From: Aerococcus christensenii
GTDB taxonomy: Bacteria > Bacillota > Bacilli > Lactobacillales > Aerococcaceae
NCBI RefSeq assembly: GCF_001543105.1
Contig: NZ_CP014159.1
Location: 496,001-560,000, forward strand
DNA: 64,000 nt
Direction: 5' to 3'
The translations under genes and the position numbers were made by a program. Numbering within the stretch: position 1 is the first letter of the stretch; each line of letters begins with the position of its first letter. The notes beneath the pieces were generated by a model that saw only the letters and a program-made list of their open reading frames with translations, was not told the origin of the DNA and did no database searches. Positions 1-64,000 of the stretch are shown here, one piece after another.

Positions 1-1207
1 GTTTAACTTTCGCTTTCTCGCATTCACTAAGGATCTCCACCTTCTTAGAAAGATCCTCTGTTTTAAATCCTAATCGTGCCAATACCCGCCTAGTCATCGT
101 TTGATCATAGATAGAAGTCTCTCGCACATTTGTTAGAATAGTTTGAGCCAAATTTAAGCTTTCGTTTAATTGACTATAGTAGCCTATTTTCAAAAGCGGA
201 TGTGTCCAAACTTCTTGGTTAAAAATCATTTGAAGTAAAGTTGTTTTTCCGGAGCCGTTCTCGCCTAATAAAGCTACCTTACTGCCATTTTCTATTTCAA
301 ATTTAGCTTTATTAAAAATCATTTGATTATCAAAGTGTTTACTGAGATCTTCTGCTTTAAGAAGTATCTTAGCATGTATTTTTTTATTTTCCCCCACTGT
401 TAGCCTAATCAATTTTTCTTCTTGAGGTTTGCACTTTACCTCCAAGCGGTCCAGTCTAGAAGTTACTGCTTTTGCTTGTTTATCCAGTTTTTTCTTATTT
501 TGTTGTCCTCCCATCTTGTGAAGCCTAGCTTCTGAATTTCCCATACGTTTCGGCGTCGTTTGTATCTTCATTGATTGAACCTTTATCCGCTGCGCAAGAT
601 TCGTTAACCTTCTTTTTTCAGAAATATAAGTATCATATTCTCTTTGAATAAATTTTTGACGCTTTCTTTTTTCTTCAAGATAGAAAAAATAATCGCCATT
701 AAAGACTTCCAACTCTCCATGTGACAATTCAAAAATCTTAGTACAGGTTTTGGCAATAAAATTCCGATCGTGAGACGCCAAAAGAAAACCTACGTTCCGT
801 TTTTTCAATTCCTTCATTAATGTTTCTTTTCGAGGCATATCTAAATAATTGGTAGGTTCATCCATCAAAAGAAACGACTGTCTATCCTTTAAAAGACGAC
901 TGATTCTCAACCACTGATATTCTCCCGGACTCAATGTATTTCTGACTATTTCATCCTCGTTTGAATAATCTCTGCTCGACGTCCACTCAATATCCGAATT
1001 TCCGAGCCAACAATTAATCTTAATTTTCCTTTGAATATATCCCTCATAATCATTATCTCTACCTGCTAAAATTTTCAAAAAAGTCGTTTTTCCTTCTCCA
1101 TTATTTCCAATGAGACCGATTTTTTCATTAGCATGGATATGAAGTCTATTAATAGTCAACAAATTTCTCGTACCTATTGTCTTTAGTAATGAATCGATAT
1201 GTATCAT
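1..1207 (-). CDS. ABC-F family ATPase (ribosomal protection type), 3' end cut by window edge
   Basis: About 402 N-terminal residues are visible. There are two ATP-binding cassettes and no membrane segments, the layout of ABC-F proteins that act on ribosomes and often give resistance to macrolides, lincosamides, streptogramins or pleuromutilins. Walker A motifs are GNNGEGKT at residues 34-41 and GENGSGKT near residue 314. Walker B plus switch reads LLMDEPTNYLD near residues 113-123. The linker between cassettes is rich in Lys, Arg and Gln, like the interdomain helices of this family. The signature motifs are atypical: LSPGE at about residue 92 and LSECE near residue 390, instead of LSGGE. The start ATG at 1205-1207 follows a strong AAGGAGG. 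An upstream leader peptide and switchable hairpin suggest drug-induced expression. The family call is firm; the substrate class is not determined. Confidence 0.88.
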   Translation of the reverse strand, partial: MIHIDSLLKTIGTRNLLTINRLHIHANEKIGLIGNNGEGKTTFLKILAGRDNDYEGYIQRKIKINCWLGNSDIEWTSSRDYSNEDEIVRNTLSPGEYQWLRISRLLKDRQSFLLMDEPTNYLDMPRKETLMKELKKRNVGFLLASHDRNFIAKTCTKIFELSHGELEVFNGDYFFYLEEKRKRQKFIQREYDTYISEKRRLTNLAQRIKVQSMKIQTTPKRMGNSEARLHKMGGQQNKKKLDKQAKAVTSRLDRLEVKCKPQEEKLIRLTVGENKKIHAKILLKAEDLSKHFDNQMIFNKAKFEIENGSKVALLGENGSGKTTLLQMIFNQEVWTHPLLKIGYYSQLNESLNLAQTILTNVRETSIYDQTMTRRVLARLGFKTEDLSKKVEILSECEKAKVK

Positions 1208-1246
1208 AAATCCTCCTTTATCGCATTCGAGAGGATTTACCCTCTC
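1208..1246 (-). promoter_or_regulatory. Leader attenuator: mutually exclusive hairpins hiding the ABC-F ribosome-binding site
   Basis: Read on the minus strand, segment 1 (1241-1246, GAGAGG) can pair with segment 2 (1229-1234, CCTCTC) around a six-base loop. Segment 2 (1231-1238, AAATCCTC) can instead pair over eight bases with segment 3 (1208-1215, GAGGATTT), which covers part of the Shine-Dalgarno. The two pairings share segment 2, so only one can form at a time. This is the geometry of erm and ABC-F translational attenuators, in which a ribosome stalled on the leader frees the start site. Complementarity is seen directly; function is inferred. Confidence 0.72.
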
Positions 1247-1248
1247 TA

Positions 1249-1278
1249 TTAGTTACAATAAAATTTATTGATTACCAT
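1249..1278 (-). CDS. Nine-residue leader peptide MVINKFYCN upstream of the ABC-F gene
   Basis: A minus-strand ATG at 1276-1278 opens a nine-codon frame ending in TAA, preceded by GGAGG about nine bases upstream. It begins roughly 30 bases downstream of a good promoter and ends three bases before the first arm of the attenuator hairpin. Short leader peptides in this position are typical of inducible macrolide and ABC-F resistance genes. The peptide sequence is not one I recognise. The call rests on context, the ribosome-binding site and the overlap with the hairpin switch. Confidence 0.65.
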   Translation of the reverse strand: MVINKFYCN

Positions 1279-1315
1279 CTTCCTATACCTCCAATTCTCT
1301 TTAGAAATCAACTTT

Positions 1316-1344
1316 ATTATACTAAAAAAACATTAAACGGTAAA
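1316..1344 (-). promoter_or_regulatory. Promoter of the ABC-F leader transcript
   Basis: A perfect TATAAT lies at 1316-1321 and TTTACC at 1339-1344, with a 17-bp spacer, on the minus strand. Transcription would start near 1309, placing the leader peptide ribosome-binding site close to the 5' end. A second candidate (TTGATA, 16 bp, TAGAAT) lies slightly upstream. Confidence 0.65.
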
Positions 1345-1366
1345 AATTCTACCTAGCACATACTTT

Positions 1367-1577
1367 TTATCAACAGCTTATAATAACTATACATGACATT
1401 CGCTTTCTTCTTCCACAGAATTCTGTTCCTTCTTAACATATATCCCCATTTTTTTATATAAATTCGGATTTTCTCCAAAAGCACATCCATTTATTCACAT
1501 TTTTTCAACAAACTATTCACACTTTCCACAGGGTTATCCACAAATCCCTTTGTTTTCCTCTTTTTAGACGTGAATAA
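1367..1577. other. Cluster of DnaA-box-like 9-mers in an AT-rich intergenic stretch
   Basis: The gene-free stretch between the ABC-F promoter and glnR contains one perfect DnaA box TTATCCACA at 1534-1542 and several near matches in the same orientation. These are TTATCAACA 1367-1375, TTATTCACA 1491-1499, TTTTCAACA 1502-1510, CTATTCACA 1513-1521 and CTTTCCACA 1522-1530. A reverse-strand TTATTCACG lies at 1569-1577. Boxes from 1491 to 1542 recur every 9-12 bp. An AT-rich run with TTTTTTTATATAAATT lies just before them. No dnaA, dnaN or rpmH is nearby, so a DnaA-titrating or regulatory cluster is more likely than the chromosomal origin. Confidence 0.55.
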
Positions 1578-1591
1578 CTTTTACTCAAAAT

Positions 1592-1689
1592 AAAAATTCC
1601 CAAAGTTCTGGCTTCTTCTATGTTTTCTTCCAACCTTTCAGTTGATTCAAACAAAGTTTGAAGAAAATTCCAAAACTTTGGGATTTATT
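1592..1689. repeat. Nested inverted repeats downstream of glnR
   Basis: An outer pair of 20-bp arms (1592-1611 and 1670-1689) is complementary apart from three positions. The core is CCCAAAGTTCTGG against CCAAAACTTTGGG. Inside it sits a perfect seven-base hairpin, TTCAAAC-AAA-GTTTGAA, at 1646-1662. The structure follows the glnR stop codon and could act as a transcription terminator or an RNA element. No U-tract-ended canonical terminator was found here, so the role is open. Confidence 0.5.
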
Positions 1690-1703
1690 AAAAAGTTTCT
1701 TTT

Positions 1704-2066
1704 TTAAAATCGAGGGTATTCTCCTGGGGCACTCTCAAAACCACCAGCAGCCAAAAATTCATTATACAAAATTCTTCGAACATCCTCTTCCGTTAATTGT
1801 TGGGTATCCTGCTTAGTATCCTTGGATCGGTTATAAAAACGATGAATAGCTTGAATACTAAAGCCTTCCGCCAAATAATCCTTAATCTCCAACAGTCGAT
1901 CGACATCGTTTAAAGAATACATTCTTCGATTAGTTTCTGTCCGTTGAGGCGCCACTAATTTTTGTTCCTCATAATAACGGATTTGCCTAGCTGTTAAGTC
2001 GGTCAATTTCATCACGGTCCCAATAGGAAATACTGCTTTAGATCGTCTTAATTGCTTTTCTCTCAT
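1704..2066 (-). CDS. glnR: GlnR, MerR-family nitrogen regulator
   Basis: This 120-residue protein has a MerR-type winged helix: residues 15-35 read IGTVMKLTDLTARQIRYYEE, followed by the TNRRMYSLNDVDRLLEIKDYL segment typical of GlnR. GlnR represses glutamine synthetase and ammonium genes when it receives feedback from glutamine synthetase. In most Lactobacillales and bacilli glnA follows directly. Here nothing coding follows for about 430 bp, so glnR is an orphan. The start ATG has a strong GGGAGGAGG upstream. The promoter carries a perfect GlnR operator, which indicates autoregulation. Confidence 0.92.
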   Translation of the reverse strand: MREKQLRRSKAVFPIGTVMKLTDLTARQIRYYEEQKLVAPQRTETNRRMYSLNDVDRLLEIKDYLAEGFSIQAIHRFYNRSKDTKQDTQQLTEEDVRRILYNEFLAAGGFESAPGEYPRF

Positions 2067-2100
2067 CTTTGTCCTCCTCCCAAGTTAAATCACCATAAAT

Positions 2101-2129
2101 ATGTTACATTATCTAACATACAAAGTCAA
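2101..2129 (-). promoter_or_regulatory. glnR promoter with overlapping GlnR operator
   Basis: TTGACT (2124-2129) and TAACAT (2101-2106) are separated by 17 bp on the minus strand. The 17-bp sequence TGTTACATTATCTAACA at 2102-2118 (plus-strand reading) matches the GlnR/TnrA consensus TGTNA-N7-TNACA exactly. It covers the -10 element and much of the spacer, so bound GlnR would block its own promoter. Confidence 0.85.
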
Positions 2130-2187
2130 CAATTTCCCATAAGGAGCTCAAAATTTCTCTTATCAGTTATTGTAAACTTCCCATAGA

Positions 2188-2220
2188 ATAAAAAGCCCTC
2201 GATTAATTCAAGGGCTTTGT
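2188..2220 (-). terminator. Rho-independent terminator of ilvE
   Basis: An eight-base stem (AAAGCCCT at 2192-2199 with AGGGCTTT at 2211-2218) encloses an 11-base loop. Read on the minus strand it continues into a short T run just after the ilvE stop codon. Confidence 0.85.
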
Positions 2221-2241
2221 CCAATTAAACAATTTATTATC

Positions 2242-3264
2242 TTATTCCACTGGGAAAATCCAACCTTCTGGAGCTTCAATATCTCCGTATTGAATACCTA
2301 CTAATTCATTATACAAACATTGTGTAATCGGTCCAACTTCTGTTTCAGAATAGAAGTAAAATGTTTTATCTCCATGATCAATTCTGGAAATTGGAGAAAT
2401 AACTGCAGCAGTACCCATCGCTCCCGCTTCTGCAAAGCGATCAAGTTCATCTACATACACATCTCCCTCTTCGACTTCTAACCCTAATCGTTCTTTTGCT
2501 AAATAGAGTAAGGAATATTTCGTAATTGAAGGAAGAATGGATGGAGATTTTGGTGTGATAAATTTATTGGTTTCCTTCTCAATCCCATAGAAGTTAGCAG
2601 AGCCAATTTCTTCAACTTTAGTATGGGTAGCAGGGTCTAAGTAAACGACATCTCCGTAACCTTCAGCATGCGCATGTTGACCTGGAAGAAGAGAGCCTCC
2701 ATAGTTTCCCCCAACTTTTGAAGCCCCTGTTCCAAAAGGAGCCGCACGGTCATATTTGGAGGTTACAAATGGCATAGGTGCCAAACCATTTCGATAATAA
2801 GGGCCTACAGGCATACAGAATACTGTAAAAATATATTCCGGTGCAGGAGAAACCCCAATATTATCGCCAACCCCTATTAATAATGGACGAATATATAAAG
2901 AAGCACCACTTCCATAAGGTGGGACATAATCTGCATTCGCTTGAACCGTCTTTTTCACTGCTTCAATAAATTTTTCTACAGGATATTCTGGCATTAATAA
3001 CCGTTTAGCAGAATTCACTAAACGTTGCGCATTTTGATCAACACGGAATAACTGAATTTGCCCAGTCTTTGTTCGATAAGCTTTAAGTCCTTCAAAAGCC
3101 TCTTGCCCATAATGTAGACTCGTTGAGCCTTCAGAAATCAAAAACTTTTTGCCTTCTTCTAATCCTTCTTTGTACCATTCGCCATCTTTCCAATAAGCAC
3201 GCCAACGATAAGGCAATTCCATATAAGCGAACCCTAATTGGTCCCAATCAATATTTACTGACAT
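2242..3264 (-). CDS. ilvE: Branched-chain amino acid aminotransferase
   Basis: A 340-residue fold-type IV PLP enzyme that exchanges the amino group between leucine, isoleucine or valine and 2-oxoglutarate. The text LHYGQEAFEGLKAYRTKTG near the N-terminus and SKVGGNYGGSLLPGQHAHAEGYGDVVYLD (which carries the PLP lysine, SKVGGNY) are typical of the IlvE group, as is EIGSANFYGI. The length is normal for class II bacterial BCATs. It stands alone with its own promoter and terminator. No ilv or leu biosynthetic genes are nearby, so catabolism or a last-step salvage role is possible. Confidence 0.95.
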   Translation of the reverse strand: MSVNIDWDQLGFAYMELPYRWRAYWKDGEWYKEGLEEGKKFLISEGSTSLHYGQEAFEGLKAYRTKTGQIQLFRVDQNAQRLVNSAKRLLMPEYPVEKFIEAVKKTVQANADYVPPYGSGASLYIRPLLIGVGDNIGVSPAPEYIFTVFCMPVGPYYRNGLAPMPFVTSKYDRAAPFGTGASKVGGNYGGSLLPGQHAHAEGYGDVVYLDPATHTKVEEIGSANFYGIEKETNKFITPKSPSILPSITKYSLLYLAKERLGLEVEEGDVYVDELDRFAEAGAMGTAAVISPISRIDHGDKTFYFYSETEVGPITQCLYNELVGIQYGDIEAPEGWIFPVE

Positions 3265-3342
3265 TACAATGCTCCTCTCATTATTTTTATTTTCATTTCA
3301 TCAAGCACCTAACTTCATGTTACCGACTGGATGATTAAAAAT

Positions 3343-3371
3343 ATGATACGCTATTATTTACCATTTGTAAA
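3343..3371 (-). promoter_or_regulatory. ilvE promoter
   Basis: TTTACA (3366-3371) and TATCAT (3343-3348) are separated by exactly 17 bp on the minus strand, about 80 bp upstream of the ilvE start. Confidence 0.65.
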
Positions 3372-3400
3372 CGATTTTTGAAAGAATAGCGAGACAATTC

Positions 3401-3934
3401 TTATTTTTTCCAATTTTGGGCAATAAACTGATCTCTTCCAGAGCCCCTTCGATAATTATTATAGTGGTTTGGATTTTTCTGATAAAAATTCTGGTGATAA
3501 TCTTCTGCCGGATAAAAAGTTTGTGCAGGTTCAACGGTTGTCACGATCGGTTGATCAAACCGATCACTTGCTTCAAGTGCTTGTTTAGATGCTCTGGCCA
3601 AACGTTCTTGTTCTTCATTATGATAATAAATAACCGGACGATAAGATGAACCTCGATCCGCAAATTGCCCCATAGCATCTGTAGGGTCTGTCTGTTGCCA
3701 ATAAATTGTTAATAACTCTTGATAGGACATTTGGTCAGGATCATAAGTAATTTGTATCGCTTCGGTATGTCCAGTTTTTCCTGTACAAACTTCCTCATAG
3801 GTTGGATTCTCTACATGTCCCCCTGTATAACCAGACACTACTTTTAAAATACCCGGCAATTGATCAAAGGGATGAACCATACACCAAAAACATCCACCTG
3901 AAAAAGTCGCTAAAGATTTTTTTTGCTCAGTCAT
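3401..3934 (-). CDS. msrA: Peptide methionine sulfoxide reductase A
   Basis: This 177-residue enzyme reduces methionine-S-sulfoxide in proteins using thioredoxin. The catalytic GCFWC motif is at about residues 15-19, followed by the conserved VSGYTGG and later [10 protein letters not shown] segments. There is no fused MsrB domain. The start is the ATG at 3932-3934, which has GGAGG eight bases upstream; the preceding in-frame TTG is too close to that site. The gene has its own strong promoter, so it is likely transcribed alone. TrxB, the reductase that would recycle its partner thioredoxin, is encoded at 41.7-42.6 kb. Confidence 0.96.
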
Positions 3935-3962
3935 CAAATCAACCTCCCTTAAGTTTTCTACT

Positions 3963-3991
3963 ATTATAAAGAGTATCCGTCTTAATGTAAA
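3963..3991 (-). promoter_or_regulatory. msrA promoter
   Basis: Minus-strand TTTACA (3986-3991) and a perfect TATAAT (3963-3968) with a 17-bp spacer lie about 30 bp upstream of the msrA start codon. Confidence 0.8.
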
Positions 3992-4053
3992 AACATTATT
4001 TTGTTTTTTTAAGCTTTTCCATAATAGTTGTCAAATAATAGCTGTCAAATATT

Positions 4054-4092
4054 AAAAAACGACTCTTCGCCCTAAAAAGGATCCGAGTCGCT
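4054..4092 (-). terminator. Terminator of the surface amidase gene
   Basis: Read on the minus strand, GCGACTC pairs with GAGTCGT across a loop of about 13 bases and is followed by a run of six T residues, immediately after the amidase stop codon. Confidence 0.8.
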
Positions 4093-4103
4093 CTTATTAA
4101 ATT

Positions 4104-6644
4104 CTAAAGTTTCTTCTTATTAATTAAAGCTACACTATAGCTTGCCACAGCAAGAACTCCTGTTGCTCCAGTGACAACCACTATCCATTTCTTTTTCCCA
4201 TTCCATCCATCTGTAGTTTCTTCAGAATTCTTCGTCTTTGAACTTCCAACCTCCTCTGGGGAAGAAGAAGTGGTAGATTCATCCTTATGACTTTCTTCAG
4301 TATTTTTTTCAAGATCTTTCTTTTCTGAAGAAGTGGAATCTGTATCAACTAATGGCACATTTGAGGGATTAATTGTAACTATAGATCCTAGATGAGCTCT
4401 TCCTTGGCGGTTTCTTACTGTAAAAGTGCGGGCAGAAATTGCGCCTAAATTCTGATTTTGTATTGGATGCCATTCCTCTGTGTGCTCCAGTTGCGAATTT
4501 GTCGTTAGCTCTGTGGCCGACATTGAAGTTAGCTCATGAGTTTGTTCCGACTTTTGTTCTGGAGTTGATACTGAATTTTCTTCAGTTTTAGGCTCCAACG
4601 TAGAGTCTAATTTTAGATCTAAAGTTGGCATAGGTTTCATATCTGGGCTTGGTACTGGTGTCGGTTCTGGCTTCGGCCTTGGACTTGGTACCGGTGTTGG
4701 CTCTGGCTTCGGCCTTGGACTTGGTACCGGTGTTGGTTCTGGCTTCGGCCTTGGACTTGGTACCGGTGTTGGCTCTGGCTTCGGCCTTGGACTTGGTACC
4801 GGTGTTGGTTCTGGCTTCGGCCTTGGACTTGGTACCGGTGTTGGTTCTGGCTTTGGCCTTGGTTTAGGTTCGACCTTTAATGTCTGAGATTCCTTATCTA
4901 ATCGGAACTGCCCCTTGCTTTCAAATAGACGTCCTAAATTGAGAAGGGTCAGATCGCTTCCTTTAGTACTTTGGAATTGAATACCTAAAGGTAATCCCTC
5001 TTTGGTTACAAAAGTAGGTAAACTAATAGCTGGTTCTCCTGATAAATTTGCTAACTGCGTAAACGGCGTTTTGGCTAATCCATGGAACCAAGCATCGTTA
5101 ATTAATTGAAGACGTTCTTCAAAAGTCGGTAATTCATCAATTTTTCTAAGTTTTGCTTGCCATTCTGGTAAAATGGCAGGATCTGTATTCAGCGGCGCAG
5201 CAGTGGCTGTCGTTGGCGTTAAATAAATCGGGTATTTCTCATGAAAGTCCTTCATTTGCTTAGCGATAATTGCTAATTCTGTATTCCAAGCTTGTTTAAT
5301 GTTTTTTGGGGCTTTCACAGAAGCTCGGTAAAGTGCATAAACCAGCAGACTCACCTTTTGATCATCTACATCTTTTATGCTTAAATTATGTCTTTCTTTT
5401 TGTGGTAAATGATTATTAAAAATAAAGTTAGCAACAGATCCATTGGATACCGCATGAGCAAAATAAGCTTTCATTAAAGCTTTTCCATCCACAGGAGCCG
5501 CTTGTTCGACCACTTGGAAACCTTCTTTTTTCAAAAAGTCCACTGCCTGTAATACAGCTTGTTTGGCTTCGGCAGAGACAGGTGTCCCCACAGGCGAAGT
5601 GAGACTGTAGGCAATTGGGAATTCCTTCAAAACTTCTACTTGCTTGTCTTCCTGAGCAACGCCCTTTTTAGCGAGTCCCTTAAATAAAGTTTCTAAATCT
5701 TGGGTCGACCGACCAAGAGCAAAGTTAACCACACCAATATTATCAGAATCCTTAGAAATAGCTCCTTGCGTTGGTTTTAAGCCGACAAGTCCTGACCAAG
5801 AAGCAGGTATTCGCAAAGACCCCCCTGCGTCATTCCCAGTTGCTAAAGGCATCCAACCTACAGCAACAGCGGCCGCCGCTCCTCCTGAGGAACCTCCTGG
5901 GTTATGGTCTAAATTCCAAGGGTTCTTGGCAGGGCCATAAAGAATAGAATTCGTAATATTTAACAAGCCCATTTCTGGCGCATTAGTCGATCCCATGATC
6001 ACAAATCCTAACTCCTGCAAGCGTTGAACAAATAGACCTGTGCGTCGAGAAGGCTTGAAATTCTTATCAAAAGGTAATCCATTGTTATTAGGGAACCCTC
6101 GATAAGGCTGAATAAGCATCTTCACTAAAATAGGGACTCCGTAGAAAGGCATCGTACTCTTATCCTTTTTCTTCAGATTCTCTATTTGATCAGCGATATC
6201 TTCCGGCGTATTCTCATAAATCACACTATTTAAAGTTGGGTTCTCCTTTTTTATCCGCTGGTAAACATATATGGCTAAATCTTCCGGCTTCATTTGGCCA
6301 GTTTTGACAAGATTAGCCCACTCCAAAGCACTCTTTTTCTCTGTTAAAATCTTGATTTTCTGACTGTTTGTCTGTGGAGTATTAAACTCAGATTGAATCT
6401 GCTTGTCTTCTTTTTTAGGAAGAACTTGTTTTTTCTTATTAACGATAACTTTCGTCAGTTGTTTTTCTGGTTCTTTCTTTGGCTTTTGGCCATCAAGTGA
6501 ATGAACTGATGTCACTTGTGCCTTAGTTGGCTCTGAAGAAGGAATGGTTTGTGCATAAAAGACATTTCCTTGACTCATGAATACCGTTAATAACAATCCA
6601 CTGGTTAAACCTAAACGAAGAAGAGAATGACTTCGTTTTTTCAT
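4104..6644 (-). CDS. Exported, membrane-anchored amidase-signature protein with proline-rich repeats
   Basis: An 846-residue protein counted from the chosen ATG. An N-terminal signal peptide ([21 protein letters not shown]) is followed by a Lys/Gln-rich spacer and an amidase-signature domain of about 480 residues. The catalytic Lys is in GVPILVKML, the cis-Ser in [10 protein letters not shown] and the nucleophile Ser in [11 protein letters not shown]. Six copies of the 12-residue repeat [12 protein letters not shown] come next, then an acidic/Ser/Thr-rich stretch and a C-terminal hydrophobic segment ending in KKKL. I see no LPXTG-like sorting motif before that segment, so it looks membrane-anchored rather than sortase-linked. 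An upstream in-frame ATG at 6738-6740 sits at the predicted transcription start, so ATG 6642-6644 is preferred. The substrate is unknown; the family hydrolyses amides. Confidence 0.85.
4646..4861 (-). repeat. Six tandem 36-bp repeats coding for the Pro-rich linker
   Basis: Near-identical 36-bp units, differing at a few third-codon positions such as GGCTCT versus GGTTCT, encode six [12 protein letters not shown] blocks in the amidase. Such arrays spread proteins through the cell wall and can change copy number by slippage. The open frame on the opposite strand is an artefact of this repeat. Confidence 0.9.
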
Positions 6645-6743
6645 TATTTGCTTTCCACTTCCTTTACTTGAGCGAACATCTATAAAGACTGACAACAATT
6701 TTATTTTTTCTTTTCCCCACCTCCTAATCTTTTTCCGCATTTC

Positions 6744-6772
6744 ATCCTACTCGGAAAGCGCTTCCTAGTCAA
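6744..6772 (-). promoter_or_regulatory. Amidase promoter with a cre-like palindrome in its spacer
   Basis: Minus-strand TTGACT (6767-6772) and TAGGAT (6744-6749) are 17 bp apart. The spacer contains GGAAGCGCTTTCC (6753-6765), which matches the core of catabolite-responsive elements bound by CcpA. A protein there would block RNA polymerase directly, so glucose repression is likely. Confidence 0.7.
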
Positions 6773-6938
6773 TAATAACTTACCAATTAACCTTACTTTT
6801 TATTGATCACACACATATTTCTATCATGTATATACAAAAATCGATCTTTTTAAACAGTTCGCAGATCTTTAACTTTTTCTCTCCCAATAAAGCTGATACA
6901 ATATCAGTAAATTCCCCTGTAGAAAGGAAATGCTACTT

Positions 6939-8402
6939 ATGATTTCATTCAAAGCCCACAATTCTGATGCTACTGCCTTAGCCCACCGTATCCAAAAGGG
7001 CGACATTTCTCCCATAGAAGCTGTCGAAGAGTGTTTCAAACGTTTGCCTGATCTTCAAAAGAAAACAAACGCCCTCACCTATCTTGATAAAGAAGGTGCA
7101 AAAAATTATATTCATCATCACTTACCTAAAAAAGCCCCCTTCAGAGGTGTGCCTATTCTTTTAAAAGGCCTTGGTCATGCCTTTAAGGGATACCCTTCTA
7201 CCGCAGGATCACGTCTTCTCAAAGATGCTCACTATCCTCAAACTGATTTCTTTACTCAGAGCCTCTTAGATGCCGGATTTGTTCCTATCGGCCAAACCAA
7301 CGTCCCTGAATTTGGATTAAAATATATCAGCGACTCTGCCCTCTTTGGTCCTGTTAAAAATCCAATGAATCCAGCCTACTACGCGGGTGGCTCTAGCGGT
7401 GGCTCTGCCGCTGCCGTCAAATCGGGAATGGTTGCGATAGCTTCCGCTTCAGATGGAGGAGGTTCTATCCGTATTCCCGCTTCATTCTGCGGATTAGTCG
7501 GTTTAAAACCTACCAGAGGACGCACAGCTACGGGGCCCACTTCCTTTAGAGGATGGGAAGGTGCAGCCATTCACTTCGTTCTCGCCAAGTCCGTTCGTGA
7601 TACCGCATCTGCTCTTCTCGCTCTTCAACGACAACAAGACGCTTCTCCTTTTCAAGTCCCTCTTCTCCAAGAGAAAGACTTCGACCAGGCTTTTGACGCC
7701 TTGCACACTTTAACCATTGCCTACTCAACAGAATCCCCCTTAGGAGAAAAAGTATCTGATGAAGCCATTTTAGCCGTTGAAAAAACAGCAGAAGCTCTCT
7801 CAAAATTAGGCTTTAATGTCAAAAGAGCTACCCCCAAAATTGATGGGAAGACCTTACTCAAAGGCTACTACCTCATGAACGCCGCAGAGATGCAAGCTGA
7901 ATTTCAAAGTATGGAAGAAGCCTTCCAATCCCCTATCCATGTGGGAGAAGTCGAACCCATCTCTTATGGACTTGCACAACTCGGAAAAGAAATTAAAGCC
8001 TTTGAATATCCTAAAATTTTTAATCAATGGGATCAGGCAGCTTACGCCATGTCACTCTTTCATAAAGATTTCGATCTCTTTTTACAGCCTACTACAATGT
8101 CTCCAGCACCCGCCTTATCTGATACACTTTATCAAGAAAAAGATCTTGAAGATCTGACTAAATGGTCACAGACAGGAAATCGTGAGCAACTCTTTGCTAC
8201 GCTTTACTCACTCTTCTCAACCGGACACCTTACTGCTTCTTGGCCATTTATTTACAATTTAACAGGACAACCTGCACTTACTCTTCCTCTTCATAATTGT
8301 GCAAACGGTCTGCCACTCGGCGTGATGTTTTCCGCACCAAAAGGTAGGGAAGATCTCCTATTAGCTCTAGCCGCTTTCTTAGAGAATAACGATCTCTTTT
8401 AA
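6939..8402 (+). CDS. Cytoplasmic amidase-signature hydrolase, paralogue of the divergent surface amidase
   Basis: A 487-residue amidase-signature enzyme. The catalytic Lys lies in GVPILLKGLGH, the cis-Ser in AGGSSGGSAAA and the nucleophile in DGGGSIRIPAS. There is no signal peptide and no wall anchor. It resembles the catalytic domain of the neighbouring minus-strand amidase in motif spacing and in flanking segments such as LVGLKPT, so the pair probably arose by duplication. The second ATG (6939) is chosen because AAAGGA lies ten bases upstream; the first ATG at 6930 would abut that site. The group includes GatA-like amidases and cyclic-dimer hydrolases. GatA itself is unlikely without gatB and gatC nearby. 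Confidence 0.85.
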   Translation: MISFKAHNSDATALAHRIQKGDISPIEAVEECFKRLPDLQKKTNALTYLDKEGAKNYIHHHLPKKAPFRGVPILLKGLGHAFKGYPSTAGSRLLKDAHYPQTDFFTQSLLDAGFVPIGQTNVPEFGLKYISDSALFGPVKNPMNPAYYAGGSSGGSAAAVKSGMVAIASASDGGGSIRIPASFCGLVGLKPTRGRTATGPTSFRGWEGAAIHFVLAKSVRDTASALLALQRQQDASPFQVPLLQEKDFDQAFDALHTLTIAYSTESPLGEKVSDEAILAVEKTAEALSKLGFNVKRATPKIDGKTLLKGYYLMNAAEMQAEFQSMEEAFQSPIHVGEVEPISYGLAQLGKEIKAFEYPKIFNQWDQAAYAMSLFHKDFDLFLQPTTMSPAPALSDTLYQEKDLEDLTKWSQTGNREQLFATLYSLFSTGHLTASWPFIYNLTGQPALTLPLHNCANGLPLGVMFSAPKGREDLLLALAAFLENNDLF

Positions 8403-8430
8403 GTTGTAAGGAATCTCAATTTTTGTACAA

Positions 8431-8477
8431 AAAACGCACAGAGAATAGATTTTCAAGTCTATCCTCTGTGCGTTTTT
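8431..8477. terminator. Bidirectional terminator between convergent amidase and FabK-like genes
   Basis: A long stem (AAAACGCACAGAG..ATAGA pairing with TCTAT..CTCTGTGCGTTTT) with an eight-base loop has A/T runs on both sides. It can therefore serve the plus-strand amidase and the minus-strand reductase gene. Confidence 0.88.
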
Positions 8478-8496
8478 AAATGTTATGTATTTTTAA

Positions 8497-9438
8497 TTAG
8501 AAGGCAGAAAGATTATTCAAAACTTCTTTGGCTTCTGTAACAACGCTTTCGATAATTTCTTTCACTGGACGAATAGCTGTCACATTCCCTGCGACTTGTC
8601 CAATCGTAACGATACCTTCTTCAGTATCTCCTTTGGTCAATGCTTTAACAAGAGCTCCTAAATTCAATTTTTCAAATTCATCTCGGCTCAAACCACCCTT
8701 AATTTGATCTGCTAATTCTTTAACCGCATCACTCTTAATCAAACGAACAGGTGCTCCAATTTCACGGCCAATAACTACCGTATCCGTTAATTGACAATTC
8801 ACAATAGCTTCTTTATATTCTTGTGCAATTGGTGCTTCTTGGCTCGCACAAAATACAGTTCCCATTTGAACACCTTGAGCGCCTAAAGCAAAGGCTGCTG
8901 CCAAACCACGTCCATCACAAATTCCACCTGCAATAACAACTGGAATATTGACAGCTTGGATAACGGCACGTGCTAAAGGAAGAGTAGTTACTTCGCCCAC
9001 GTGACCTCCTGCTTCAGTTCCCTCGCAAACGACAGCGTCTGCGCCAGCATCTTCTACTTTTTGGGCTTGATGTGCATTCGCAACCACAGGAATCACCATA
9101 ATACCAGCTTCTTTTAAAAGTTCAATAAATGGCACAGGGTTCCCTGCTCCTGTCGTCACAATTTTCACGTTTTCTTCTACAACTACCTTAAGAACCTCTT
9201 CTGTCCGATGAGATAAAAGCATGACATTCACAGCGAATGGTTTAGAGGTTATTTGGCGAATTTGGTGAATTTGATCACGAACCCATTTCCCATCACGACC
9301 TGCAGTTGCAAGAATACCCAAACCGCCAGCCTCAGAAACAGCTCCTACTAGAGGCGCTTCAGCAACCGCTGCCATAGAACCTTGGAAAATAGGATACTTC
9401 ACACCTACGACGTCACAAATTGATTTCATATTCTTCAC
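8497..9438 (-). CDS. FabK-like enoyl-ACP reductase II / nitronate monooxygenase family flavoprotein
   Basis: A 313-residue FMN-binding TIM-barrel protein. The N-terminal YPIFQGSMA, VTTGAGNP, EGTEAGGHVG (with the conserved His) and the phosphate-binding VIAGGICDGRG and ALGAQGVQMGT segments are shared by FabK and nitronate monooxygenases. FabK reduces enoyl-ACP in fatty acid synthesis but normally lies inside a fab cluster. This copy is alone with its own promoter. It may therefore be a second enoyl reductase or a nitronate-detoxifying enzyme, and sequence reading alone cannot decide. Confidence 0.82.
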   Translation of the reverse strand: MKNMKSICDVVGVKYPIFQGSMAAVAEAPLVGAVSEAGGLGILATAGRDGKWVRDQIHQIRQITSKPFAVNVMLLSHRTEEVLKVVVEENVKIVTTGAGNPVPFIELLKEAGIMVIPVVANAHQAQKVEDAGADAVVCEGTEAGGHVGEVTTLPLARAVIQAVNIPVVIAGGICDGRGLAAAFALGAQGVQMGTVFCASQEAPIAQEYKEAIVNCQLTDTVVIGREIGAPVRLIKSDAVKELADQIKGGLSRDEFEKLNLGALVKALTKGDTEEGIVTIGQVAGNVTAIRPVKEIIESVVTEAKEVLNNLSAF

Positions 9439-9473
9439 TCTTTCTGATTATATATGTGTTATTTTTCGCTCTT

Positions 9474-9502
9474 ATTATGCGCTGTAAACATTTGAATGTA
9501 AA
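9474..9502 (-). promoter_or_regulatory. Promoter of the FabK-like gene
   Basis: Minus-strand TTTACA (9497-9502) and CATAAT (9474-9479) are separated by 17 bp, about 36 bp upstream of the start codon. Confidence 0.65.
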
Positions 9503-9549
9503 AGAACTTTTTATTTGTTCAATCTATTCCGAAGCGGTTATGGATTGCT

Positions 9550-10242
9550 TTATCTTTCCTTTAAATAGTCCACTAACTCCTTTGCACTAGCAAAAGTTCC
9601 TCCATTTAAGGGATGATCAACGTACTTTTTCTCTTCATCTGTAAGATCGCATTCCGGCAAAAAATAAGTTCGTAAACCTGCATGAACAGCACTTAACAAA
9701 CCCGTCACTGAATCTTCTACCGCGCAAGCTTCCTCTGCTGCAACTTTTAATTTTTCCAAAGCTTTCTGATAAATATCCGGCTGGGGTTTCCCTCTTTGAA
9801 CTTGGTCCCCATAAACCACCACTTCAAAGTATTGCAAAAGTTGACTCGCTTCTAATTCGGATAAACCACGTTTTTGATAAGACGAAGTCGCTACACCTAA
9901 ATGTACCCCTCTATCTTTTAGAAAATTCAACAAAGTTAAAATATGAGATTTCACGCGAATAGCCCCTTTGGCAATTGCTTGATCAAAATAAGCGTCTCTT
10001 TTCGCTCTTGCCTCTAACATCTTTTCCTCGTCTCCTCCTAACCAAGATTGAACAAGGCTATTATTGTCCGTTCGGGTGTGCCCTCTCAATTGATTGAGCT
10101 GTTCTTCTGTCACTTGAACCCCGTATTCAGCTAATACTGTGTGCCATCCCTGATGATAAATCTTCTCCGTATCCACCAAGGTGCCATCTAAATCAAAAAT
10201 CACTGCTTTTGGCAGTTGATAACCTTTATTTTTCCCATCCAT
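9550..10242 (-). CDS. HAD-superfamily sugar-phosphate phosphatase or mutase-like protein
   Basis: A 230-residue haloacid dehalogenase family protein. Motif I is VIFDLDGTLVDTE (nucleophile and acid/base Asp), motif II is GVATSSYQKR, and motif III/IV surrounds RGKPQPDIYQKAL and AVEDSVTGLLSAV. The helical cap between motifs I and II is the type found in beta-phosphoglucomutase, 2-deoxyglucose-6-phosphatase and sugar-phosphatase enzymes. It lies just upstream of nothing but downstream, on the same strand, of the aldolase-like gene, with a 49-bp gap, so the two probably share a transcript. The exact substrate is not predictable. Confidence 0.85.
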   Translation of the reverse strand: MDGKNKGYQLPKAVIFDLDGTLVDTEKIYHQGWHTVLAEYGVQVTEEQLNQLRGHTRTDNNSLVQSWLGGDEEKMLEARAKRDAYFDQAIAKGAIRVKSHILTLLNFLKDRGVHLGVATSSYQKRGLSELEASQLLQYFEVVVYGDQVQRGKPQPDIYQKALEKLKVAAEEACAVEDSVTGLLSAVHAGLRTYFLPECDLTDEEKKYVDHPLNGGTFASAKELVDYLKER

Positions 10243-10291
10243 CTTTGTTTCTTCTCCAGCTCATTCAACTTTGTAATAAAACACATCTCGA

Positions 10292-10963
10292 CTAAAAAAT
10301 CTGTCGACCATAGACGTCTTCCCAATCTTTTGAGAAATCTCTAACCGCCTCTTGTACATTAGCGTGTCCCAAAAGCTTATCTACAACTCCTTCACCTAAA
10401 GTTACCCACTCTGCTCCAGCTGACAAAGTCTTTGTTACTTGGCTAACATTTTTGAAAGAAGCAGCTAAAATTTTTGTTTCCAAGCCACTTCTCTCTAACT
10501 GTCCATTTAACCAATAAATCGTTTCATAAGGATCTATTCCTAAATTTTCCATGCGATTAATATACGGAGCAAGAAATTCTGCCCCCATTTCTGCAGCAAG
10601 TAAAGCCTGCATATCCGTATAGATAGCCGTTGCCGTAATACGAATCCCTTCTCGTGTGAGCCTTTTTATGGCTTTCAATCCATCTTTCGTAACTGGAACT
10701 TTTACGCACACTCGGTCATTAATATTTTCTACAATTCGATGAGCATCGTCCAAAATGCCTTGATAATCATTAGCAATAACTTGTACATGTAAATCTTTAT
10801 CTCTTCCAATAATTTCCTGTAACCTCTTGAGGTGTTGAATAGGCTCTACTCCTCCCTCTTTCTTCAAAATACTTGGATTGGTAGTCACTCCTTCAACAGG
10901 TAAATATTCAATGTACTCTTTTACTTTTTCTATATTAGCAGTATCTAATACTAGTTTCATCAT
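10292..10963 (-). CDS. Fructose-6-phosphate aldolase / transaldolase-like protein
   Basis: A 223-residue small transaldolase of the FSA/TalC group. It opens with KLVLDTANIEKVKEYIEYL and GVTTNPSIL. The Schiff-base Lys is in RVCVKVPVTKDG, and ATAIYTDMQALLAAEMGAEFLAPYINRM matches the family core. The length agrees with FSA-type proteins (about 220 residues) rather than full-length transaldolase. Such enzymes cleave fructose-6-phosphate or move dihydroxyacetone units. Fructose-6-phosphate is the product of the divergent sorbitol operon, so a linked role in sugar-phosphate metabolism is reasonable but inferred. Confidence 0.85.
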   Translation of the reverse strand: MMKLVLDTANIEKVKEYIEYLPVEGVTTNPSILKKEGGVEPIQHLKRLQEIIGRDKDLHVQVIANDYQGILDDAHRIVENINDRVCVKVPVTKDGLKAIKRLTREGIRITATAIYTDMQALLAAEMGAEFLAPYINRMENLGIDPYETIYWLNGQLERSGLETKILAASFKNVSQVTKTLSAGAEWVTLGEGVVDKLLGHANVQEAVRDFSKDWEDVYGRQIF

Positions 10964-11068
10964 TTTGTCCTTTCTATATCATAAATTCTCTAAACTATAA
11001 ACCAATAATAAAAAGCTCCCTTGACATTTATATCACAGACTTCTTTTCCTATTTACCCTATCAAAAAA

Positions 11069-11082
11069 TGATACCGCTATCA
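11069..11082 (+). promoter_or_regulatory. Catabolite-responsive element upstream of the sorbitol operon
   Basis: TGATACCGCTATCA matches the cre consensus TGNAANCGNWNNCW at all but one position and is an inverted repeat of TGATA and TATCA. It lies between the divergent aldolase and sorbitol genes. A weaker cre-like CGAAAACGTATACG lies at 11166-11179, just past the candidate -10 TATACT (11149-11154). The matching -35 is poor, which fits activator-dependent transcription. Confidence 0.65.
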
Positions 11083-11214
11083 AGCGTGTCCAAGGAATTT
11101 TAAGTCGCTCTCAAAATTTCCTGTATTAATTTCAATAAACAGCTTTTTTATACTAAAATTGTAATCGAAAACGTATACGCCTCGATTCAACAAAATGAAA
11201 GGTGGATTTTAATT

Positions 11215-12015
11215 ATGGAAGATTGGTTAGGTATTAAGGGCCGTGTAGTCATTGTCACAGGTGCATCATCAGGAATCGGAGCTTCTGTTGTCCAAGAATT
11301 GTTGGATGATGGTTGCCGAGTAGCAAATTTTGATATTAAGGATAACGGACTTGTTCATGAAAATTATCTTTTTCTTCAAACCGATGTTTCTTCACGCGAA
11401 AATGTTGAAGCTTCTGTTCAAAAAGTAGTAGATGAATGGGGAAGTGTAGATGCCTTAGTCAATAATGCTGGTATTAATGTTCCTCGCTTATTAGTTGATC
11501 CTAAAGATCCTAAAGGGAAATATGAATTAGCTGATAACATCTTTGATAAAATGGTAGCTATTAATCAGAAGGGCGTATTCCTTCTTGCTCAAACTGTTGC
11601 TCGTATTTTAGTGAATAAACGCCAAGGGGTTATCATCAATATGTGCTCAGAATCTGGTCTTGAAGGTTCTGAAGGGCAAAGTCCTTACGCAGGGTCAAAA
11701 GCTGCCGTTTATTCTTATACCCGCTCTTGGGCAAAAGAACTTGGCAAGCATAACGTTCGTGTAGTAGGTGTTGCCCCTGGGATTTTAGAAGAAACCGGCT
11801 TGCGAACCCTTGCGTATGAAGAAGCGCTTTCCTACACACGTGGAAAAACAGTGGAACAATTACGAGCAGGCTACGCAAGTACTACCACTACCCCTCTTGG
11901 TCGAAGCGGAAAATTAACAGAAGTCAGTGATTTAGTGGCTTACCTAGTTTCCGATCGGTCAAGTTATATTACTGGAACGACTATTAATATTGCTGGAGGG
12001 AAAACTAGAGGATAA
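11215..12015 (+). CDS. srlD: Sorbitol-6-phosphate 2-dehydrogenase (short-chain dehydrogenase)
   Basis: A 266-residue SDR enzyme that oxidises sorbitol-6-phosphate to fructose-6-phosphate with NAD. The cofactor site is TGASSGIG at about residues 16-23 and NNAG is near residue 83. The catalytic Ser is in CSESG, and the Tyr and Lys are in SPYAGSKAA. A leading ATG with GAAAGGTGG fits. It is the first gene of the sorbitol PTS operon, and the next gene starts 14 bp after its stop. Confidence 0.93.
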   Translation: MEDWLGIKGRVVIVTGASSGIGASVVQELLDDGCRVANFDIKDNGLVHENYLFLQTDVSSRENVEASVQKVVDEWGSVDALVNNAGINVPRLLVDPKDPKGKYELADNIFDKMVAINQKGVFLLAQTVARILVNKRQGVIINMCSESGLEGSEGQSPYAGSKAAVYSYTRSWAKELGKHNVRVVGVAPGILEETGLRTLAYEEALSYTRGKTVEQLRAGYASTTTTPLGRSGKLTEVSDLVAYLVSDRSSYITGTTINIAGGKTRG

Positions 12016-12029
12016 TAAGGAGAGATCTT

Positions 12030-13886
12030 ATGGCACTTGTTGATCGTTTATATGATATATTGAATATTTTGCAAGTTCATTCTTCTATTTCTCAACAAGA
12101 ACTTGAAAATAGCTTACAAACAAGTCGCCAAACCCTCCGTAAACAAATTCAATTATTAAATCAAGAAATGAGTGATATTGCTTCGATAGTCTTAGAAAAT
12201 CGGAAATATAAATTAATTATTCAAGACTACGATGCGTTTGAGCAAATTGCTAATGGAGCTTTAAAACAAGGAACAGACTTTAACTCGACAAATAAGCGGC
12301 AAGCTTATATTTTAAAGCAACTTGTTGAAAGTTATACTCCTGTTTTAATCGATGATTTAGCCAGCCAAGTCATGGTGAGTCGAGGCACAATAAATAATGA
12401 TATTAACCAATTGCGCAAAGTATTAGAAGTCTATAAACTTTCTGTTATTGGGACTCCTAATCGAGGCCTAGAACTTCAAGGTTATGAATTAGATATTCGA
12501 ACAGCCTACATTAATATTGTGCTTTCCTATTTTAACTGCCAAAATCTGAAGTTAACAGATAAGCAAGTGATCCTCAAAAACTCACCCACCCCACAAACTT
12601 CTATTTTTACAAAGTCTTTATTAATAAAAGCTGTATATACAACCGTTCTTCGCATTAAGCAGGGACATCATTTTGAAGAAGACATTCCTTACTACCACAA
12701 TTTTATTGAAAAAAATATTGAATTTGAAAATTTTATTGCCAGTCTAGAAGTTCACTTCAATCTTACTTTTAGTCATTACGAAATTACTTATCTTGCTTTT
12801 CCTTTTAATATTTATAATCGCTATATGATTAATACAAATGATTACGATCAAGATTTTTTATATCATCTTTTTCAACAAATGTTGAGATATATTAATCAAA
12901 AATTAGGTTTAACTATTCCTACACATCCTCTTTTTGAAGACCTTGAACAGCATCTTATCTATCTAATTCATCGTCTCATTTTTAGGATTCCTTCTCGGGA
13001 CTTATTTCTTCAAGAAATCAAGCAACGGTATCCGCTATCTTTTGAAATCGCAAAACTAAGTGCTCATATTCTTAGCAAAGAACTCCATCGTGAGATTCCA
13101 GAAATTGAAATTTCTTATTTAGCTCTTTATTTTGAAATGGCACTCAGCAAACGTGTCGCGCCAGAAAAAAGGAAAATTGCCGTTGTTTGCCATACAGGAT
13201 TAGGAACAGCAGAAATCATAAAGAATCAACTGCAACGAATTCTAGGGCCGAGTGTTCAACTCATTTCCATGACTAATGAAAATATTTCTCAATGCGACGT
13301 CAAAGAATTCTTTGCTGTTTTTTCTACACTTCCTTTGGATCAAAAGAATTATCAAATTCCTGTTATTCAAATTAATACACTTTTTGATGAAGAATATATT
13401 CGCTTACAATGGAAGAATCTTGCTAAACATCATCCCTTATCAAATGATCAACTGACAATCATTCTCATTCCTCTCCATGAGGTATCCGATTATAAGTCTT
13501 GTTTATCAATAATGTGTCAACAGTTATATGATAAAGGACTCATTGCCAAAAATTTTGCTGAAAAGATTTTTCAACGAGAAGCTCTAAGCCCCACTATTTT
13601 TGATAACGGTGTTGCTATGCCACATGCTATGAACAATCATAAAAACAAAACCGTTTTGGCAATCGGTCAATTGCACCCCGCTTTAAAAACAACTGCCCAT
13701 TCAGTAGAACTCATTTTCATGTTAGCTATTCCAGAACTTGAGCAAGAGACTACGAATGAAGTTCTTGTCCAAGTTTACGAATTCATTTTTAGCGCCGCTA
13801 ATCACCTCAATAAGCGACATAAATTACTCCAAACAACCAGTTCAAAGGAGTTATTACATATTATTCAGAAAGGAAAATATTTATGA
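12030..13886 (+). CDS. PRD-containing transcriptional activator of the sorbitol operon (BglG/MtlR family)
   Basis: A 618-residue regulator. Two helix-turn-helix segments are at the N-terminus (residues about 1-140), followed by two PTS regulation domains, an EIIB-like domain with the phosphorylatable Cys in VVCHTGLGTAE (about residue 390), and a C-terminal EIIA-like domain with the His in DNGVAMPHAMNN. This order matches GutR/MtlR-type activators, which read PTS phosphorylation state and sugar availability. It lies between srlD and the gutM homologue and overlaps the latter by four bases (ATGA). Control of this operon is inferred from position. Confidence 0.9.
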   Translation: MALVDRLYDILNILQVHSSISQQELENSLQTSRQTLRKQIQLLNQEMSDIASIVLENRKYKLIIQDYDAFEQIANGALKQGTDFNSTNKRQAYILKQLVESYTPVLIDDLASQVMVSRGTINNDINQLRKVLEVYKLSVIGTPNRGLELQGYELDIRTAYINIVLSYFNCQNLKLTDKQVILKNSPTPQTSIFTKSLLIKAVYTTVLRIKQGHHFEEDIPYYHNFIEKNIEFENFIASLEVHFNLTFSHYEITYLAFPFNIYNRYMINTNDYDQDFLYHLFQQMLRYINQKLGLTIPTHPLFEDLEQHLIYLIHRLIFRIPSRDLFLQEIKQRYPLSFEIAKLSAHILSKELHREIPEIEISYLALYFEMALSKRVAPEKRKIAVVCHTGLGTAEIIKNQLQRILGPSVQLISMTNENISQCDVKEFFAVFSTLPLDQKNYQIPVIQINTLFDEEYIRLQWKNLAKHHPLSNDQLTIILIPLHEVSDYKSCLSIMCQQLYDKGLIAKNFAEKIFQREALSPTIFDNGVAMPHAMNNHKNKTVLAIGQLHPALKTTAHSVELIFMLAIPELEQETTNEVLVQVYEFIFSAANHLNKRHKLLQTTSSKELLHIIQKGKYL

Positions 13887-14365
13887 GTTTTATTTACTTA
13901 TTTGCTGGAATGGCTTTGGCAGCTTTTTTGTGTCAATCCCTATTCGGTTACTACCAAATTAAACATTTTAATCATGTTTATCAGGTTTTAAGGCAAAAAG
14001 GAAGGGTAGCTATTGGGAGAAGAGCAGGTAAAATCCAAGCAGGAACCATTGTCATGTTTGCAATTGACGATACAGGGAAAATTTTAGATGCGCGTCTGAT
14101 GCAAGGCATTTCGGTGATTGCACGTTTTAAAACCTTACCTGATTACATCGGCGAAGATTTAAATTTTATTGACCGTTATCATCCTCTGGTTCAAAAGGAA
14201 AACAAATTAACGCAATTAGCCATGGAAAACGCGCGCGAAATTTATTTGCGTGTTGAAATGGGAAATTACGAAGAAGAGCCTTCGCTTTCTCCTTTGCAAA
14301 AACTTTCTCAAGGCTTATCTCAGGTCACTACAAAAATTGAAAATAAAATTAAAGGACGTGAATAA
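13883..14365 (+). CDS. gutM: Glucitol operon activator protein GutM
   Basis: A 160-residue protein with one N-terminal membrane segment (about residues 2-22) followed by a soluble domain containing GRRAGKIQAGTIVMFAIDD, typical of the GutM/SrlM family. GutM assists the sorbitol operon activator. Its start overlaps the stop of the PRD regulator and its own stop lies two bases before the EIIC start, so translation is likely coupled. Confidence 0.9.
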   Translation: MSFIYLFAGMALAAFLCQSLFGYYQIKHFNHVYQVLRQKGRVAIGRRAGKIQAGTIVMFAIDDTGKILDARLMQGISVIARFKTLPDYIGEDLNFIDRYHPLVQKENKLTQLAMENAREIYLRVEMGNYEEEPSLSPLQKLSQGLSQVTTKIENKIKGRE

Positions 14366-14367
14366 TT

Positions 14368-14913
14368 ATGGACTTTGTTGTTAAATTTGCTGAAGGCTTC
14401 ATTAAGTTATTCCAAACAGGTGCAACGACCTTCATTAGCTGGATGGGCTCCATCGTTCCTCTTGTCTTAATGTTGATGGTTGCTATGAACGCCTTCATTA
14501 AGCTTTTAGGTGAAGATAAAGTAACTGCCCTAGCTAAAGTAGCATCTAAAAATGCTGTGACACGTTACATGATTTTACCGTTTGTTTCTGCGTTTATGTT
14601 AGGGAATCCAATGTCTATGACTATGGGAAGATTTTTGCCTGAATTTTATAAACCTGGGTTCATTGCAGCACAAATGCAATTTTGCCATACTTCAAATGGT
14701 ATTTTCCCACATATTAATCCTGGAGAACTCTTCGTTTGGTTAGGAATTGCACAAGGTATTCAAACACTCGGCCTTAACCAAATGGAACTCGCAATCCGTT
14801 ATCTTTTAGTTGGTTTAGTGATGAACTTCGTTGGCGGATGGACAACAGACTTTATTACAGCAACAGTCTGCAAACAACAAGGCATCACATTGTCTAAAAC
14901 TGTTGACGAATAA
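14368..14913 (+). CDS. srlA: Sorbitol-specific PTS component IIC (IIC2)
   Basis: A 181-residue membrane protein with about four hydrophobic segments. FVSAFMLGNPMSMTMGRFLPEF and the following CHTSNGIFPHINPGELFVWLGIAQ are characteristic of the glucitol EIIC family. It forms the permease with the membrane part of the downstream EIIBC protein. The length is typical. Confidence 0.94.
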   Translation: MDFVVKFAEGFIKLFQTGATTFISWMGSIVPLVLMLMVAMNAFIKLLGEDKVTALAKVASKNAVTRYMILPFVSAFMLGNPMSMTMGRFLPEFYKPGFIAAQMQFCHTSNGIFPHINPGELFVWLGIAQGIQTLGLNQMELAIRYLLVGLVMNFVGGWTTDFITATVCKQQGITLSKTVDE

Positions 14914-14929
14914 TAAGGAGTGAATAACC

Positions 14930-15937
14930 ATGACTCAATTTAAAAGCATTCAAATCGTTAAAGGACAAGGTGGATTTGGGGGGCCTATTACGATCACCCC
15001 TACCGCAAGTAAACATAAATTCATTTATGTCGTAGGAGGCGGTGAACGCCCTCAAATCGTTGATAAAATTGAAGAATTAAGTGGAATGGAAGCTGTTAAT
15101 GGCTTTAAAACATCCATTCCGGATGAAGAAATTGCTCTTGCTATTATTGATTGTGGAGGTACCTTACGTTGTGGTATCTATCCTAAAAAAGGTATTCCAA
15201 CAATCAATATTATCGCAACAGGTAAATCTGGCCCACTTGCACAATACATCCGCGAAGATAACTACGTTTCTAATGTAGGCCTTGCAGAAATTAGCCTAGC
15301 AGATTCTCAACAAATTTCTGCAGAAGCCGAGGCCACTCCAAGTGCCTCCGAAACAAAAGCAACCTCTACTTATGACACTTCCAAAAAAATTACAGAACAA
15401 ACCAAGAATCCAAGTTTTATTGCTAAAATTGGGATGGGTGCTGGACGTATTGTTTCTATTTTCAATCAAGCTGCGCGTGAAGCGATTCAAACCATGTTAA
15501 ATACTATTATTCCTTTTATGGCTTTCGTTTCTCTTCTAATTGGGATTATTCAAGGATCAGGTGTTGGACAATGGATTGCTAAAGGGTTAGCTCCTTTAGC
15601 AGGAAACGGAGTTGGCTTAGTCATCATTGGTTTTGTATGTTCTCTGCCTTTTCTTTCTCCATTGCTAGGCCCTGGTGCGGTTATTAGCCAAATTGTCGGT
15701 ACCCTAATCGGTGTGGAAATTGGCAAAGGAAACATCCCACCTCATCTTGCACTCCCAGCTTTATTTGCTATTAATACACAAAACGGTTGTGACTTTATTC
15801 CTGTAGGCTTAGGGCTCGCCGAAGCAAAAGCGGAAACCGTTGAAGTAGGTGTGCCTGCTGTTCTTTATTCTAGATTCCTTAACGGGGTTCCACGCGTCCT
15901 TGTTGCATGGATTGCAAGTATCGGGCTCTACAGCTAA
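14930..15937 (+). CDS. srlE: Sorbitol-specific PTS component IIBC
   Basis: A 335-residue protein. The N-terminal EIIB domain has the phosphorylation Cys in [17 protein letters not shown] (about residues 80-88). A Ser/Ala/Thr linker (residues about 125-150) leads to a C-terminal membrane domain with four or more hydrophobic segments including [16 protein letters not shown] and [15 protein letters not shown]. It passes phosphate from EIIA to sorbitol during uptake. A clear GGAG site precedes the ATG. Confidence 0.94.
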
Positions 15938-15969
15938 TATTCTACAAAAATGAAAGGACAATAGATAAT

Positions 15970-16329
15970 ATGTCAATATTCCAAACAGAAATTAAAAAAA
16001 TCGGAGCCAACGCCCCTCTCTTTAAAGAAGAAAAAATGATAGTTCTCTTCGGAGATAATGCCCCAGTTGATCTTGCTGATTATTGTTATAACATCATCAT
16101 TAATCCTCTTGAGGGCTCTATTCAGCCCGGACAATCCGTCCACTTTGATAATCAAACCTACATAATTACTGCTGTAGGAAATGTTGTTGAAAAAAACCTA
16201 ACTAATCTTGGACATATTACCTTACGTTTTGACGGGGCTACAGATGCTGAGCTCGCAGGGACTTTATACCTTGAAGCTAAAGAACTTCCGGAAATTAAAG
16301 TAGGGACACAAATAAGAATTGAGAACTAA
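15970..16329 (+). CDS. srlB: Sorbitol-specific PTS component IIA
   Basis: A 119-residue soluble protein of the glucitol EIIA family, recognised by NPLEGSIQPGQSVHFDNQTYIITAVG and NLGHITLRFDGATDAELAGTLYLE. The start ATG at 15970 has GAAAGGA upstream, whereas an earlier in-frame start would overlap srlE. It is the last gene of the operon and is followed by a terminator. Confidence 0.93.
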   Translation: MSIFQTEIKKIGANAPLFKEEKMIVLFGDNAPVDLADYCYNIIINPLEGSIQPGQSVHFDNQTYIITAVGNVVEKNLTNLGHITLRFDGATDAELAGTLYLEAKELPEIKVGTQIRIEN

Positions 16330-16364
16330 TCATCTAACAACCCAAAATTTCAAACAATATATCT

Positions 16365-16407
16365 ATAAAAAAAGAGCAAACAGTTTCAACTGTCTGCTCT
16401 TTTTTTA
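16365..16407 (+). terminator. Terminator of the sorbitol operon
   Basis: AAAGAGCA-A-ACAGTT pairs with AACTGT-C-TGCTCTTT around a two-base loop, followed by seven T residues. Confidence 0.92.
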
Positions 16408-16750
16408 TATTCCTTCATTCTCATTTTACGATCAATAGCGTTAGCTAATAGATATTCCCTTTACACTTGCTTATTCTCTCCACACTTGCTAAGATAACTT
16501 CAATCCTTAGAAAGCTTTCCTTTACTATAGTTTCCCTATTTATTCTTCAAAAGAATAATTATATTCTAATTGTGAAAATTCTACTTATTTATTTCTTGTT
16601 ATACTCTAAGTAGTGAAAGCGATCGCATTTTAATAATGAACTGAATATTCTACAACTACTCAAGTTCATTATCCACTCTACTGATCATTTTATAAATAAA
16701 TATGTGAATAAATTAACATTGAGAAGCTCATTAGATACGGAGGTTTTTAT
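16408..16750 (+). promoter_or_regulatory. Upstream region of the sulfur cluster: candidate promoter and operator
   Basis: No gene is seen in this stretch. A TATACT at 16600-16605 could be a -10 element, with a poor -35 that suggests activator dependence. Just upstream, AGAAT-N6-ATTCT (16552-16567) is an inverted repeat in the position where LysR-type regulators bind. The LysR gene at 24 kb is the obvious candidate, but this is inference. The first transporter start follows TACGGAGG. Confidence 0.4.
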
Positions 16751-18052
16751 ATGAATAAGAAGGTCTCAATGAAGCAAACCTTAGCGGGTTTAATCCTTAT
16801 ATTGTTACTCGTTATATTCGGTATTTATGTTGGCAGCTTAAATGCTTCTATGCCAATGTATTTATTAGCTGGTGTGTTACTAGGATACACCTTAACACGC
16901 TCACGGTTTGGATTTGCCGGAGGAATTAAACGTATTTACATGCGTGGTGAAGGCAGTTTAACCAAAGCTATTTTTGTACTTATTCTCGTCACTGCTGCTG
17001 TCTTTATGGGAATTCAATGGCATGCCCAACTTTCAGGGGCTATACCAAGCTATCTCGCCAAAAACGGCGAAAAAATTATCCCTGGTACCCAAAATGTTTA
17101 CTTTACAAATATTGCAACTATCGTAGGTGGATTCATTTTCGGAATGGGAATGATGCTTGCCGGCGGATGTGGGTCTGGGACTGTGGCAGACTTTGGTGAA
17201 GGTCAAGGGCGGGCCTTAATCGCCTTTGTCTTCTTCGTTTTAAGTGCTGCGCCTGGTCACTGGGCACGTCAAGTGGTCGATAGAAGTGCGATCGGTAAAA
17301 TCGGTTATCGCTTGCATCTTCCACAAGCCATTGGCTATGTTCCTTCTCTGATTTTAACAGTAGCTCTCATCGGACTACTCTACTGGGGCATTTTGAAATA
17401 TGAGGCTTATCGGAAACAAACAAATACCTCTAGCGATCCTAAAGGAGACTATGAAGACTTTGAAAAGCCTCTCAAATTAACTGAACCTCAACCTTTTTTC
17501 AGCTATGCTACCTACCACAAACTCTTTATTGAACGTTGGAGCTTTACCGTAGGCGCCTTAGTCTTAGCTTTAGCATCTATCTTCGTGATGGTTACCACCA
17601 ATAAACCTTGGGGAGTTTCTTCTCCATTAGTTGGTTTAGATATCTTTATCTTGCAAAAATTCGGAATTACTTTCTCTCCTGAGAACTTCGGAAGCCATCT
17701 TAAAATTGTTCAAGCCGGACTCTTAAGTCACGGAGGAACAGTTCGAAACATTGGGACCTTCTTTGGATGTACCCTTTGCTTCTTACTCGGAAATCGTTTC
17801 AAAATTGATTTTGATTTCAGCTTTACAGACGCTTGCTACTATGCCTTAGGTGGACTTATGCTTGGCTTTGGTTCTCGCTTTGCTTACGGATGTAATATTG
17901 GGGCAATGTATTCCGCAATTACTTCCTTCTCCCTTTCTGGATGGGTATTCCTAATTGCTATGTCACTTGGCGGAATCACAGGCATGCTAGTATTTGCTGG
18001 TAAAGTTAATATCTTGCCTAAATTAAATCTAAAATGTCAAACAAAATCTTAG
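16751..18052 (+). CDS. YeeE/YedE-family sulfur (thiosulfate-type) transporter, copy 1
   Basis: A 433-residue polytopic membrane protein with two homologous halves and about nine or more hydrophobic segments. Conserved Cys motifs AGGCGSGTVADFGEG (about residues 138-150) and YGCNIGAMYSAITSFSLSGW near the C-terminus are the hallmark of the YeeE/YedE family. One member of this family (TsuA) carries thiosulfate by relaying it along such cysteines. It starts a co-directional set with a CoA-disulfide-reductase/rhodanese fusion and a second YeeE copy, so import of thiosulfate or another sulfane sulfur source is likely. The exact substrate is not proven. Confidence 0.88.
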   Translation: MNKKVSMKQTLAGLILILLLVIFGIYVGSLNASMPMYLLAGVLLGYTLTRSRFGFAGGIKRIYMRGEGSLTKAIFVLILVTAAVFMGIQWHAQLSGAIPSYLAKNGEKIIPGTQNVYFTNIATIVGGFIFGMGMMLAGGCGSGTVADFGEGQGRALIAFVFFVLSAAPGHWARQVVDRSAIGKIGYRLHLPQAIGYVPSLILTVALIGLLYWGILKYEAYRKQTNTSSDPKGDYEDFEKPLKLTEPQPFFSYATYHKLFIERWSFTVGALVLALASIFVMVTTNKPWGVSSPLVGLDIFILQKFGITFSPENFGSHLKIVQAGLLSHGGTVRNIGTFFGCTLCFLLGNRFKIDFDFSFTDACYYALGGLMLGFGSRFAYGCNIGAMYSAITSFSLSGWVFLIAMSLGGITGMLVFAGKVNILPKLNLKCQTKS

Positions 18053-18115
18053 TTATTTAATCAAAATATTATAAATAAAAAATAATATTAATACAAAGAA
18101 TTGGAGGAATTTTCA

Positions 18116-19813
18116 ATGAGTAGAAAAGTTATTGTTATTGGTGGCGTTGCTGGTGGGGCTTCGACGGCCGCTCGTGTTCGTCGTTTAGATGAATTTGCAG
18201 AAATTAAAATGTTTGAAATGGGACCTTACGTTTCCTTCTCTAACTGCTGTATTCCTTTCCACATTAGCGGTACCGTTGAAAAAGCAGATAATTTGATCTT
18301 AATGAGCCCAGAACAATTCAAAGCTCAATATAATATTAACGCTTTCGTTAACCATGAAGTGATCAGCATTAACCGCGAAGAAAAATATGTTGAAGTGAAG
18401 AACTTAGTAACTGACGAAGTCTTCAAAGAAACCTATGATACACTTGTACTTTCTCCAGGGGCTAAAGCTCTTCGTCCTAAGAGCATCGAGGGCGTAGACA
18501 GCGACCATGTCTTTGTCATGAAGACCGTTCCAGATCTCAAGAAATTCATGCAATATGCTGAAACCCACGAAATCAAAGATGTTGCGGTTATCGGTGGTGG
18601 TTTCATCGGAATTGAAGTCGCCGAAAACGCTAAAAAAGCTGGTTACAACGTTTCCGTTATCGAAGCTCAAGATCAAATCTTAGCTCCACTAGACTACGAT
18701 ATGGTTCAAATCGTTAACCGTCACCTCTATGACAAAGGCGTTCATCTTCACCTTAGCGACGGTGTAAAAGCTATTGAAGCAGATAAAGTTGTTCTTCAAT
18801 CCGGTAAAACAGTTCCAGCTCAAGCTGTTGTCTTAGCTATTGGGGTAGTTCCAAATACTCAACTCGCTAAAGAATCCGGCATTGAATTGAATGCCCGTGG
18901 TTACATCAAAGTCAACCATCACTACCAAACAAATGACCCTGATATCTACGCTGTAGGTGACGCTATCGAAGTTAAAGACTTCTTTACAGGCGAAGCTACA
19001 AAATTAACTTTAGCTGGACCTGCACAACGTCAAGCTCGTGCAGCTGCTGACAGCATGTATGGTAGAACTTACGTGAATACAGGTGTTATTGGTTCTTCCT
19101 CTGTTAAAGTCTTCGATATGAACGTTGCTTCTACAGGATTGAACGAAAAACGTTGTAAAGAAGAAGGTATTAATTACGGCTTCTCCTACATTATTCCTAA
19201 AGACGGTGTTGGTTTAATGCCTGGGTCCAATAACATGTTCTTCAAACTTCTCTATGCTTATCCTTCTGGTCAAGTGATTGGAGCTCAAGCTGTTGGTTTA
19301 GGAAATGTTACAAAACGTGTAGACGTTATCGCAACTACCATCATGCTTCACGGAAACTTAGAAGACCTCAAAGAACTTGAATTAGAATACTCCCCACACT
19401 ACGGAACAGCAAAAGATGTTGTTAACCACGCCGCTTTAGTCGCTCTTAACATTTTGAATGGCGAATTCAAAAAAGTTCCAGTAAGCCAAGTACGTGAACT
19501 TGTAGAAAATAATGCCTTCATTATTGATGCACGTGAAGAAGACGAATACGCTCAAGGACATGTTATTAATGCGCTCAACATTCCTCTTAGCCAATTCAGA
19601 GATCGCTTAGATGAAATTCCAAAAGATCGTCCAGTTTACATCTACTGCCGTTCTAGCCAACGGAGCTATAACATGGTTCGTGCCCTTGGCCAAAGAGGTT
19701 ACGAAAATGTCTACAACATGGACGGCTCCTTCTTAGGAATCAGCGAACACGAATACTTTAACGATCAAATAACAGGACGTAAACCAATCGTTACAGAATA
19801 TAACTTCATTTAA
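18116..19813 (+). CDS. CoA-disulfide/CoA-persulfide reductase fused to rhodanese
   Basis: A 565-residue FAD/NAD(P)H oxidoreductase. The FAD site is VIGGVAGGASTAARVRR, the redox Cys is in SNCCIPFHIS (about residue 43), and a second nucleotide fold starts at VAVIGGGFIGIEVAENAK. After the dimerisation domain, a C-terminal rhodanese domain (about residues 460-555) has the active-site loop YCRSSQRS. This fusion is typical of CoA-persulfide reductases that release sulfide from sulfane sulfur. The start is the ATG at 18116 with GGAGG eight bases upstream; a TTG 15 bases earlier overlaps that site. It sits between two YeeE-type transporters, which fits a route from imported sulfane sulfur to sulfide. 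Confidence 0.9.
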   Translation: MSRKVIVIGGVAGGASTAARVRRLDEFAEIKMFEMGPYVSFSNCCIPFHISGTVEKADNLILMSPEQFKAQYNINAFVNHEVISINREEKYVEVKNLVTDEVFKETYDTLVLSPGAKALRPKSIEGVDSDHVFVMKTVPDLKKFMQYAETHEIKDVAVIGGGFIGIEVAENAKKAGYNVSVIEAQDQILAPLDYDMVQIVNRHLYDKGVHLHLSDGVKAIEADKVVLQSGKTVPAQAVVLAIGVVPNTQLAKESGIELNARGYIKVNHHYQTNDPDIYAVGDAIEVKDFFTGEATKLTLAGPAQRQARAAADSMYGRTYVNTGVIGSSSVKVFDMNVASTGLNEKRCKEEGINYGFSYIIPKDGVGLMPGSNNMFFKLLYAYPSGQVIGAQAVGLGNVTKRVDVIATTIMLHGNLEDLKELELEYSPHYGTAKDVVNHAALVALNILNGEFKKVPVSQVRELVENNAFIIDAREEDEYAQGHVINALNIPLSQFRDRLDEIPKDRPVYIYCRSSQRSYNMVRALGQRGYENVYNMDGSFLGISEHEYFNDQITGRKPIVTEYNFI

Positions 19814-19832
19814 AGCTTATAATTATTTTACG

Positions 19833-19885
19833 AAGTTTAAATGTACTGCTTCTAATTTCAGAGGCAGTACTTTAAACTTTTTATG
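19833..19885 (+). terminator. Stem-loop terminator after the reductase-rhodanese gene
   Basis: AAGTTTAAA-GTACTGC-TCT pairs with AGA-GCAGTAC-TTTAAACTT over about 19 bp with short mismatches, followed by a T run. It may also attenuate read-through into the second transporter gene. Confidence 0.8.
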
Positions 19886-19935
19886 CTAAACAATACTTTC
19901 ATAAATTTAAAATACATAGGATGGGAGATACTATC

Positions 19936-21207
19936 ATGAAAACAAAAGAACCTTTTATAGGTTTTATTCTTGTTTTTTTAATTTTATTATTTGGTTATTT
20001 TTATTTACAAAACGATATGTTATTTTTCCGCTTAATGATGGGATGCACCTTAGGTTACGCCCTATCTAGAGGATACATGGGATTTGCTGGAAGTGTGAAC
20101 CGAGCTTACTTAACAGGTTCTACACGGTTAATGCGAACATTAATGCTTCTCTTCTTTATCTCAGCCGCAGGATCTCTCGCTGTACTCTTTCACGCAGATG
20201 CTACTAGCTTTGGTTTATGGGTTAATCCTATTAATCTTGGACTACTTCTCGGAGGAATACTATTCGGGGTCGGCATGGCCTTCTCCTCTTGCTGTGCATC
20301 CGGTGTTTTGACAGACTTAGTGACTGCTTTACCTCGTGCTCTTGTTACCCTGATCTTCTTCTGTGCTGGTGTTTTCTTGGGCTTCCCTATTCAAAATACA
20401 GCTTCTTGGATTCAAGAATCTTGGTTTACCACTAAAACAGGAGCAGCTATAGGGACCAAAGGCGTCTATCTTCCTGATCTTTTCGAATTTGATGGACTCA
20501 ATGGGTACCTCGGAGCCCTTCTTGTTACAGCAGCCTTCTGCCTCCTTGTGGTTCGTCTTAGCTATGCTTACGAAAATAAACATAAAAAAGAAGGCACCTA
20601 CAAACAGCACTTTGAAGAAGGCATCCAGAAAAAAGTCGTGGAAGAACAACTTAACGAAAAAGATACTCCTCTATTCTCACCAAAAGGTTATGAACGTTTC
20701 TTTGTTCGTCCATGGACATTAAAGACTTCTATCTTTGTGATTTCGATTGTCTTTATTCTCCTAATGGGAGTAACCAAAGAAGGATGGGGAGCAAGTACTC
20801 CTTATGGATTCTGGTTTGGAAAATTGCTCATGATTTTTGGAGTAAGTGCTGAAAAAATTGCCCAATTTACTCATGGATCACCTAAACCTTATATTCTTGC
20901 TTTCTTCAGACATCCTGTTACCTTACAAAACGTGGGGATTTTACTAGGAACTGCTTTTTATCTCTTAACTTCTGGACAACTTATTCAAACAGCCAAAGCC
21001 AGCTTCCATATTACGAAAAAACAAGCCTTCTTCTATGCACTAGGCGGATTCTGTATGGGATTTGGAACCCGTTTATCCAACGGGTGTAACGTAGGTGCTT
21101 TATATACGCCTATCGCCAACTTCTCCTTGTCTGGTTGGATTTTCCTTATTGTGTTAGTTATCGGGGGTTACTGGGGAAATCAAGTAGCACACAAAGTTAA
21201 CCTTTAG
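19936..21207 (+). CDS. YeeE/YedE-family sulfur transporter, copy 2
   Basis: A 423-residue membrane protein homologous to the gene at 16.75 kb. It has the same two-halves plan, AFSSCCASGVLTDLVTALPRAL in the first half and LSNGCNVGALYTPIANFSLSGW in the second. The CC doublet replaces the GCG of copy 1, so the two copies may prefer different sulfur species. ATG 19936 is chosen because GGGAG lies eight bases upstream; the ATG at 19921 has no comparable site. A long hydrophilic loop (residues about 205-255) separates the halves. Confidence 0.87.
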   Translation: MKTKEPFIGFILVFLILLFGYFYLQNDMLFFRLMMGCTLGYALSRGYMGFAGSVNRAYLTGSTRLMRTLMLLFFISAAGSLAVLFHADATSFGLWVNPINLGLLLGGILFGVGMAFSSCCASGVLTDLVTALPRALVTLIFFCAGVFLGFPIQNTASWIQESWFTTKTGAAIGTKGVYLPDLFEFDGLNGYLGALLVTAAFCLLVVRLSYAYENKHKKEGTYKQHFEEGIQKKVVEEQLNEKDTPLFSPKGYERFFVRPWTLKTSIFVISIVFILLMGVTKEGWGASTPYGFWFGKLLMIFGVSAEKIAQFTHGSPKPYILAFFRHPVTLQNVGILLGTAFYLLTSGQLIQTAKASFHITKKQAFFYALGGFCMGFGTRLSNGCNVGALYTPIANFSLSGWIFLIVLVIGGYWGNQVAHKVNL

Positions 21208-21317
21208 TTCGTAATTTTTATGGAGAAGTAAGGCCCTGACTTTCTATTCAGCGACTTTACATTCTCCATTTTTATTTAAAAAGCCCCTTTTATAAAAAAA
21301 GAAAGGGTGGATGTTAT

Positions 21318-22091
21318 ATGCACACTTTATTCAAAAAAATACCCATTGCCTTTTTAGTCTGGCTCCTTATTTTTATCACTTGGATTTTCTACACCGAGTG
21401 TATTCAGCCGGATGCTGTGATGATTCCTTCACCTCAAATTGTTTGGACTAGTTTTTTAGAAACTTTAAAAAATGGCTATGGAGGAGTCAGTTTAGCTGTT
21501 CATCTAAGAAGTAGCTTTGTCCGTTTATTTCTTGCTATGGTTCTCGCTTTCTTCACTGCCGTTCCCTTAGGATTTCTTAGTGGCTATTCTCGTTTAGTAC
21601 AAAGCATTGTAGATTCGATCGTTCAATTTTATCGTCCGATTCCGCCTCTGGCTTACTACCCGCTTCTTATTCTCTGGTTGGGGATTGATGACCGTTCCAA
21701 AATAACCCTTCTCTATCTTTCTGCTTTTGCTCCCCTTTATATTGCCTGCGTTTCGGCTATTAGTAACATGCGTTACGATTACATTTTAAGCGCTCGCTCT
21801 TTAGGAGCAACTTCCAAAGATATTTTACTCCGAATTATTTGGCCATCTTGCTTACCAGAAATTTTTACAGGACTAAGAACCTCTTTTGGTTTTGCCTATT
21901 CTACTCTAGTTGCTACTGAAATGACAGCTGCCACCTCAGGCATCGGTTGGATGGTTATGGATGCCTCTCGTTATCTGAAAAGTGACATTATTTTCCTTGG
22001 AATCATCATTATGGGATTAAGCGGATTAATTATTGACAGATGCTTATACTTCTTAGAAACCCATCTTATTTTTTGGAAAGGAGTCCGCTAA
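21318..22091 (+). CDS. tauC: ABC transporter permease, taurine/sulfonate type
   Basis: A 257-residue permease with about six membrane helices. The cytoplasmic EAA loop reads SARSLGATSKDILLRIIWPSCLPEIFTGLR, the standard contact with the ATPase. The family (TauC/SsuC/NrtB) imports sulfonates, nitrate or related anions. It is the first gene of a tight three-gene set; its stop shares one base with the next start. The sulfur-gene context favours a sulfur-containing substrate. Confidence 0.87.
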   Translation: MHTLFKKIPIAFLVWLLIFITWIFYTECIQPDAVMIPSPQIVWTSFLETLKNGYGGVSLAVHLRSSFVRLFLAMVLAFFTAVPLGFLSGYSRLVQSIVDSIVQFYRPIPPLAYYPLLILWLGIDDRSKITLLYLSAFAPLYIACVSAISNMRYDYILSARSLGATSKDILLRIIWPSCLPEIFTGLRTSFGFAYSTLVATEMTAATSGIGWMVMDASRYLKSDIIFLGIIIMGLSGLIIDRCLYFLETHLIFWKGVR

Positions 22092-23161
22092 TGCCTACCC
22101 TATCTCCTCTAACACTCCGCAAATGGTTACGAAAGTTTATTATTGTTTTCCTTTGTTTTGGATTTATCATCACTTATTATCATTACCGTTCAAGTTCTGA
22201 AAGTCATCACCCTCGTGTGGTAAATATTGGCTATCTGCGCGTGCCCAACGATGAGATGTTAGCTATTAGCCAAGATTCTATCAAACAAGCGCTCGCTAAA
22301 GAAAATATCAACGTACATTTTACAGTGTTTGACTCTGGCGTTGAAGCCAATCAAGCCCTTGCTTCTAAAAGTATTGATTTTGCAAGCATGGGCATCACCA
22401 ACGGCGTTATTGCTATGTCCAAAAATCTTCCTGTCGAACTGATCTGGATTCATGAAATTTTGGGGACCAATGAAGGTCTAGTTGTTAAAGACAATCAAAA
22501 TATTCACTCCTTATCTGATCTCAAAGGGAAAACTCTGGCGACTACCTTTGCATCCACCTCCCACTTTTCCTTGCAAAAAACTTTAGAGAGCCAAGGTCTT
22601 CAAAAGGACATCACCCTTCTAGATATGAAATCCACAGACATTATGGCTGCTTGGCAGAGAGGCAATATCGATGGAGTTTATACCTGGGAACCCACCCTCA
22701 ACAATATCCAAAAACAAGGAGGGCTTACCCTCCTTACCTCTAAAGATTTAGCAGAAGCAGGCTATCCTACCGCTAACATCATGGTAGGCCGAAAAGACTT
22801 TATCACGGATCATCCCAATATCACACAAACGCTCTTACAGTGCTTAAGCGAAGCTAAAACTTTTTACCACCAACAGCCGGATCAAGCAGCTCAACAAATT
22901 GCCAAAGCTTTGGAGATATCCCCAGAACTAGCTCAATTACAAATGAGTGGCGCTGACTGGCTTTCTCTTGACCAAGAAAAACAATATTTAAGCAATCCCA
23001 CGCGGCCTGGAAAAATCTTTGATGTGCTCAAAAATATCAGTCAATTTCTCTATCAAACCCACATTCTTCCTAAAGAAGTCACGGATGAAACCATACATCA
23101 ATTTATCAATGGCCATCTTTTAGAAAATCTTACTGAAAAAGGAGGCGAACAACATGAGTAA
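22091..23161 (+). CDS. tauA: ABC transporter substrate-binding protein, TauA-like
   Basis: A 356-residue periplasmic-binding-type protein. The segments IGYLRVPNDEMLA, VFDSGVEANQALASKSIDFASMG and MAAWQRGNIDGVYTWEP agree best with taurine-binding proteins I know. An N-terminal hydrophobic helix (about residues 15-35) serves as an anchor. I see no lipobox (L-x-x-C with a small residue before Cys), unusual for a Gram-positive binding protein. ATG 22091 overlaps the permease stop (TAATG) and has GGAG upstream. No TauD dioxygenase is present, so desulfonation must use other enzymes or the substrate is different. Confidence 0.85.
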   Translation: MPTLSPLTLRKWLRKFIIVFLCFGFIITYYHYRSSSESHHPRVVNIGYLRVPNDEMLAISQDSIKQALAKENINVHFTVFDSGVEANQALASKSIDFASMGITNGVIAMSKNLPVELIWIHEILGTNEGLVVKDNQNIHSLSDLKGKTLATTFASTSHFSLQKTLESQGLQKDITLLDMKSTDIMAAWQRGNIDGVYTWEPTLNNIQKQGGLTLLTSKDLAEAGYPTANIMVGRKDFITDHPNITQTLLQCLSEAKTFYHQQPDQAAQQIAKALEISPELAQLQMSGADWLSLDQEKQYLSNPTRPGKIFDVLKNISQFLYQTHILPKEVTDETIHQFINGHLLENLTEKGGEQHE

Positions 23162-23924
23162 AGACTCCCTTGTCACTTGTCAAAATCTCACAGTCATCTA
23201 TCCCAATAGCCAAACGATCATCTTAGACCACTTATCCTTTACCATTGAAAAAGGAGAATTTATCTGTGTCCTAGGACCTTCTGGCTGTGGTAAAAGTACC
23301 CTTTTAAACATCATCGCCGGTTACCTTTCTCCCACCAAAGGACAGGCTCTTTTTAAAGGGGAAGCTATTCAAGGTCCCTCCTGGCAACGCGGGGTAATGT
23401 TCCAACAGCAAGCCCTCTATCCATGGTTAGATGTTTTTGAAAATGTCGCCTTCGGATTAAAAGTTCGCCAGCAATCTACACAGGAGATTCAACAAAAAGT
23501 GCCCACTCTATTAAAAATGATCGGCTTAGAAGACTACACCCATGATTATATCTTCAACTTATCAGGGGGGATGCAGCAACGTGTTCAACTCGCTCGTGTC
23601 CTCGCTAACGATCCTGAGTTAATCTTAATGGATGAACCTCTAGGTGCTTTAGACGCCATTACACGAACAAAAATCCAAGCTTTACTGAGAAAGCTCTGGC
23701 ATCAAGGAAATAAAACCTACTTCATGATTACACACGATATTGATGAAGCCCTATCCCTCGCTACCAAGATCATCGTTCTTAGCAAAAATCCTGGTCGAAT
23801 CATCAAAACTTACCAAGTCAATTACACATCCAAAGCCTATACTGCCTCTCATCCGAATGAATATATGGATAATCGTTATTTACAATTAAAGGATGAAATT
23901 TACGATATGCTTGCTCAAGAATAA
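23154..23924 (+). CDS. tauB: ABC transporter ATP-binding protein, taurine/sulfonate type
   Basis: A 256-residue ATPase. Walker A is GPSGCGKST (about residues 43-51), Q-loop FQQQALYPWLDVFENV, signature LSGGMQQRV, Walker B LILMDEPLGALDAIT and the switch His in ITHDIDEA. The motif set matches the NitT/TauT ATPase group. It overlaps the preceding gene by eight bases with an internal GGAGG, so it is translationally coupled. Confidence 0.92.
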   Translation: MSKDSLVTCQNLTVIYPNSQTIILDHLSFTIEKGEFICVLGPSGCGKSTLLNIIAGYLSPTKGQALFKGEAIQGPSWQRGVMFQQQALYPWLDVFENVAFGLKVRQQSTQEIQQKVPTLLKMIGLEDYTHDYIFNLSGGMQQRVQLARVLANDPELILMDEPLGALDAITRTKIQALLRKLWHQGNKTYFMITHDIDEALSLATKIIVLSKNPGRIIKTYQVNYTSKAYTASHPNEYMDNRYLQLKDEIYDMLAQE

Positions 23925-24043
23925 GTAGAAATTTTCTGAAAAGGATTATTTATTCAGTCTTAATTAACTGCTTTTTCCTAAGAAATTTAGTACAATAAAA
24001 GTGATAGTTCCTTTAATTTTTGATCAGAAAAGAGGTGTTTTTA

Positions 24044-24940
24044 TTGCTCGATTTACGTTATTTGACTTTTTTAGAATTAGCGAAACATTTGAATTATACC
24101 AAAGCTGCGAAAGCTCTAAACTATACACAACCCACCATTACCAAACATATTCAATATATCGAAAATGATTTGAATACGAAGTTAGTCTACACCCAAGGAC
24201 GGGAAGTAAAATTAACAGAAGAAGGGATCTACTTAAGAGATCGACTTTATGAGTTACTCGAAACCATCGATACCATCAAGCAAAGAATTGAAAAAAATAA
24301 TAAAATTTCCATCAATCTTGGCACCAGTCGAACAGTTGGCGAATACTATATTCCAAACTATACTCCCCTACTTTCTCAAAACAAATTACACTTTAATTTG
24401 CTCGTTGAAAATACAGATACCTTGCTCAAAGCCTTAGAAGAGCGAAGCATTGACTGTGCGCTCATTTCTGGTCCGGTTTTTGAAGGAAATGGAATGTCTA
24501 AATTACCTTTCTTCCAAGATGAGATTATCTTAGTCTGTGATAGTCACCATCATTTAGCCAATAAAACCATCAATTTTGAAGATCTTTACCATCAAAAACT
24601 GATGATCCGCGAAAGAGGATCTGGCTTACAGCAGTCCTTAACGATTACTTTCTCCAATATGGGGGTCCCTTTTTCAAAATTTAACAACTTAATCTACATT
24701 GGAAATATCAGACTGCTCAAAGAGGTCCTTTATCAAGGCGAACGGATCGGTTTCCTCTATCGAACTTCCGCTCAAGCAGAACTAGACAGTGGCAAGCTAG
24801 CTCAAATCCATATTCGAAATTTAAAACTTCTTCAAAATTATTACTTAGTCTACTACGATAATAAAAAAGCACGCGCTCTCATCCATCAATTGCTCAAATA
24901 TATTCAAGCAACCCCTAAAGAAAAGGCGATTAATCCTTAA
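24044..24940 (+). CDS. LysR-family transcriptional regulator, likely controller of the sulfur cluster
   Basis: A 298-residue regulator. The N-terminal helix-turn-helix reads FLELAKHLNYTKAAKALNYTQPTITKHI, followed by a co-inducer binding domain from about residue 85. A TTG at 24044 is taken as the start because AGAGG lies eight bases upstream and the protein then begins LLDLRYLTFLELAK, the normal distance for LysR proteins; an earlier TTG (24020) and a GTG (24035) are less well placed. It follows the ABC transporter on the same strand, and CysB/CmbR-type regulators often control sulfur uptake. Its targets are not shown by the sequence. Confidence 0.87.
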   Translation: MLDLRYLTFLELAKHLNYTKAAKALNYTQPTITKHIQYIENDLNTKLVYTQGREVKLTEEGIYLRDRLYELLETIDTIKQRIEKNNKISINLGTSRTVGEYYIPNYTPLLSQNKLHFNLLVENTDTLLKALEERSIDCALISGPVFEGNGMSKLPFFQDEIILVCDSHHHLANKTINFEDLYHQKLMIRERGSGLQQSLTITFSNMGVPFSKFNNLIYIGNIRLLKEVLYQGERIGFLYRTSAQAELDSGKLAQIHIRNLKLLQNYYLVYYDNKKARALIHQLLKYIQATPKEKAINP

Positions 24941-24963
24941 AAAATTAACCGCCTTTTTGCTAT

Positions 24964-25415
24964 TTATTTCAAAACAAAGAGAGGACGCACCACTTCATGA
25001 ATCCGTTTAGAAATATAAGGATTATTCATGGTATACAAATGAATGTCGTCCACGACTTGCGCTCTTAAATCAACAATCTGGTCAACTGCTTCCGCTATCC
25101 CAACATCCCACATAGCAACCGAATTATCCCCATATCTCTCCAGTATCCGATGAAATTTAACAAGTAAATTGACTCCACAAAGGCTCACGATCCGATCGAT
25201 TTGTTTTTGGCATGACCCCTGCTTTCATAAATACACAGATTCCAGCCGCCTTACATCATTCCTTGAAGTCATAGAAAAAATTATTGTCGAAAAAGAATTG
25301 CGCAATCAAATGATCTCCCCCTGCATCCCCCTTCTCTTTCAGATAGAGAATATCCTCTTAGCGCTAAAATACTCTCTATTTCCATAAGCTTGAGTTGGGA
25401 TAACTTCTCTAGTAC
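24964..25415 (-). pseudogene. metF: Decayed metF (methylenetetrahydrofolate reductase) downstream of metE
   Basis: Minus-strand fragments resemble MetF in order. ESILALRG (cf. NILALRGD) starts near 25390; GDHLIAQFFFDNNFFYDFKE then meets a TGA stop near 25260. After AGVMPKT the frame shifts, and the reading resumes as KQIDRIVSLCGVN, RILERYGDN, IHLYTMNNPYISKRI. The last part forms an open frame of about 74 codons ending at 24964, but it lacks a plausible start and the FAD-binding N-terminal half. About 100 N-terminal residues and a central block are missing. MetF normally supplies methyl-tetrahydrofolate to MetE, directly upstream here. Confidence 0.82.
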
Positions 25416-25479
25416 TTATTCTTTTTTCAAAATCATTCCCGGTAGAGGAAAAACCTCATAAGAAAAAACCGCTTATTCT

Positions 25480-27762
25480 TTAAATAGATCCTTTATTTTC
25501 ATTTCTGACCTCCTTTACCGCTTGCACGAGATGACTGAGACTTTCCTTCGTTTCCTTTTCACCCCGTGTCTTCAATCCGCAGTCAGGATTCACCCAAAGT
25601 TTCTCAATAGGGATCTTATCCAACATCTTGTAGAGAGCGGTTTTAATTTCTTCTACAGAAGGGACGCGTGGGGAGTGAATATCATAGACCCCTGGCCCTA
25701 CTTCTGTCTGGAAGTGGTTAGCCTTCAAGCCATCTAAAATCAATAAGTTTGAACGAGACGCTTCAAAAGTGATCACATCAGCATCCATAGCATCGATTGC
25801 TGGGATAATATCTGTAAATTCGCTATAGCACATATGAGTATGAATTTGGGTGCTTGCTTGCACCCCACTGTGCACCATTCTAAAGGCAGGGATCGCCCAA
25901 TCTAGATACTCACTGTACCAGTCACTCTTTCTAAGAGGGAGTTTTTCCCGCAAAGCCGCTTCATCGACTTGAATAATCTTGATTCCATGAGCTTCCAAAT
26001 CGAGGACTTCATCCCGAATAGCTAAAGCAATTTGATAAGCGGACTCTTTAAGGCTGATATCTTCACGAGGAAAAGACCAGTTTAAAATCGTTACCGGGCC
26101 CGTTAACATCCCCTTCACAGGCTGCTCTGTTAAACTTGCTGCATAGGTCGTCCATTTCACCGTCATGGCTTGAGAACGAGAGATGTCTCCCCAAATAATA
26201 GGTGGCTTCACACAACGCGTCCCATAGGATTGCACCCACGCTTTTTCGGTAAAGACATAGCCGTCTAACTGCTCGCCGAAATATTCCACCATATCATTCC
26301 GTTCAAATTCACCATGTACCAACACGTCTAAGCCGAGTTCTTCTTGAAGAGCAATACATTCTTTAATTTTTTGGCGATTAAACGCTTCATAAGTAGCTTG
26401 ATCAATTTTCCCTTTTTTGAAGTCAGATCGATTCTTCTTCACTTCTTGTGTTTGTGGGAAAGAGCCAATCGTCGTAGTCGGTAAAATAGGGCCGTTAAAA
26501 GCTTCTTTTTGAATTTTTTCCCGTTCTCCAAAAGCAGGTTGCCGCGTAAATAAATCTTCTGTAATCGCTGAAGTTCTTTGGCGAACCTGAGGATTATAAG
26601 AATCTGGTCGATTCTCAAATAAGGCCTGATTCTTCAAATAACGCGCATCTTTCACATACTCCTCACTCTGAATCAACGCTTTTAAGTCACGAAGTTCCTC
26701 TAGCTTTTCTTCTGCAAAGGCAAAGTGTTTCCGATAGGTTGTTTTTAATTTTTCCTCATGCTTTAGGCTATAAGGCACATGAAGAAGAGAAGAAGAGGTA
26801 TTTAAAACAACTTTAATTCCCCTATTCCGCCAGGCTTGAAGCTTTTCTAAAGTCAGTTGGTAATTATTCCGCCAGATATTCTTGCCATTGATCAAGCCTG
26901 AAAAAAGGAGTTTATCTTTTGGAAAGGAATGCTTATCTAATAAATCAAAATTTTGACGTCCTTCTACAAAATCCAGCCCGATCCCATCAAAATCTAAAGC
27001 TAATAGTTCTTCATAACAATCTCTCACATCACCAAAATAAGTCTGAACTAAGACCTTCACTTCACCCTTTTGCGCTAAGATTTCACTATAGAGTTCCTGA
27101 AGCAAATGAATATCTTCTTGACTGAGATCATACACAACATTCGGTTCATCCAATTGCACCCATCCTGTGCCTAAACTTTGGAAACCTTTCAGCAAGTCTT
27201 GATAAGCCACACAAATTGCTTGGACATAGTCCTCAGCCTTTTGACTGCCCACATATCTTAATTTCTTCAATAAGGTAAACGGACCAATTACAACTGGTTG
27301 CGTCTCAATTTCCAATTCTTTGGCCTCTTCATATTCTAAAAATGGCTTTTTGCCAACGAGTTTGACTTCTGTCTGATCGTCTATTTCAGGAACCAAGTAA
27401 TGGTAATTGGTATTAAACCACTTCTTCATTGGGAGAGCCTTCACGTCCCCCTTATCTCCTTGATAACCTCTCGCCAAAGCAAAATAGGTGTCTAACTCAC
27501 TGAGGGCTAAATTACGATAGCGTTCTGGAATAATATTGAACAAAACTGCCGTATCTAGTAACAAATCATAAAAAGAAAAATCATTCGATGGGATGAAATC
27601 TATCCCATTCACTGCTTGAAGTTGCCACTGACTCTGACGAATTTGACAAGCGGTCTTTTGCAGAGCTTCTTCTGTGATTTCTTGCCTAAAATATTTTTCT
27701 GTTTGGAATTTTAATTCGCGTAGACTCCCAACACGTGGATAACCAATAATGGATGTTTTCAT
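25480..27762 (-). CDS. metE: Cobalamin-independent methionine synthase
   Basis: A 760-residue zinc enzyme that moves the methyl group of methyl-tetrahydrofolate polyglutamate to homocysteine. The protein starts MKTSIIGYPRVGSLRELKF; a GAGGGAG site precedes this ATG, so an upstream 25-codon extension is rejected. The C-terminal catalytic half has PTTTIGSFPQTQEVKK, DVLVHGEFERNDMVEYF, IIQVDEAALREKLPL and the Zn ligands in STQIHTHMCYSEF and VNPDCGLKTR. It is full length and appears intact. Its usual partner metF, just downstream, is a remnant, so the enzyme depends on another methyl donor route or may be on its way out. No T-box or SAM riboswitch was seen in its short leader. Confidence 0.96.
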   Translation of the reverse strand: MKTSIIGYPRVGSLRELKFQTEKYFRQEITEEALQKTACQIRQSQWQLQAVNGIDFIPSNDFSFYDLLLDTAVLFNIIPERYRNLALSELDTYFALARGYQGDKGDVKALPMKKWFNTNYHYLVPEIDDQTEVKLVGKKPFLEYEEAKELEIETQPVVIGPFTLLKKLRYVGSQKAEDYVQAICVAYQDLLKGFQSLGTGWVQLDEPNVVYDLSQEDIHLLQELYSEILAQKGEVKVLVQTYFGDVRDCYEELLALDFDGIGLDFVEGRQNFDLLDKHSFPKDKLLFSGLINGKNIWRNNYQLTLEKLQAWRNRGIKVVLNTSSSLLHVPYSLKHEEKLKTTYRKHFAFAEEKLEELRDLKALIQSEEYVKDARYLKNQALFENRPDSYNPQVRQRTSAITEDLFTRQPAFGEREKIQKEAFNGPILPTTTIGSFPQTQEVKKNRSDFKKGKIDQATYEAFNRQKIKECIALQEELGLDVLVHGEFERNDMVEYFGEQLDGYVFTEKAWVQSYGTRCVKPPIIWGDISRSQAMTVKWTTYAASLTEQPVKGMLTGPVTILNWSFPREDISLKESAYQIALAIRDEVLDLEAHGIKIIQVDEAALREKLPLRKSDWYSEYLDWAIPAFRMVHSGVQASTQIHTHMCYSEFTDIIPAIDAMDADVITFEASRSNLLILDGLKANHFQTEVGPGVYDIHSPRVPSVEEIKTALYKMLDKIPIEKLWVNPDCGLKTRGEKETKESLSHLVQAVKEVRNENKGSI

Positions 27763-27905
27763 ACGTTCTCCCTCATTTCTAAAAATTTGCTGCTTTCGGT
27801 GAATCGCTTCATGCTTGATAATATAGCAAGCTGCCATCTAAATAGGTAATATCTGTTTTCTTCCGATTATTATCGTAGATCCCTATCAACCCTTCATTCT
27901 TCCAA

Positions 27906-27953
27906 ATAAAAAATCACAAGCTTCCTCTGTTCAACAGAGTAACTTGTGATTTC
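27906..27953 (-). terminator. Terminator of the exonuclease/ClC operon
   Basis: Minus-strand AATCACAAG..CTCTGT-TCA-type inner stem pairs with ACAGAG..CTTGTGATT and runs into TTTTTTATTT, about 35 bases beyond the ClC stop. Confidence 0.88.
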
Positions 27954-27986
27954 CTATAAAAGCTTGTCTACTCCAGAAGAAAAGTC

Positions 27987-29303
27987 TTATTCTTTTTTCT
28001 TTTGCTTAGCAAGCATTCGTTCGTATAAATCATCATAGAAAGGTTTGGAACCTATCGCTTCTGACAGAGTATACGCCAAAAGACTAACTAAGGCTAACGC
28101 CAAATAATAATGGAAGGCGCCTCCTGTCATCTCCACGATCAGAACTACCGCTGTAATAGGGGAACGAACAATCGCTGCAAAGTGCCCACACATTCCCAAC
28201 AAGGAGAAAATAAGCACCATCTCAGGCGCAATAAAGCCAAGATTGCAGAGAATACTTCCATAAATATTTCCCATTAAAGAACCGATCACTAACAAAGGAA
28301 CCAAACTCCCACCAGGTGTTCCTGCCCCAAAAGCTAAGAACAAGAGAAGGAGTTTCACTCCATAGAAATAAACTAAACGCATCCAAGAAGGATTTCCTTG
28401 TAGAGGCATTAAAATAATGGATTCTCCCGCTCCAAAAAGCTCCCCATCCATCAAAAGAAAGAGGGCTGTCACTACAAACGGAAAAACAAATTTCAAATAA
28501 TTATTGAAAGGAAGACGTCCATAGAACTCTTTCCCATCTACAATGACCACATTGAACAATACTCCAGATAAGCCGGCCAATAACCCTAAGACTACTAAAT
28601 AGCCATACTGGGCTAAGCTAGTCACTTGGAAATTCGGAATATTAATCAAAGAGGGGCGATTGCCCATCCACAAATCTGAACAAAAAATAGCCGCAAATAC
28701 TGTAAGGGCGGAACTCAAGAACACCCTTCGATTGGTTCGCTTATAAATTTCTTCCACAGCAAACAGCATGCCTGCCAAAGGCGCATTAAAGGCCACCGCT
28801 AGGCCAGCCCCCGCAGAAGCCCCTACAAAATATTTCTGTTCTTCCTTTCGCCCTGTAATTTCATGAACGGCTTGTCCAACTAAGCCCCCCATTTGAACAG
28901 AAGGACCTTCTCTCCCTAAAGTAAGCCCCGAGCCTACCGTCAAAAGACTCGTCAGGAACTTGAGAGGAAGCACCTTACGCCAATTAACACTCCATTTGTG
29001 TTCGATCAAGCCATAAATGACAGGAATTCCCGACCCTTTCACGTGAGCATCCTGTTGATCCATAAAATAGACCACAGTCGCTAAACCTACAAAGAGTAGC
29101 ACAAAGCCTAACGAAGCTATCCAACTTCCCTGACAGACTTTAAGCAAAGTAGTCATTCCTTTAGAAAGATAATGAATACCTAACTTGTAGCAGGTAATCA
29201 CTATTCCACATAGCACCCCTGTCACTAATAGCCAAAACAAAGTCGAAAGGTGAACAACTTCCATTTCTTCCTTCGTTTTCAAATTGTGTTCCAAGTTTTC
29301 CAT
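27987..29303 (-). CDS. clcA: ClC-family chloride/proton antiporter
   Basis: A 438-residue membrane protein with the ClC selectivity motifs. KGSGIPVIYGL is near residue 90, GREGPSVQMGG (gating Glu) near residue 128, and a later AGTPGGSLVPLLVIG segment. A Glu in AVEEIYKR sits where antiporter members keep the proton-pathway acid. It probably helps acid resistance or chloride balance. The ATG directly abuts AAAGGAG; a TTG nine bases downstream (29294) is better spaced and may be the true start. It follows the exonuclease gene by five bases. Confidence 0.92.
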   Translation of the reverse strand: MENLEHNLKTKEEMEVVHLSTLFWLLVTGVLCGIVITCYKLGIHYLSKGMTTLLKVCQGSWIASLGFVLLFVGLATVVYFMDQQDAHVKGSGIPVIYGLIEHKWSVNWRKVLPLKFLTSLLTVGSGLTLGREGPSVQMGGLVGQAVHEITGRKEEQKYFVGASAGAGLAVAFNAPLAGMLFAVEEIYKRTNRRVFLSSALTVFAAIFCSDLWMGNRPSLINIPNFQVTSLAQYGYLVVLGLLAGLSGVLFNVVIVDGKEFYGRLPFNNYLKFVFPFVVTALFLLMDGELFGAGESIILMPLQGNPSWMRLVYFYGVKLLLLFLAFGAGTPGGSLVPLLVIGSLMGNIYGSILCNLGFIAPEMVLIFSLLGMCGHFAAIVRSPITAVVLIVEMTGGAFHYYLALALVSLLAYTLSEAIGSKPFYDDLYERMLAKQKKKE

Positions 29304-29308
29304 CTCCT

Positions 29309-30136
29309 TTAATCTTGAATGTCTAACACAATTGGTGCGTGGTCCTGACGACTCCCAGAATCCACCATTTCTGATTGCACGACCTTATCTAAGAGCCGAT
29401 CACTCACTAAGAAATAATCAATTCTCCAGCCTGAATTATTGATTTTACTGGTTTTTACGCGCTGGGCCCACCAAGTATACGCCCCCTCAAGATCAGGATG
29501 CAGAGTACGAAAAGTATCTGTAAAGCCCGCCTCCAATAAGTTCGAAAAACCTTGCCGTTCCTCATCTGTAAAACCTGCAGACTGATGATTATTTTCGGGA
29601 TGAGCCAAATCAATCGGCTTATGTGCCACATTGAAATCTCCTGTAGCAATCACTGGTTTCTGGCAATCTAATTTTTGTAAGTACTTCCTGTACTTTTCAT
29701 CCCAGACTTGTCGATCCGCTAACCGTTTCAACTCATTCCCCGCATTTGGCGTATAGACTTGCGTAAAATAGAAATCTTCAAATTCTAAGCAAATCAACCG
29801 ACCTTCTTCATCCATCGGCGTCGGCGCTCCTATGGCCGGATAAGTCACCTCAAGCTTATAGGATTTCTTATACAGCGTCATATTACCAGCATAACCCTTC
29901 CTTGCAGGTTCTCTTGAACTCGTCCACACATAGTCATACTCCGGAAACCACTCCAACAAATATTGCTCATGCTTTTTTGTCGGCCCTTTAGGAGAAAGTT
30001 TCGTCTCTTGAATGGCAATCACATCCGGATCATAACCCTTAATCGTCTCCAACACTTTCCGTGATAACTGTGCTCTCGCTGAATCACTTGTCAAAGCCGC
30101 ATTCAACGAATCAATATTCCAAGAAATAAATCGCAT
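29309..30136 (-). CDS. exoA: Exonuclease III family AP endonuclease
   Basis: A 275-residue exonuclease/endonuclease/phosphatase-fold protein. FISWNIDSLNA begins the fold, IQETKLS holds the metal-binding Glu, VYTPNAGNEL the catalytic Tyr region, ATGDFNVAH the Asp/Asn pair, WRIDYFLVS the late conserved stretch and RQDHAPIVLDI the final Asp-His. Such enzymes cut DNA at abasic sites in base-excision repair. It precedes clcA in the same transcript; there is no obvious functional link. Confidence 0.92.
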   Translation of the reverse strand: MRFISWNIDSLNAALTSDSARAQLSRKVLETIKGYDPDVIAIQETKLSPKGPTKKHEQYLLEWFPEYDYVWTSSREPARKGYAGNMTLYKKSYKLEVTYPAIGAPTPMDEEGRLICLEFEDFYFTQVYTPNAGNELKRLADRQVWDEKYRKYLQKLDCQKPVIATGDFNVAHKPIDLAHPENNHQSAGFTDEERQGFSNLLEAGFTDTFRTLHPDLEGAYTWWAQRVKTSKINNSGWRIDYFLVSDRLLDKVVQSEMVDSGSRQDHAPIVLDIQD

Positions 30137-30195
30137 GCCTTCAAACTCCTTTTTATCCGTTTCCCTCCGCGATGACTTGAAGGGAATACACCATT

Positions 30196-30594
30196 CTATA
30201 AATCTAAACTCATTTGTTCATATTCTAAAACAGGGGGCTGATAGTCCCCCATCTGCTTCTCGATCCATGCCATCAATAAATGCACCACATACTCCTTTTC
30301 TTGTACTGTCATCTCACGATAAGGAGGGATATGATGCCATTTGGCTAAGCAACCTCGACAACAACATGCCGTTGCATGCTGAGCAAGGAAAACAGGATGC
30401 CCCTTCATGGGCGTTTGTTTTCCATCATTTTCCAGATAGGCAGGAGCTAACCGTTTGTTGATAAAATCTTCGGCATGTCGTTGAACAGTCACCATTCCCT
30501 TATGATACACATAAGCCTTATCAGCATCCGTCAAATGAAACCGCCGCCTAAATTTAGATTTTTCTAAACGTAGAAGCACGTCTTCAATTTGCAT
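30196..30594 (-). CDS. DUF4186-type small conserved protein
   Basis: A 132-residue protein. The pattern RFHLTDADKAYVYHKG, KRLAPA, DGKQTPMKGHPVFLAQHATACCCRGCLAKWHHIP matches what I know as the DUF4186 family, in which the Cys/His cluster may bind metal. Function is unknown. The internal ATG at 30592-30594 is chosen because AAAGGGGGC lies eight bases upstream. It stands alone with no clear operon partner. Confidence 0.78.
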   Translation of the reverse strand: MQIEDVLLRLEKSKFRRRFHLTDADKAYVYHKGMVTVQRHAEDFINKRLAPAYLENDGKQTPMKGHPVFLAQHATACCCRGCLAKWHHIPPYREMTVQEKEYVVHLLMAWIEKQMGDYQPPVLEYEQMSLDL

Positions 30595-30730
30595 ATTTCT
30601 GCCCCCTTTTTTCGCTTCTTCTAGTATAAAACGATTCCATCTTTTACGCACTTTATTTATTCGCTATCTGCACAAAAAATATCTCTCCAAAGATACAGTT
30701 GCACCTTCAGAGAGATATGATGAATAGAAA

Positions 30731-32014
30731 TTAAGCTTTTTCAAGCCAGAAGTAACCGATGACTATACCGATGACAGCTAGTAACAGCCAGCCAAAACCT
30801 TGTTCAAAAAAAGGGAGGTAAGCATCAATAACAAAATCAACGTGGAATTGTTCAGATAGCACTGTCAAAATTGTTCCGATCAAAGTTCCCAAAGCTGCCC
30901 CCTTGAACACGCTGTCTTTCTTAATCCGATTGCCAAAGAGGGACAAGATCGTTAAAACAATTGTCACTGGGAAAGTCACAGTCAAGACGGGAACCGTCAA
31001 TTTCACCAACATGTCAAATCCGAAATTAGCAATGATTCCGCTCAATAAGCATGCATAAAACACTAACCGCTTATAAGACATCTTAACAGGTAAAACTTCT
31101 TCAAAATAATTCGCCGTTCCCGCGATCAATCCAGAAGCTGTGGTGAAACATGCCAGCCCCACCGTAAGTGCAACAATCGTTCCTCCTATTTGCCCAAACA
31201 AGAGGGTGGAAATCTTATAAATCAACGTCGATTGAGAGGCCGATTGATCAAAAATTTGAGAAGACGTTGATCCCAAATAAGCCAATCCAAAAGTAATGAG
31301 CACTAACAACGCCGCACAAATAATCGTCGACTTCTTTACCACCTCTATCATCTCTTCTTTTTGACGATAGCCACGACTATAAGCGGTCGCAATAATAACC
31401 AATCCGAGATTTAAAGATCCAAATAAGTCCATAGAATGATAGCCCGTAATAATTCCCTCTTGAATCACACTTTCTGCATGCGGTGTCGCTGCCAATTCTC
31501 CGGCCGGTGTAAATACTCCCTTGAAAACTAATACGGCTATAGAAATTAACAAAATAGGCGTCAAAATATTTCCAATAATACTCATAACCTTCGAAGGAAC
31601 CGCAGTTAAATAATAGACCAAAATAAAGAAAATAGCTGTAAAAATAAGCACAGACATCTTCGAATTCGATAATCCAAAGAGTGGAGCAATCACATCAAAG
31701 GTCGCTGCAGAAGAGCGCGGTACCACAAACAAGGGGCAGATACACAGCATGACCACCAAATTCAGAAAATGGGAGGCTTTTCCCCCGATGCGCCCAGTAA
31801 TGGCACTCAATCTTCCGTCTGATTTCACCATCACGATAATCGCTAACATGGCCATTAAAATATCTGAAATTAAATAAGCTAAGGAAGCAGGCAACCATTG
31901 TTTGCCCGCAATCATTCCTAAATAAGGAGGAAACAAAACATTCCCAGATCCGAAAAACATTGCAAACAGAGCGAAGCCCATTACCAAAATATCATAATTT
32001 TTTCTCTTTTTCAT
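30731..32014 (-). CDS. brnQ: Branched-chain amino acid:cation symporter (LIVCS family)
   Basis: A 427-residue transporter with about 12 membrane segments. FALFAMFFGSGNVLFPPYLG near the N-terminus is the family hallmark, followed by VPRSSAATFDV. It imports leucine, isoleucine and valine with sodium or protons. Together with the lone ilvE this suggests reliance on imported branched-chain amino acids. The upstream region holds a 12-bp palindrome CAAAATATTTTG (32112-32123). Overlapping it, 32115-32129 agrees with 11 of 15 positions of the CodY consensus, a weak hint of CodY control. Confidence 0.93.
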   Translation of the reverse strand: MKKRKNYDILVMGFALFAMFFGSGNVLFPPYLGMIAGKQWLPASLAYLISDILMAMLAIIVMVKSDGRLSAITGRIGGKASHFLNLVVMLCICPLFVVPRSSAATFDVIAPLFGLSNSKMSVLIFTAIFFILVYYLTAVPSKVMSIIGNILTPILLISIAVLVFKGVFTPAGELAATPHAESVIQEGIITGYHSMDLFGSLNLGLVIIATAYSRGYRQKEEMIEVVKKSTIICAALLVLITFGLAYLGSTSSQIFDQSASQSTLIYKISTLLFGQIGGTIVALTVGLACFTTASGLIAGTANYFEEVLPVKMSYKRLVFYACLLSGIIANFGFDMLVKLTVPVLTVTFPVTIVLTILSLFGNRIKKDSVFKGAALGTLIGTILTVLSEQFHVDFVIDAYLPFFEQGFGWLLLAVIGIVIGYFWLEKA

Positions 32015-32183
32015 AGGTCTCTTCTTTCTTTTTTAGAATTTACATAATACTCTTTTAAAAACACTTCTGAGTGCTAGCTCTTATAGTACCATTTTTTGAC
32101 CAAAGAGAACACAAAATATTTTGAAATGTCTATACTTCAATCAATTAAAACTTATTAAATTCCTAAAAAAATTTGCATTAAAC

Positions 32184-32212
32184 AAAAAAACACCTCTCTT
32201 TTGAGAGGTGTA
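32184..32212 (-). terminator. Terminator after the rRNA methyltransferase gene
   Basis: Perfect eight-base stem with a four-base loop followed by seven T residues on the minus strand. Confidence 0.9.
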
Positions 32213-32259
32213 AAGGAAAAAAACAAAAATGAAAGGATGAGCAACCTTTCGATTGCTAC
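32184..32259 (-). ncRNA. Candidate small RNA with its own promoter and terminator
   Basis: On the minus strand, TTACAT (32289-32294) and TACACT (32266-32271) are 17 bp apart and would start a transcript near 32259. It would contain a six-pair hairpin closed by a GAAA tetraloop (GCAATC-GAAA-GGTTGC, 32241-32256) and an unpaired CATCCTTTCAT stretch complementary to Shine-Dalgarno sequences of the GAAAGGAT type. It ends in a perfect eight-pair terminator (CACCTCTC-GAGAGGTG, 32191-32210) with seven T residues. Length is about 76 nt. No open frame fits. It could also be only the 3' region of the upstream methyltransferase gene, whose terminator this also serves. Confidence 0.45.
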
Positions 32260-32327
32260 GTATACAGTGTACCATGAAAGTCAGAATAATGTAAGCCCTT
32301 TCAGTTTAAAAATATTAACTTTTTTAT

Positions 32328-33506
32328 CTAACACCCCTTATTTTTTTGAAAAACAAGGACTTTTAGATACTGACTCTCTGGACTATGAGCAGGAGTAGGG
32401 AAATCTTCCCCAAGCCCAAAATGCTTGATCTCTTGTAAATGATTCCCTTGACTTCCTTGTAAAATAGCTTGACGAAAAGCCTTCAAGGAAAAGTTAGCAG
32501 CATTTGTTGAGCAAATCAAATGTCCTCCCTCATTTAACAAAGGAAGCGCGCCTTCGACTAAAGCCTGATAATCTTCTTTCACTCGGAAAATCTTCTTCTT
32601 ATTTCTCGAAAAGCTAGGTGGATCCATGACAATGAGATCATAGGTTAAATGATGCCGCTTAGCATAGCGATAAAAGTCAAAAACATCCATCACATAAACG
32701 GCGTGGTCTTCACTTCTTATGCCATTAGCTGCAAATTGTTCAGCAGTCAACTCTCGCGTTCGATTGGCTAAATCCACACTACATGTCGAGAGAGCTCCTC
32801 CCATCGCTGCTGCCACAGAAAAAGCCCCCGTATAAGAAAATGTATTGAGTACTCTTTTACCGGCAGCTAGCTCCGTCATAAGGTAAAAACGAACCTGCCG
32901 TTGATCAAGAAAGATCCCTGTCATCCAGCCTTGGTTGAGATGGCAGCAATAATTGATCCCATTTTCTCGAATGAAAAGAGACTCTTCAGGGGGCTCACCG
33001 ATCAGCTGTTCATGAGGGGTTTTAGCCGATTGGAAGCGATTCTTTCCTACCATCCCTCGCATTTCTGGATAAACCTTTTGAAAGGCGGCTACGATCTGTT
33101 GGCGATAGCAATAGATGCCCTGGGAATACCATTGCGTGACCACATAGCCGTTATACCAATCCATCGTCACGCCACCTAACCCATCTCCTTCGCCATTGAA
33201 GGCCCGCCAAGCATTGGTCAAAGGATTTGAAAAGAAAGCTTGCCTTTTTTCTCTAGCTTTTAAAAACAACTGATAGAACCACGCAGCGTTTAAATCTTCT
33301 TCATTTTTTAAACTGAGCACCCAGCCAATTCCCTTGTTCTGAGCTCCAAGGTAAGCTTTAGCAAAGCAGTGATTCTGATGATCAACTAACCCAATTACTT
33401 CGCCAGGCTGACCCTTGACCTCCTCAAGAAAATCTTCAACCTTTAACAAACAGTGCCCTGCCTTAATTTGTTCCTGGCTTTTCTTTTTTACACCATATTT
33501 CTTCAT
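32328..33506 (-). CDS. RlmI-type class I rRNA (cytosine) methyltransferase
   Basis: A 392-residue protein with an N-terminal PUA-like RNA-binding domain and a C-terminal Rossmann methyltransferase domain. VLNTFSYTGAFSVAAAMGGA is the SAM-binding motif I and VMDPPSFSRNKK the catalytic motif IV. EGDGLGGVTMDWY and GIFLDQRQVRFYL are typical of the RlmI/YccW family, which makes 5-methylcytosine in 23S rRNA. The ATG giving MKKYGVKKK is preferred; the gene then overlaps the VanZ-like gene by 44 bases. It looks to be the last gene of the two-component operon. Confidence 0.85.
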   Translation of the reverse strand: MKKYGVKKKSQEQIKAGHCLLKVEDFLEEVKGQPGEVIGLVDHQNHCFAKAYLGAQNKGIGWVLSLKNEEDLNAAWFYQLFLKAREKRQAFFSNPLTNAWRAFNGEGDGLGGVTMDWYNGYVVTQWYSQGIYCYRQQIVAAFQKVYPEMRGMVGKNRFQSAKTPHEQLIGEPPEESLFIRENGINYCCHLNQGWMTGIFLDQRQVRFYLMTELAAGKRVLNTFSYTGAFSVAAAMGGALSTCSVDLANRTRELTAEQFAANGIRSEDHAVYVMDVFDFYRYAKRHHLTYDLIVMDPPSFSRNKKKIFRVKEDYQALVEGALPLLNEGGHLICSTNAANFSLKAFRQAILQGSQGNHLQEIKHFGLGEDFPTPAHSPESQYLKVLVFQKNKGC

Positions 33507-34143
33507 GTTTCTGTCTTCGTCCCTTCTTGAAATACTGATAGATATCGTAACTGAGATGGCCAAGAATAACCCCCATCGTATTAAAAATCACATCATCAAT
33601 GTGGGCAACCCCCGTTTGAAAAATCAATTGAAAGCATTCAATCCCTAAACTTAAACTCATCCCGATCCCTACGACTCTAAAGAAAGAGTACCGTGTCCGC
33701 ATAAAATAAGGGAGCCAATAGCCTAAGGGAATGAACCACAACACATTGCCGAAAAAGTTATACCAATAGGAGAAAGGCGAATCTGCCCCATATAATTTAA
33801 TCGTATCTGAAAAAGGCAAGTAGTGTACCTGATTCCAAGGAATAGGATGGACCGGATGAATGGCCCACCACTTCCACTTATAGCGTAAAGCGGTTAGGTG
33901 AAGAAGAAGAATCACATAAGTCAAGAAAATAATGTTCCTCTTCCATTTTTTTAAAGGAAAAGTTCTCTGAGGAGACTTCTTCTTCCACCAGCTATACACA
34001 CCCATCATCACTACTAACATTCCGAATACATAAAGTAAGGTTTTATCCAAGCTAAACAAAAACAGGCGAATTAAGGGAAGGTGATTAATCTTCCCCTCAA
34101 ATAAAACCTCTAACTTTGATAAAACAACTCCTAATACAATCAT
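33463..34143 (-). CDS. VanZ-family membrane protein
   Basis: A 226-residue protein with about five hydrophobic segments. The stretch FFGNVLWFIPLGYWLPYF, SLGIECFQLIF and VAHIDDVIFNTMGVILGH is typical of VanZ-like proteins. The founding member gives low-level teicoplanin resistance by an unknown route. Its ATG overlaps the histidine-kinase stop (ATGA), so it belongs to that operon and may serve in envelope stress. Confidence 0.85.
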   Translation of the reverse strand: MIVLGVVLSKLEVLFEGKINHLPLIRLFLFSLDKTLLYVFGMLVVMMGVYSWWKKKSPQRTFPLKKWKRNIIFLTYVILLLHLTALRYKWKWWAIHPVHPIPWNQVHYLPFSDTIKLYGADSPFSYWYNFFGNVLWFIPLGYWLPYFMRTRYSFFRVVGIGMSLSLGIECFQLIFQTGVAHIDDVIFNTMGVILGHLSYDIYQYFKKGRRQKHEEIWCKKEKPGTN

Positions 34144-35600
34144 TTTTTCCTTTCTTCTGTCCGCTCTTTATTCTCGGGCTGAGCCGGGAACATCAAGCGG
34201 AAGGTTGTTCCTTTTCCTTTTTGACTCGTCACATTAATCCTTGCATTATGGGCCTCCATAAGTTCTTTGACAATGGATAGGCCTAAACCAGATTCTCCAT
34301 ATAAGTTACTCTTTCTTGATTCATCCGCCTTATAGAATCTCTCCCAGATATTCTCCATTTCTTCATCTGTCATACCAATGCCTGTATCAGTAATCTCAAT
34401 TTGACAGGCTCCTTCTTCAATATTCTTGGCTTCAATCTGAATAGTTCCTCCACTGGTAAACTGAATAGCATTATTCACAATATTGAAGATAATTTGTCTA
34501 AAACGGTCCAAATCTGCATACACTTGCGTCCCTTCTGCGACCTCTAATAAGAGCGTATCTTCCTTCTTGGCAGCTAACTCTTGGGCTTGAATCATAAAGT
34601 CTTCAAAAAAAGCCTTCAAAGAAAAAGTCACTGGCCGTAGACTAATTTCACGCGCACGAATTTTTTCATAATCAAGATTTTCATTGACCAAGCGAATTAA
34701 ACGTTGGGTTTCATGATAGAGAAGTTTCAGTGATCGTTCTTCCTTGTCTTTTTTGAAAATATGGTAGCGTAGCCCTTCCAATAGGCCATTCATCGTGGTT
34801 AACGGGGTGCGTAATTCATGAGCAATATCCATAATTAACTGGTGACGAATTTTTTCTTGGTGATCAATCTCTAACTTAGAGGCCTGCAAACTTCCAATCA
34901 TCTGATTGAAATCATTCGCTAAAGCATCAAATTCATCGTGCCAACGATGAGGATAGTCAATAAAGCTATACTCCCCTTGAATGACTGAATGTGTTGCCCG
35001 CCGCAAGCGGTTAATACGCCAAGAATGATAGCTTGCCAACATGTAGGCCAATAGAATTGCTAAAAGCGAAGCTACCCCTACTCCGCACATAATGCTTACC
35101 TTTAAATTTTGAACACTGTTATGAATAGTGGCCGCATCTTGACCAATCATTAAGTATCCCCTATAAGTCTGTGTTTTCTCATCTACTAATGGGATCGCCA
35201 AAGCAAAAGCATCTGGATTTTCCGCGTCAAATCCCATATCAAAAGGAACTAACCCATAACTCCCCTCAGAGAGCATCTTATGAATTTTGGGTTGATCCAA
35301 CCGATAGTCTTCACTTTGATCCTTTTCATCGTCTATTATAAGCGGATACTGCCGTTGATTATTCGCATCATACCAATAAAATTTAAGATTAAAAGGTGCC
35401 TCCAACCAATCTCTTGTCTCTTCTAATAATTCAACAGATATCCTTTCGCCTTTAATATTTTGATAAACCATTTCCAGTTGAGAGGCTTCTCGGCTATAAA
35501 TTTGATCCTTAGTAATCCGAAAAGTTACCATACCGACCGCCAAAGCTGTTACAAAAACGACCGCCGTAAAGGAGAGGACTTGTTGATACAAATACCTCAC
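34140..35600 (-). CDS. Sensor histidine kinase
   Basis: A 486-residue kinase. An N-terminal membrane helix (about residues 8-28), an extracellular region of about 130 residues, a second helix (about 170-190), a HAMP segment and a HisKA domain with DIAHELRTPLTTMNG are followed by an ATPase domain with NNAIQFTSGG, DTGIGM and GESGLGLSIVKEL. It pairs with the response regulator four bases upstream. The signal is unknown; the VanZ-like partner suggests a cell-envelope cue. Confidence 0.93.
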   Translation of the reverse strand: MRYLYQQVLSFTAVVFVTALAVGMVTFRITKDQIYSREASQLEMVYQNIKGERISVELLEETRDWLEAPFNLKFYWYDANNQRQYPLIIDDEKDQSEDYRLDQPKIHKMLSEGSYGLVPFDMGFDAENPDAFALAIPLVDEKTQTYRGYLMIGQDAATIHNSVQNLKVSIMCGVGVASLLAILLAYMLASYHSWRINRLRRATHSVIQGEYSFIDYPHRWHDEFDALANDFNQMIGSLQASKLEIDHQEKIRHQLIMDIAHELRTPLTTMNGLLEGLRYHIFKKDKEERSLKLLYHETQRLIRLVNENLDYEKIRAREISLRPVTFSLKAFFEDFMIQAQELAAKKEDTLLLEVAEGTQVYADLDRFRQIIFNIVNNAIQFTSGGTIQIEAKNIEEGACQIEITDTGIGMTDEEMENIWERFYKADESRKSNLYGESGLGLSIVKELMEAHNARINVTSQKGKGTTFRLMFPAQPENKERTEERKK

Positions 35601-35603
35601 AAA

Positions 35604-36314
35604 CTATTCCTCCGTTTCTTCATACTTGTAGCCGATACCCCAAACAGTCCGAATAACAGATGACCCCCGTTTTTCTAATTTTTGTCGTAATTTTTTTATG
35701 TGGGCATCCACCGTTCGTTCATCTCCATAAAAGGGGTCTTCCCAGAGTTGCTTGAGTAAATTTTCTCGAGTAAATACTTGTTTGGGATAGTGAGCAAAAA
35801 GTGCCAGCAAGTCGAATTCTTTCGGTGTCAAATTATTGATCGCCTGTCCATTAAATATTACCTCTCTTGTCGTCAAATTCATCTTTAACAACTTCGTCTC
35901 AATTAATTGATCTGCCAAAAGACTAGAAGGCGCTCCTGTCGTTTGCACCCTTCTTCTTTCCACCGCTTTTAATTTAGCCACTAAAGCCAACGGACTGAAA
36001 GGCTTAGTGATATAATCATCCGCTCCTAACCCTAAACCTAATACTTCATCGCTCTCACTGTCTCGTGCTGTCAACATGAGGATATACACCTTCTTGTTAG
36101 TGGAGCGAATCTCTCGGCAAATAGATACACCATCTTTAGACGGTAAATTCAAATCCAAAATAAGAAGATCTATTCTATCTTCATGAGATTTAAAAAAATC
36201 ATAACCTTCTTGCCCATCGTTGACATAATCAACTTGCCAATTCTTTTCCTGTTCCAGAAACATGGACAACATTTCTGCCACATTTTCATTGTCTTCAATC
36301 ATTAAAATTCTCAT
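35604..36314 (-). CDS. OmpR-family response regulator
   Basis: A 236-residue regulator. The receiver domain has EDNENVAEM, the phosphorylated Asp in LLILDLNLPSKDG (about residue 53) and KPFSPLALVAKL. The C-terminal winged helix contains LTPKEFDLLALFAHYPKQVFTRENLLKQLW and VDAHIKKLRQKLE. It is the first gene of the operon with the kinase, the VanZ-like protein and probably the rRNA methyltransferase. Confidence 0.94.
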   Translation of the reverse strand: MRILMIEDNENVAEMLSMFLEQEKNWQVDYVNDGQEGYDFFKSHEDRIDLLILDLNLPSKDGVSICREIRSTNKKVYILMLTARDSESDEVLGLGLGADDYITKPFSPLALVAKLKAVERRRVQTTGAPSSLLADQLIETKLLKMNLTTREVIFNGQAINNLTPKEFDLLALFAHYPKQVFTRENLLKQLWEDPFYGDERTVDAHIKKLRQKLEKRGSSVIRTVWGIGYKYEETEE

Positions 36315-36449
36315 TCTCTCGCCTTCTTTCCCGTTTTATTCTCTTGTTATTATAGCGATAATGCGCACTAAAACCTAAGGAGGAGATTTAAAAAATAATC
36401 GTCCCTTTTATCGGACATATTCAATAACCCAATAAAAGGAGGTGAAATG

Positions 36450-36806
36450 ATGAATCAAGTGCAACTGATCGGAAGGTTAGCTCGCGAAGTCACACTGACT
36501 GTTACAGAAAATCACAATAAAGTTTTCAAAAATGTCTTGGCTATCTCCAGATATGGTACCAACCAAGAAACTGATTTTATTCCTATTACTGCATGGAATG
36601 TTACCGCAAGTCTCTTTGAACAATATCTTCATAAAGGGGATGAAGTAGGAATTGTAGGATCCTTACGAAGTCATTCTTACCTCAATAAAAATCAACAAAA
36701 AGTTTCTTACACCGATGTTCTTGTTCAAGAAGTCTTTTTCTTAAAGAAAAAGCAAGCCGACAAACAACCCGTTCAAGAAGTCAACGTTGAAATTACTAAA
36801 GCTTAA
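36450..36806 (+). CDS. Short single-stranded DNA-binding protein (SsbB-like)
   Basis: A 118-residue OB-fold protein beginning MNQVQLIGRLAREVTLT, with FIPITAWN and GDEVGIVGSLRS typical of SSB. It lacks the long Gly/Gln linker and the acidic DDDIPF-type tip that recruits partner proteins, and ends in a short basic/acidic tail. This matches the accessory SsbB type used in natural competence rather than the essential SSB. The second of two consecutive ATGs is better spaced from GGAGG. It is the only plus-strand gene in this neighbourhood. Confidence 0.85.
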   Translation: MNQVQLIGRLAREVTLTVTENHNKVFKNVLAISRYGTNQETDFIPITAWNVTASLFEQYLHKGDEVGIVGSLRSHSYLNKNQQKVSYTDVLVQEVFFLKKKQADKQPVQEVNVEITKA

Positions 36807-36828
36807 CTTTCCTAAAACTTTTCCTTCA

Positions 36829-36861
36829 AAAAAGGTCAGTTGCTCTTCACTGACCTTTTTC
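36829..36861. terminator. Bidirectional terminator between ssb and whiA
   Basis: AAAAGGTCAGT pairs with ACTGACCTTTTT around an eight-base loop with A and T runs on both sides, between convergent genes. Confidence 0.9.
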
Positions 36862-36880
36862 GTACTTTCCAGTCAAAGGC

Positions 36881-37813
36881 TTACTCCTCTTTTAAAGCTT
36901 CCGCAATTTGATTGAGTCTTCTTAAGCGATGGTTTACCCCAGATTTTGAAACCGGACCACTAGGAATTAATTCCCCTAATTCTTTAATCGTGGCTGAAGG
37001 ATTTTCCAAACGTACTTGAGCCATTTCCTGTAATTTCTCCGGCAATTTTGCTAATCCTACACTATTTTGAATCCGCTGAATATTTCGGATCTGTCGGGTA
37101 GCTGCATCGATCGTTTTATTCATATTAGCATTCTCACAATTTACCATCCGATTTACCGTATTACGCATATCTCGCGTCACTCGAACATTTTCAAATCGTA
37201 AGATGGCTTGCGTTGTCCCAATCAAAGCCAAAAAGTCTGAAATTTTTTCAGCCTCTTTTAAATATACAATGTAGCCATGCCGCCGATCAGTTAAGCGCGC
37301 ATTGAGCTTGTAACTATTCATTAATTTCTTGAGTTGCTTGGCTTGTTCTTGATCTTCACTATAGATTTCCAAATGATAACTCGAAGTTTCTGGATTATTA
37401 ACAGACCCTCTCGCCAAAAAAGCACCTCTTAAGTAGGCGCGAATCGCTTCTTCACTTGAAATAATTCCTTGAGGAGCAATTTGCCAAAGGCTATCTTCTC
37501 CCATAATCCCTAATTCTTCTAGTAAACGTTCCACATGCGTCTTTACCCGCACAATATAAACATTATTCTTCTTTAGCTTCATTTTTTTTCGAACAATCAC
37601 TTCACCATAACACTTAAAAAAATCTCTTAAAAGCGTATAGATCCTTTGAGCAATAGCGGCATTTTCGGTTTGGGCATTAATCGATAATTCTCTAGAAATA
37701 ATTTGTAAACTCCCATTCATATGGATTAAGGCCGACAATTCTGCACGCGCCTCTTCCTTGTTCACAGTAAGTTGGGTTAATTCTTTTTTTACACTCGCTG
37801 CAAAAGAAATCAT
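36881..37813 (-). CDS. whiA: WhiA, sporulation/cell-division regulator
   Basis: A 310-residue protein with an N-terminal LAGLIDADG-like domain (SFAASVKKELTQL, AYLRGAFLARGSVNNPETSYHLE-type text) and a C-terminal helix-turn-helix (KLPEKLQEMAQVRLENPSATIKELGELI..SKSGVNHRLRRL). WhiA is a conserved Gram-positive DNA-binding protein that affects division and chromosome segregation. It lies 18 bp after glmR in the conserved rapZ-glmR-whiA order. No crh gene follows, unlike in Bacillus. Confidence 0.96.
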   Translation of the reverse strand: MISFAASVKKELTQLTVNKEEARAELSALIHMNGSLQIISRELSINAQTENAAIAQRIYTLLRDFFKCYGEVIVRKKMKLKKNNVYIVRVKTHVERLLEELGIMGEDSLWQIAPQGIISSEEAIRAYLRGAFLARGSVNNPETSSYHLEIYSEDQEQAKQLKKLMNSYKLNARLTDRRHGYIVYLKEAEKISDFLALIGTTQAILRFENVRVTRDMRNTVNRMVNCENANMNKTIDAATRQIRNIQRIQNSVGLAKLPEKLQEMAQVRLENPSATIKELGELIPSGPVSKSGVNHRLRRLNQIAEALKEE

Positions 37814-37831
37814 CTGCCTCTCCTTCCCTTT

Positions 37832-38830
37832 TTATAAATGACGATAAATTCTCATAATGGCAGCCACTAACTTATTTTGATCATGATAAATTCCATTTTT
37901 CCTCAAATCGAGAAAGTCTTCCGCTATAATCTGGGCAGAACTCTCTTTCAAACCTTGACGGTCATGTCTCACCTGAACCAAATAATCTAAAACTTCATTA
38001 TGCTCAATATAATCATACGGAACAGTGAGGGAATTAATCAAGGCAACATCGATATATTTTCCACCTAAATGTTGATTAATTACCCGCAAATGATCTGCAT
38101 CTGAAAAATGCTCCGTTTCTCCTAATTGCGTCATAATATTGCAAACATACGCCACCTTAGCTGGCGTAGTTTGAAGAGCTTGACGAATTTCCGGAATCAC
38201 TAAATTGGGTAAAATCGACGTATACAAGGATCCAGGCCCCAATACCACAATATCCGCTGACTGAATAGCTTGAACAACACCTCGGCCTGCCTTCACTTCA
38301 GTCCGTTGAGAAATAGCTTCAGTTGCTACACGCACATCTACCCGTTCAATGGGGCGCTGATCGGCCACAATAGTAGTTTCTCCTTCTACACAGGAACCGT
38401 CTGCATAATAAGCTTGTAAAATCAAAGGATCTTCGCAAGCTGGTAAAACACGTCCATTCACCTTTAAAGCTCCACTAATTAATTTTAAGGCACTGTACAC
38501 GTCTCCCCGCATCTCTGTTAAAGCAGCAATCACTAAATTACCAATCGCGTGCCCGGAGAATTCCTTATCTTTTGAATCGAAGCGATACTGAAAGACTTCC
38601 TTATAAATATTATCCACATTAGATAACGCCACTAAACAATTTCTTATATCCCCTGGAGGAATCGTATTTAAGGACGTCCTCAGCTTTCCACTGGACCCTC
38701 CATCATCGGCCACAGTGACTACTGCTGTTAAATCACAGTGAGCCTCTTTCAATCCCGAAAGCAAAATAGGTAAGCCAGTTCCTCCTCCAATAACTGTAAT
38801 TTTAGGTGCATGATACGTACTTTTCCTCAT
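37832..38830 (-). CDS. glmR: GlmR/YvcK, gluconeogenesis factor family
   Basis: A 332-residue protein opening KITVIGGGTGLPILLSGLK, then TVADDGGSSGKLR and PPGDIRNCLVALS, the signature of the CofD-like YvcK group. In bacilli it binds UDP-GlcNAc and steers carbon toward cell-wall precursors. It overlaps rapZ by four bases (ATGA) and precedes whiA. Confidence 0.95.
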   Translation of the reverse strand: MRKSTYHAPKITVIGGGTGLPILLSGLKEAHCDLTAVVTVADDGGSSGKLRTSLNTIPPGDIRNCLVALSNVDNIYKEVFQYRFDSKDKEFSGHAIGNLVIAALTEMRGDVYSALKLISGALKVNGRVLPACEDPLILQAYYADGSCVEGETTIVADQRPIERVDVRVATEAISQRTEVKAGRGVVQAIQSADIVVLGPGSLYTSILPNLVIPEIRQALQTTPAKVAYVCNIMTQLGETEHFSDADHLRVINQHLGGKYIDVALINSLTVPYDYIEHNEVLDYLVQVRHDRQGLKESSAQIIAEDFLDLRKNGIYHDQNKLVAAIMRIYRHL

Positions 38831-39756
38831 GAATGATTCACCGTTCCTTGTCTCTTGTCCTTATCCCGATGTGAGAGATGCACACGATAATGCGTTTGAG
38901 TAGAAATATGATGCGCAATGCGACGAGCAAGCGACACCGAGCGATGTTGCCCTCCTGTACAGCCAATAGCAATCGTTAAGCTTGCCTTCCCCTCATCTTC
39001 ATAGAGAGGGAGAGTAAAATCAATCATTTCTATGAATTTTTGATAGAACTCTTGGGTTTCTTTTTGTTTCATGACATAATCATACACTCTCTGATCTTCT
39101 CCCGTTAAAGGGCGAAGATCATCGATGTAGTGAGGATTAGGTAAAAATCTAACATCCATTACAATATCCGCATCAATCGGTAATCCATACTTAAAGCCAA
39201 AAGACATCACTTCTACGCTCAAAGTCTTTTGATTATTATGCGAAAATTCACGGATTAAAGTTTCTCTCAATTCTTTAGGTTTTAAGCTGGTCGTATCAAT
39301 CGTAAGGTTCGAAAGCGTGCGAACAGGAAGAAGGCTTTCTCGTTCCTTACAGATGCCGGCTAATATGGTGCCGCCTTCTTGCTGAAGCGGATGATTTCTT
39401 CGAGTTTCTTTGTAGCGAGCGACTAAGTTCTCATCTCTTGCATCCAAATACACTACCCGCAAATCTACATTAGGATTCTTATAGAGGAGGGTCACCGCAT
39501 GAACAAATTCATCGAAAAATTCCCGAGATCTAAGATCAATGACTAGACATACCCGCGAGATATCCTGAGATTTCTTGATGAGTTCACTCAAAGTCGGTAA
39601 TAAAGAAGGTGGCAAATTATCTACACAAAAATAGCCCATATCTTCAAAACTTTGCAAAGCTACGGTTTTTCCTGCGCCACTCATTCCCGTAATGATCACC
39701 ATCTGTATGGGTTGGATATCTGGCACTTTTTGATTACTTTGTTTTTCTTCTGTCAT
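38827..39756 (-). CDS. rapZ: RapZ/YvcJ nucleotide-binding protein
   Basis: A 309-residue P-loop protein with GMSGAGKTVALQSFEDMGYFCVDNLPP as Walker A and following signature, and a C-terminal RapZ domain with IGCTGGQHRSVSLA. RapZ controls GlmS through RNase E in enterobacteria; in Gram-positives YvcJ hydrolyses nucleotides and affects competence. It opens the rapZ-glmR-whiA set. Confidence 0.95.
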   Translation of the reverse strand: MTEEKQSNQKVPDIQPIQMVIITGMSGAGKTVALQSFEDMGYFCVDNLPPSLLPTLSELIKKSQDISRVCLVIDLRSREFFDEFVHAVTLLYKNPNVDLRVVYLDARDENLVARYKETRRNHPLQQEGGTILAGICKERESLLPVRTLSNLTIDTTSLKPKELRETLIREFSHNNQKTLSVEVMSFGFKYGLPIDADIVMDVRFLPNPHYIDDLRPLTGEDQRVYDYVMKQKETQEFYQKFIEMIDFTLPLYEDEGKASLTIAIGCTGGQHRSVSLARRIAHHISTQTHYRVHLSHRDKDKRQGTVNHS

Positions 39757-39839
39757 CCTTCTTCAGCTCCTTTTCCTAAATCCAAAGATAAGTAAAAAGT
39801 TGCCTCCTCTCTAGGAAACAACTTTTACTGGTTATATCC

Positions 39840-41561
39840 TTATTTTGATAATTCTTTCATTACTTGCGCATATCGGCTGACTTTTTCTTCTCCTTCTTCT
39901 TTAGAATCTGCCCTGGCGCCAATATAAAACTTGATTTTCGGTTCTGTCCCACTAGGACGTACAGCAATCCATGAGCCTTCTTCCAAATAATACTTCAAAA
40001 CATTTGATCGAGACATCTCAAATGTTTCTACCTTACCCTCTGCATAACGTTTTTCTCCTGTGAGGAAGTCTTCTGTCCAAACCACTTTCGTATTTGCAAT
40101 AGAAGATAAGTTCTCTTCACGTAAACCAGACATGATTTTTTCAATCTTTTCAGCCCCTGCTTGTCCTTCTAATTTCACTGGAATGGTCTTTTCTAAGAAA
40201 TAACCATATTCCTTATACAAGTCCATCAAACCATCATAGACTGTCTTGCCTTGAGCCTTATAGTAAGCCCCAACTTCTGCAAATAAGAGAGCAGCTTGAA
40301 CCGCATCTTTATCCCGGGAAAATGGTTTGATGAGATAACCATAACTCTCTTCAAATCCAAACAAGAAAGTATGCTCACCCGTTTCTTCATATTGATGAAT
40401 CTTTTCAGCAATAAACTTAAAACCTGTTAAGGTGTTGACCGTTTCAATATTGAAAGACTTGGCAATGATAGCTGGAAGTTCACTAGAAACAATGGACTTA
40501 ACAATAACGCCGTTAGCCGGGAGATGGCCTTCTTGCTTTTTAGCAGTCAAGATATAGTGAGTTAAGAGAGCACCAATTTGATTTCCAGTAATAATTTGGT
40601 AAGAACCATCTGGCATTAAAGCGGCAGCTCCCATCCGATCCGCATCTGGATCTGTTGCAATTAATAAGTCTGCGTGATGCTTTTTCCCGTAACGCACAGA
40701 ATAAGTGAAGGCTTCTGGATATTCAGGATTGGGTTCATCCAAAGTGGAGAAATCTGCATTAGGCTCTTTTTGTTCCTCAACATAGATAATATTTTCAAAT
40801 CCTGCTCTCTCAAGCATCTGTTCCATTAATAATTGACCCGTCCCTTGAAGAGGTGTATACACAATAGTTACCTTATCTTTCATATCATCAATGATAGCAG
40901 GATTAATAATGACTTCTTTTAATTCTGAAAGGTAAGCTTGGTCCACATCGTTTCCGATAACTTGATAGAGACCTTTTGCTTTCATATCCTCTAAGTCAGC
41001 AACCTCAATCTTTAACATATCGACATCTTTAACATAATTGACTAAAGCGTCTGCATCCTCTGGAGGCATTTGACCCCCATCTTGGCCGTATACTTTATAA
41101 CCGTTGTAGTGTTTATTGTTATGACTCGCAGTCACCATAATGCCTGTAAAAGTATGTAAATGGCGAATAGTGAAGGATAATTCTGGAGTTGGACGAACAC
41201 CTTCAAAAATATAGCACTTAATGCCATATTTTCCTAAGACTCTAGCCGCTTCGTTGGCGAATTCTAAAGAACGATGGCGTCCGTCATAAGCAATGGCTAC
41301 CCCACGATCAATCGCTTCTTGCCCATAGTGCTTCATCACTTGAGCCAAACCTTCCGAAGCTCTTCTCACCGTATAAATATTCAACCGATTAATCCCAGGA
41401 CCAAGTAACCCCCGCATCCCGGCTGTTCCAAAATTAATGTCTTTATAAAAAGCTTCTCGAATAGCTTCTTCATCGTTTTCCATTGCCGTAAGTTCTTGAC
41501 GAACCGATGCGTCTAATTCATCAAAATTCTTCCATTTTTCATATATTTCTTTCCAAGACAT
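39840..41561 (-). CDS. pgcA: Alpha-phosphoglucomutase
   Basis: A 573-residue phosphohexomutase. The phosphoserine loop is in GIMVTASHNNKHYNGYKVYG, the metal-binding loop in ATDPDADRMG and the sugar loop in FGFEESYGYL; the phosphate-binding AVRPSGTEPKIKFY is near the C-terminus. It interconverts glucose-6- and glucose-1-phosphate and so feeds GalU, encoded three genes away. It is separated by gaps of about 80-120 bp and probably has its own transcript. Confidence 0.95.
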   Translation of the reverse strand: MSWKEIYEKWKNFDELDASVRQELTAMENDEEAIREAFYKDINFGTAGMRGLLGPGINRLNIYTVRRASEGLAQVMKHYGQEAIDRGVAIAYDGRHRSLEFANEAARVLGKYGIKCYIFEGVRPTPELSFTIRHLHTFTGIMVTASHNNKHYNGYKVYGQDGGQMPPEDADALVNYVKDVDMLKIEVADLEDMKAKGLYQVIGNDVDQAYLSELKEVIINPAIIDDMKDKVTIVYTPLQGTGQLLMEQMLERAGFENIIYVEEQKEPNADFSTLDEPNPEYPEAFTYSVRYGKKHHADLLIATDPDADRMGAAALMPDGSYQIITGNQIGALLTHYILTAKKQEGHLPANGVIVKSIVSSELPAIIAKSFNIETVNTLTGFKFIAEKIHQYEETGEHTFLFGFEESYGYLIKPFSRDKDAVQAALLFAEVGAYYKAQGKTVYDGLMDLYKEYGYFLEKTIPVKLEGQAGAEKIEKIMSGLREENLSSIANTKVVWTEDFLTGEKRYAEGKVETFEMSRSNVLKYYLEEGSWIAVRPSGTEPKIKFYIGARADSKEEGEEKVSRYAQVMKELSK

Positions 41562-41682
41562 GATAACACTCCTTTAAGTTTATCTAGTATCATTGTATCA
41601 AAGTTCAGTGTTTGTGAGTAATTGATTATTATAAAAAGGCAAATTAGAAAAATTAATGGAAAAAGACTATTCTATATCGTTT

Positions 41683-42630
41683 TTAGTTTTGCTCAGTGTT
41701 GTTCAAAGTTTCTACATACTGATAGACTTCTTGCCCGACAATTCCACCATCTCCGACAGCTGTTGAAATTTGACGAAGCTTTTTAGAACGAACATCTCCA
41801 CAAGCAAAAATTCCCAGAACAGAGGTATGCATATCTTCATCTGTGAGAACCCATCCTTGGTCATCGGTGATGCCAAGATTTCGGAACCCTTCTGTATTCG
41901 GCAATACGCCTACATAAATGAATACACCGCCAGCAGGAAGATCCTGTTCTTCTCCTGTTTGGGTGTTTTTCACACAAACACTCGTTACTTTTTTGCCGTC
42001 TCCCTTGATCTCTGTAACGACAGCATTCCAAGTAAAGGTCATCTTCTCATTGGAAAAAGCACGGTCTTGTAAAATTTTTTGTGCCCGCAATTGGTCACGA
42101 CGATGAATAATATTTACACTCTCTCCAAATTGAGTGAGATACAGTCCTTCATCTACTGCAGAGTCTCCTCCCCCCACCACTTGAATAGGTAAGCCCTTAA
42201 AGAAGGCACCGTCACATACTGCACAGTAGCTGACGCCTCGCCCTGTATACTCTTCTTCTCCAGGAACATCTAGGGTTCTATGTACAGATCCTGTTGCAAT
42301 AACCACTGCCTTAGCTTGATAGGTACCGTTATCACACACCACCGTGTGATAAGGATTTCCCGGTTGGATAGATTGAACAAGCCCATAAATATAATCCGCA
42401 CCAAACTGCATAGCTCCTTCATAAAATTTATTCGCTAAATCTGGTCCAGATACGCTCTTAAAGCCCGGATAATTTTCTACATTAGCTGTATTAATCAATT
42501 CTCCCCCAGGTACCCCTCGTTCTAATATCGCTACAGAAAGGTTGGCGCGCGACGTGTATAGGGCGGCTGTTAATCCAGCAGGTCCTGCTCCAATGATGAT
42601 GACATCATACTTTTTTACTTCTTCAGTCAC
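41683..42630 (-). CDS. trxB: Thioredoxin reductase
   Basis: A 315-residue FAD/NADPH enzyme. The FAD site is IIGAGPAGLTAALYTSRA, the redox pair is in SYCAVCDGAFF (CxxC), and the NADPH fold VVGGGDSAVDEG follows. It keeps thioredoxin reduced, which supports MsrA and ribonucleotide reductase. Its start overlaps the galU stop by one base. Confidence 0.96.
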   Translation of the reverse strand: MTEEVKKYDVIIIGAGPAGLTAALYTSRANLSVAILERGVPGGELINTANVENYPGFKSVSGPDLANKFYEGAMQFGADYIYGLVQSIQPGNPYHTVVCDNGTYQAKAVVIATGSVHRTLDVPGEEEYTGRGVSYCAVCDGAFFKGLPIQVVGGGDSAVDEGLYLTQFGESVNIIHRRDQLRAQKILQDRAFSNEKMTFTWNAVVTEIKGDGKKVTSVCVKNTQTGEEQDLPAGGVFIYVGVLPNTEGFRNLGITDDQGWVLTDEDMHTSVLGIFACGDVRSKKLRQISTAVGDGGIVGQEVYQYVETLNNTEQN

Positions 42631-43517
42631 TAATCTTCCTCCTCAAGCAAGCTTTCTTCCAAACTTAAAAGGTATTTCTTTAAATCTTCCTGAACATCCG
42701 GATGTTTCAAGCCATAGGAAATAACCGTCTTCATATACTCTAACTTGTTGCCTACATCATAACGTCTTCCTTTGAACTCTAAAGCAAATACGCGCTGGGT
42801 TTTATTTAGGCGGTCAATGGCATCCGTCAACTGAATTTCATTACCCGCTCCAGGCTCTTGAGATTCCAATAAGGTGAAAATCTCCGGTGTTAATAAATAT
42901 CTTCCGATAATAGCTAAGTCGCTTGGCGCATCTTCTGGAGAAGGTTTTTCCACAAATTGACGTACGTTATAAATGCCTGGTTTATATTCCGCTTCAGGAT
43001 CGATGATTCCATATTTGGAAGTTTCTTCATGAGGGACACGCATGACAGCAATGTTAGAAGCAGAGGTTTCCTCATAAGCATTCATTAATTGTTTGGTCAG
43101 AGGGACCTCATCTTCCATCAAGTCATCCCCCAACATCACGATAAAGGGTTCATCCCCAACAAAGGCCTTAGCTTGCAAAACGGCATCTCCCAACCCTCTC
43201 GGATAAGATTGACGCTTGAAGAAAAGGTTTAAGCCAGTCGTTGATTGTACTTTTTCAAGGAGGGCATCTTCTCCCTTTTCATGTAAGTTCGCCTCTAATT
43301 CGATATTCGAATCAAAATGATCCTCGATCGGCCGTTTGGATTTCCCTGTAATAATTAAAATATCCTCAATTCCAGAAGCCAAAGCTTCTTCTACAATAAA
43401 TTGAATCGTTGGTTTATCTACAATAGGAAGTATTTCTTTTGCCATAGCTTTCGTCACAGGTAAAAACCGCGTCCCTAATCCCGCTGCTGGAATAATCGCT
43501 TTTCTTACTTTTTTCAT
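42630..43517 (-). CDS. galU: UTP-glucose-1-phosphate uridylyltransferase
   Basis: A 295-residue nucleotidyltransferase: [31 protein letters not shown] is the nucleotide-binding signature, with [22 protein letters not shown] later. It makes UDP-glucose for glycolipids, teichoic acid or polysaccharides. It lies between gpsA and trxB in a compact operon. Confidence 0.96.
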
Positions 43518-43529
43518 GATATCTCCTCA

Positions 43530-44576
43530 TTACTTCTTTTGATCCTGAAAAGTGGATTCATTTTTCCCGGATCTTCCCATTAATTCTAGAATTGTTTCTC
43601 GTAAATTGCGTCCTTGGTAAACCACCTGATAGGTCGCCTCTGTGATTGGCATTTCAATACCTTGACTTTTGGCTAATTCATAGGCAGACTTCGTGGTATG
43701 GATGCCTTCCACCACCATCCCCATATGATCCAAAATTTCCTGAGTGGTTTTGCCTTGCCCAAGTTGGTAACCCGCTTGCCAATTCCTCGAATACTGACTC
43801 GTACAGGTCACAATAAGATCTCCTAATCCGCTCAATCCCGAGAAGGTCAAAGGATCCGCTCCCATAGAAACACCTAGTCGAGTCATTTCTGCCAGTCCTC
43901 TTGTCATTAGAGCTGCTTTCGCATTATCCCCAAAACCTAAGCCCATAAGTGCTCCACTACATAAAGCAATGATATTTTTCAAAGCACCGCCTAATTCCAC
44001 ACCAATCACATCGGCATTCGTATAGACTCTTAAATAAGTATTCATAAAGAGAGATTGAATGTGAGCAGCTGCTTCAAGATCCGAAGAAGCCGCCGTTATT
44101 GCCGTTAGATCTTTTTTAGCGACTTCTTCTGCATGGCTTGGACCAGAAAATACCACAGGTCCCCGATACTTCACTGACAAAAGCTCTTCTTTAAAAATTT
44201 GACTAATCCGTAGATGAGTCCCTAGTTCAATTCCCTTGGCTGCATGAAAGAGAACAGGCTGCTCCCCAGCTTGATTTTTCTTCAAAAAATAAGGGCAGCA
44301 TTTCTTTAAAACCTCTCTCATGGCATTCGTAGGGACTACAAATCCAACCATTTCTCCAAAAGCGATAGCTTTCTCTAAATCGCTCGTCACTTGCAATTTT
44401 TCATTTAACAAAAGATTGGGAAGGTAGTGAGCATTTCGATGGGTTGTTTGAATCTCATTCACTTGCTCCTTGCGATACGTCCAAAGCATCACTTGGTGGC
44501 CATTCTCTACCAAAAGATTGGCTAGAGCAGTGCCCCAGGATCCTGCCCCTAGGATAGTAATTCGTGATTGTTGCAT
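43530..44576 (-). CDS. gpsA: NAD(P)-dependent glycerol-3-phosphate dehydrogenase
   Basis: A 348-residue enzyme with the Rossmann motif ITILGAGSWGTALANLL, the central AAKGIELGTHLRIS and the catalytic Lys region GVELGGALKNIIALCSGALMGLGFGDNAKAAL. It makes sn-glycerol-3-phosphate for phospholipids. Gaps to galU and lgt are 12 and 17 bp. Confidence 0.96.
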   Translation of the reverse strand: MQQSRITILGAGSWGTALANLLVENGHQVMLWTYRKEQVNEIQTTHRNAHYLPNLLLNEKLQVTSDLEKAIAFGEMVGFVVPTNAMREVLKKCCPYFLKKNQAGEQPVLFHAAKGIELGTHLRISQIFKEELLSVKYRGPVVFSGPSHAEEVAKKDLTAITAASSDLEAAAHIQSLFMNTYLRVYTNADVIGVELGGALKNIIALCSGALMGLGFGDNAKAALMTRGLAEMTRLGVSMGADPLTFSGLSGLGDLIVTCTSQYSRNWQAGYQLGQGKTTQEILDHMGMVVEGIHTTKSAYELAKSQGIEMPITEATYQVVYQGRNLRETILELMGRSGKNESTFQDQKK

Positions 44577-44593
44577 TCTAAAACTTATCCTTT

Positions 44594-45442
44594 CTATGAC
44601 TTTCTTACTTTTTTAAAAGGCCCATGAAATTGAGAATAGTAAGGTGCTTTTTCCTGATGATATCTTCGATAAAGGAAAAGGCTTCCCCCCACTATAAACA
44701 AGATCAGAGACAACATTTGAGAGACTCTGAAAGGACCTAAATATAAGGAATCTGTTCGCAACCCTTCAATAAAGAATCGCCCAAAAGCGTACCAGATAAC
44801 ATATAAAAGCGCAGTATCTCCTAAACGTAAAAAGTTTTTCTTTCGACGTAAGAAAAGAAGTAAACCTACTCCCAGAAGATTCCAAACCGATTCATAGAGG
44901 AAAGTAGGATGATAATAGCTTCCATTTATTAACATTCTGTCCACAATAAATGAAGGTAAATGCAAGACTTCCCGTAAAAAACTTTCTGAAGCAAGTCCTC
45001 CATGTGCTTCCCTATTCACAAAATTTCCCCAACGCCCAATCGCCTGAGCCAACAAGAGATAAGGTGCTGCTACATCCGCTAAAAAACGCACAGAGAACCC
45101 CCACCTTCTTGCATACACATAGGCCGTTATTACAGCAGCAATAATGCCTCCGTAAATGGCTATTCCTCCATTCCAAATGGCAATAATTTGGCCCAGATGC
45201 TGACTGTAGTACTCCCATTCAAAAAGGACATAATAAATTCTAGCTCCTACAAAACCTAAAGGGATCGCCCACATCAATAAATCCATGACACGATCACTAT
45301 CAAAGCCTTTTCTCTCCACTTCCCTAAGCGCTAATTCTACACTCAGTAACATCGCGCAAGCAATAATAATAGCGTACCATCGTACAGGAAGTCCTAAGAG
45401 GTGAAAAGCTACTGGATTAATTTGAATCATATTATTTTCCAT
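44594..45442 (-). CDS. lgt: Prolipoprotein diacylglyceryl transferase
   Basis: A 282-residue membrane enzyme with seven hydrophobic segments. GFVGARIYYVLFEWEYY, the signature GRWGNFVNREAHGG and HPTFLYESVWN are conserved. It adds diacylglycerol to the lipobox Cys of lipoproteins. The ATG at 45440-45442 has GAGAGGG upstream and overlaps the end of hprK; an earlier in-frame ATG is rejected. Confidence 0.95.
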   Translation of the reverse strand: MENNMIQINPVAFHLLGLPVRWYAIIIACAMLLSVELALREVERKGFDSDRVMDLLMWAIPLGFVGARIYYVLFEWEYYSQHLGQIIAIWNGGIAIYGGIIAAVITAYVYARRWGFSVRFLADVAAPYLLLAQAIGRWGNFVNREAHGGLASESFLREVLHLPSFIVDRMLINGSYYHPTFLYESVWNLLGVGLLLFLRRKKNFLRLGDTALLYVIWYAFGRFFIEGLRTDSLYLGPFRVSQMLSLILFIVGGSLFLYRRYHQEKAPYYSQFHGPFKKVRKS

Positions 45443-46388
45443 GTTGTCCCTCTCGCCTATCTTCTGTTGAATTTTTAGCAATTAAATTTTTTAAACGTTC
45501 TTCAAATTCTTTGCCGGAATTATAGCCCATACGGTTGGCCCGAAGATTCATAGCGGCCACCTCTACAATATTAGAGAAATTCCTCCCGGTTCGTATAGGA
45601 ACTGTAATGCGTGGGACTTTTACGCCAAGAACAGACACCATTTCTGGCTCACTTCCTAGGCGTTCATAATCTTCGCCATCTTTCCAAAATACCATATTGA
45701 CAATTAAATTTAATTGTTGATTTTGTCGAACCGCCCCTGCTCCAAACAAGGTCATTACGTTAATAATCCCCAGGCCACGAATTTCAATCATATTTTGTAA
45801 AATAGGAGGTGCCTCTCCGATTAAGGTATATTCATCACGTTTATGGAGTTCAATCCGATCATCCGCTACCAAGCGGTGTCCGTTTTTAATTAATTCTAGG
45901 GCGGTTTCAGACTTTCCAATCCCACTTTCTCCGACAATCATAATGCCTAAACCATAGACATCAACAAGCACGCCATGCTTCGAAATACGTGGAGCTAACC
46001 GTTCTTGAAGAAAAGTCGTGATGTTAGAAAAGAGTTGCGTGGTCACTGCCCGTCCCTTAAGGACAGGAATATGATTCTCTCTAGCTGCTTGAAGGACCTC
46101 ATATTCAGGCTTTAACCCTCGAGAGAAAATGAAAACAGGAGTATCTACTCTCGCCATCCTTCTCATCACCAATAACCGCCCATCGCTAGTCATTTTCGAT
46201 AAATAAGAATGCTCACTGCGTCCAAACAATTGCACCCGTTCGGAAGGATAATAATTAAAATAGCCAGATAATTCTAATCCTGGACGAGAAATATCACTCG
46301 TTGTTATTTCTCGCTCTAAATATTCTTCACCAGAAATCACTTCCAAAGAAAGTTCTTCTTTTAATTCTCTGACTGTGACCACTTCCAT
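45432..46388 (-). CDS. hprK: HPr kinase/phosphorylase
   Basis: A 318-residue enzyme with the P-loop GESGIGKSETAL (about residues 154-165) and the HprK signature EIRGLGIINVMTLFGAGAVR. It phosphorylates Ser46 of HPr, the step that activates CcpA at cre sites; cre-like sites are seen at the amidase, sorbitol and licT-type operons here. It is followed by the overlapping lgt gene, the usual Gram-positive order. Confidence 0.97.
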   Translation of the reverse strand: MEVVTVRELKEELSLEVISGEEYLEREITTSDISRPGLELSGYFNYYPSERVQLFGRSEHSYLSKMTSDGRLLVMRRMARVDTPVFIFSRGLKPEYEVLQAARENHIPVLKGRAVTTQLFSNITTFLQERLAPRISKHGVLVDVYGLGIMIVGESGIGKSETALELIKNGHRLVADDRIELHKRDEYTLIGEAPPILQNMIEIRGLGIINVMTLFGAGAVRQNQQLNLIVNMVFWKDGEDYERLGSEPEMVSVLGVKVPRITVPIRTGRNFSNIVEVAAMNLRANRMGYNSGKEFEERLKNLIAKNSTEDRREGQHGK

Positions 46389-46463
46389 ACCGCTTCCTCC
46401 TTTTTGTGCATTTCTCGTTTATTTTACCATAGCTCTTAAAAATTTAAATCTCCCTTTTTCCAC

Positions 46464-46832
46464 TTACCGATCTTCCCAATCCTTGGGAGGAAAAAGACGA
46501 AAGAATAGCATTTGAACTAAGCCATACACGGCTGCTAAAAGGCTGCCATAAAAGATACTATTGACCATAAAATATCTTTCGCCCATAAGAATAGCTGCCA
46601 AATAAAAAATAAAACCATTCAAAATAATCTTAAAGAACCCTAGTGTCACGAATGTTAAGGGAAAAGCAAAAAATTTTAAAACAGGATAAACTAACTTATA
46701 CAAAACTGCAATAACAACCGCTAAAACAAAGGCAGTTTCCAGATTAGCTAGATACACCTGAGGCCATAAGAATTGACACATCTTGTACAGAGTAAAAGCT
46801 TCAATCATTAATCGAATCAGCCGGTACATCAT
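46464..46832 (-). CDS. YvlD-like phage-holin-family IV membrane protein
   Basis: A 122-residue protein with four hydrophobic segments (KLVYPVLKFFAFPLTFVTLGFFKIILNGFIFYLA is central), characteristic of the small YvlD group. Its start overlaps the PspC-type gene by four bases. In Bacillus the homologues yvlC and yvlD also stand next to hprK. Function is probably in envelope stress but not defined. Confidence 0.85.
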   Translation of the reverse strand: MMYRLIRLMIEAFTLYKMCQFLWPQVYLANLETAFVLAVVIAVLYKLVYPVLKFFAFPLTFVTLGFFKIILNGFIFYLAAILMGERYFMVNSIFYGSLLAAVYGLVQMLFFRLFPPKDWEDR

Positions 46833-47158
46833 GATTCTTCATCCTCCACTTTTTGGGCCTTCCGAATTCCTTTACGATTAAGGTCTCGATACATAGGCTC
46901 TTCTGATTCCCTTTTCTTTTTTTGATATTCTTGATCTTGGTAACGCCCCTTGACCTCTTGTACGCTTTCTCTAGGAATCAGTACCGCTAGGAGAGTATAC
47001 AAAGCGCCTATGATTAAAGCATGCCGAGAGAATAACAGGCTTACTATTATAAAACCTCTTAACCAAATCGATGGAAAGCCAAAATATTGAGCAATCCCTC
47101 CACAAACTCCTTCTAATACAGAATCTGTTAACGAACGTCTTAACTGTTTTTTAGGCAT
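46829..47158 (-). CDS. PspC-domain protein (YvlC-like)
   Basis: A 109-residue protein: KKQLRRSLTDSVLEGVCGGIAQYFGFPSIWLRG is the PspC domain, followed by one to two hydrophobic segments and a charged tail. PspC proteins sense or support membrane integrity. The ATG at 47156-47158 with AAAGGAGG eight bases upstream is preferred over an upstream in-frame ATG. Confidence 0.88.
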   Translation of the reverse strand: MPKKQLRRSLTDSVLEGVCGGIAQYFGFPSIWLRGFIIVSLLFSRHALIIGALYTLLAVLIPRESVQEVKGRYQDQEYQKKKRESEEPMYRDLNRKGIRKAQKVEDEES

Positions 47159-47257
47159 ATTATTCCTCCTTTTCCTGCTTACCTTTCTCATAAGATTACT
47201 CTTATTTTATCATATGTCCTTTAGAAGGGGAGAGTGTCCCCCTTTCTTTAGGGAATT

Positions 47258-50200
47258 TTATGAGTCTAATCCTACCCAACGGCAGCAACTTCCCTGAGGC
47301 GTCATTTGGACTTGTAATTGGACAGGAAGTTCTTGCTTCAACTCTTCTCGATGAGAAATAAGTCCAATTAAGCGTCCACTCTGCTGATGCAAATCAACCA
47401 AGGTATCCATGGCTTTTTGTAAATTTTCTTGATCCAAAGTTCCAAAACCTTCATCAATAAAAAGCATACCAACTTCTACTACCCCTGCCTGTTCTTGAAT
47501 GATATCACTCAATCCCAAAGCGAGAGATAGAGCCGCTTGAAAACTTTCTCCGCCTGAAAGGGAATGAACACTGCGCTCACTCGCGCTGTATGCATCATAA
47601 ACGTTCAAATTTAATCCCTTCGCCTGATTGCCTCCAATCTTTTCATCTGCTCGACGAAACAGATATTGCCCACTCGTCATCCGATAAAAATGGCGATTCG
47701 CCCTTTCAAGAATTCGATCAAAATACACGCCTAAAAAATAACGTTCAAAAGAAATTCTTTGACTTTGATTTAATTCCCCATTGGCTACTTCACTAAGCGT
47801 TTTTAATTGTCCATAAGCTTTCTCCTGACCATGGTAAGTGGCTTGCAAGTGATGAAATTGTTTAAGGGCTTCCTCCAATCGAATAATAAAATGTTCCGCT
47901 TGATCCACTTGTCCTTTTAGTTGGCTCACTTTTTTTCGATCTTGTCCTAATTCTTCTTGATAAGTAGCTAAAGTGCCTTGAACATGATAGTCTTGAAGAG
48001 ATTTTTGATTTATCTTTTGACGTTGCTCTAATTCATAGACTTGATGCGAATAGGCAGACAAGCTCCTTTCTACCGCTGCCCAATCTTCCGTCAGTTCATG
48101 TAAAGCTTTCACTTCTTCTTCCTGGAGTTTGACCTTCTTTAAACCTTTTGAAATATCCTGAGCGAAAGAAAGTTGGGTATCTCGATTGAACGATAAAGCT
48201 TGATCCAAATAATCTTTCTGTGCCTTTAAAACGACTTCTTCTTTTGCTAACGTATGATCCTTATTTTGTAAGGCTTCCTTTTTATCCAAATAAAGTTTTT
48301 TCTGGGTTTGAACTTGGAGCAATTTGTCCTGTAAGGATTGTCTTCCTTCACCCGATAGCTTCTTCTTTAGAGTCATTAAATGCGCATACTTTCTGTCTTT
48401 TTCTTCTCGTCTTGCTTGACTTTGCCCTTGCAAACGCTCATAGCGCTGTTGGCAGGTCTTCGCTTCTTCTTGAAGTCTTTGATAAGCCGCTTCTAACTTC
48501 TTGCGTTCTTGAACGCCTTTCTGTGCTTGCTGAATTTTTTCTTCTATATTCTCTACAGCCTTCCACGCTTGCTCTTGGTCTTTCTTTATTTCTTCTTCGC
48601 TTTTAGAAAAACTTTTACTCTCTACTCTTCCTTTCAAGCGTTGAAGGACTTCTGCTTGTTCTTGATAAGCTACTTGCGCTTCTTTCATTCGCCTTTCTGC
48701 TTGATCTACATTCTCCGCTCTCACTGTTTCTTCTACTAATTGAGCAGGACGTGGATGCGTCCGGCTACCACATACCTGACAAGGTTCGCCCTCTGTCAAG
48801 TCTTCCGCCATGATTCCCGCTAAATTCCGCTGGTAAATCTGCTTCAATCGGACATACTTCTGCGCTTCCTGCTTAAAATTAACTTCTTTTTGTTGAAAAA
48901 GTTCCAAACTTTTTTGATATTTTTTTTGATCCGTAATTGCTTCGTAATAAGCCTGTAATTCTTCATCTAAGGTCTGACAAGTAGATCGGGCTTCTTGCAG
49001 AGAGAGAGGCAAAGTGCGAGACAGCTGCTCTTGTTCTTCTAACTGTTGAAGTGATTGGTCCCAGTTTTTCATTTGCTGCTGATAAACAGCCAAAGTTTCT
49101 TGAAGCTTTGTTGCTTCTTCTTCATCTCCTTGAAGTAACTGATCTAACTTTCCTACTTCTAAAGATTCATCATGGTAAGCTTCCCATTGACGCAAGTCTT
49201 CTTGCCATCTTTTTTCTTCTTGTTCTAATTGAGGCAAACTCTCTAACCGGTCACCCCACGCCTGCTTATCCTTCCTTTGCTCAGCCTGGGCGACCTCATG
49301 TCTTTCTTGACGTTGCTTCCACTTTTGAAGATCAGCTTGTAAGCCTTCCTCTTCCTTTTCAACCCTCTCCTTCTCCCTCAAACGTTGGTAAAGCGCTTGA
49401 GTATTTTGATAGATTTGATAGCGCCTGTTTTCTTCTTGGTACCACTCCTTCTTCTCATCTAAAGTAAGTGAATCTGACTGAATTTTGGCCGCTTCCTCCA
49501 AAATTTGAAGGCATTTTTCTTTATAGTTACAAGTTTGGAGAAGGTCATCTAAAGTTGCTTGAAGTTTCTCTTTCTTTTCTTGCTCTTGGCCAAGAGAAGT
49601 GGTTGCTTGATCAAATAAAGTTTCCAGATTTTCCCCAACTTTTCCCTGAGAAGAACTTTCCTGCAGAATCGTTTTCAAATGATCACTAACCAAAGTCATT
49701 TGTTTTTGTAAAGCGGTTAAGTCTTGTTTAATACTGTTATAATCTTCTTTCAGATTACCTTGAAAGACGTTGAGTTTTTCTGTATGAAAGATCTTTCTAA
49801 AAAGAGCTTCTTTCTCTCGACTCGAAGCTTCCAGCAACGTTTTAAATTCTCCTTGGGGTAATAAAACGATCTGGGTAAATTGATCCTTACTCAACCCCAG
49901 AATCTTCTCTATCTTTTGATTGAGCTCTTTATTTTTTCCTTTGATAAGCTGCCCATCACACATCACTTCAATGATTTCACTTGGATACTTTTTACTGCGC
50001 CCCTTTACCGCAGATGGCCCCTGCTGGCTAGGCTGCCGGTAGATTTCATATTGATGAGTGCCTTGCATAAAAGTTACCCGAACATAAGCCAAGTCCTGAT
50101 CTGTGGCATAACGAGATTTCAATTCCCGCACTTCACGCGAACTTCCACTAGCGACCCCATACAGACCGTAAATTAAGGCATCGAAAATCGTCGTCTTTCC

Positions 50201-50317
50201 CGCTCCGGTGTCTCCACTAATCATAAATAAGCCATAACTGCTCACCCGATCAAATCGAAGGATAGTCTTTTGACGATAAGATCCAAAAGCATTCAATTCT
50301 AAACTGGCTAGTCGCAT
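47258..50317 (-). CDS. sbcC: SbcC nuclease subunit (Rad50-like ATPase)
   Basis: A 1019-residue SMC-like protein. The N-terminal Walker A is SGDTGAGKTTIFDALIYGLYG; long coiled coils rich in Glu, Gln, Leu and Lys fill the middle and enclose a zinc hook GEPCQVCGSRTHPRP (about residue 500). The C-terminal signature is SLSGGESFQAALSLALGLS and Walker B LFIDEGFGTLD. With SbcD it opens hairpins and DNA ends. It overlaps sbcD by ten bases. Confidence 0.95.
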   Translation of the reverse strand: MRLASLELNAFGSYRQKTILRFDRVSSYGLFMISGDTGAGKTTIFDALIYGLYGVASGSSREVRELKSRYATDQDLAYVRVTFMQGTHQYEIYRQPSQQGPSAVKGRSKKYPSEIIEVMCDGQLIKGKNKELNQKIEKILGLSKDQFTQIVLLPQGEFKTLLEASSREKEALFRKIFHTEKLNVFQGNLKEDYNSIKQDLTALQKQMTLVSDHLKTILQESSSQGKVGENLETLFDQATTSLGQEQEKKEKLQATLDDLLQTCNYKEKCLQILEEAAKIQSDSLTLDEKKEWYQEENRRYQIYQNTQALYQRLREKERVEKEEEGLQADLQKWKQRQERHEVAQAEQRKDKQAWGDRLESLPQLEQEEKRWQEDLRQWEAYHDESLEVGKLDQLLQGDEEEATKLQETLAVYQQQMKNWDQSLQQLEEQEQLSRTLPLSLQEARSTCQTLDEELQAYYEAITDQKKYQKSLELFQQKEVNFKQEAQKYVRLKQIYQRNLAGIMAEDLTEGEPCQVCGSRTHPRPAQLVEETVRAENVDQAERRMKEAQVAYQEQAEVLQRLKGRVESKSFSKSEEEIKKDQEQAWKAVENIEEKIQQAQKGVQERKKLEAAYQRLQEEAKTCQQRYERLQGQSQARREEKDRKYAHLMTLKKKLSGEGRQSLQDKLLQVQTQKKLYLDKKEALQNKDHTLAKEEVVLKAQKDYLDQALSFNRDTQLSFAQDISKGLKKVKLQEEEVKALHELTEDWAAVERSLSAYSHQVYELEQRQKINQKSLQDYHVQGTLATYQEELGQDRKKVSQLKGQVDQAEHFIIRLEEALKQFHHLQATYHGQEKAYGQLKTLSEVANGELNQSQRISFERYFLGVYFDRILERANRHFYRMTSGQYLFRRADEKIGGNQAKGLNLNVYDAYSASERSVHSLSGGESFQAALSLALGLSDIIQEQAGVVEVGMLFIDEGFGTLDQENLQKAMDTLVDLHQQSGRLIGLISHREELKQELPVQLQVQMTPQGSCCRWVGLDS

Positions 50318-51471
50318 GACTCTCCCTCACTCTCTTCGGCTTCTTCCCAAGCTTTTTTGACATATTCCCATTGTTTTACGGTGATCTCTTGCCCGAGGAC
50401 CTCTTGATAAAAGCTATCAAAAGTTTCTAAAGGCGTTTTCATCACCTTTTCCACTTGTAAATATCGAGTCACTTCCTGCAACTTTTCCTCTTGATAGAGA
50501 GAAGGATATTCTAAACTCATCACATGAGGATAATTTTCCCGTAATCGATTCATTCCCTCATGAATCGGATGGGCATCTTCCAACTCAAAATACACATAGT
50601 CTTCACTCTTATGCCTCATGGCTTCCTCAAAAGTTGTTGCATAGACTCTTAAATCATGTATCGGTTGAATCGGACATTTCTTGACATTGATAGCTGTTTT
50701 GGTCAAATCAATTTCCAAATAATGCTTATGGTGATTAGCTTCTGACTTCGAATACTTCAGAGGAGAGCCACTGTATCTCACCCGATCTGATTTCACTTTC
50801 TGTCCGCCATGAAGATGACCTAAAGCGACGTAATCAAAACCTTCAAAAACCTCTAAAGGGACATACTCTGTCATTCCAATACTCAACGGACGTTCAGAAT
50901 CCGAATAGATGAGGCCGCCTCTTTCATCTTCTAAAGAATCAGCAGTCACATAGCCGTGATAAACGACAATGTTCAATCGATCAGGGTTCCACACCGAGCG
51001 AATCGCTTCCACTTGTTTCTGAGCAGCCTTTTGTAGACTCGTAATCGAAGAATCTTTATAGATTTCACGAATAAATCCATGTTCAGAAAAAGGCAACAAA
51101 TAAATATCTGCTTCTCCTATCTGCACACACTCGGGTTGTTTTTGGGGCAAGCCTGCCAGATACACGCCCGCTTTTTGATAGGCAGCTTTTCCATAAGCGA
51201 TCCTTTCCCCTGCATCATGGTTACCACTCATGACACACACTGGCATGGATAATTCATTCATCATTCTCTCCAGCAATTGATCAGCGGCTCTAACCGTCTC
51301 ACGATTAGGCAAAGAGCGATCATAAAAATCCCCCGCAATGATAACCACATCCGCAGAGCTCGTCTTCCATTCATCAATTAGTCGATTAAAAACAATTATT
51401 TGATCAGCTAACATTGACCGTTCATTGACAATCTTTCCTAAATGCCAATCTGAACTATGAATGATTTTCAT
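50308..51471 (-). CDS. sbcD: SbcD nuclease subunit (Mre11-like)
   Basis: A 387-residue metallophosphoesterase: HSSDWHLGK, IIAGDFYDRS, MSGNHDAGERI, VVYHGYV and ALGHLHGGQ are the five metal-binding motifs. The third codon of the longest open frame (ATG at 51469-51471) is the better start, seven bases after GAGGG. It forms a complex with SbcC, encoded directly downstream. Confidence 0.95.
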   Translation of the reverse strand: MKIIHSSDWHLGKIVNERSMLADQIIVFNRLIDEWKTSSADVVIIAGDFYDRSLPNRETVRAADQLLERMMNELSMPVCVMSGNHDAGERIAYGKAAYQKAGVYLAGLPQKQPECVQIGEADIYLLPFSEHGFIREIYKDSSITSLQKAAQKQVEAIRSVWNPDRLNIVVYHGYVTADSLEDERGGLIYSDSERPLSIGMTEYVPLEVFEGFDYVALGHLHGGQKVKSDRVRYSGSPLKYSKSEANHHKHYLEIDLTKTAINVKKCPIQPIHDLRVYATTFEEAMRHKSEDYVYFELEDAHPIHEGMNRLRENYPHVMSLEYPSLYQEEKLQEVTRYLQVEKVMKTPLETFDSFYQEVLGQEITVKQWEYVKKAWEEAEESEGESCD

Positions 51472-51487
51472 CAACATTCCCTCTTCC

Positions 51488-51515
51488 TAAAAAAGGGGGC
51501 AAAATCCCCTTTTTT
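51488..51515 (-). terminator. Terminator of uvrA
   Basis: AAAAAAGGGG-CAAAAT-type loop-CCCCTTTTTT; the symmetrical stem lies directly after the uvrA stop codon. Confidence 0.85.
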
Positions 51516-51517
51516 CT

Positions 51518-54361
51518 CTACGCTTTCTTCTTATGAGAAGATGAAGTGAGTAAAGGTTTCAAATACTGACCGGTATAAGAAGCAGCTACTTGACTGACTT
51601 CCTCTGGTGTCCCTTGAACAAGTAAGCTGCCGCCTTTTTCGCCACCTTCTGGGCCTAAATCTACAACATAATCTGCCGATTTGATCACATCCAAATTATG
51701 TTCAATCACCAAAACCGTGTTTCCTTCTTCTACCAAGCGCTGTAAAACTGCTAGCAATCGTTTAATATCATGGACATGGAGACCTGTCGTCGGTTCATCC
51801 AAAATATACAAGGTCCGTCCGGTCGCTACACGTTGTAATTCACTCGCCAATTTCATTCTTTGAGCTTCTCCCCCAGACAAAGTAGGCGCAGGTTGTCCCA
51901 AGGTGACATAGCCTAGCCCCACATCGACAATCGCTTGCAATTTGCGTTGAATTCTAGGGATTGCTTTAAAGAATTCCAAAGCTTCTTCAATTTTTAAATC
52001 CAATACTTCCGCAATATTCTTTTCCTTATAGCGGACTTCCAAAGTTTCTGCATTATACCGCGTCCCTTTGCAGACTTCACAAGGGACAAAGATATCCGGC
52101 AAGAAATTCATCTCAACCTTTACAATTCCATCTCCCTTGCAAGCTTCACATCGGCCCCCCTTCGTATTAAAACTAAAGCGACCTTTTTGATAGCCACGCA
52201 ATTTGGCTTCATTGGTTTGAGCAAACAAATCTCGAATGTCGTCAAAAACGCTCGTATAAGTTGCTGGATTAGATCTTGGTGTTCGGCCGATAGGACTCTG
52301 ATCGATAGCGATCACTTTATCTAAATCCTCAAAGCCTTCAATGGACTGGACTTTCCCTGGGAAAACTTGCGCATGATTCAATTCTCTTAGTAGGTACTTT
52401 TTAATAATTTCATTGACTAAGGTCGATTTTCCTGAACCGGATACCCCACTAATGACATTGAAACATCCCAAAGGAAAGTCAACATCTATTCCCTTAAGGT
52501 TGTTTTCTTGAGCTTTTCGAACATGTAACCAGCCTTTATCATGAGGGCGTCTACTTGTAGGAACTTCTATTTGGAGCTTGCCGCTGAGGTATTGTCCCGT
52601 TAAAGATTCGGAAGACTTAGCCACTTCTTCCGGTGTTCCAGAAGCAACCACTTCTCCTCCGTGTTCTCCCGCGCCTGGCCCCATATCAATTAAATAATCA
52701 CTCGCCCGCATGGTCTCCTCGTCATGTTCCACCACAATCAAAGTGTTGCCTAAGTCTCTCATCCGTTTCAAAGACTTAATTAAGCGATCATTATCCCTTT
52801 GATGCAAACCAATAGAGGGTTCATCTAAGACATACATAATTCCTGATAAATTAGATCCAATCTGCGTAGCTAATCGAATTCTTTGAGCCTCTCCTCCTGA
52901 GAGAGTGCCTGCTGAACGATCCAAAGTCAAGTAATCCAAGCCTACTTCTTCCAAGAAATGCAACCGGGCTTGCAACTCTTCTAAAATAGGATGGGCAATG
53001 TGTTCATCTTGCTTAGTTAAATGTAAAGTCGTTAAGAATTGAATCACTTGTCCAATCGATAAGGCAGTAACTTCAGAGATATCTTTTCCTTCTACTTTTA
53101 CCGATAAAGCCCTTGCATTTAATCTCTTTCCCTGACAAGACACACAAGGGAGTTCTGCCATATACCGTCCCATCACTTCCCGCATCCGATGGCTGACGGT
53201 CTGTTGATATCGGCGAGCGACATTTGTCATCACCCCTTCGAAAGGCATATTCTTATCAGTCACCTTGCCAAAATCATTCGCATATTGGAAATGAAATACC
53301 TGATCATCCTCTGACCCATATAACAACAGTTGCTGCTGGCCTTCTGTTAATTTTTCAAAAGGCTGATCCTTTGGAATATGAAAAGCCTCACAGGCTTGCT
53401 GCAACATCGCCGGATAAAATCCGCTCGATTTAGAATTCCAAGGAACTAAAGCTCCCTCCTCTAAAGTCTTTGAAGGATCTGGGACAACCGCGGCTTTATT
53501 CACCTTCATTTTTGAACCAATGCCATCACATTCTGGACATCTCCCAAACGGCGCATTAAATGAAAACAAACGCGGCTCTATTTTTCCAACTGTAAATCCA
53601 CATAAAGGACAAGCATAGTGTTCAGAAAAAAGGATCTCTTCTCCCTCAATCACATCTACTAAGGCATAGCCTTCTGTTAGTCGAAGCGCCGTTTCTAAAG
53701 AATCAGCGAGTCGGGCGCGAATCCCTTCTTTGAGCACAATACGATCTACCACCACATCAATATTATGTTTTTGTGCCTTATTTAAGGGAGGCAAATCTCC
53801 TATATCACATAATTCACCATCAATTCGAACTCTCACATAGCCTAATTGTTGGATTTTTTCTAAAAGGCGCTTATGTTGGCCTTTCTTTCCGTACACAACA
53901 GGTGCTAAAATCTGAAGTCGACTACGTTCAGGTAAAGCCAATACTCTCTCTAACATCTGATCCAAAGATTGACTTTCAATGGGCCGATGATCTGTTGGGC
54001 ATACTGGATGACCTACACGGGCGTAAAGCAACCGTAAATAATCGTTAACTTCTGTAATCGTTCCAACCGTCGAACGCGGATTGCGATTCGTCGTCTTCTG
54101 ATCAATCGAAATTGCTGGACTCAATCCTTCAATACTATCCACATCCGCTCGTTTGACATTTCCTAAAAATTGGCGTGCAAAAGCAGATAAACTTTCCACA
54201 TAGCGTCTCTGCCCCTCAGCATATAAGGTATCAAAAGCCAGAGAACTTTTCCCTGAACCAGATAAACCCGTAATCACTACAAATTGATTTCTAGGAATAG
54301 TCACATCAATTCCCTTCAAATTATGTGACCGTGCTCCCCGCACGACAATCTCTTCTTTCAA
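51518..54361 (-). CDS. uvrA: Excinuclease ABC subunit A
   Basis: A 947-residue DNA-damage sensor. It has two ATP sites (GLSGSGKSSLAFDT and GVSGSGKSTLVNEI), two ABC signatures (LSGGEAQRIRLA and LSGGEAQRMKLA) and zinc fingers (CPLCGF..CPECDG and CEACKGDG..CEVCKGTRYN). The start codon is TTG, supported by AAGGAGGG upstream and by the normal N-terminus. uvrB, its usual upstream partner, is not here; sbcD follows. Two LexA-like boxes lie just upstream, so SOS control is likely. Confidence 0.96.
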   Translation of the reverse strand: MKEEIVVRGARSHNLKGIDVTIPRNQFVVITGLSGSGKSSLAFDTLYAEGQRRYVESLSAFARQFLGNVKRADVDSIEGLSPAISIDQKTTNRNPRSTVGTITEVNDYLRLLYARVGHPVCPTDHRPIESQSLDQMLERVLALPERSRLQILAPVVYGKKGQHKRLLEKIQQLGYVRVRIDGELCDIGDLPPLNKAQKHNIDVVVDRIVLKEGIRARLADSLETALRLTEGYALVDVIEGEEILFSEHYACPLCGFTVGKIEPRLFSFNAPFGRCPECDGIGSKMKVNKAAVVPDPSKTLEEGALVPWNSKSSGFYPAMLQQACEAFHIPKDQPFEKLTEGQQQLLLYGSEDDQVFHFQYANDFGKVTDKNMPFEGVMTNVARRYQQTVSHRMREVMGRYMAELPCVSCQGKRLNARALSVKVEGKDISEVTALSIGQVIQFLTTLHLTKQDEHIAHPILEELQARLHFLEEVGLDYLTLDRSAGTLSGGEAQRIRLATQIGSNLSGIMYVLDEPSIGLHQRDNDRLIKSLKRMRDLGNTLIVVEHDEETMRASDYLIDMGPGAGEHGGEVVASGTPEEVAKSSESLTGQYLSGKLQIEVPTSRRPHDKGWLHVRKAQENNLKGIDVDFPLGCFNVISGVSGSGKSTLVNEIIKKYLLRELNHAQVFPGKVQSIEGFEDLDKVIAIDQSPIGRTPRSNPATYTSVFDDIRDLFAQTNEAKLRGYQKGRFSFNTKGGRCEACKGDGIVKVEMNFLPDIFVPCEVCKGTRYNAETLEVRYKEKNIAEVLDLKIEEALEFFKAIPRIQRKLQAIVDVGLGYVTLGQPAPTLSGGEAQRMKLASELQRVATGRTLYILDEPTTGLHVHDIKRLLAVLQRLVEEGNTVLVIEHNLDVIKSADYVVDLGPEGGEKGGSLLVQGTPEEVSQVAASYTGQYLKPLLTSSSHKKKA

Positions 54362-54377
54362 AACTGTCCCTCCTTAC

Positions 54378-54404
54378 TAACAGACGTTCATCAAACAAAC
54401 GTTC
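54378..54404 (-). promoter_or_regulatory. Two LexA (SOS)-like boxes upstream of uvrA
   Basis: Read on the minus strand, GAACGTTTGTTT (54393-54404) and GAACGTCTGTTA (54378-54389) both fit the Gram-positive LexA core GAAC-N4-GTTY at most positions. They lie between a candidate -10 TAGAAT and the ribosome-binding site. They match less well than strong chromosomal sites. Confidence 0.5.
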
Positions 54405-54467
54405 TTAGGGGTATTCTACCATAATTCCCCCTTCTCCTAAACGAAAAGCTTCTCTCCTCTTAAATTC

Positions 54468-54505
54468 AAAAAACAGATCTCCCTAACAAAAGAAAGATCT
54501 GTTTT
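54468..54505 (-). terminator. Terminator of gltX
   Basis: AAAACAGATCT and AAGATCTGTTTT form an 11-bp stem around a 13-base loop about 20 bases after the gltX stop. Confidence 0.85.
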
Positions 54506-54525
54506 CTATATTTTTTAAGCTAATT

Positions 54526-56001
54526 CTATTTTTTAATGAAATCCAAGGCTTCTTGTAAATGGTTTTTAACTTTATCGATGCCTAAAACTTCCATCATCAA
54601 GCCAATCGAAGGCCCATGTTCAGAACCGGAAGTTGCTACACGAAGAGGCATGTAGAGATTCTTTCCTTTAATACCGGTATCTTTTTGAACTTGCTTAATG
54701 GCAGCCATCACTTGTTTTTCTTCAAACGGTACAATGGCATCTAACTTACTTTGGAAATCTTCAAGAACAGTCACTGCGGTTTCTTCATGAAGAATTTCTT
54801 GTCCTCTCTCATCAAAAGTTACATGATCTTTGAAGAAGAGCTCTGATAAATCAACGATTTCATGAGCATAACTCATTTCGTCCTTGTAAAGGGAAATCAA
54901 TTTCTTTGTCCACTCTAATTCTTTTTGACCGGCTTCTTTGCTGATCCGTCCAGCGGCTTGAAGTTGAGGAAGAGCTAATTGGGCAACTTCTTCTTCTGTG
55001 GCCTTCTTCATGTAACGGTTATTGATCCATTGTAATTTCTTGTTATCAAATGCAGCAGGAGAACGGCTCAAGCGATTCGGGTCAAACATTTCAATAAATT
55101 CTTTAGGTGAGAAGATTTCTTCTTCCCCTTTTGGTGACCAGCCCAATAAAGTAATAAAATTAAACATAGCTTCTGGTAAGTAACCTAAGTCCCGGTATTG
55201 TTCAATGAATTGAAGAATTGATCCATCACGTTTCGATAATTTCTTACCTGTTTCTGAATTTGTAATCAAACTCATATGGCCAAAGTGTGGATGTTTCCAA
55301 CCAAACGCATCATAAATCATCATTTGTTTAGGCGTATTGGCAATGTGATCATCCCCACGTAAAACATGTGTGATCTCCATTAAATGGTCATCAATAACAA
55401 CGGCAAAATTATAGGTAGGAATCCCATCATTCTTCAAAATAACGAAGTCGCCACCAACATCTTCTCCGTGAATAGTAATGGTTCCTTTTACCATATCTTC
55501 AAAAGTATAGGTAGAGTTGTCCGGAATACGGAAGCGTACTGTTTCTGGACGACCTTCCTTTCTTGCTTGATCAATTTCTTCTGGCGTACGGTCCCGCCAT
55601 TTACCAGAGTAACCAGGGGTTTGGCCGTTTGCTTTTTGTTCTTCGCGTTCTGCTGCTAATTCTTCTGGCGTGTCAAAAGCATAGTAAGCGGCGCCTGATT
55701 CGATCAATTGATCAATGTATTTTCTATAGATGTCATTACGTTCAGATTGGCGGTAAGGCCCATATTGTCCTGGATTTTCAGGAGATTCATCCCAATCCAA
55801 TCCTAACCATTTCAAGTTTTCTAATTGACTTTTTTCACCGTCTTTAACATTCCTTTTTTGGTCAGTATCTTCAATTCGAATAATGAAGTCTCCACCCACG
55901 TGACGAGCAAATAAATAATTAAAGAGAGCCGTTCGTGCATTTCCAATATGTAAATATCCCGTTGGACTTGGCGCATAACGCACTCTAATCTTATCTGACA
56001 T
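54526..56001 (-). CDS. gltX: Glutamyl-tRNA synthetase
   Basis: A 491-residue class I synthetase. The HIGH-type motif is [19 protein letters not shown] and the KMSKS-type motif is KKLSKRDGS. It charges tRNA-Glu, and in many Gram-positives also tRNA-Gln before amidation. The ATG at 55999-56001 with GAGGAG upstream gives the normal N-terminus [15 protein letters not shown]; a six-codon upstream extension is rejected. No T-box leader was seen. Confidence 0.96.
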
Positions 56002-56102
56002 AAAATTGCATCTCCTCATTGTACTTAAAATTCAATCGTTCCTATTCTATCATACCTTTCCATGTTTTTAAAACAATCCATTAAAAATCCCCTTATTCAA
56101 TA

Positions 56103-56137
56103 AAAAAAGTCCTTACTAGATGCCCAGTAAGAACTTT
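56103..56137 (-). terminator. Terminator of the first EIIA gene
   Basis: AAGT-CTTACT and AGTAAG-ACTT form a stem with one mismatch and an eight-base loop, followed by seven T residues on the minus strand. Confidence 0.85.
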
Positions 56138-56158
56138 CTCGTTTAATATTTGGCTTTT

Positions 56159-56659
56159 TTATTTCAAAGTCACCGTACAAACAATATCACTAACTTGAAC
56201 ATGCCCAGATGCTTCATAATCTAAGTTAGCTATTTTATCTTGGCCATTCGTAAAAACTAAAGCGCAGGTCGTTGAAGCTTCTTCTGACTGACGAATCATT
56301 TCCACATCCATTGTGGATAGTAAGTCTCCCACTTCTACACGATCGCCTTCTTTTACATTGGAAGAGAATGGTTTTCCTTCAAGGTTTACCGTATCAAACC
56401 CTAAATGAAGGAGGACTTCTATTCCGTCATCTGTTGTAATTCCAATGGCATGCTTAGTTGGGAAAACAGTATTCACTCTGCCAGCTATAGGGGCTTTTAC
56501 TCTGCCATCCGTTGGTTCTAAGGCAAAACCATCTCCTAACATTTTTTGAGCAAAGACAGGGTCGCTAACTTCTTCTAGTGGAACAAAATCTCCCTCAACA
56601 AAAGCTCTTACGTTCACTTTTTTAGGTTCTTCTTTCTTTCTCTTTAAGAATTCAAACAT
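56159..56659 (-). CDS. PTS EIIA(Glc)-type phosphocarrier, copy 1
   Basis: A 166-residue Crr-like EIIA. DGRVKAPIAGRV, FPTKHAIGI and the phosphorylated His in VLLHLGFDTVNLEG are all present, as is the EVGDLLSTMD segment. It stands alone. The EIIBC at 57.7-59.1 kb has no EIIA domain, so this protein or its paralogue at 61.8 kb is a likely phosphate donor to it. It could serve other IIBC proteins too. Confidence 0.93.
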   Translation of the reverse strand: MFEFLKRKKEEPKKVNVRAFVEGDFVPLEEVSDPVFAQKMLGDGFALEPTDGRVKAPIAGRVNTVFPTKHAIGITTDDGIEVLLHLGFDTVNLEGKPFSSNVKEGDRVEVGDLLSTMDVEMIRQSEEASTTCALVFTNGQDKIANLDYEASGHVQVSDIVCTVTLK

Positions 56660-56812
56660 TTGCTTCTCTCCTTTTTATTGGTCCTAAACAATCGTTTCTT
56701 ATCTGAAAAGATTTAAACATATCGTCAGAACAAATCTTTGCTAATGAAATCGGTTGCTTCCCTATTATTTTACCTGAATTAGAGAAAATACCACACATCA
56801 TTTTGAGTAAAA

Positions 56813-56861
56813 TTTTTCTTTTTAAAGACTCTGGCTTACTTTCTTCACACTCAAATATTTA
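56813..56861. repeat. 49-bp direct repeat, left copy
   Basis: The 49 bases are identical to 60233-60281 in the same orientation. The bases just outside differ on both sides. The two copies bracket the chbG, EIIBC and licT-type genes, 3.4 kb in all. Confidence 0.93.
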
Positions 56862-56924
56862 CATTTCTATTAATCATTTTTTAATATCGCATAAATTTAT
56901 TGAATATGGTTCTATAAAATAAAT

Positions 56925-56953
56925 AACCCCTTAACTCAAGTAGCTAAGGAGTT
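56925..56953 (-). terminator. Terminator of the PTS/ChbG operon
   Basis: Minus-strand AACTCCTTA pairs with TAAGGGGTT (one G-U pair) around an 11-base loop, followed by an AT-rich tract, shortly after the chbG stop. Confidence 0.75.
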
Positions 56954-56968
56954 AAAATATTATTATTT

Positions 56969-57742
56969 TTATTTTCTTTCCTTAACAGGTAACTCTTTGT
57001 AACTTATAAGCTGGATATGATTTTGTTTTACCCATAATTTGATAACTTCATTATTAAAAAGGTTGGCATCTATGCATCTACCAATAGTCAAACTAGATTT
57101 TTTTAATAATCCAAAATCTACATAGCCTGGGTGACCTAATAACTCATACGTGCGATTAGACTCAATACTTTCTTTTGAAAAATTTAAAATTAACTCATCA
57201 GCATTTTGTATTTTTGGATATAAACAACATTTATGCGGAATTTCGTAATTCGTGCGATAATATATTTTCTCTTTTTTAGAAATATGTGTTAATTCTCTAA
57301 TAGGCACTTTATATTTCACGGCTAGATCTTGAAGCACCTTTTCTCCTCCAGGCACTGCTTCTATGCCATGATGCGAATTAATATGATCTGGAATCTTGCC
57401 TGTTAATTGAATAAAGCGATTTATTTGAGCTTCACATTCTTTTTTTAACTCTTCTTCATTTATTTCTGATTGATCCGCAATTAAAATTCGCTTATTAAAT
57501 GCTCCATTCAACTGAGTAATAGTATTCAAATGTTCGAGTATAGGCATTCCAACTGTAACATTCAAATGGATACCTAAAGATAAGGCAGAATTCTTTTTCC
57601 ACATTCTCACCGCCTCTTCAGTATCCGGCATATTAACCATCAATGAAGCAGAAGTCATAATTCCTTTAGTATAGCTATCAATAATGGCTAAATTACATCC
57701 ATGAGAAAGTCCAAAATCATCTCCATTAATAATTAAATTCAT
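56969..57742 (-). CDS. chbG: ChbG/YdjC-family carbohydrate deacetylase
   Basis: A 257-residue YdjC-fold protein. NGDDFGLSHGCNLAI holds the metal-binding Asp pair, SLGIHLNVTVG and HINSHHGIEAVPG the His ligands, and LGHPGYVD is near the C-terminus. Family members remove an acetyl group from N-acetylated disaccharides such as chitobiose phosphate. It follows a PTS EIIBC gene by five bases, so its substrate is probably the sugar phosphate that transporter delivers. There is no glycosidase in the operon, so any sugar would be cleaved by another enzyme or is a monosaccharide. Confidence 0.87.
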   Translation of the reverse strand: MNLIINGDDFGLSHGCNLAIIDSYTKGIMTSASLMVNMPDTEEAVRMWKKNSALSLGIHLNVTVGMPILEHLNTITQLNGAFNKRILIADQSEINEEELKKECEAQINRFIQLTGKIPDHINSHHGIEAVPGGEKVLQDLAVKYKVPIRELTHISKKEKIYYRTNYEIPHKCCLYPKIQNADELILNFSKESIESNRTYELLGHPGYVDFGLLKKSSLTIGRCIDANLFNNEVIKLWVKQNHIQLISYKELPVKERK

Positions 57743-57747
57743 ATTTA

Positions 57748-59148
57748 CTATCCTCTATTTTCTTCTACGATGTCTTTTGATTTTTTATCATCAAACCCCA
57801 GTACAATTCCTAAAATTAATGCTAGAACAAAAGATATTCCACACCCTATCATGCCATGTACAAAATCTTTTCCAAAAGCTAATCCAGTCAAAAAATTAGT
57901 AGCTCCAAAGAAATAAATACTTACATGCAACATTCCATTCACAATACCTCCAACGAAGCCTGCAATAACTTGAATCAGCATTGCCTTTTTATATCTTAAT
58001 AACATCGAAAAAATAGTTGGTTCACTAATACCACCTATAATTAAAGTTACCGCGTTAGCACTTGCTATTGCTTTTTGTTCTTTCTTACATTTAATTAAAT
58101 AAGCAATAGCTAATCCCATTAAGGCATAAGATCCCGATTTAGAGCCCACTAAAATAATGTTGTCATAGCCCATTGTTGCAATCATTGTTGTAGCTAATGC
58201 AATTAAGGCTTGATGCATTCCAGTAGCTACTAAAAAATACCAAGCAGCTCCAATTAACCCAATCGCTAATGCTCCTACTAAATTATATAAAGAAGTAAAG
58301 AAATCAGCTAATAATTTACCTAATAAATTAGCTAACGGCCCGAGTATACAAAGCGCTAATGGTAACATAACTAATACAGTACAAGCAGGGACAAGAATAA
58401 TTTTTAATGATCTTGGACAGTGCTTATCAAAAAAGTAGTAAACATATGACATTACCCAAACAATTAATATACTTGGTAAAAATTGGGAAGAATAATTAAC
58501 TAATGTCATAGGAATTCCATATACAGAAAATGAAGCTCCTTTAGTTACTAACGCTATTAAGTTAGGGTGAATTAAAATAGCCCCTAACAATAAAGCGATC
58601 GGCGTCGATGTATTAAATTTTTTAGATGCCGCCCAAGCTACAAAAATAGGGAAAAAGTAAAAGCCACTATTTCCGACAAAAGTTAATAAAGTCATTAACG
58701 GCGAGGTGGCTGGTAAAAGATTAAGCATTCCTTTTCCCAACACAGCCGTAATTAACTTAATAATCCCTGATACGGTAATAATTGGCAAAATAGGTGTAAT
58801 ACACCCGGAAACAACATCAATAAGAATGTTAGGTAAATCTTTTATTTTTTCTGACAGGCTTCGCTTGTCGTTGCAAGGCAATTCTGTAGTTTGGTCTTCT
58901 ATTTTTGTAATAGAAACAAAGTGTTTATATACTTTATCCACATTTTGACCAATAATAATTTGAAATTGCCCTGCAGAAAATTGACACCCTAAAACATTTT
59001 TAATATTTCTAATATTTGTTTGATTAACTAAACTTCTATCTTTTAAATTAAATCGTAATCTTGTCATGCAGTGGGTTACTGAAATAATATTATCTTTTCC
59101 TCCAATATCGGATAAAATTTCATTACATGTTTGCTCATAACTCTCCAT
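57748..59148 (-). CDS. PTS EIIBC permease, glucose/sucrose/beta-glucoside superfamily
   Basis: A 466-residue transporter. The N-terminal EIIB domain has the phosphorylatable Cys in VTHCMTRLRFNLKD (about residue 27) and the GQFQIIIGQNVDKVY stretch. About ten membrane segments follow; GGISEPTIFSMLLRYKK is conserved in the EIIC domain. The length (no third domain) means the EIIA function must come from another protein. The partner regulator is the antiterminator immediately upstream and ChbG follows, which suggests an amino- or N-acetylated sugar. The substrate is not proven. Confidence 0.9.
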   Translation of the reverse strand: MESYEQTCNEILSDIGGKDNIISVTHCMTRLRFNLKDRSLVNQTNIRNIKNVLGCQFSAGQFQIIIGQNVDKVYKHFVSITKIEDQTTELPCNDKRSLSEKIKDLPNILIDVVSGCITPILPIITVSGIIKLITAVLGKGMLNLLPATSPLMTLLTFVGNSGFYFFPIFVAWAASKKFNTSTPIALLLGAILIHPNLIALVTKGASFSVYGIPMTLVNYSSQFLPSILIVWVMSYVYYFFDKHCPRSLKIILVPACTVLVMLPLALCILGPLANLLGKLLADFFTSLYNLVGALAIGLIGAAWYFLVATGMHQALIALATTMIATMGYDNIILVGSKSGSYALMGLAIAYLIKCKKEQKAIASANAVTLIIGGISEPTIFSMLLRYKKAMLIQVIAGFVGGIVNGMLHVSIYFFGATNFLTGLAFGKDFVHGMIGCGISFVLALILGIVLGFDDKKSKDIVEENRG

Positions 59149-59170
59149 AGCAAATTTCCTCCTAAAAAAT

Positions 59171-59206
59171 AAAACCTAACTAAATTAAGTCAACTAATTT
59201 AGTTAG
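59171..59206 (-). terminator. Stem-loop between the antiterminator gene and the EIIBC gene
   Basis: AACCTAACTAAATTA and TAATTTAGTTAGGTT form a perfect long stem with a short loop, followed by a T-rich run on the minus strand. It probably ends or reduces transcription after the regulator gene. Confidence 0.85.
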
Positions 59207-59224
59207 GTTATGCGCTTCTAAAGC

Positions 59225-60055
59225 TTACAATCCTTCTCTATCATAAAGTCTATTAATATGTAATATCAGATAAAGTAAATTTTCGTCATTTAATTTACAA
59301 TTTAAATTACTTTCCAAATAATCACTAACAACCCTTACACATCTATAAACATCCTTAAAATCTCTCTTCATCTGATAAAAGAGTTTCTCACTGCTCTGAT
59401 TTAACGTTCTTTGTTGATCTTTACATTTTATTAAATATTGAAGATGCATAACAAAACGTTCATAAGTAAAACTTTCTCGATCAATTACTATATCTAACTG
59501 ATCTTCTATTAAAAAAGTAATATTATCTATTAATTTGGACATTTTATCCTTTTTTATTATTTTATTAGTCATAACTTGTGCATTAATAAAATGCATTGCT
59601 ATATTAAATTTCTCTTCCATAGGCAGTCTAACATTTAAACGCCGTTCAATTAATTTCATTGTCCAATCTGACAACTTCAACTCTTTTTCATACAACCGCT
59701 TCAGTTCAAAAGCTAGCGGATTTCCAATGATTATACCCTGTCTACTTCTATATATAGCAAAATGTAAATGATCTGCTAATACAAACGCAAAAGAATCACT
59801 AATATCCGTCTTTAAATATACCTTTGCTTTATCCACTATTTCAACCGATACTTGAAACAAATCTTCAGAAACTTCATCCATTAAAGCAACTATAGAAGGA
59901 TTAATATCATAAAAGGTTCTGTCCACCAAAGTCAAATCTTCCAACTCATAAGGTGTCTTTTTAAAACCTATTCCCTTTCCCAAGGCAATCAGTTCATTAT
60001 TACTAGAGTCTAAACAAATAGCAACATTATTATTTATTTTCTTTATTACCTTCAT
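59225..60055 (-). CDS. BglG/LicT-family transcription antiterminator
   Basis: A 276-residue regulator. The N-terminal RNA-binding (CAT) domain starts MKVIKKINNNVAICLDSSNNELIALGKGIGFKK, and two PRDs follow (conserved His in ADHLHFAIYR and the second PRD's HFINAQ and LHINRLYD). Such proteins bind a ribonucleic antiterminator RNA when the cognate sugar is present. A 29-nt RAT-like sequence lies in its own leader. It is the first gene of the module with the EIIBC and ChbG genes. Confidence 0.92.
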   Translation of the reverse strand: MKVIKKINNNVAICLDSSNNELIALGKGIGFKKTPYELEDLTLVDRTFYDINPSIVALMDEVSEDLFQVSVEIVDKAKVYLKTDISDSFAFVLADHLHFAIYRSRQGIIIGNPLAFELKRLYEKELKLSDWTMKLIERRLNVRLPMEEKFNIAMHFINAQVMTNKIIKKDKMSKLIDNITFLIEDQLDIVIDRESFTYERFVMHLQYLIKCKDQQRTLNQSSEKLFYQMKRDFKDVYRCVRVVSDYLESNLNCKLNDENLLYLILHINRLYDREGL

Positions 60056-60232
60056 TCTGTACTATCCTTTTAAAAGTCAACAACTACATATTTACTTTCG
60101 GTGATGCCTTAGAATAAAGTTACAATCCTAATAAATATTTTCTAATAAAGCAATATGTGCACGCTTTCATTATACTCCAAAAATTTTCCCTGTACACATT
60201 TTTCTTATACATCTCCAATTATTTAACATGAC
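60056..60232 (-). promoter_or_regulatory. Leader of the antiterminator operon: RAT-like element, cre and promoter
   Basis: On the minus strand: TATAAT at 60169-60174 with a modest -35 (TGTACA); a cre-like TGAAAGCGTGCACA at 60156-60169, one mismatch from consensus, overlapping the -10 and start point; and 60100-60128, a 29-nt stretch that begins GGATTGTAAC and ends GGCATCACC, like the LicT/SacT RAT consensus. A weak stem with a T run follows. This points to CcpA repression plus sugar-dependent antitermination. Confidence 0.72.
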
Positions 60233-60281
60233 TTTTTCTTTTTAAAGACTCTGGCTTACTTTCTTCACACTCAAATATTTA
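60233..60281. repeat. 49-bp direct repeat, right copy
   Basis: Identical to 56813-56861. It lies 24 bp before the -35 element of the TPP-riboswitch operon. Confidence 0.93.
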
Positions 60282-60304
60282 TTCCTTAAAATTAAACTTT
60301 CCCA

Positions 60305-60333
60305 TTGACAGAAACCGCTTACTCTTGTATTCT
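60305..60333 (+). promoter_or_regulatory. Promoter of the TPP-riboswitch transcript
   Basis: A perfect TTGACA (60305-60310) and TATTCT (60328-60333) with a 17-bp spacer lie directly upstream of the riboswitch. Confidence 0.88.
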
Positions 60334-60337
60334 TAAA

Positions 60338-60422
60338 GTACACGGGGAGCTAGTAAACCAGCTGAGAGGGAAGTGCGACTTCCGACCCACGAACCTGATA
60401 CGGATAATGCCGGCGTAGGAAC
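60338..60422 (+). promoter_or_regulatory. TPP riboswitch (THI element)
   Basis: The conserved GGGGAGC..GCTGAGAGGG, GACCC..GAACCTGAT and CGGATAATGCCGGCGTAGGAA segments are present in order with the expected helices. A terminator follows at 60440-60466, so binding of thiamine pyrophosphate would stop transcription of the methyltransferase gene. Confidence 0.95.
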
Positions 60423-60439
60423 AATAAAGTGAAAGATCT

Positions 60440-60466
60440 GGCAACCGTATAGGGTTGTCTTTTTTG
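60440..60466 (+). terminator. Riboswitch-controlled terminator
   Basis: GGCAACC pairs with GGTTGTC (one G-U) around a short loop, followed by six T residues, between the riboswitch and the methyltransferase start. Confidence 0.85.
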
Positions 60467-60501
60467 TTTTTAGTCACACAACTTTAGAAAGGAAATGTTC
60501 A

Positions 60502-61218
60502 ATGACTCAATCATCTGCTTTATTTGATGGCTACGCTAACGCTTATGATCAATGGTTTATCACCAATGACAAAGTTTTTGTCAGTGAATTAAAGCTACTC
60601 CATCACTGTTTAAAAGATATCCCTCACGATAAAATTTTATCAATAGGATGTGGAAGCGGGCTATTTGAAGCTGCACTGCAAAAAGAATACGGCATCACTG
60701 TCGAAGAAGGTGTAGAACCTTCCACAGATATGGCTGATATCGCTAAAAAAAGAGGCCTTCATGTCACCATTGGCGATGCCCAAACCACTCCTCTCCCAAA
60801 AGAAACTTATGACATTGTTTATCTCAATGGGTGTTCTACCTACATTCCTGATTTAAAAACAGCCTATCAAAATTGCTTCAGCTCTATTAAACCAGGCGGT
60901 CATATGATCCTACTCGACGTTCCAACTGAAAGTGCTTATGGAATTCTTTACAGCTTTGCACATTTTGCTGGGAGCTATGATGATCCTGTCTTCAAACGTA
61001 TTGCCCCAAGTCTCCCATATCCTATCGAACTCGTTCATTCAGGGATTTTCTATACAACTCCTGAAAAAGAAGACATCGTCAGAGATTATCTTCCAGTCCA
61101 ATCTATTCACTACTATCAAACCCTAGTGAATGATCCTATTTATACTAACGACACCATTGAAGAACCTGTCGAAGGGTATGGAAAAGGTGGATACGTTGCC
61201 ATGATTATAGAAAAATAG
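60502..61218 (+). CDS. Class I SAM-dependent methyltransferase under TPP-riboswitch control
   Basis: A 238-residue methyltransferase. Motif I is KILSIGCGSGLFEAAL (about residues 44-59), the acidic residue after beta-2 is in EGVEPS, and VYLNGC..IKPGGHMILLD covers the later motifs. There is no membrane segment. It is the only gene after the riboswitch and is followed by a terminator, so it is the target of thiamine control. A direct role in making thiamine is not obvious; methylation of a thiamine-related compound or regulation of a transporter are possibilities. The family is broad and gives no substrate. Confidence 0.85.
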   Translation: MTQSSALFDGYANAYDQWFITNDKVFVSELKLLHHCLKDIPHDKILSIGCGSGLFEAALQKEYGITVEEGVEPSTDMADIAKKRGLHVTIGDAQTTPLPKETYDIVYLNGCSTYIPDLKTAYQNCFSSIKPGGHMILLDVPTESAYGILYSFAHFAGSYDDPVFKRIAPSLPYPIELVHSGIFYTTPEKEDIVRDYLPVQSIHYYQTLVNDPIYTNDTIEEPVEGYGKGGYVAMIIEK

Positions 61219-61262
61219 AGAGCCCTTTCTATTTACTCCTTTCAAAATAAAAACCTAACTCT

Positions 61263-61311
61263 AAAAGCTACTCCTTCTACTTTTAAACAAGTAGACAGAG
61301 TAGCTTTTTTT
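61263..61311 (+). terminator. Terminator of the methyltransferase gene
   Basis: AAAGCTACTC..TCTACTT pairs with AAGTAGA..GAGTAGCTTT over about 17 bp, followed by seven T residues. Confidence 0.88.
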
Positions 61312-61320
61312 GGCTTCTAG

Positions 61321-61432
61321 TTATTCAGCTGCTAAATCCAATTGATCATGTAGAGCAGGGTTAGTCATCAATTGATCCATATCTTTATCCCCACGTCCCG
61401 ACAAATTCACCAAAAAATCCTGTATTAGTCAT
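61321..61432 (-). pseudogene. trpB: Collapsed trpB (tryptophan synthase beta) remnant
   Basis: A ribosome-binding site AAAGGAG and ATG start an open frame MTNTGFFGEFVG, the usual TrpB N-terminus, which runs into a stop four codons later. In the next frame the same stretch continues as NLSGRGDKDMDQLMTNP and ends in LAAE and TAA, the TrpB C-terminus. About 350 central residues are missing. The join falls within GTGAATTTG, a sequence plausible at both ends of the gene, which suggests deletion between short repeats. The trp leader and attenuator lie just upstream. Confidence 0.82.
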
Positions 61433-61497
61433 TATTATTCTCTCCTTTCAATACTTATATTCCTACAGATCTAGGTGCCGAATGCCAATGAGACTAC

Positions 61498-61525
61498 AAA
61501 AAAGCCGCATAAGTGCTATGCGGCT
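61498..61525 (-). terminator. trp attenuator terminator
   Basis: AGCCGCATA and TATGCGGCT form a perfect nine-base stem with a five-base loop, followed by six T residues on the minus strand, between the trp leader peptide and the trpB remnant. Confidence 0.9.
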
Positions 61526-61613
61526 GCTTTTAGGGTTCACATCTGGCATAGACTCCCTTTTAATTGAGTCCGTCAATAAAGTGAGCCTAACCGATGAAAG
61601 TTACCTCACTTAA
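61526..61613 (-). promoter_or_regulatory. trp leader RNA with alternative pairings
   Basis: After the leader peptide stop, CTCACTT/AAGTGAG (61605-61611 with 61579-61585) forms a stem, GACTC/GAGTC (61551-61555 with 61566-61570) another, and 61541-61548 is complementary over eight bases to 61618-61625, which includes the second Trp codon of the leader. Which shapes compete with the terminator is not proven. Confidence 0.6.
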
Positions 61614-61652
61614 CTATTGCCAGATTTGCCAGTCTTTCATTTGAAACTTCAT
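61614..61652 (-). CDS. trp leader peptide MKFQMKDWQIWQ
   Basis: A 12-codon frame starts at ATG 61650-61652, eight bases after AAGGAG, and contains two Trp codons in its last five (Trp8 and Trp11). It ends in TAG. It lies upstream of stem-loops and a terminator and of a trpB remnant, the layout of ribosome-mediated trp attenuation. Such control is rare in Gram-positive bacteria, which mostly use T-box or TRAP. Confidence 0.78.
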   Translation of the reverse strand: MKFQMKDWQIWQ

Positions 61653-61683
61653 GATGTGATCTCCTTACTTGTTTTTGATTGTC

Positions 61684-61720
61684 ATTATTTTACAAAATAA
61701 TCCTCACCTTCCTCAATAAA
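61684..61720 (-). promoter_or_regulatory. Candidate promoter with a perfect palindrome upstream of the trp leader
   Basis: ATTATTTT-AC-AAAATAAT (61684-61701) is a perfect inverted repeat. On the minus strand TTGAGG and TAAAAT are 18 bp apart across it. It may be an operator or only an AT-rich promoter core. Confidence 0.45.
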
Positions 61721-61792
61721 ACAACTGACGGATATTTTCGATCGTGGGTGATGGTCTGAAACTCATATGAAGAAGAATGAGCTAAATAGTTT

Positions 61793-62281
61793 CTAACTTT
61801 CTTCATTTAAGGTAACTGTACAGACAATATCGCCAGCTTTGACACGACCAAATACTTCATACTCCAAAATAGCACCTTTTTCTGTACCATTCACAAAGAC
61901 TAAAGCACAAGTAATATCTACATTTTCAGCTGAACGAATCGCTTCGATATCCATAGTGGACAAAAGGTCGCCTACCTCTACTTTATCTCCTACTTTCACA
62001 TTTGACCGAAAAGGCCTTCCTCCTAATTCTACCGTATTAAATCCTAAATGAAGTAAGATTTGTAAGTCCTCCTTAGTCTTCATTCCGATCATATGATGGG
62101 TTGGAAATACAAGAGTTATCTCTCCTGCCAAAGGAGATTTTACTCGACCGTCTAAAGGTCTTAAAGCAAAGCCATCACCTAGTACCTTTTTAGAAAATCT
62201 CGGATCACTCACTTGATCAAGTGGGATAAATTCCCCAGCTACAAATGCTCTCACACTTATTCTCTTTTTGGATACACCCAT
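61793..62281 (-). CDS. PTS EIIA(Glc)-type phosphocarrier, copy 2
   Basis: A 162-residue EIIA paralogue of the gene at 56.2 kb. DGRVKSPLAGEI, FPTHHMIGM and the phosphorylated His in ILLHLGFNTVELGG are present. It shows about half identity by eye to copy 1. It is monocistronic as far as can be seen. The two copies lie on either side of the PTS/ChbG module and the trp relic. Confidence 0.92.
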   Translation of the reverse strand: MGVSKKRISVRAFVAGEFIPLDQVSDPRFSKKVLGDGFALRPLDGRVKSPLAGEITLVFPTHHMIGMKTKEDLQILLHLGFNTVELGGRPFRSNVKVGDKVEVGDLLSTMDIEAIRSAENVDITCALVFVNGTEKGAILEYEVFGRVKAGDIVCTVTLNEES

Positions 62282-62393
62282 TTTACCAATCTCCTTTTTG
62301 CCTACTTGTTTGATTGATATATTCCATCACAATTCTCTACTTATATTCTACCTTAAAACTGTTTACTCCGCTTGATGAATAGAACGATTCCAA

Positions 62394-62440
62394 TAAAAAA
62401 GGATGAAGATCCCCCTAATTAGAGGATTAGCTTCATCCAA
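62394..62440 (-). terminator. Terminator of the electron-transfer locus
   Basis: GGATGAAG..TAATCC pairs with GGAT..CTTCATCC on the minus strand, followed by six T residues, after the NusG-domain-II gene stop. Confidence 0.85.
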
Positions 62441-62456
62441 ATTAAAAAGAAAGCTT

Positions 62457-62864
62457 TTATTTTTTAGGTAAGATTAATTCATCCTCTTCATGTTTCCCTT
62501 GAATTTCAATAATGAGGCCGTGAGGCAAACAAACAGAAATATCTCCTGGTTCATTAATCCAGCCCGTACGCACTGCTATTTGGTAAGGTGAATTATCTTC
62601 TTTGTCTCTAATGTATTCTCCGTCTTGTTCAATAATATTATACTCTCCCTCATGCGGATAATAAGTTTTTTCAATATGACCAGCATCTTCAGATAAAATA
62701 AACCGATCTACTTCTTCTCCATCAATTTTTACAATAGCTACCGGTGCATCCACCTTATCCGTATAAATAAAAGTAGTGATAAATAATGGGGTGAAAGACA
62801 ACACGAGTGCTATCCCTATAAACAGAAAATCCCATGGTTTAAAGGTTTTAAATAACTGCTTCAT
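62457..62864 (-). CDS. eetA: NusG domain II-containing protein (EetA-like)
   Basis: A 135-residue protein with an N-terminal membrane helix (about residues 13-35) and an extracytoplasmic NusG-domain-II fold: VAIVKIDGEEVDRFIL and GEYNIIEQDGEYIRD, then WINEPGDISVCLPHGLIIEI. This family is part of the flavin-based extracellular electron transfer locus, where it is named EetA and usually pairs with the Gx-transporter EetB. It follows the prenyltransferase by 15 bases and ends the operon here; eetB is not next to it in this window. Confidence 0.8.
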   Translation of the reverse strand: MKQLFKTFKPWDFLFIGIALVLSFTPLFITTFIYTDKVDAPVAIVKIDGEEVDRFILSEDAGHIEKTYYPHEGEYNIIEQDGEYIRDKEDNSPYQIAVRTGWINEPGDISVCLPHGLIIEIQGKHEEDELILPKK

Positions 62865-62879
62865 GTGTTTTTTCTCATC

Positions 62880-63827
62880 CTAACTCTTAAATAATGTCAC
62901 TAACCCCATTAAAATCACATAAAATCCTGCTAAAATAATATAATTCTGAATAGTATTAAAAAATAGCTTTGGATCCTCAGAATGTTGCGTTAATTGGTAG
63001 ATCTTTTTCAATGAGAATGGTAACCCTAGAAAAGCGATTAGGCACCACCAAGGTAACCATCCAATAAATATAAAGCTTCCAAAAGATAGCCAAGCAAGCA
63101 AACCTAAAAACAAATAAAGATTTTCACTTTGCTTTCTACCTAAGTAATAGACTAGAGTATATCGCTCATTTTTAATATCTGTTTCCAAATCTCTTAAATT
63201 ATTAGCTAACATGATATTAGATGTCAAACATACTAAAGGGAAGCTCATCCAAAATATTTTGAAAAAATTCCCCCAATTAAACATTACAGATACTGCTTGT
63301 CCAGTCCATTCACTCGTTAATAAATTTTGAAAATTCGAGGCATAAATAGCCAAATACACAATACCAAATCCCATAGTTATTCCAGAAAATAATTCTCCAA
63401 ATGGCGTTCGAGAAATAGGAACAGGTCCGAAAGTATAAACAATACCAATGAAGAAGCAAACTCCTCCCATGAAAATTAACATTTTATCAGTTCTTAAAAC
63501 TAAACTAATCGAAAAAAGAAGAGAGAGCGCTAAAAGTGAAAAAATAACTAAACTTGCCCATCTTAATGATAGACCTTCTCGTCCAATAACATTTCCTTTT
63601 CTTTTATAGGTATTATCCACCGCTTTAACATAATCCATCGTATTGTTAATAGCTGTTGTACACATATCAAATAATAAAGCGGCAATGAAAAATAAAAGAC
63701 TATTTAAAAAGTTGAAATGATTAAAGTAGTACGATGCCCAAAAGAATCCAATAATCATCGGGAAAAAACTTGCTATTTTAGTTTTTAATTCCACAAATTC
63801 CAAAAATATTTTCAATTTATCATTCAT
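62880..63827 (-). CDS. dmkA: UbiA-family prenyltransferase (demethylmenaquinone type)
   Basis: A 315-residue membrane enzyme with about eight or nine helices. The two Asp-rich prenyl-diphosphate sites are TTAINNTMDYVKAVDN and LANNLRDLETDIKNERYTL. It joins an isoprenoid chain to a naphthoate ring to make a (demethyl)menaquinone, the electron carrier of extracellular electron transfer. Its ATG overlaps the ApbE stop (ATGA), so it is co-translated. Confidence 0.87.
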   Translation of the reverse strand: MNDKLKIFLEFVELKTKIASFFPMIIGFFWASYYFNHFNFLNSLLFFIAALLFDMCTTAINNTMDYVKAVDNTYKRKGNVIGREGLSLRWASLVIFSLLALSLLFSISLVLRTDKMLIFMGGVCFFIGIVYTFGPVPISRTPFGELFSGITMGFGIVYLAIYASNFQNLLTSEWTGQAVSVMFNWGNFFKIFWMSFPLVCLTSNIMLANNLRDLETDIKNERYTLVYYLGRKQSENLYLFLGLLAWLSFGSFIFIGWLPWWCLIAFLGLPFSLKKIYQLTQHSEDPKLFFNTIQNYIILAGFYVILMGLVTLFKS

Positions 63828-64000
63828 TGTAATTGATACCCCTTATGGTTCACTTTAAAATGTCCCTTTAAGCCGTCTGTAACATACACTTTATGGTCTT
63901 TTGTAATAAATACAGCTTCTACACCATCTAGCTGATTAATAAACGCCATACCGTCTTCCAACCCGTATAGAAAGGCACTAGTTGATAAAGCATCTCCGTT
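63824..64000 (-). CDS. fmnB: ApbE/FmnB-type FMN transferase, C-terminal 58 residues only
   Basis: The window ends inside this gene. The visible part reads NGDALSTSAFLYGLEDGMAFI and ends HFKVNHKGYQLQ; the GDALSTS motif is typical of ApbE. ApbE proteins attach FMN covalently to partner proteins by a phosphothreonine bond, in extracellular electron transfer to PplA-type lipoproteins. The stop overlaps the prenyltransferase start. Confidence 0.88.
   Translation of the reverse strand, partial: NGDALSTSAFLYGLEDGMAFINQLDGVEAVFITKDHKVYVTDGLKGHFKVNHKGYQLQ

Follow-up and report, generated by a model that had tools for sequence, protein, structure and literature searches.

The leader preceding the trpB remnant of Aerococcus christensenii is very probably the relic of a ribosome-mediated trpB attenuator whose switch has since been lost, and the scaffold on which it is built is probably a leader-peptide attenuator reprogrammed by codon exchange. 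This reading is carried by leader ORFs, a match between their codons and the downstream genes, covariation, and a predicted change of state, all established by computation. The element is located on the minus strand of the window (the whole stretch of 64,000 nucleotides that was analyzed, positions 496,001–560,000 of contig NZ_CP014159.1) and belongs, as a divergent member, to a scaffold known best through RF04312. RF04312, the trpB motif (SRC-39-1), entered the literature in 2024 as an orphan riboswitch candidate; its more than 900 representatives are located mainly upstream of an uncharacterized amino-acid-type ABC transporter (PMC11109978). It was ranked as a strong candidate with covariation, and the published account does not exclude a classic attenuator (PMC11109978).

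Leader and attenuator of the window

The leader ORF (61652–61614, minus strand) is translatable and encodes 12 residues, MKFQMKDWQIWQ, with Trp8 and Trp11 as the two cognate codons. Orthologous leaders are found in A. tenax and in a further genome of the genus, G014. Its Shine–Dalgarno region, TAAGGAGATC (61658–61667, minus strand), contains an AAGGAG site. A candidate promoter, TTGAGG-18-TAAAAT (61687–61716, minus strand), agrees with the consensus at 9 of 12 positions and is weak, because such sites turned up 11 times in the scan against an expectation of 7.1.

The attenuator segments are also on the minus strand. Segment a′ (ATCTGGCA, 61618–61625) consists of the last leader codons and can pair with segment c (61541–61557) at −13.8 kcal/mol. 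Segment a (61598–61613) has segment b (61575–61594) as its predicted partner in the starvation state (−12.4 kcal/mol); the pairing energies allow b to pair with either a or c, and c with a′, b, or d. The assignments of a′, a, and b are also supported by covariation across the family. The b:c hairpin (−15.5 kcal/mol) is followed by a terminator stem–loop of segments d and e (61525–61503; d:e, −15.7 kcal/mol) with a perfect stem and six T, and then by the trpB remnant. The fold of 61480–61700 is only moderately unusual (z = −2.36), and the plus-strand fold of 61321–61720 is nothing special (z = −1.07). The initial annotation had described a Trp leader peptide and attenuator in front of a collapsed trpB, and this anatomy was borne out by the leader ORF, the Shine–Dalgarno site, the terminator, and the trpB ends, all of which were found.

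In a permissive Rfam scan, RF04312 was the best, subthreshold match of the element (24.7 bits; gathering score, 59), and the window copy was therefore classified as a divergent relative, not as a member. It has the RF04312 architecture, in which a b:c hairpin and a d:e terminator precede trpB or the gene of an amino-acid ABC transporter. Our own model R1, built from 62 sequences and starting after the first Trp codon with the Trp codons omitted, matched the element with 24.0 bits (E = 0.0036 over the window). Another RF04312/R1 match in the window, at 8427–8533, scored above the element on R1 and was rejected as an ordinary gene-end terminator. The T-box model (RF00230) had no match in the window, and the whole window searched against Rfam at gathering scores gave one TPP riboswitch only.

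This TPP riboswitch (57.4 bits; 60333–60459, plus strand) has a terminator-like hairpin and stands directly before a gene (60502–61218, plus strand) for a 238-residue protein, methyltransferase-like by resemblance, which is an unusual partner for it. The interval between the trpB remnant and this convergent gene contains a strong hairpin (61262–61308) that has T runs on each strand and is perhaps a two-way terminator. Just upstream of the orphan leader is a gene named by resemblance as PTS EIIA-like (61793–62281, minus strand), which is similar to a second EIIA-like gene at 56159–56659 (minus strand).

The trpB remnant

The N-terminal part of the remnant (61402–61432, minus strand) consists of the first ~10 codons, from the trpB start at 61432, and a 9-nt join, GTGAATTTG, at 61402–61410. 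The C-terminal part (61321–61410, minus strand; VNLSGRGDKD... to the stop) keeps the last ~29 codons up to the remnant end at 61321, in a frame that differs from that of the start codon. Both TrpB termini were found by tblastn with three TrpB proteins, the best E value being 5e-4 for the C terminus. The join is compatible with both trpB ends, which suggests a deletion at a sequence common to the two, as judged from the remnant itself and not against an undeleted ancestor. Such an internal deletion would have taken most of trpB and spared the leader and terminator. The collapse of trpB to ends joined out of frame, as originally described, thus stands through both termini, and the join was probably made in shared sequence. 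No other trpB was found in the genome (best match, 23.9 bits; cut-off, 392), in agreement with the annotated absence of an intact copy elsewhere. A standalone TrpB can salvage indole, and the trpB once controlled by the window leader was probably an indole-salvage gene.

Leaders in the same genus

A search of 60 relatives with the window leader region matched three, of which one was the own genome and one was matched by the trpB start only. G014 has two matching sites (E = 9.9e-16 and 6.2e-12), and the leader of A. tenax trpB (CP127381.1) was matched with an E value of 1e-15; the likeness to the G014 and A. tenax sites exceeds chance. The A. tenax leader and that of one G014 site end in SWQKWHRK and precede an intact trpB; that of A. 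tenax stands alone, no trpA following it in the annotated region. Relatives that keep trpB have also conserved the Trp codons of the leader, as the initial annotation would have it. The leader of the other G014 site ends in SWQGWHRIK and precedes an ascorbate-type PTS operon that has an IS66-like transposase next to it (names by resemblance); the switch of this leader (L005 1501–1671, L211) works in the folding model described below. Three more leaders of G014 are of the Phe/Tyr type (L252, L260, and L282), which brings this genome to six leader attenuators with two specificities.

A trpB above the family cut-off was present in 8 of the 15 genomes of the genus. The own genome carries a second Trp leader before its trpX transporter gene, with an RF04312 score of 43.5 bits, also below the gathering score of 59. 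RF04312 searches in the genus at E values up to 10 gave many chance matches and were not used for counts.

RF04312 sites carry Trp leader ORFs

A Trp leader ORF was present at 24 of the 25 RF04312 loci of the family; the last one (L078) is cut by a contig end and was left out. For a larger set of 152 RF04312 sites (95 fetched and 57 from earlier scans), leader ORFs were called by Shine–Dalgarno strength, length, and stop position only, ignoring the residues encoded. This rule found an ORF at 151 of the 152 sites, 147 of them with Trp, versus 957 of 3040 random positions of the same loci, of which 253 had Trp. One site (L190) was dropped as a false match, being a terminator that separates a gene from a tRNA-like stretch. 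After the exceptions were read, 149 of 151 sites had a Trp leader, including two WQSR leaders with weak Shine–Dalgarno sites (L186 and L195) assigned to Trp by eye; the other two have Phe/Tyr or Phe leaders (L198 and L213). Most RF04312 leaders end in WQNWRR or WQSH, and segment a follows the first Trp codon by 19–20 nt in 130 of 147 leaders.

RF04312 was present in 150 of 345 genomes of the order Lactobacillales and in 3 of 398 genomes drawn across the phylum, one of which (G718) is outside the order. R1 matched 189 of 295 genomes of the order, often more than once. The initial annotation considered ribosome-mediated trp attenuation rare in Gram-positives; for this order, these frequencies, with a leader ORF at nearly all examined sites, do not support that view. 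The site in G718 (L213) is a Phe leader of the scaffold before a sodium-dependent transporter. At one locus (L088, G132), a Trp leader is followed by a reverse-transcriptase-like ORF in place of trpX, and the modeled switch is absent. In 80 trpB loci from named genomes, R1 gave no match at E values up to 0.1, and these loci thus added no named species with a leader–trpB unit. A T-box precedes trpB in five of six streptococcal trpB loci (L286–L290), where Aerococcus has a leader peptide, so that the same gene can be under either type of control.

Pairing and covariation of the segments

In the main alignment (98 rows), segments a′, a, b, c, d, and e occupy columns 60–72, 76–92, 113–126, 159–174, 219–227, and 254–261, respectively. 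Cognate duplexes were stronger than permuted ones for all five pairings of the model, with z values of −14.0 (a:b), −13.2 (b:c), −7.6 (c:d), −20.1 (d:e), and −11.9 (a′:c) in permutations that leave the relatedness of the rows in. Pairings outside the model (a:c, a:d, b:d, b:e, a:e, a′:b, a′:d, and four with an upstream segment) ranged from −1.1 to +2.3. Permutation was also exceeded by a′:e (z = −4.6) and c:e (z = −3.1), neither of which has a role in the model; the likeness of a′ to d and of c to e may be the reason. In the a:b plus c:d state, 89.0% of cells were paired and 12 pairs were changed on both sides (1 of 500 shuffles was as high); in the b:c plus d:e state, 96.5% were paired and 14 pairs were changed on both sides (0 of 500 shuffles). 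The pair counts were above both the shuffles and the slid controls. Covariation and folding thus agree that the terminator and antiterminator of the family exclude each other.

In the Phe/Tyr and Ile set (52 sites), the same permutation gave z values of −5.4 (a′:c), −6.4 (a:b), −3.2 (c:d), and −8.6 (d:e), with the control a:d reaching −2.7. The b:c pairing showed no covariation there (z = +1.0), c being nearly invariant. Crossing Trp segment a with Phe/Tyr segment b, or the reverse, halved the pairing energy (−6.8 and −6.6 versus −12.6 and −13.0).

Proposed mechanism and folding model

Here, we propose the working of the switch based on the pairings and a folding model. When the amino acid is plentiful, the ribosome would reach the stop codon and cover a′ and a, and b:c and d:e would form, resulting in termination. 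Under starvation, the ribosome would halt on the sensor codons, 3–8 codons before the stop, covering a′ and leaving a free; a:b could then form and release c, and c:d formation would permit read-through. Without a ribosome, a′:c may close around the a:b hairpin, and the terminator would form. The amino acid sensed would be named by the sensor codons, which are Trp codons where trpX or trpB follows, Phe/Tyr codons ahead of aroE and a TrpX-like paralogue, and Ile codons ahead of ilvE. Codon exchanges in a′ are accompanied by changes in c. We infer sensing, termination, and read-through in cells from this scheme.

The model folds the RNA up to segment d at equilibrium, not cotranscriptionally, with the stretch covered by the ribosome held open. 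Averaged over 96 sites, the expected number of c:d pairs is 8.4 when the A site holds the first Trp codon, and it falls to 2.9 when the A site holds the stop codon and to 2.7 without a ribosome. The stalled value exceeds the stop value at 93 of the 96 sites (92 with footprints of 8 or 14 nt), and the remaining three have no switch in the model. When the ribosome is moved codon by codon, the number of c:d pairs is highest at offsets −6 to −3 in Trp leaders (7.2–8.0 pairs) and −8 to −3 in Phe/Tyr leaders (8.2–8.9 pairs). The sensor codons are placed accordingly: 141 of 157 Trp codons are at offsets −7 to −3, where stalling yields most c:d pairs, and of 251 Phe/Tyr codons, 189 are at −8 to −3 and another 41 at −2. 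The trpX leader of the own genome switches well (about 6.8 versus 0.4 pairs). The A. tenax trpB leader switches weakly (about 3.6 versus 1.2 pairs), and its value for the second Trp codon is below the stop value.

Sensor codons match the downstream genes

Paralogues of the scaffold were sampled from 38 genomes, mostly picked for at least two R1 matches, and 60 of their 115 matches were fetched. A rule-based leader ORF was present at 59 of the 60 sites, and the other (L261) has a Trp leader by eye. Eight leaders were Trp, 50 were Phe/Tyr (typically FYFSYFR), and two were Ile (IISIIR); given how the genomes were picked and how many matches were fetched, the Phe/Tyr share is not a frequency. A first rule for the leader classes, which had placed four Trp leaders in the Phe/Tyr class, was replaced.

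Together with the earlier sites and four loci of the genus Aerococcus (L038–L041), these made a set of 215. Trp leaders stand before TrpX (147 sites), TrpB (seven), or no recognized gene (three). Phe/Tyr leaders precede the TrpX-like paralogue (34), AroE (19), and an aminotransferase, a family-3 binding protein, and a sodium-dependent transporter (one each). The two Ile leaders (L272 and L275, in two genomes of one genus) precede IlvE. The match between codons and genes is broken by none of 212 sites, with gene classes assigned by BLAST against references chosen with the leaders already known. In NCBIfam, AroE, IlvE, the aminotransferase, and TrpX were above their cut-offs, and one TrpX-like paralogue was below that of TrpX (348 versus 390). 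In a binding-protein tree of 117 rows made by a quick method, the 26 Phe/Tyr rows form one side of a branch with an SH-aLRT value of 100.

It is likely that a single scaffold, duplicated within Lactobacillales, runs much of the amino-acid control of the order as a programmable switch. Its leader codons would pick the amino acid (Trp, Phe/Tyr, and Ile so far), compensating changes in c would keep the logic, and RF04312 would be the Trp branch. Transporter specificities may then be inferred from the leader type, e.g., Phe/Tyr for the TrpX-like paralogues.

Fate of the orphaned copies

In the window copy, a′:c, a:b, b:c, and d:e can all form. The c:d pairing is the weakest (−9.2 kcal/mol versus −13.5 and −12.9 in two relatives), and the expected number of c:d pairs is near zero in all four modeled states; a working switch is thus not predicted for this copy. 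The window copy looks like a decayed relic because the antiterminator no longer forms in this simple model. The control region had been annotated as intact, which is confirmed for the leader and terminator but not for the alternative stems: all of them can be drawn, but c:d forms in no modeled ribosome state.

A comparable loss was found in a second genus (g33). One genome (G110) keeps the leader and trpB (L095), and in two others (G103, L114; G049, L091) trpB at the same locus is deleted to its last ~12 codons, with the leader and terminator spared. These deletions are joined at a 9-nt stretch common to both ends, GAACAARTA, and are independent of that in the window. The modeled c:d pairs, stalled versus stop, are 5.0 versus 3.5 in L095, a weak switch, 2.0 versus 3.1 in L114, and 3.0 versus 3.3 in L091. 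In the orphaned copies the switch has thus lost its direction, the stalled value no longer exceeding the stop value. With the switch lost in the window copy and its direction lost in both orphans of the other genus, the earlier idea of a Trp-responsive short RNA that still works finds no support in the model. A short terminated leader RNA might nonetheless be produced from the window copy.

Alternative explanations

RF04312 could be a riboswitch, as published, with tryptophan or some other small molecule as its direct ligand and the short ORF as a by-product. We consider this highly improbable. The strong-candidate listing, the more than 900 representatives, and the reported covariation (PMC11109978) speak for direct binding, as does the covariation of b:c and d:e confirmed here. 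Yet the published motif begins after the leader ORF, which is present at all 151 of the sites retained, and a stop-proximal segment of this ORF, a′, pairs with c. The sensor codons vary with the downstream gene and the stall positions fit them, and a classic attenuator was left possible by the RF04312 authors (PMC11109978).

The remaining alternatives concern the window copy. It is very unlikely that the trpB remnant is an artefact of the assembly or of a single isolate in a species that normally has trpB here: although one genome of the species was examined, it is a single contig, 99.97% complete, and an equivalent deletion arose independently in another genus. A function in trans, with the terminated leader RNA or the 12-residue peptide as a small regulator, is unlikely. 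It would explain why the leader ORF, Shine–Dalgarno site, and terminator are intact with no gene on the same strand before the hairpin and the convergent gene, and why orphan leaders occur in two genomes of a second genus. The leader block of L091 is 92.4% conserved relative to L095, the adjacent upstream stretch 82.4%, and the stretch farther upstream 90.0%, which could reflect constraint and count against a pure relic. In L114, on the other hand, the leader block has three changes in 197 nt, one of them in segment b, versus three in 370 nt upstream, and the antiterminator of the window copy is lost in the folding model. We prefer the relic of a trpB attenuator.

Comparison with known systems

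If this reading is true, the mechanism is settled for an orphan riboswitch class of more than 900 published representatives, and leader-peptide attenuation is common in an order of Gram-positive bacteria. The scaffold would be a natural series in which one RNA is reprogrammed by codon exchange and compensating pairing changes, transporter substrates would be predictable from eight leader codons, and the window copy and the second-genus orphans would show the fate of a switch once its gene is lost. In the openly available articles searched, we found no paper that describes RF04312 as a leader-peptide attenuator or its Phe/Tyr and Ile forms.

The attenuator of the Escherichia coli trp operon combines Trp codons in a leader peptide with stems that exclude each other and an intrinsic terminator. 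The Trp leader peptide, exclusive stems, and intrinsic terminator are common to the present scaffold and to the classic trp attenuators, which include those of Corynebacterium and Streptomyces (PMC1262725). In contrast to these, the scaffold has six segments and uses a′:c plus a:b, so that starvation is read by freeing a, and it is common to Trp, Phe/Tyr, and Ile leaders in one order.

Leader-peptide attenuation is already known in Firmicutes, i.e., from the His leader peptide of bacilli (PMC2965389) and from Rli60. Rli60, the ilv attenuator of Listeria monocytogenes, is ribosome-mediated, was initially interpreted as a riboswitch or small RNA, and has superattenuator mutants (PMC5864092). Likened by description only, it is also a ribosome-mediated attenuator in Firmicutes, but it serves one amino-acid class at one locus. 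The ilvB-II uORF motif of Corynebacterium is likewise a riboswitch candidate that was later reclassified as a leader ORF (PMC11109978); it has branched-chain codons, belongs to another phylum, and is not multispecific. An earlier genome survey by the RF04312 laboratory also contains uORF motifs (PMC8632094). T-box leaders (RF00230) resemble the scaffold in that a single RNA architecture takes its specificity from one codon-like element and controls amino-acid genes of Firmicutes, but they read uncharged tRNA without a ribosome. RF04312 as published shares the b:c hairpin, the d:e terminator, and the position before an amino-acid-type ABC transporter or trpB, and its description has no leader peptide; in our analysis, it makes up the 3′ half of a more extensive attenuator that includes a′, a, and a coding sensor.
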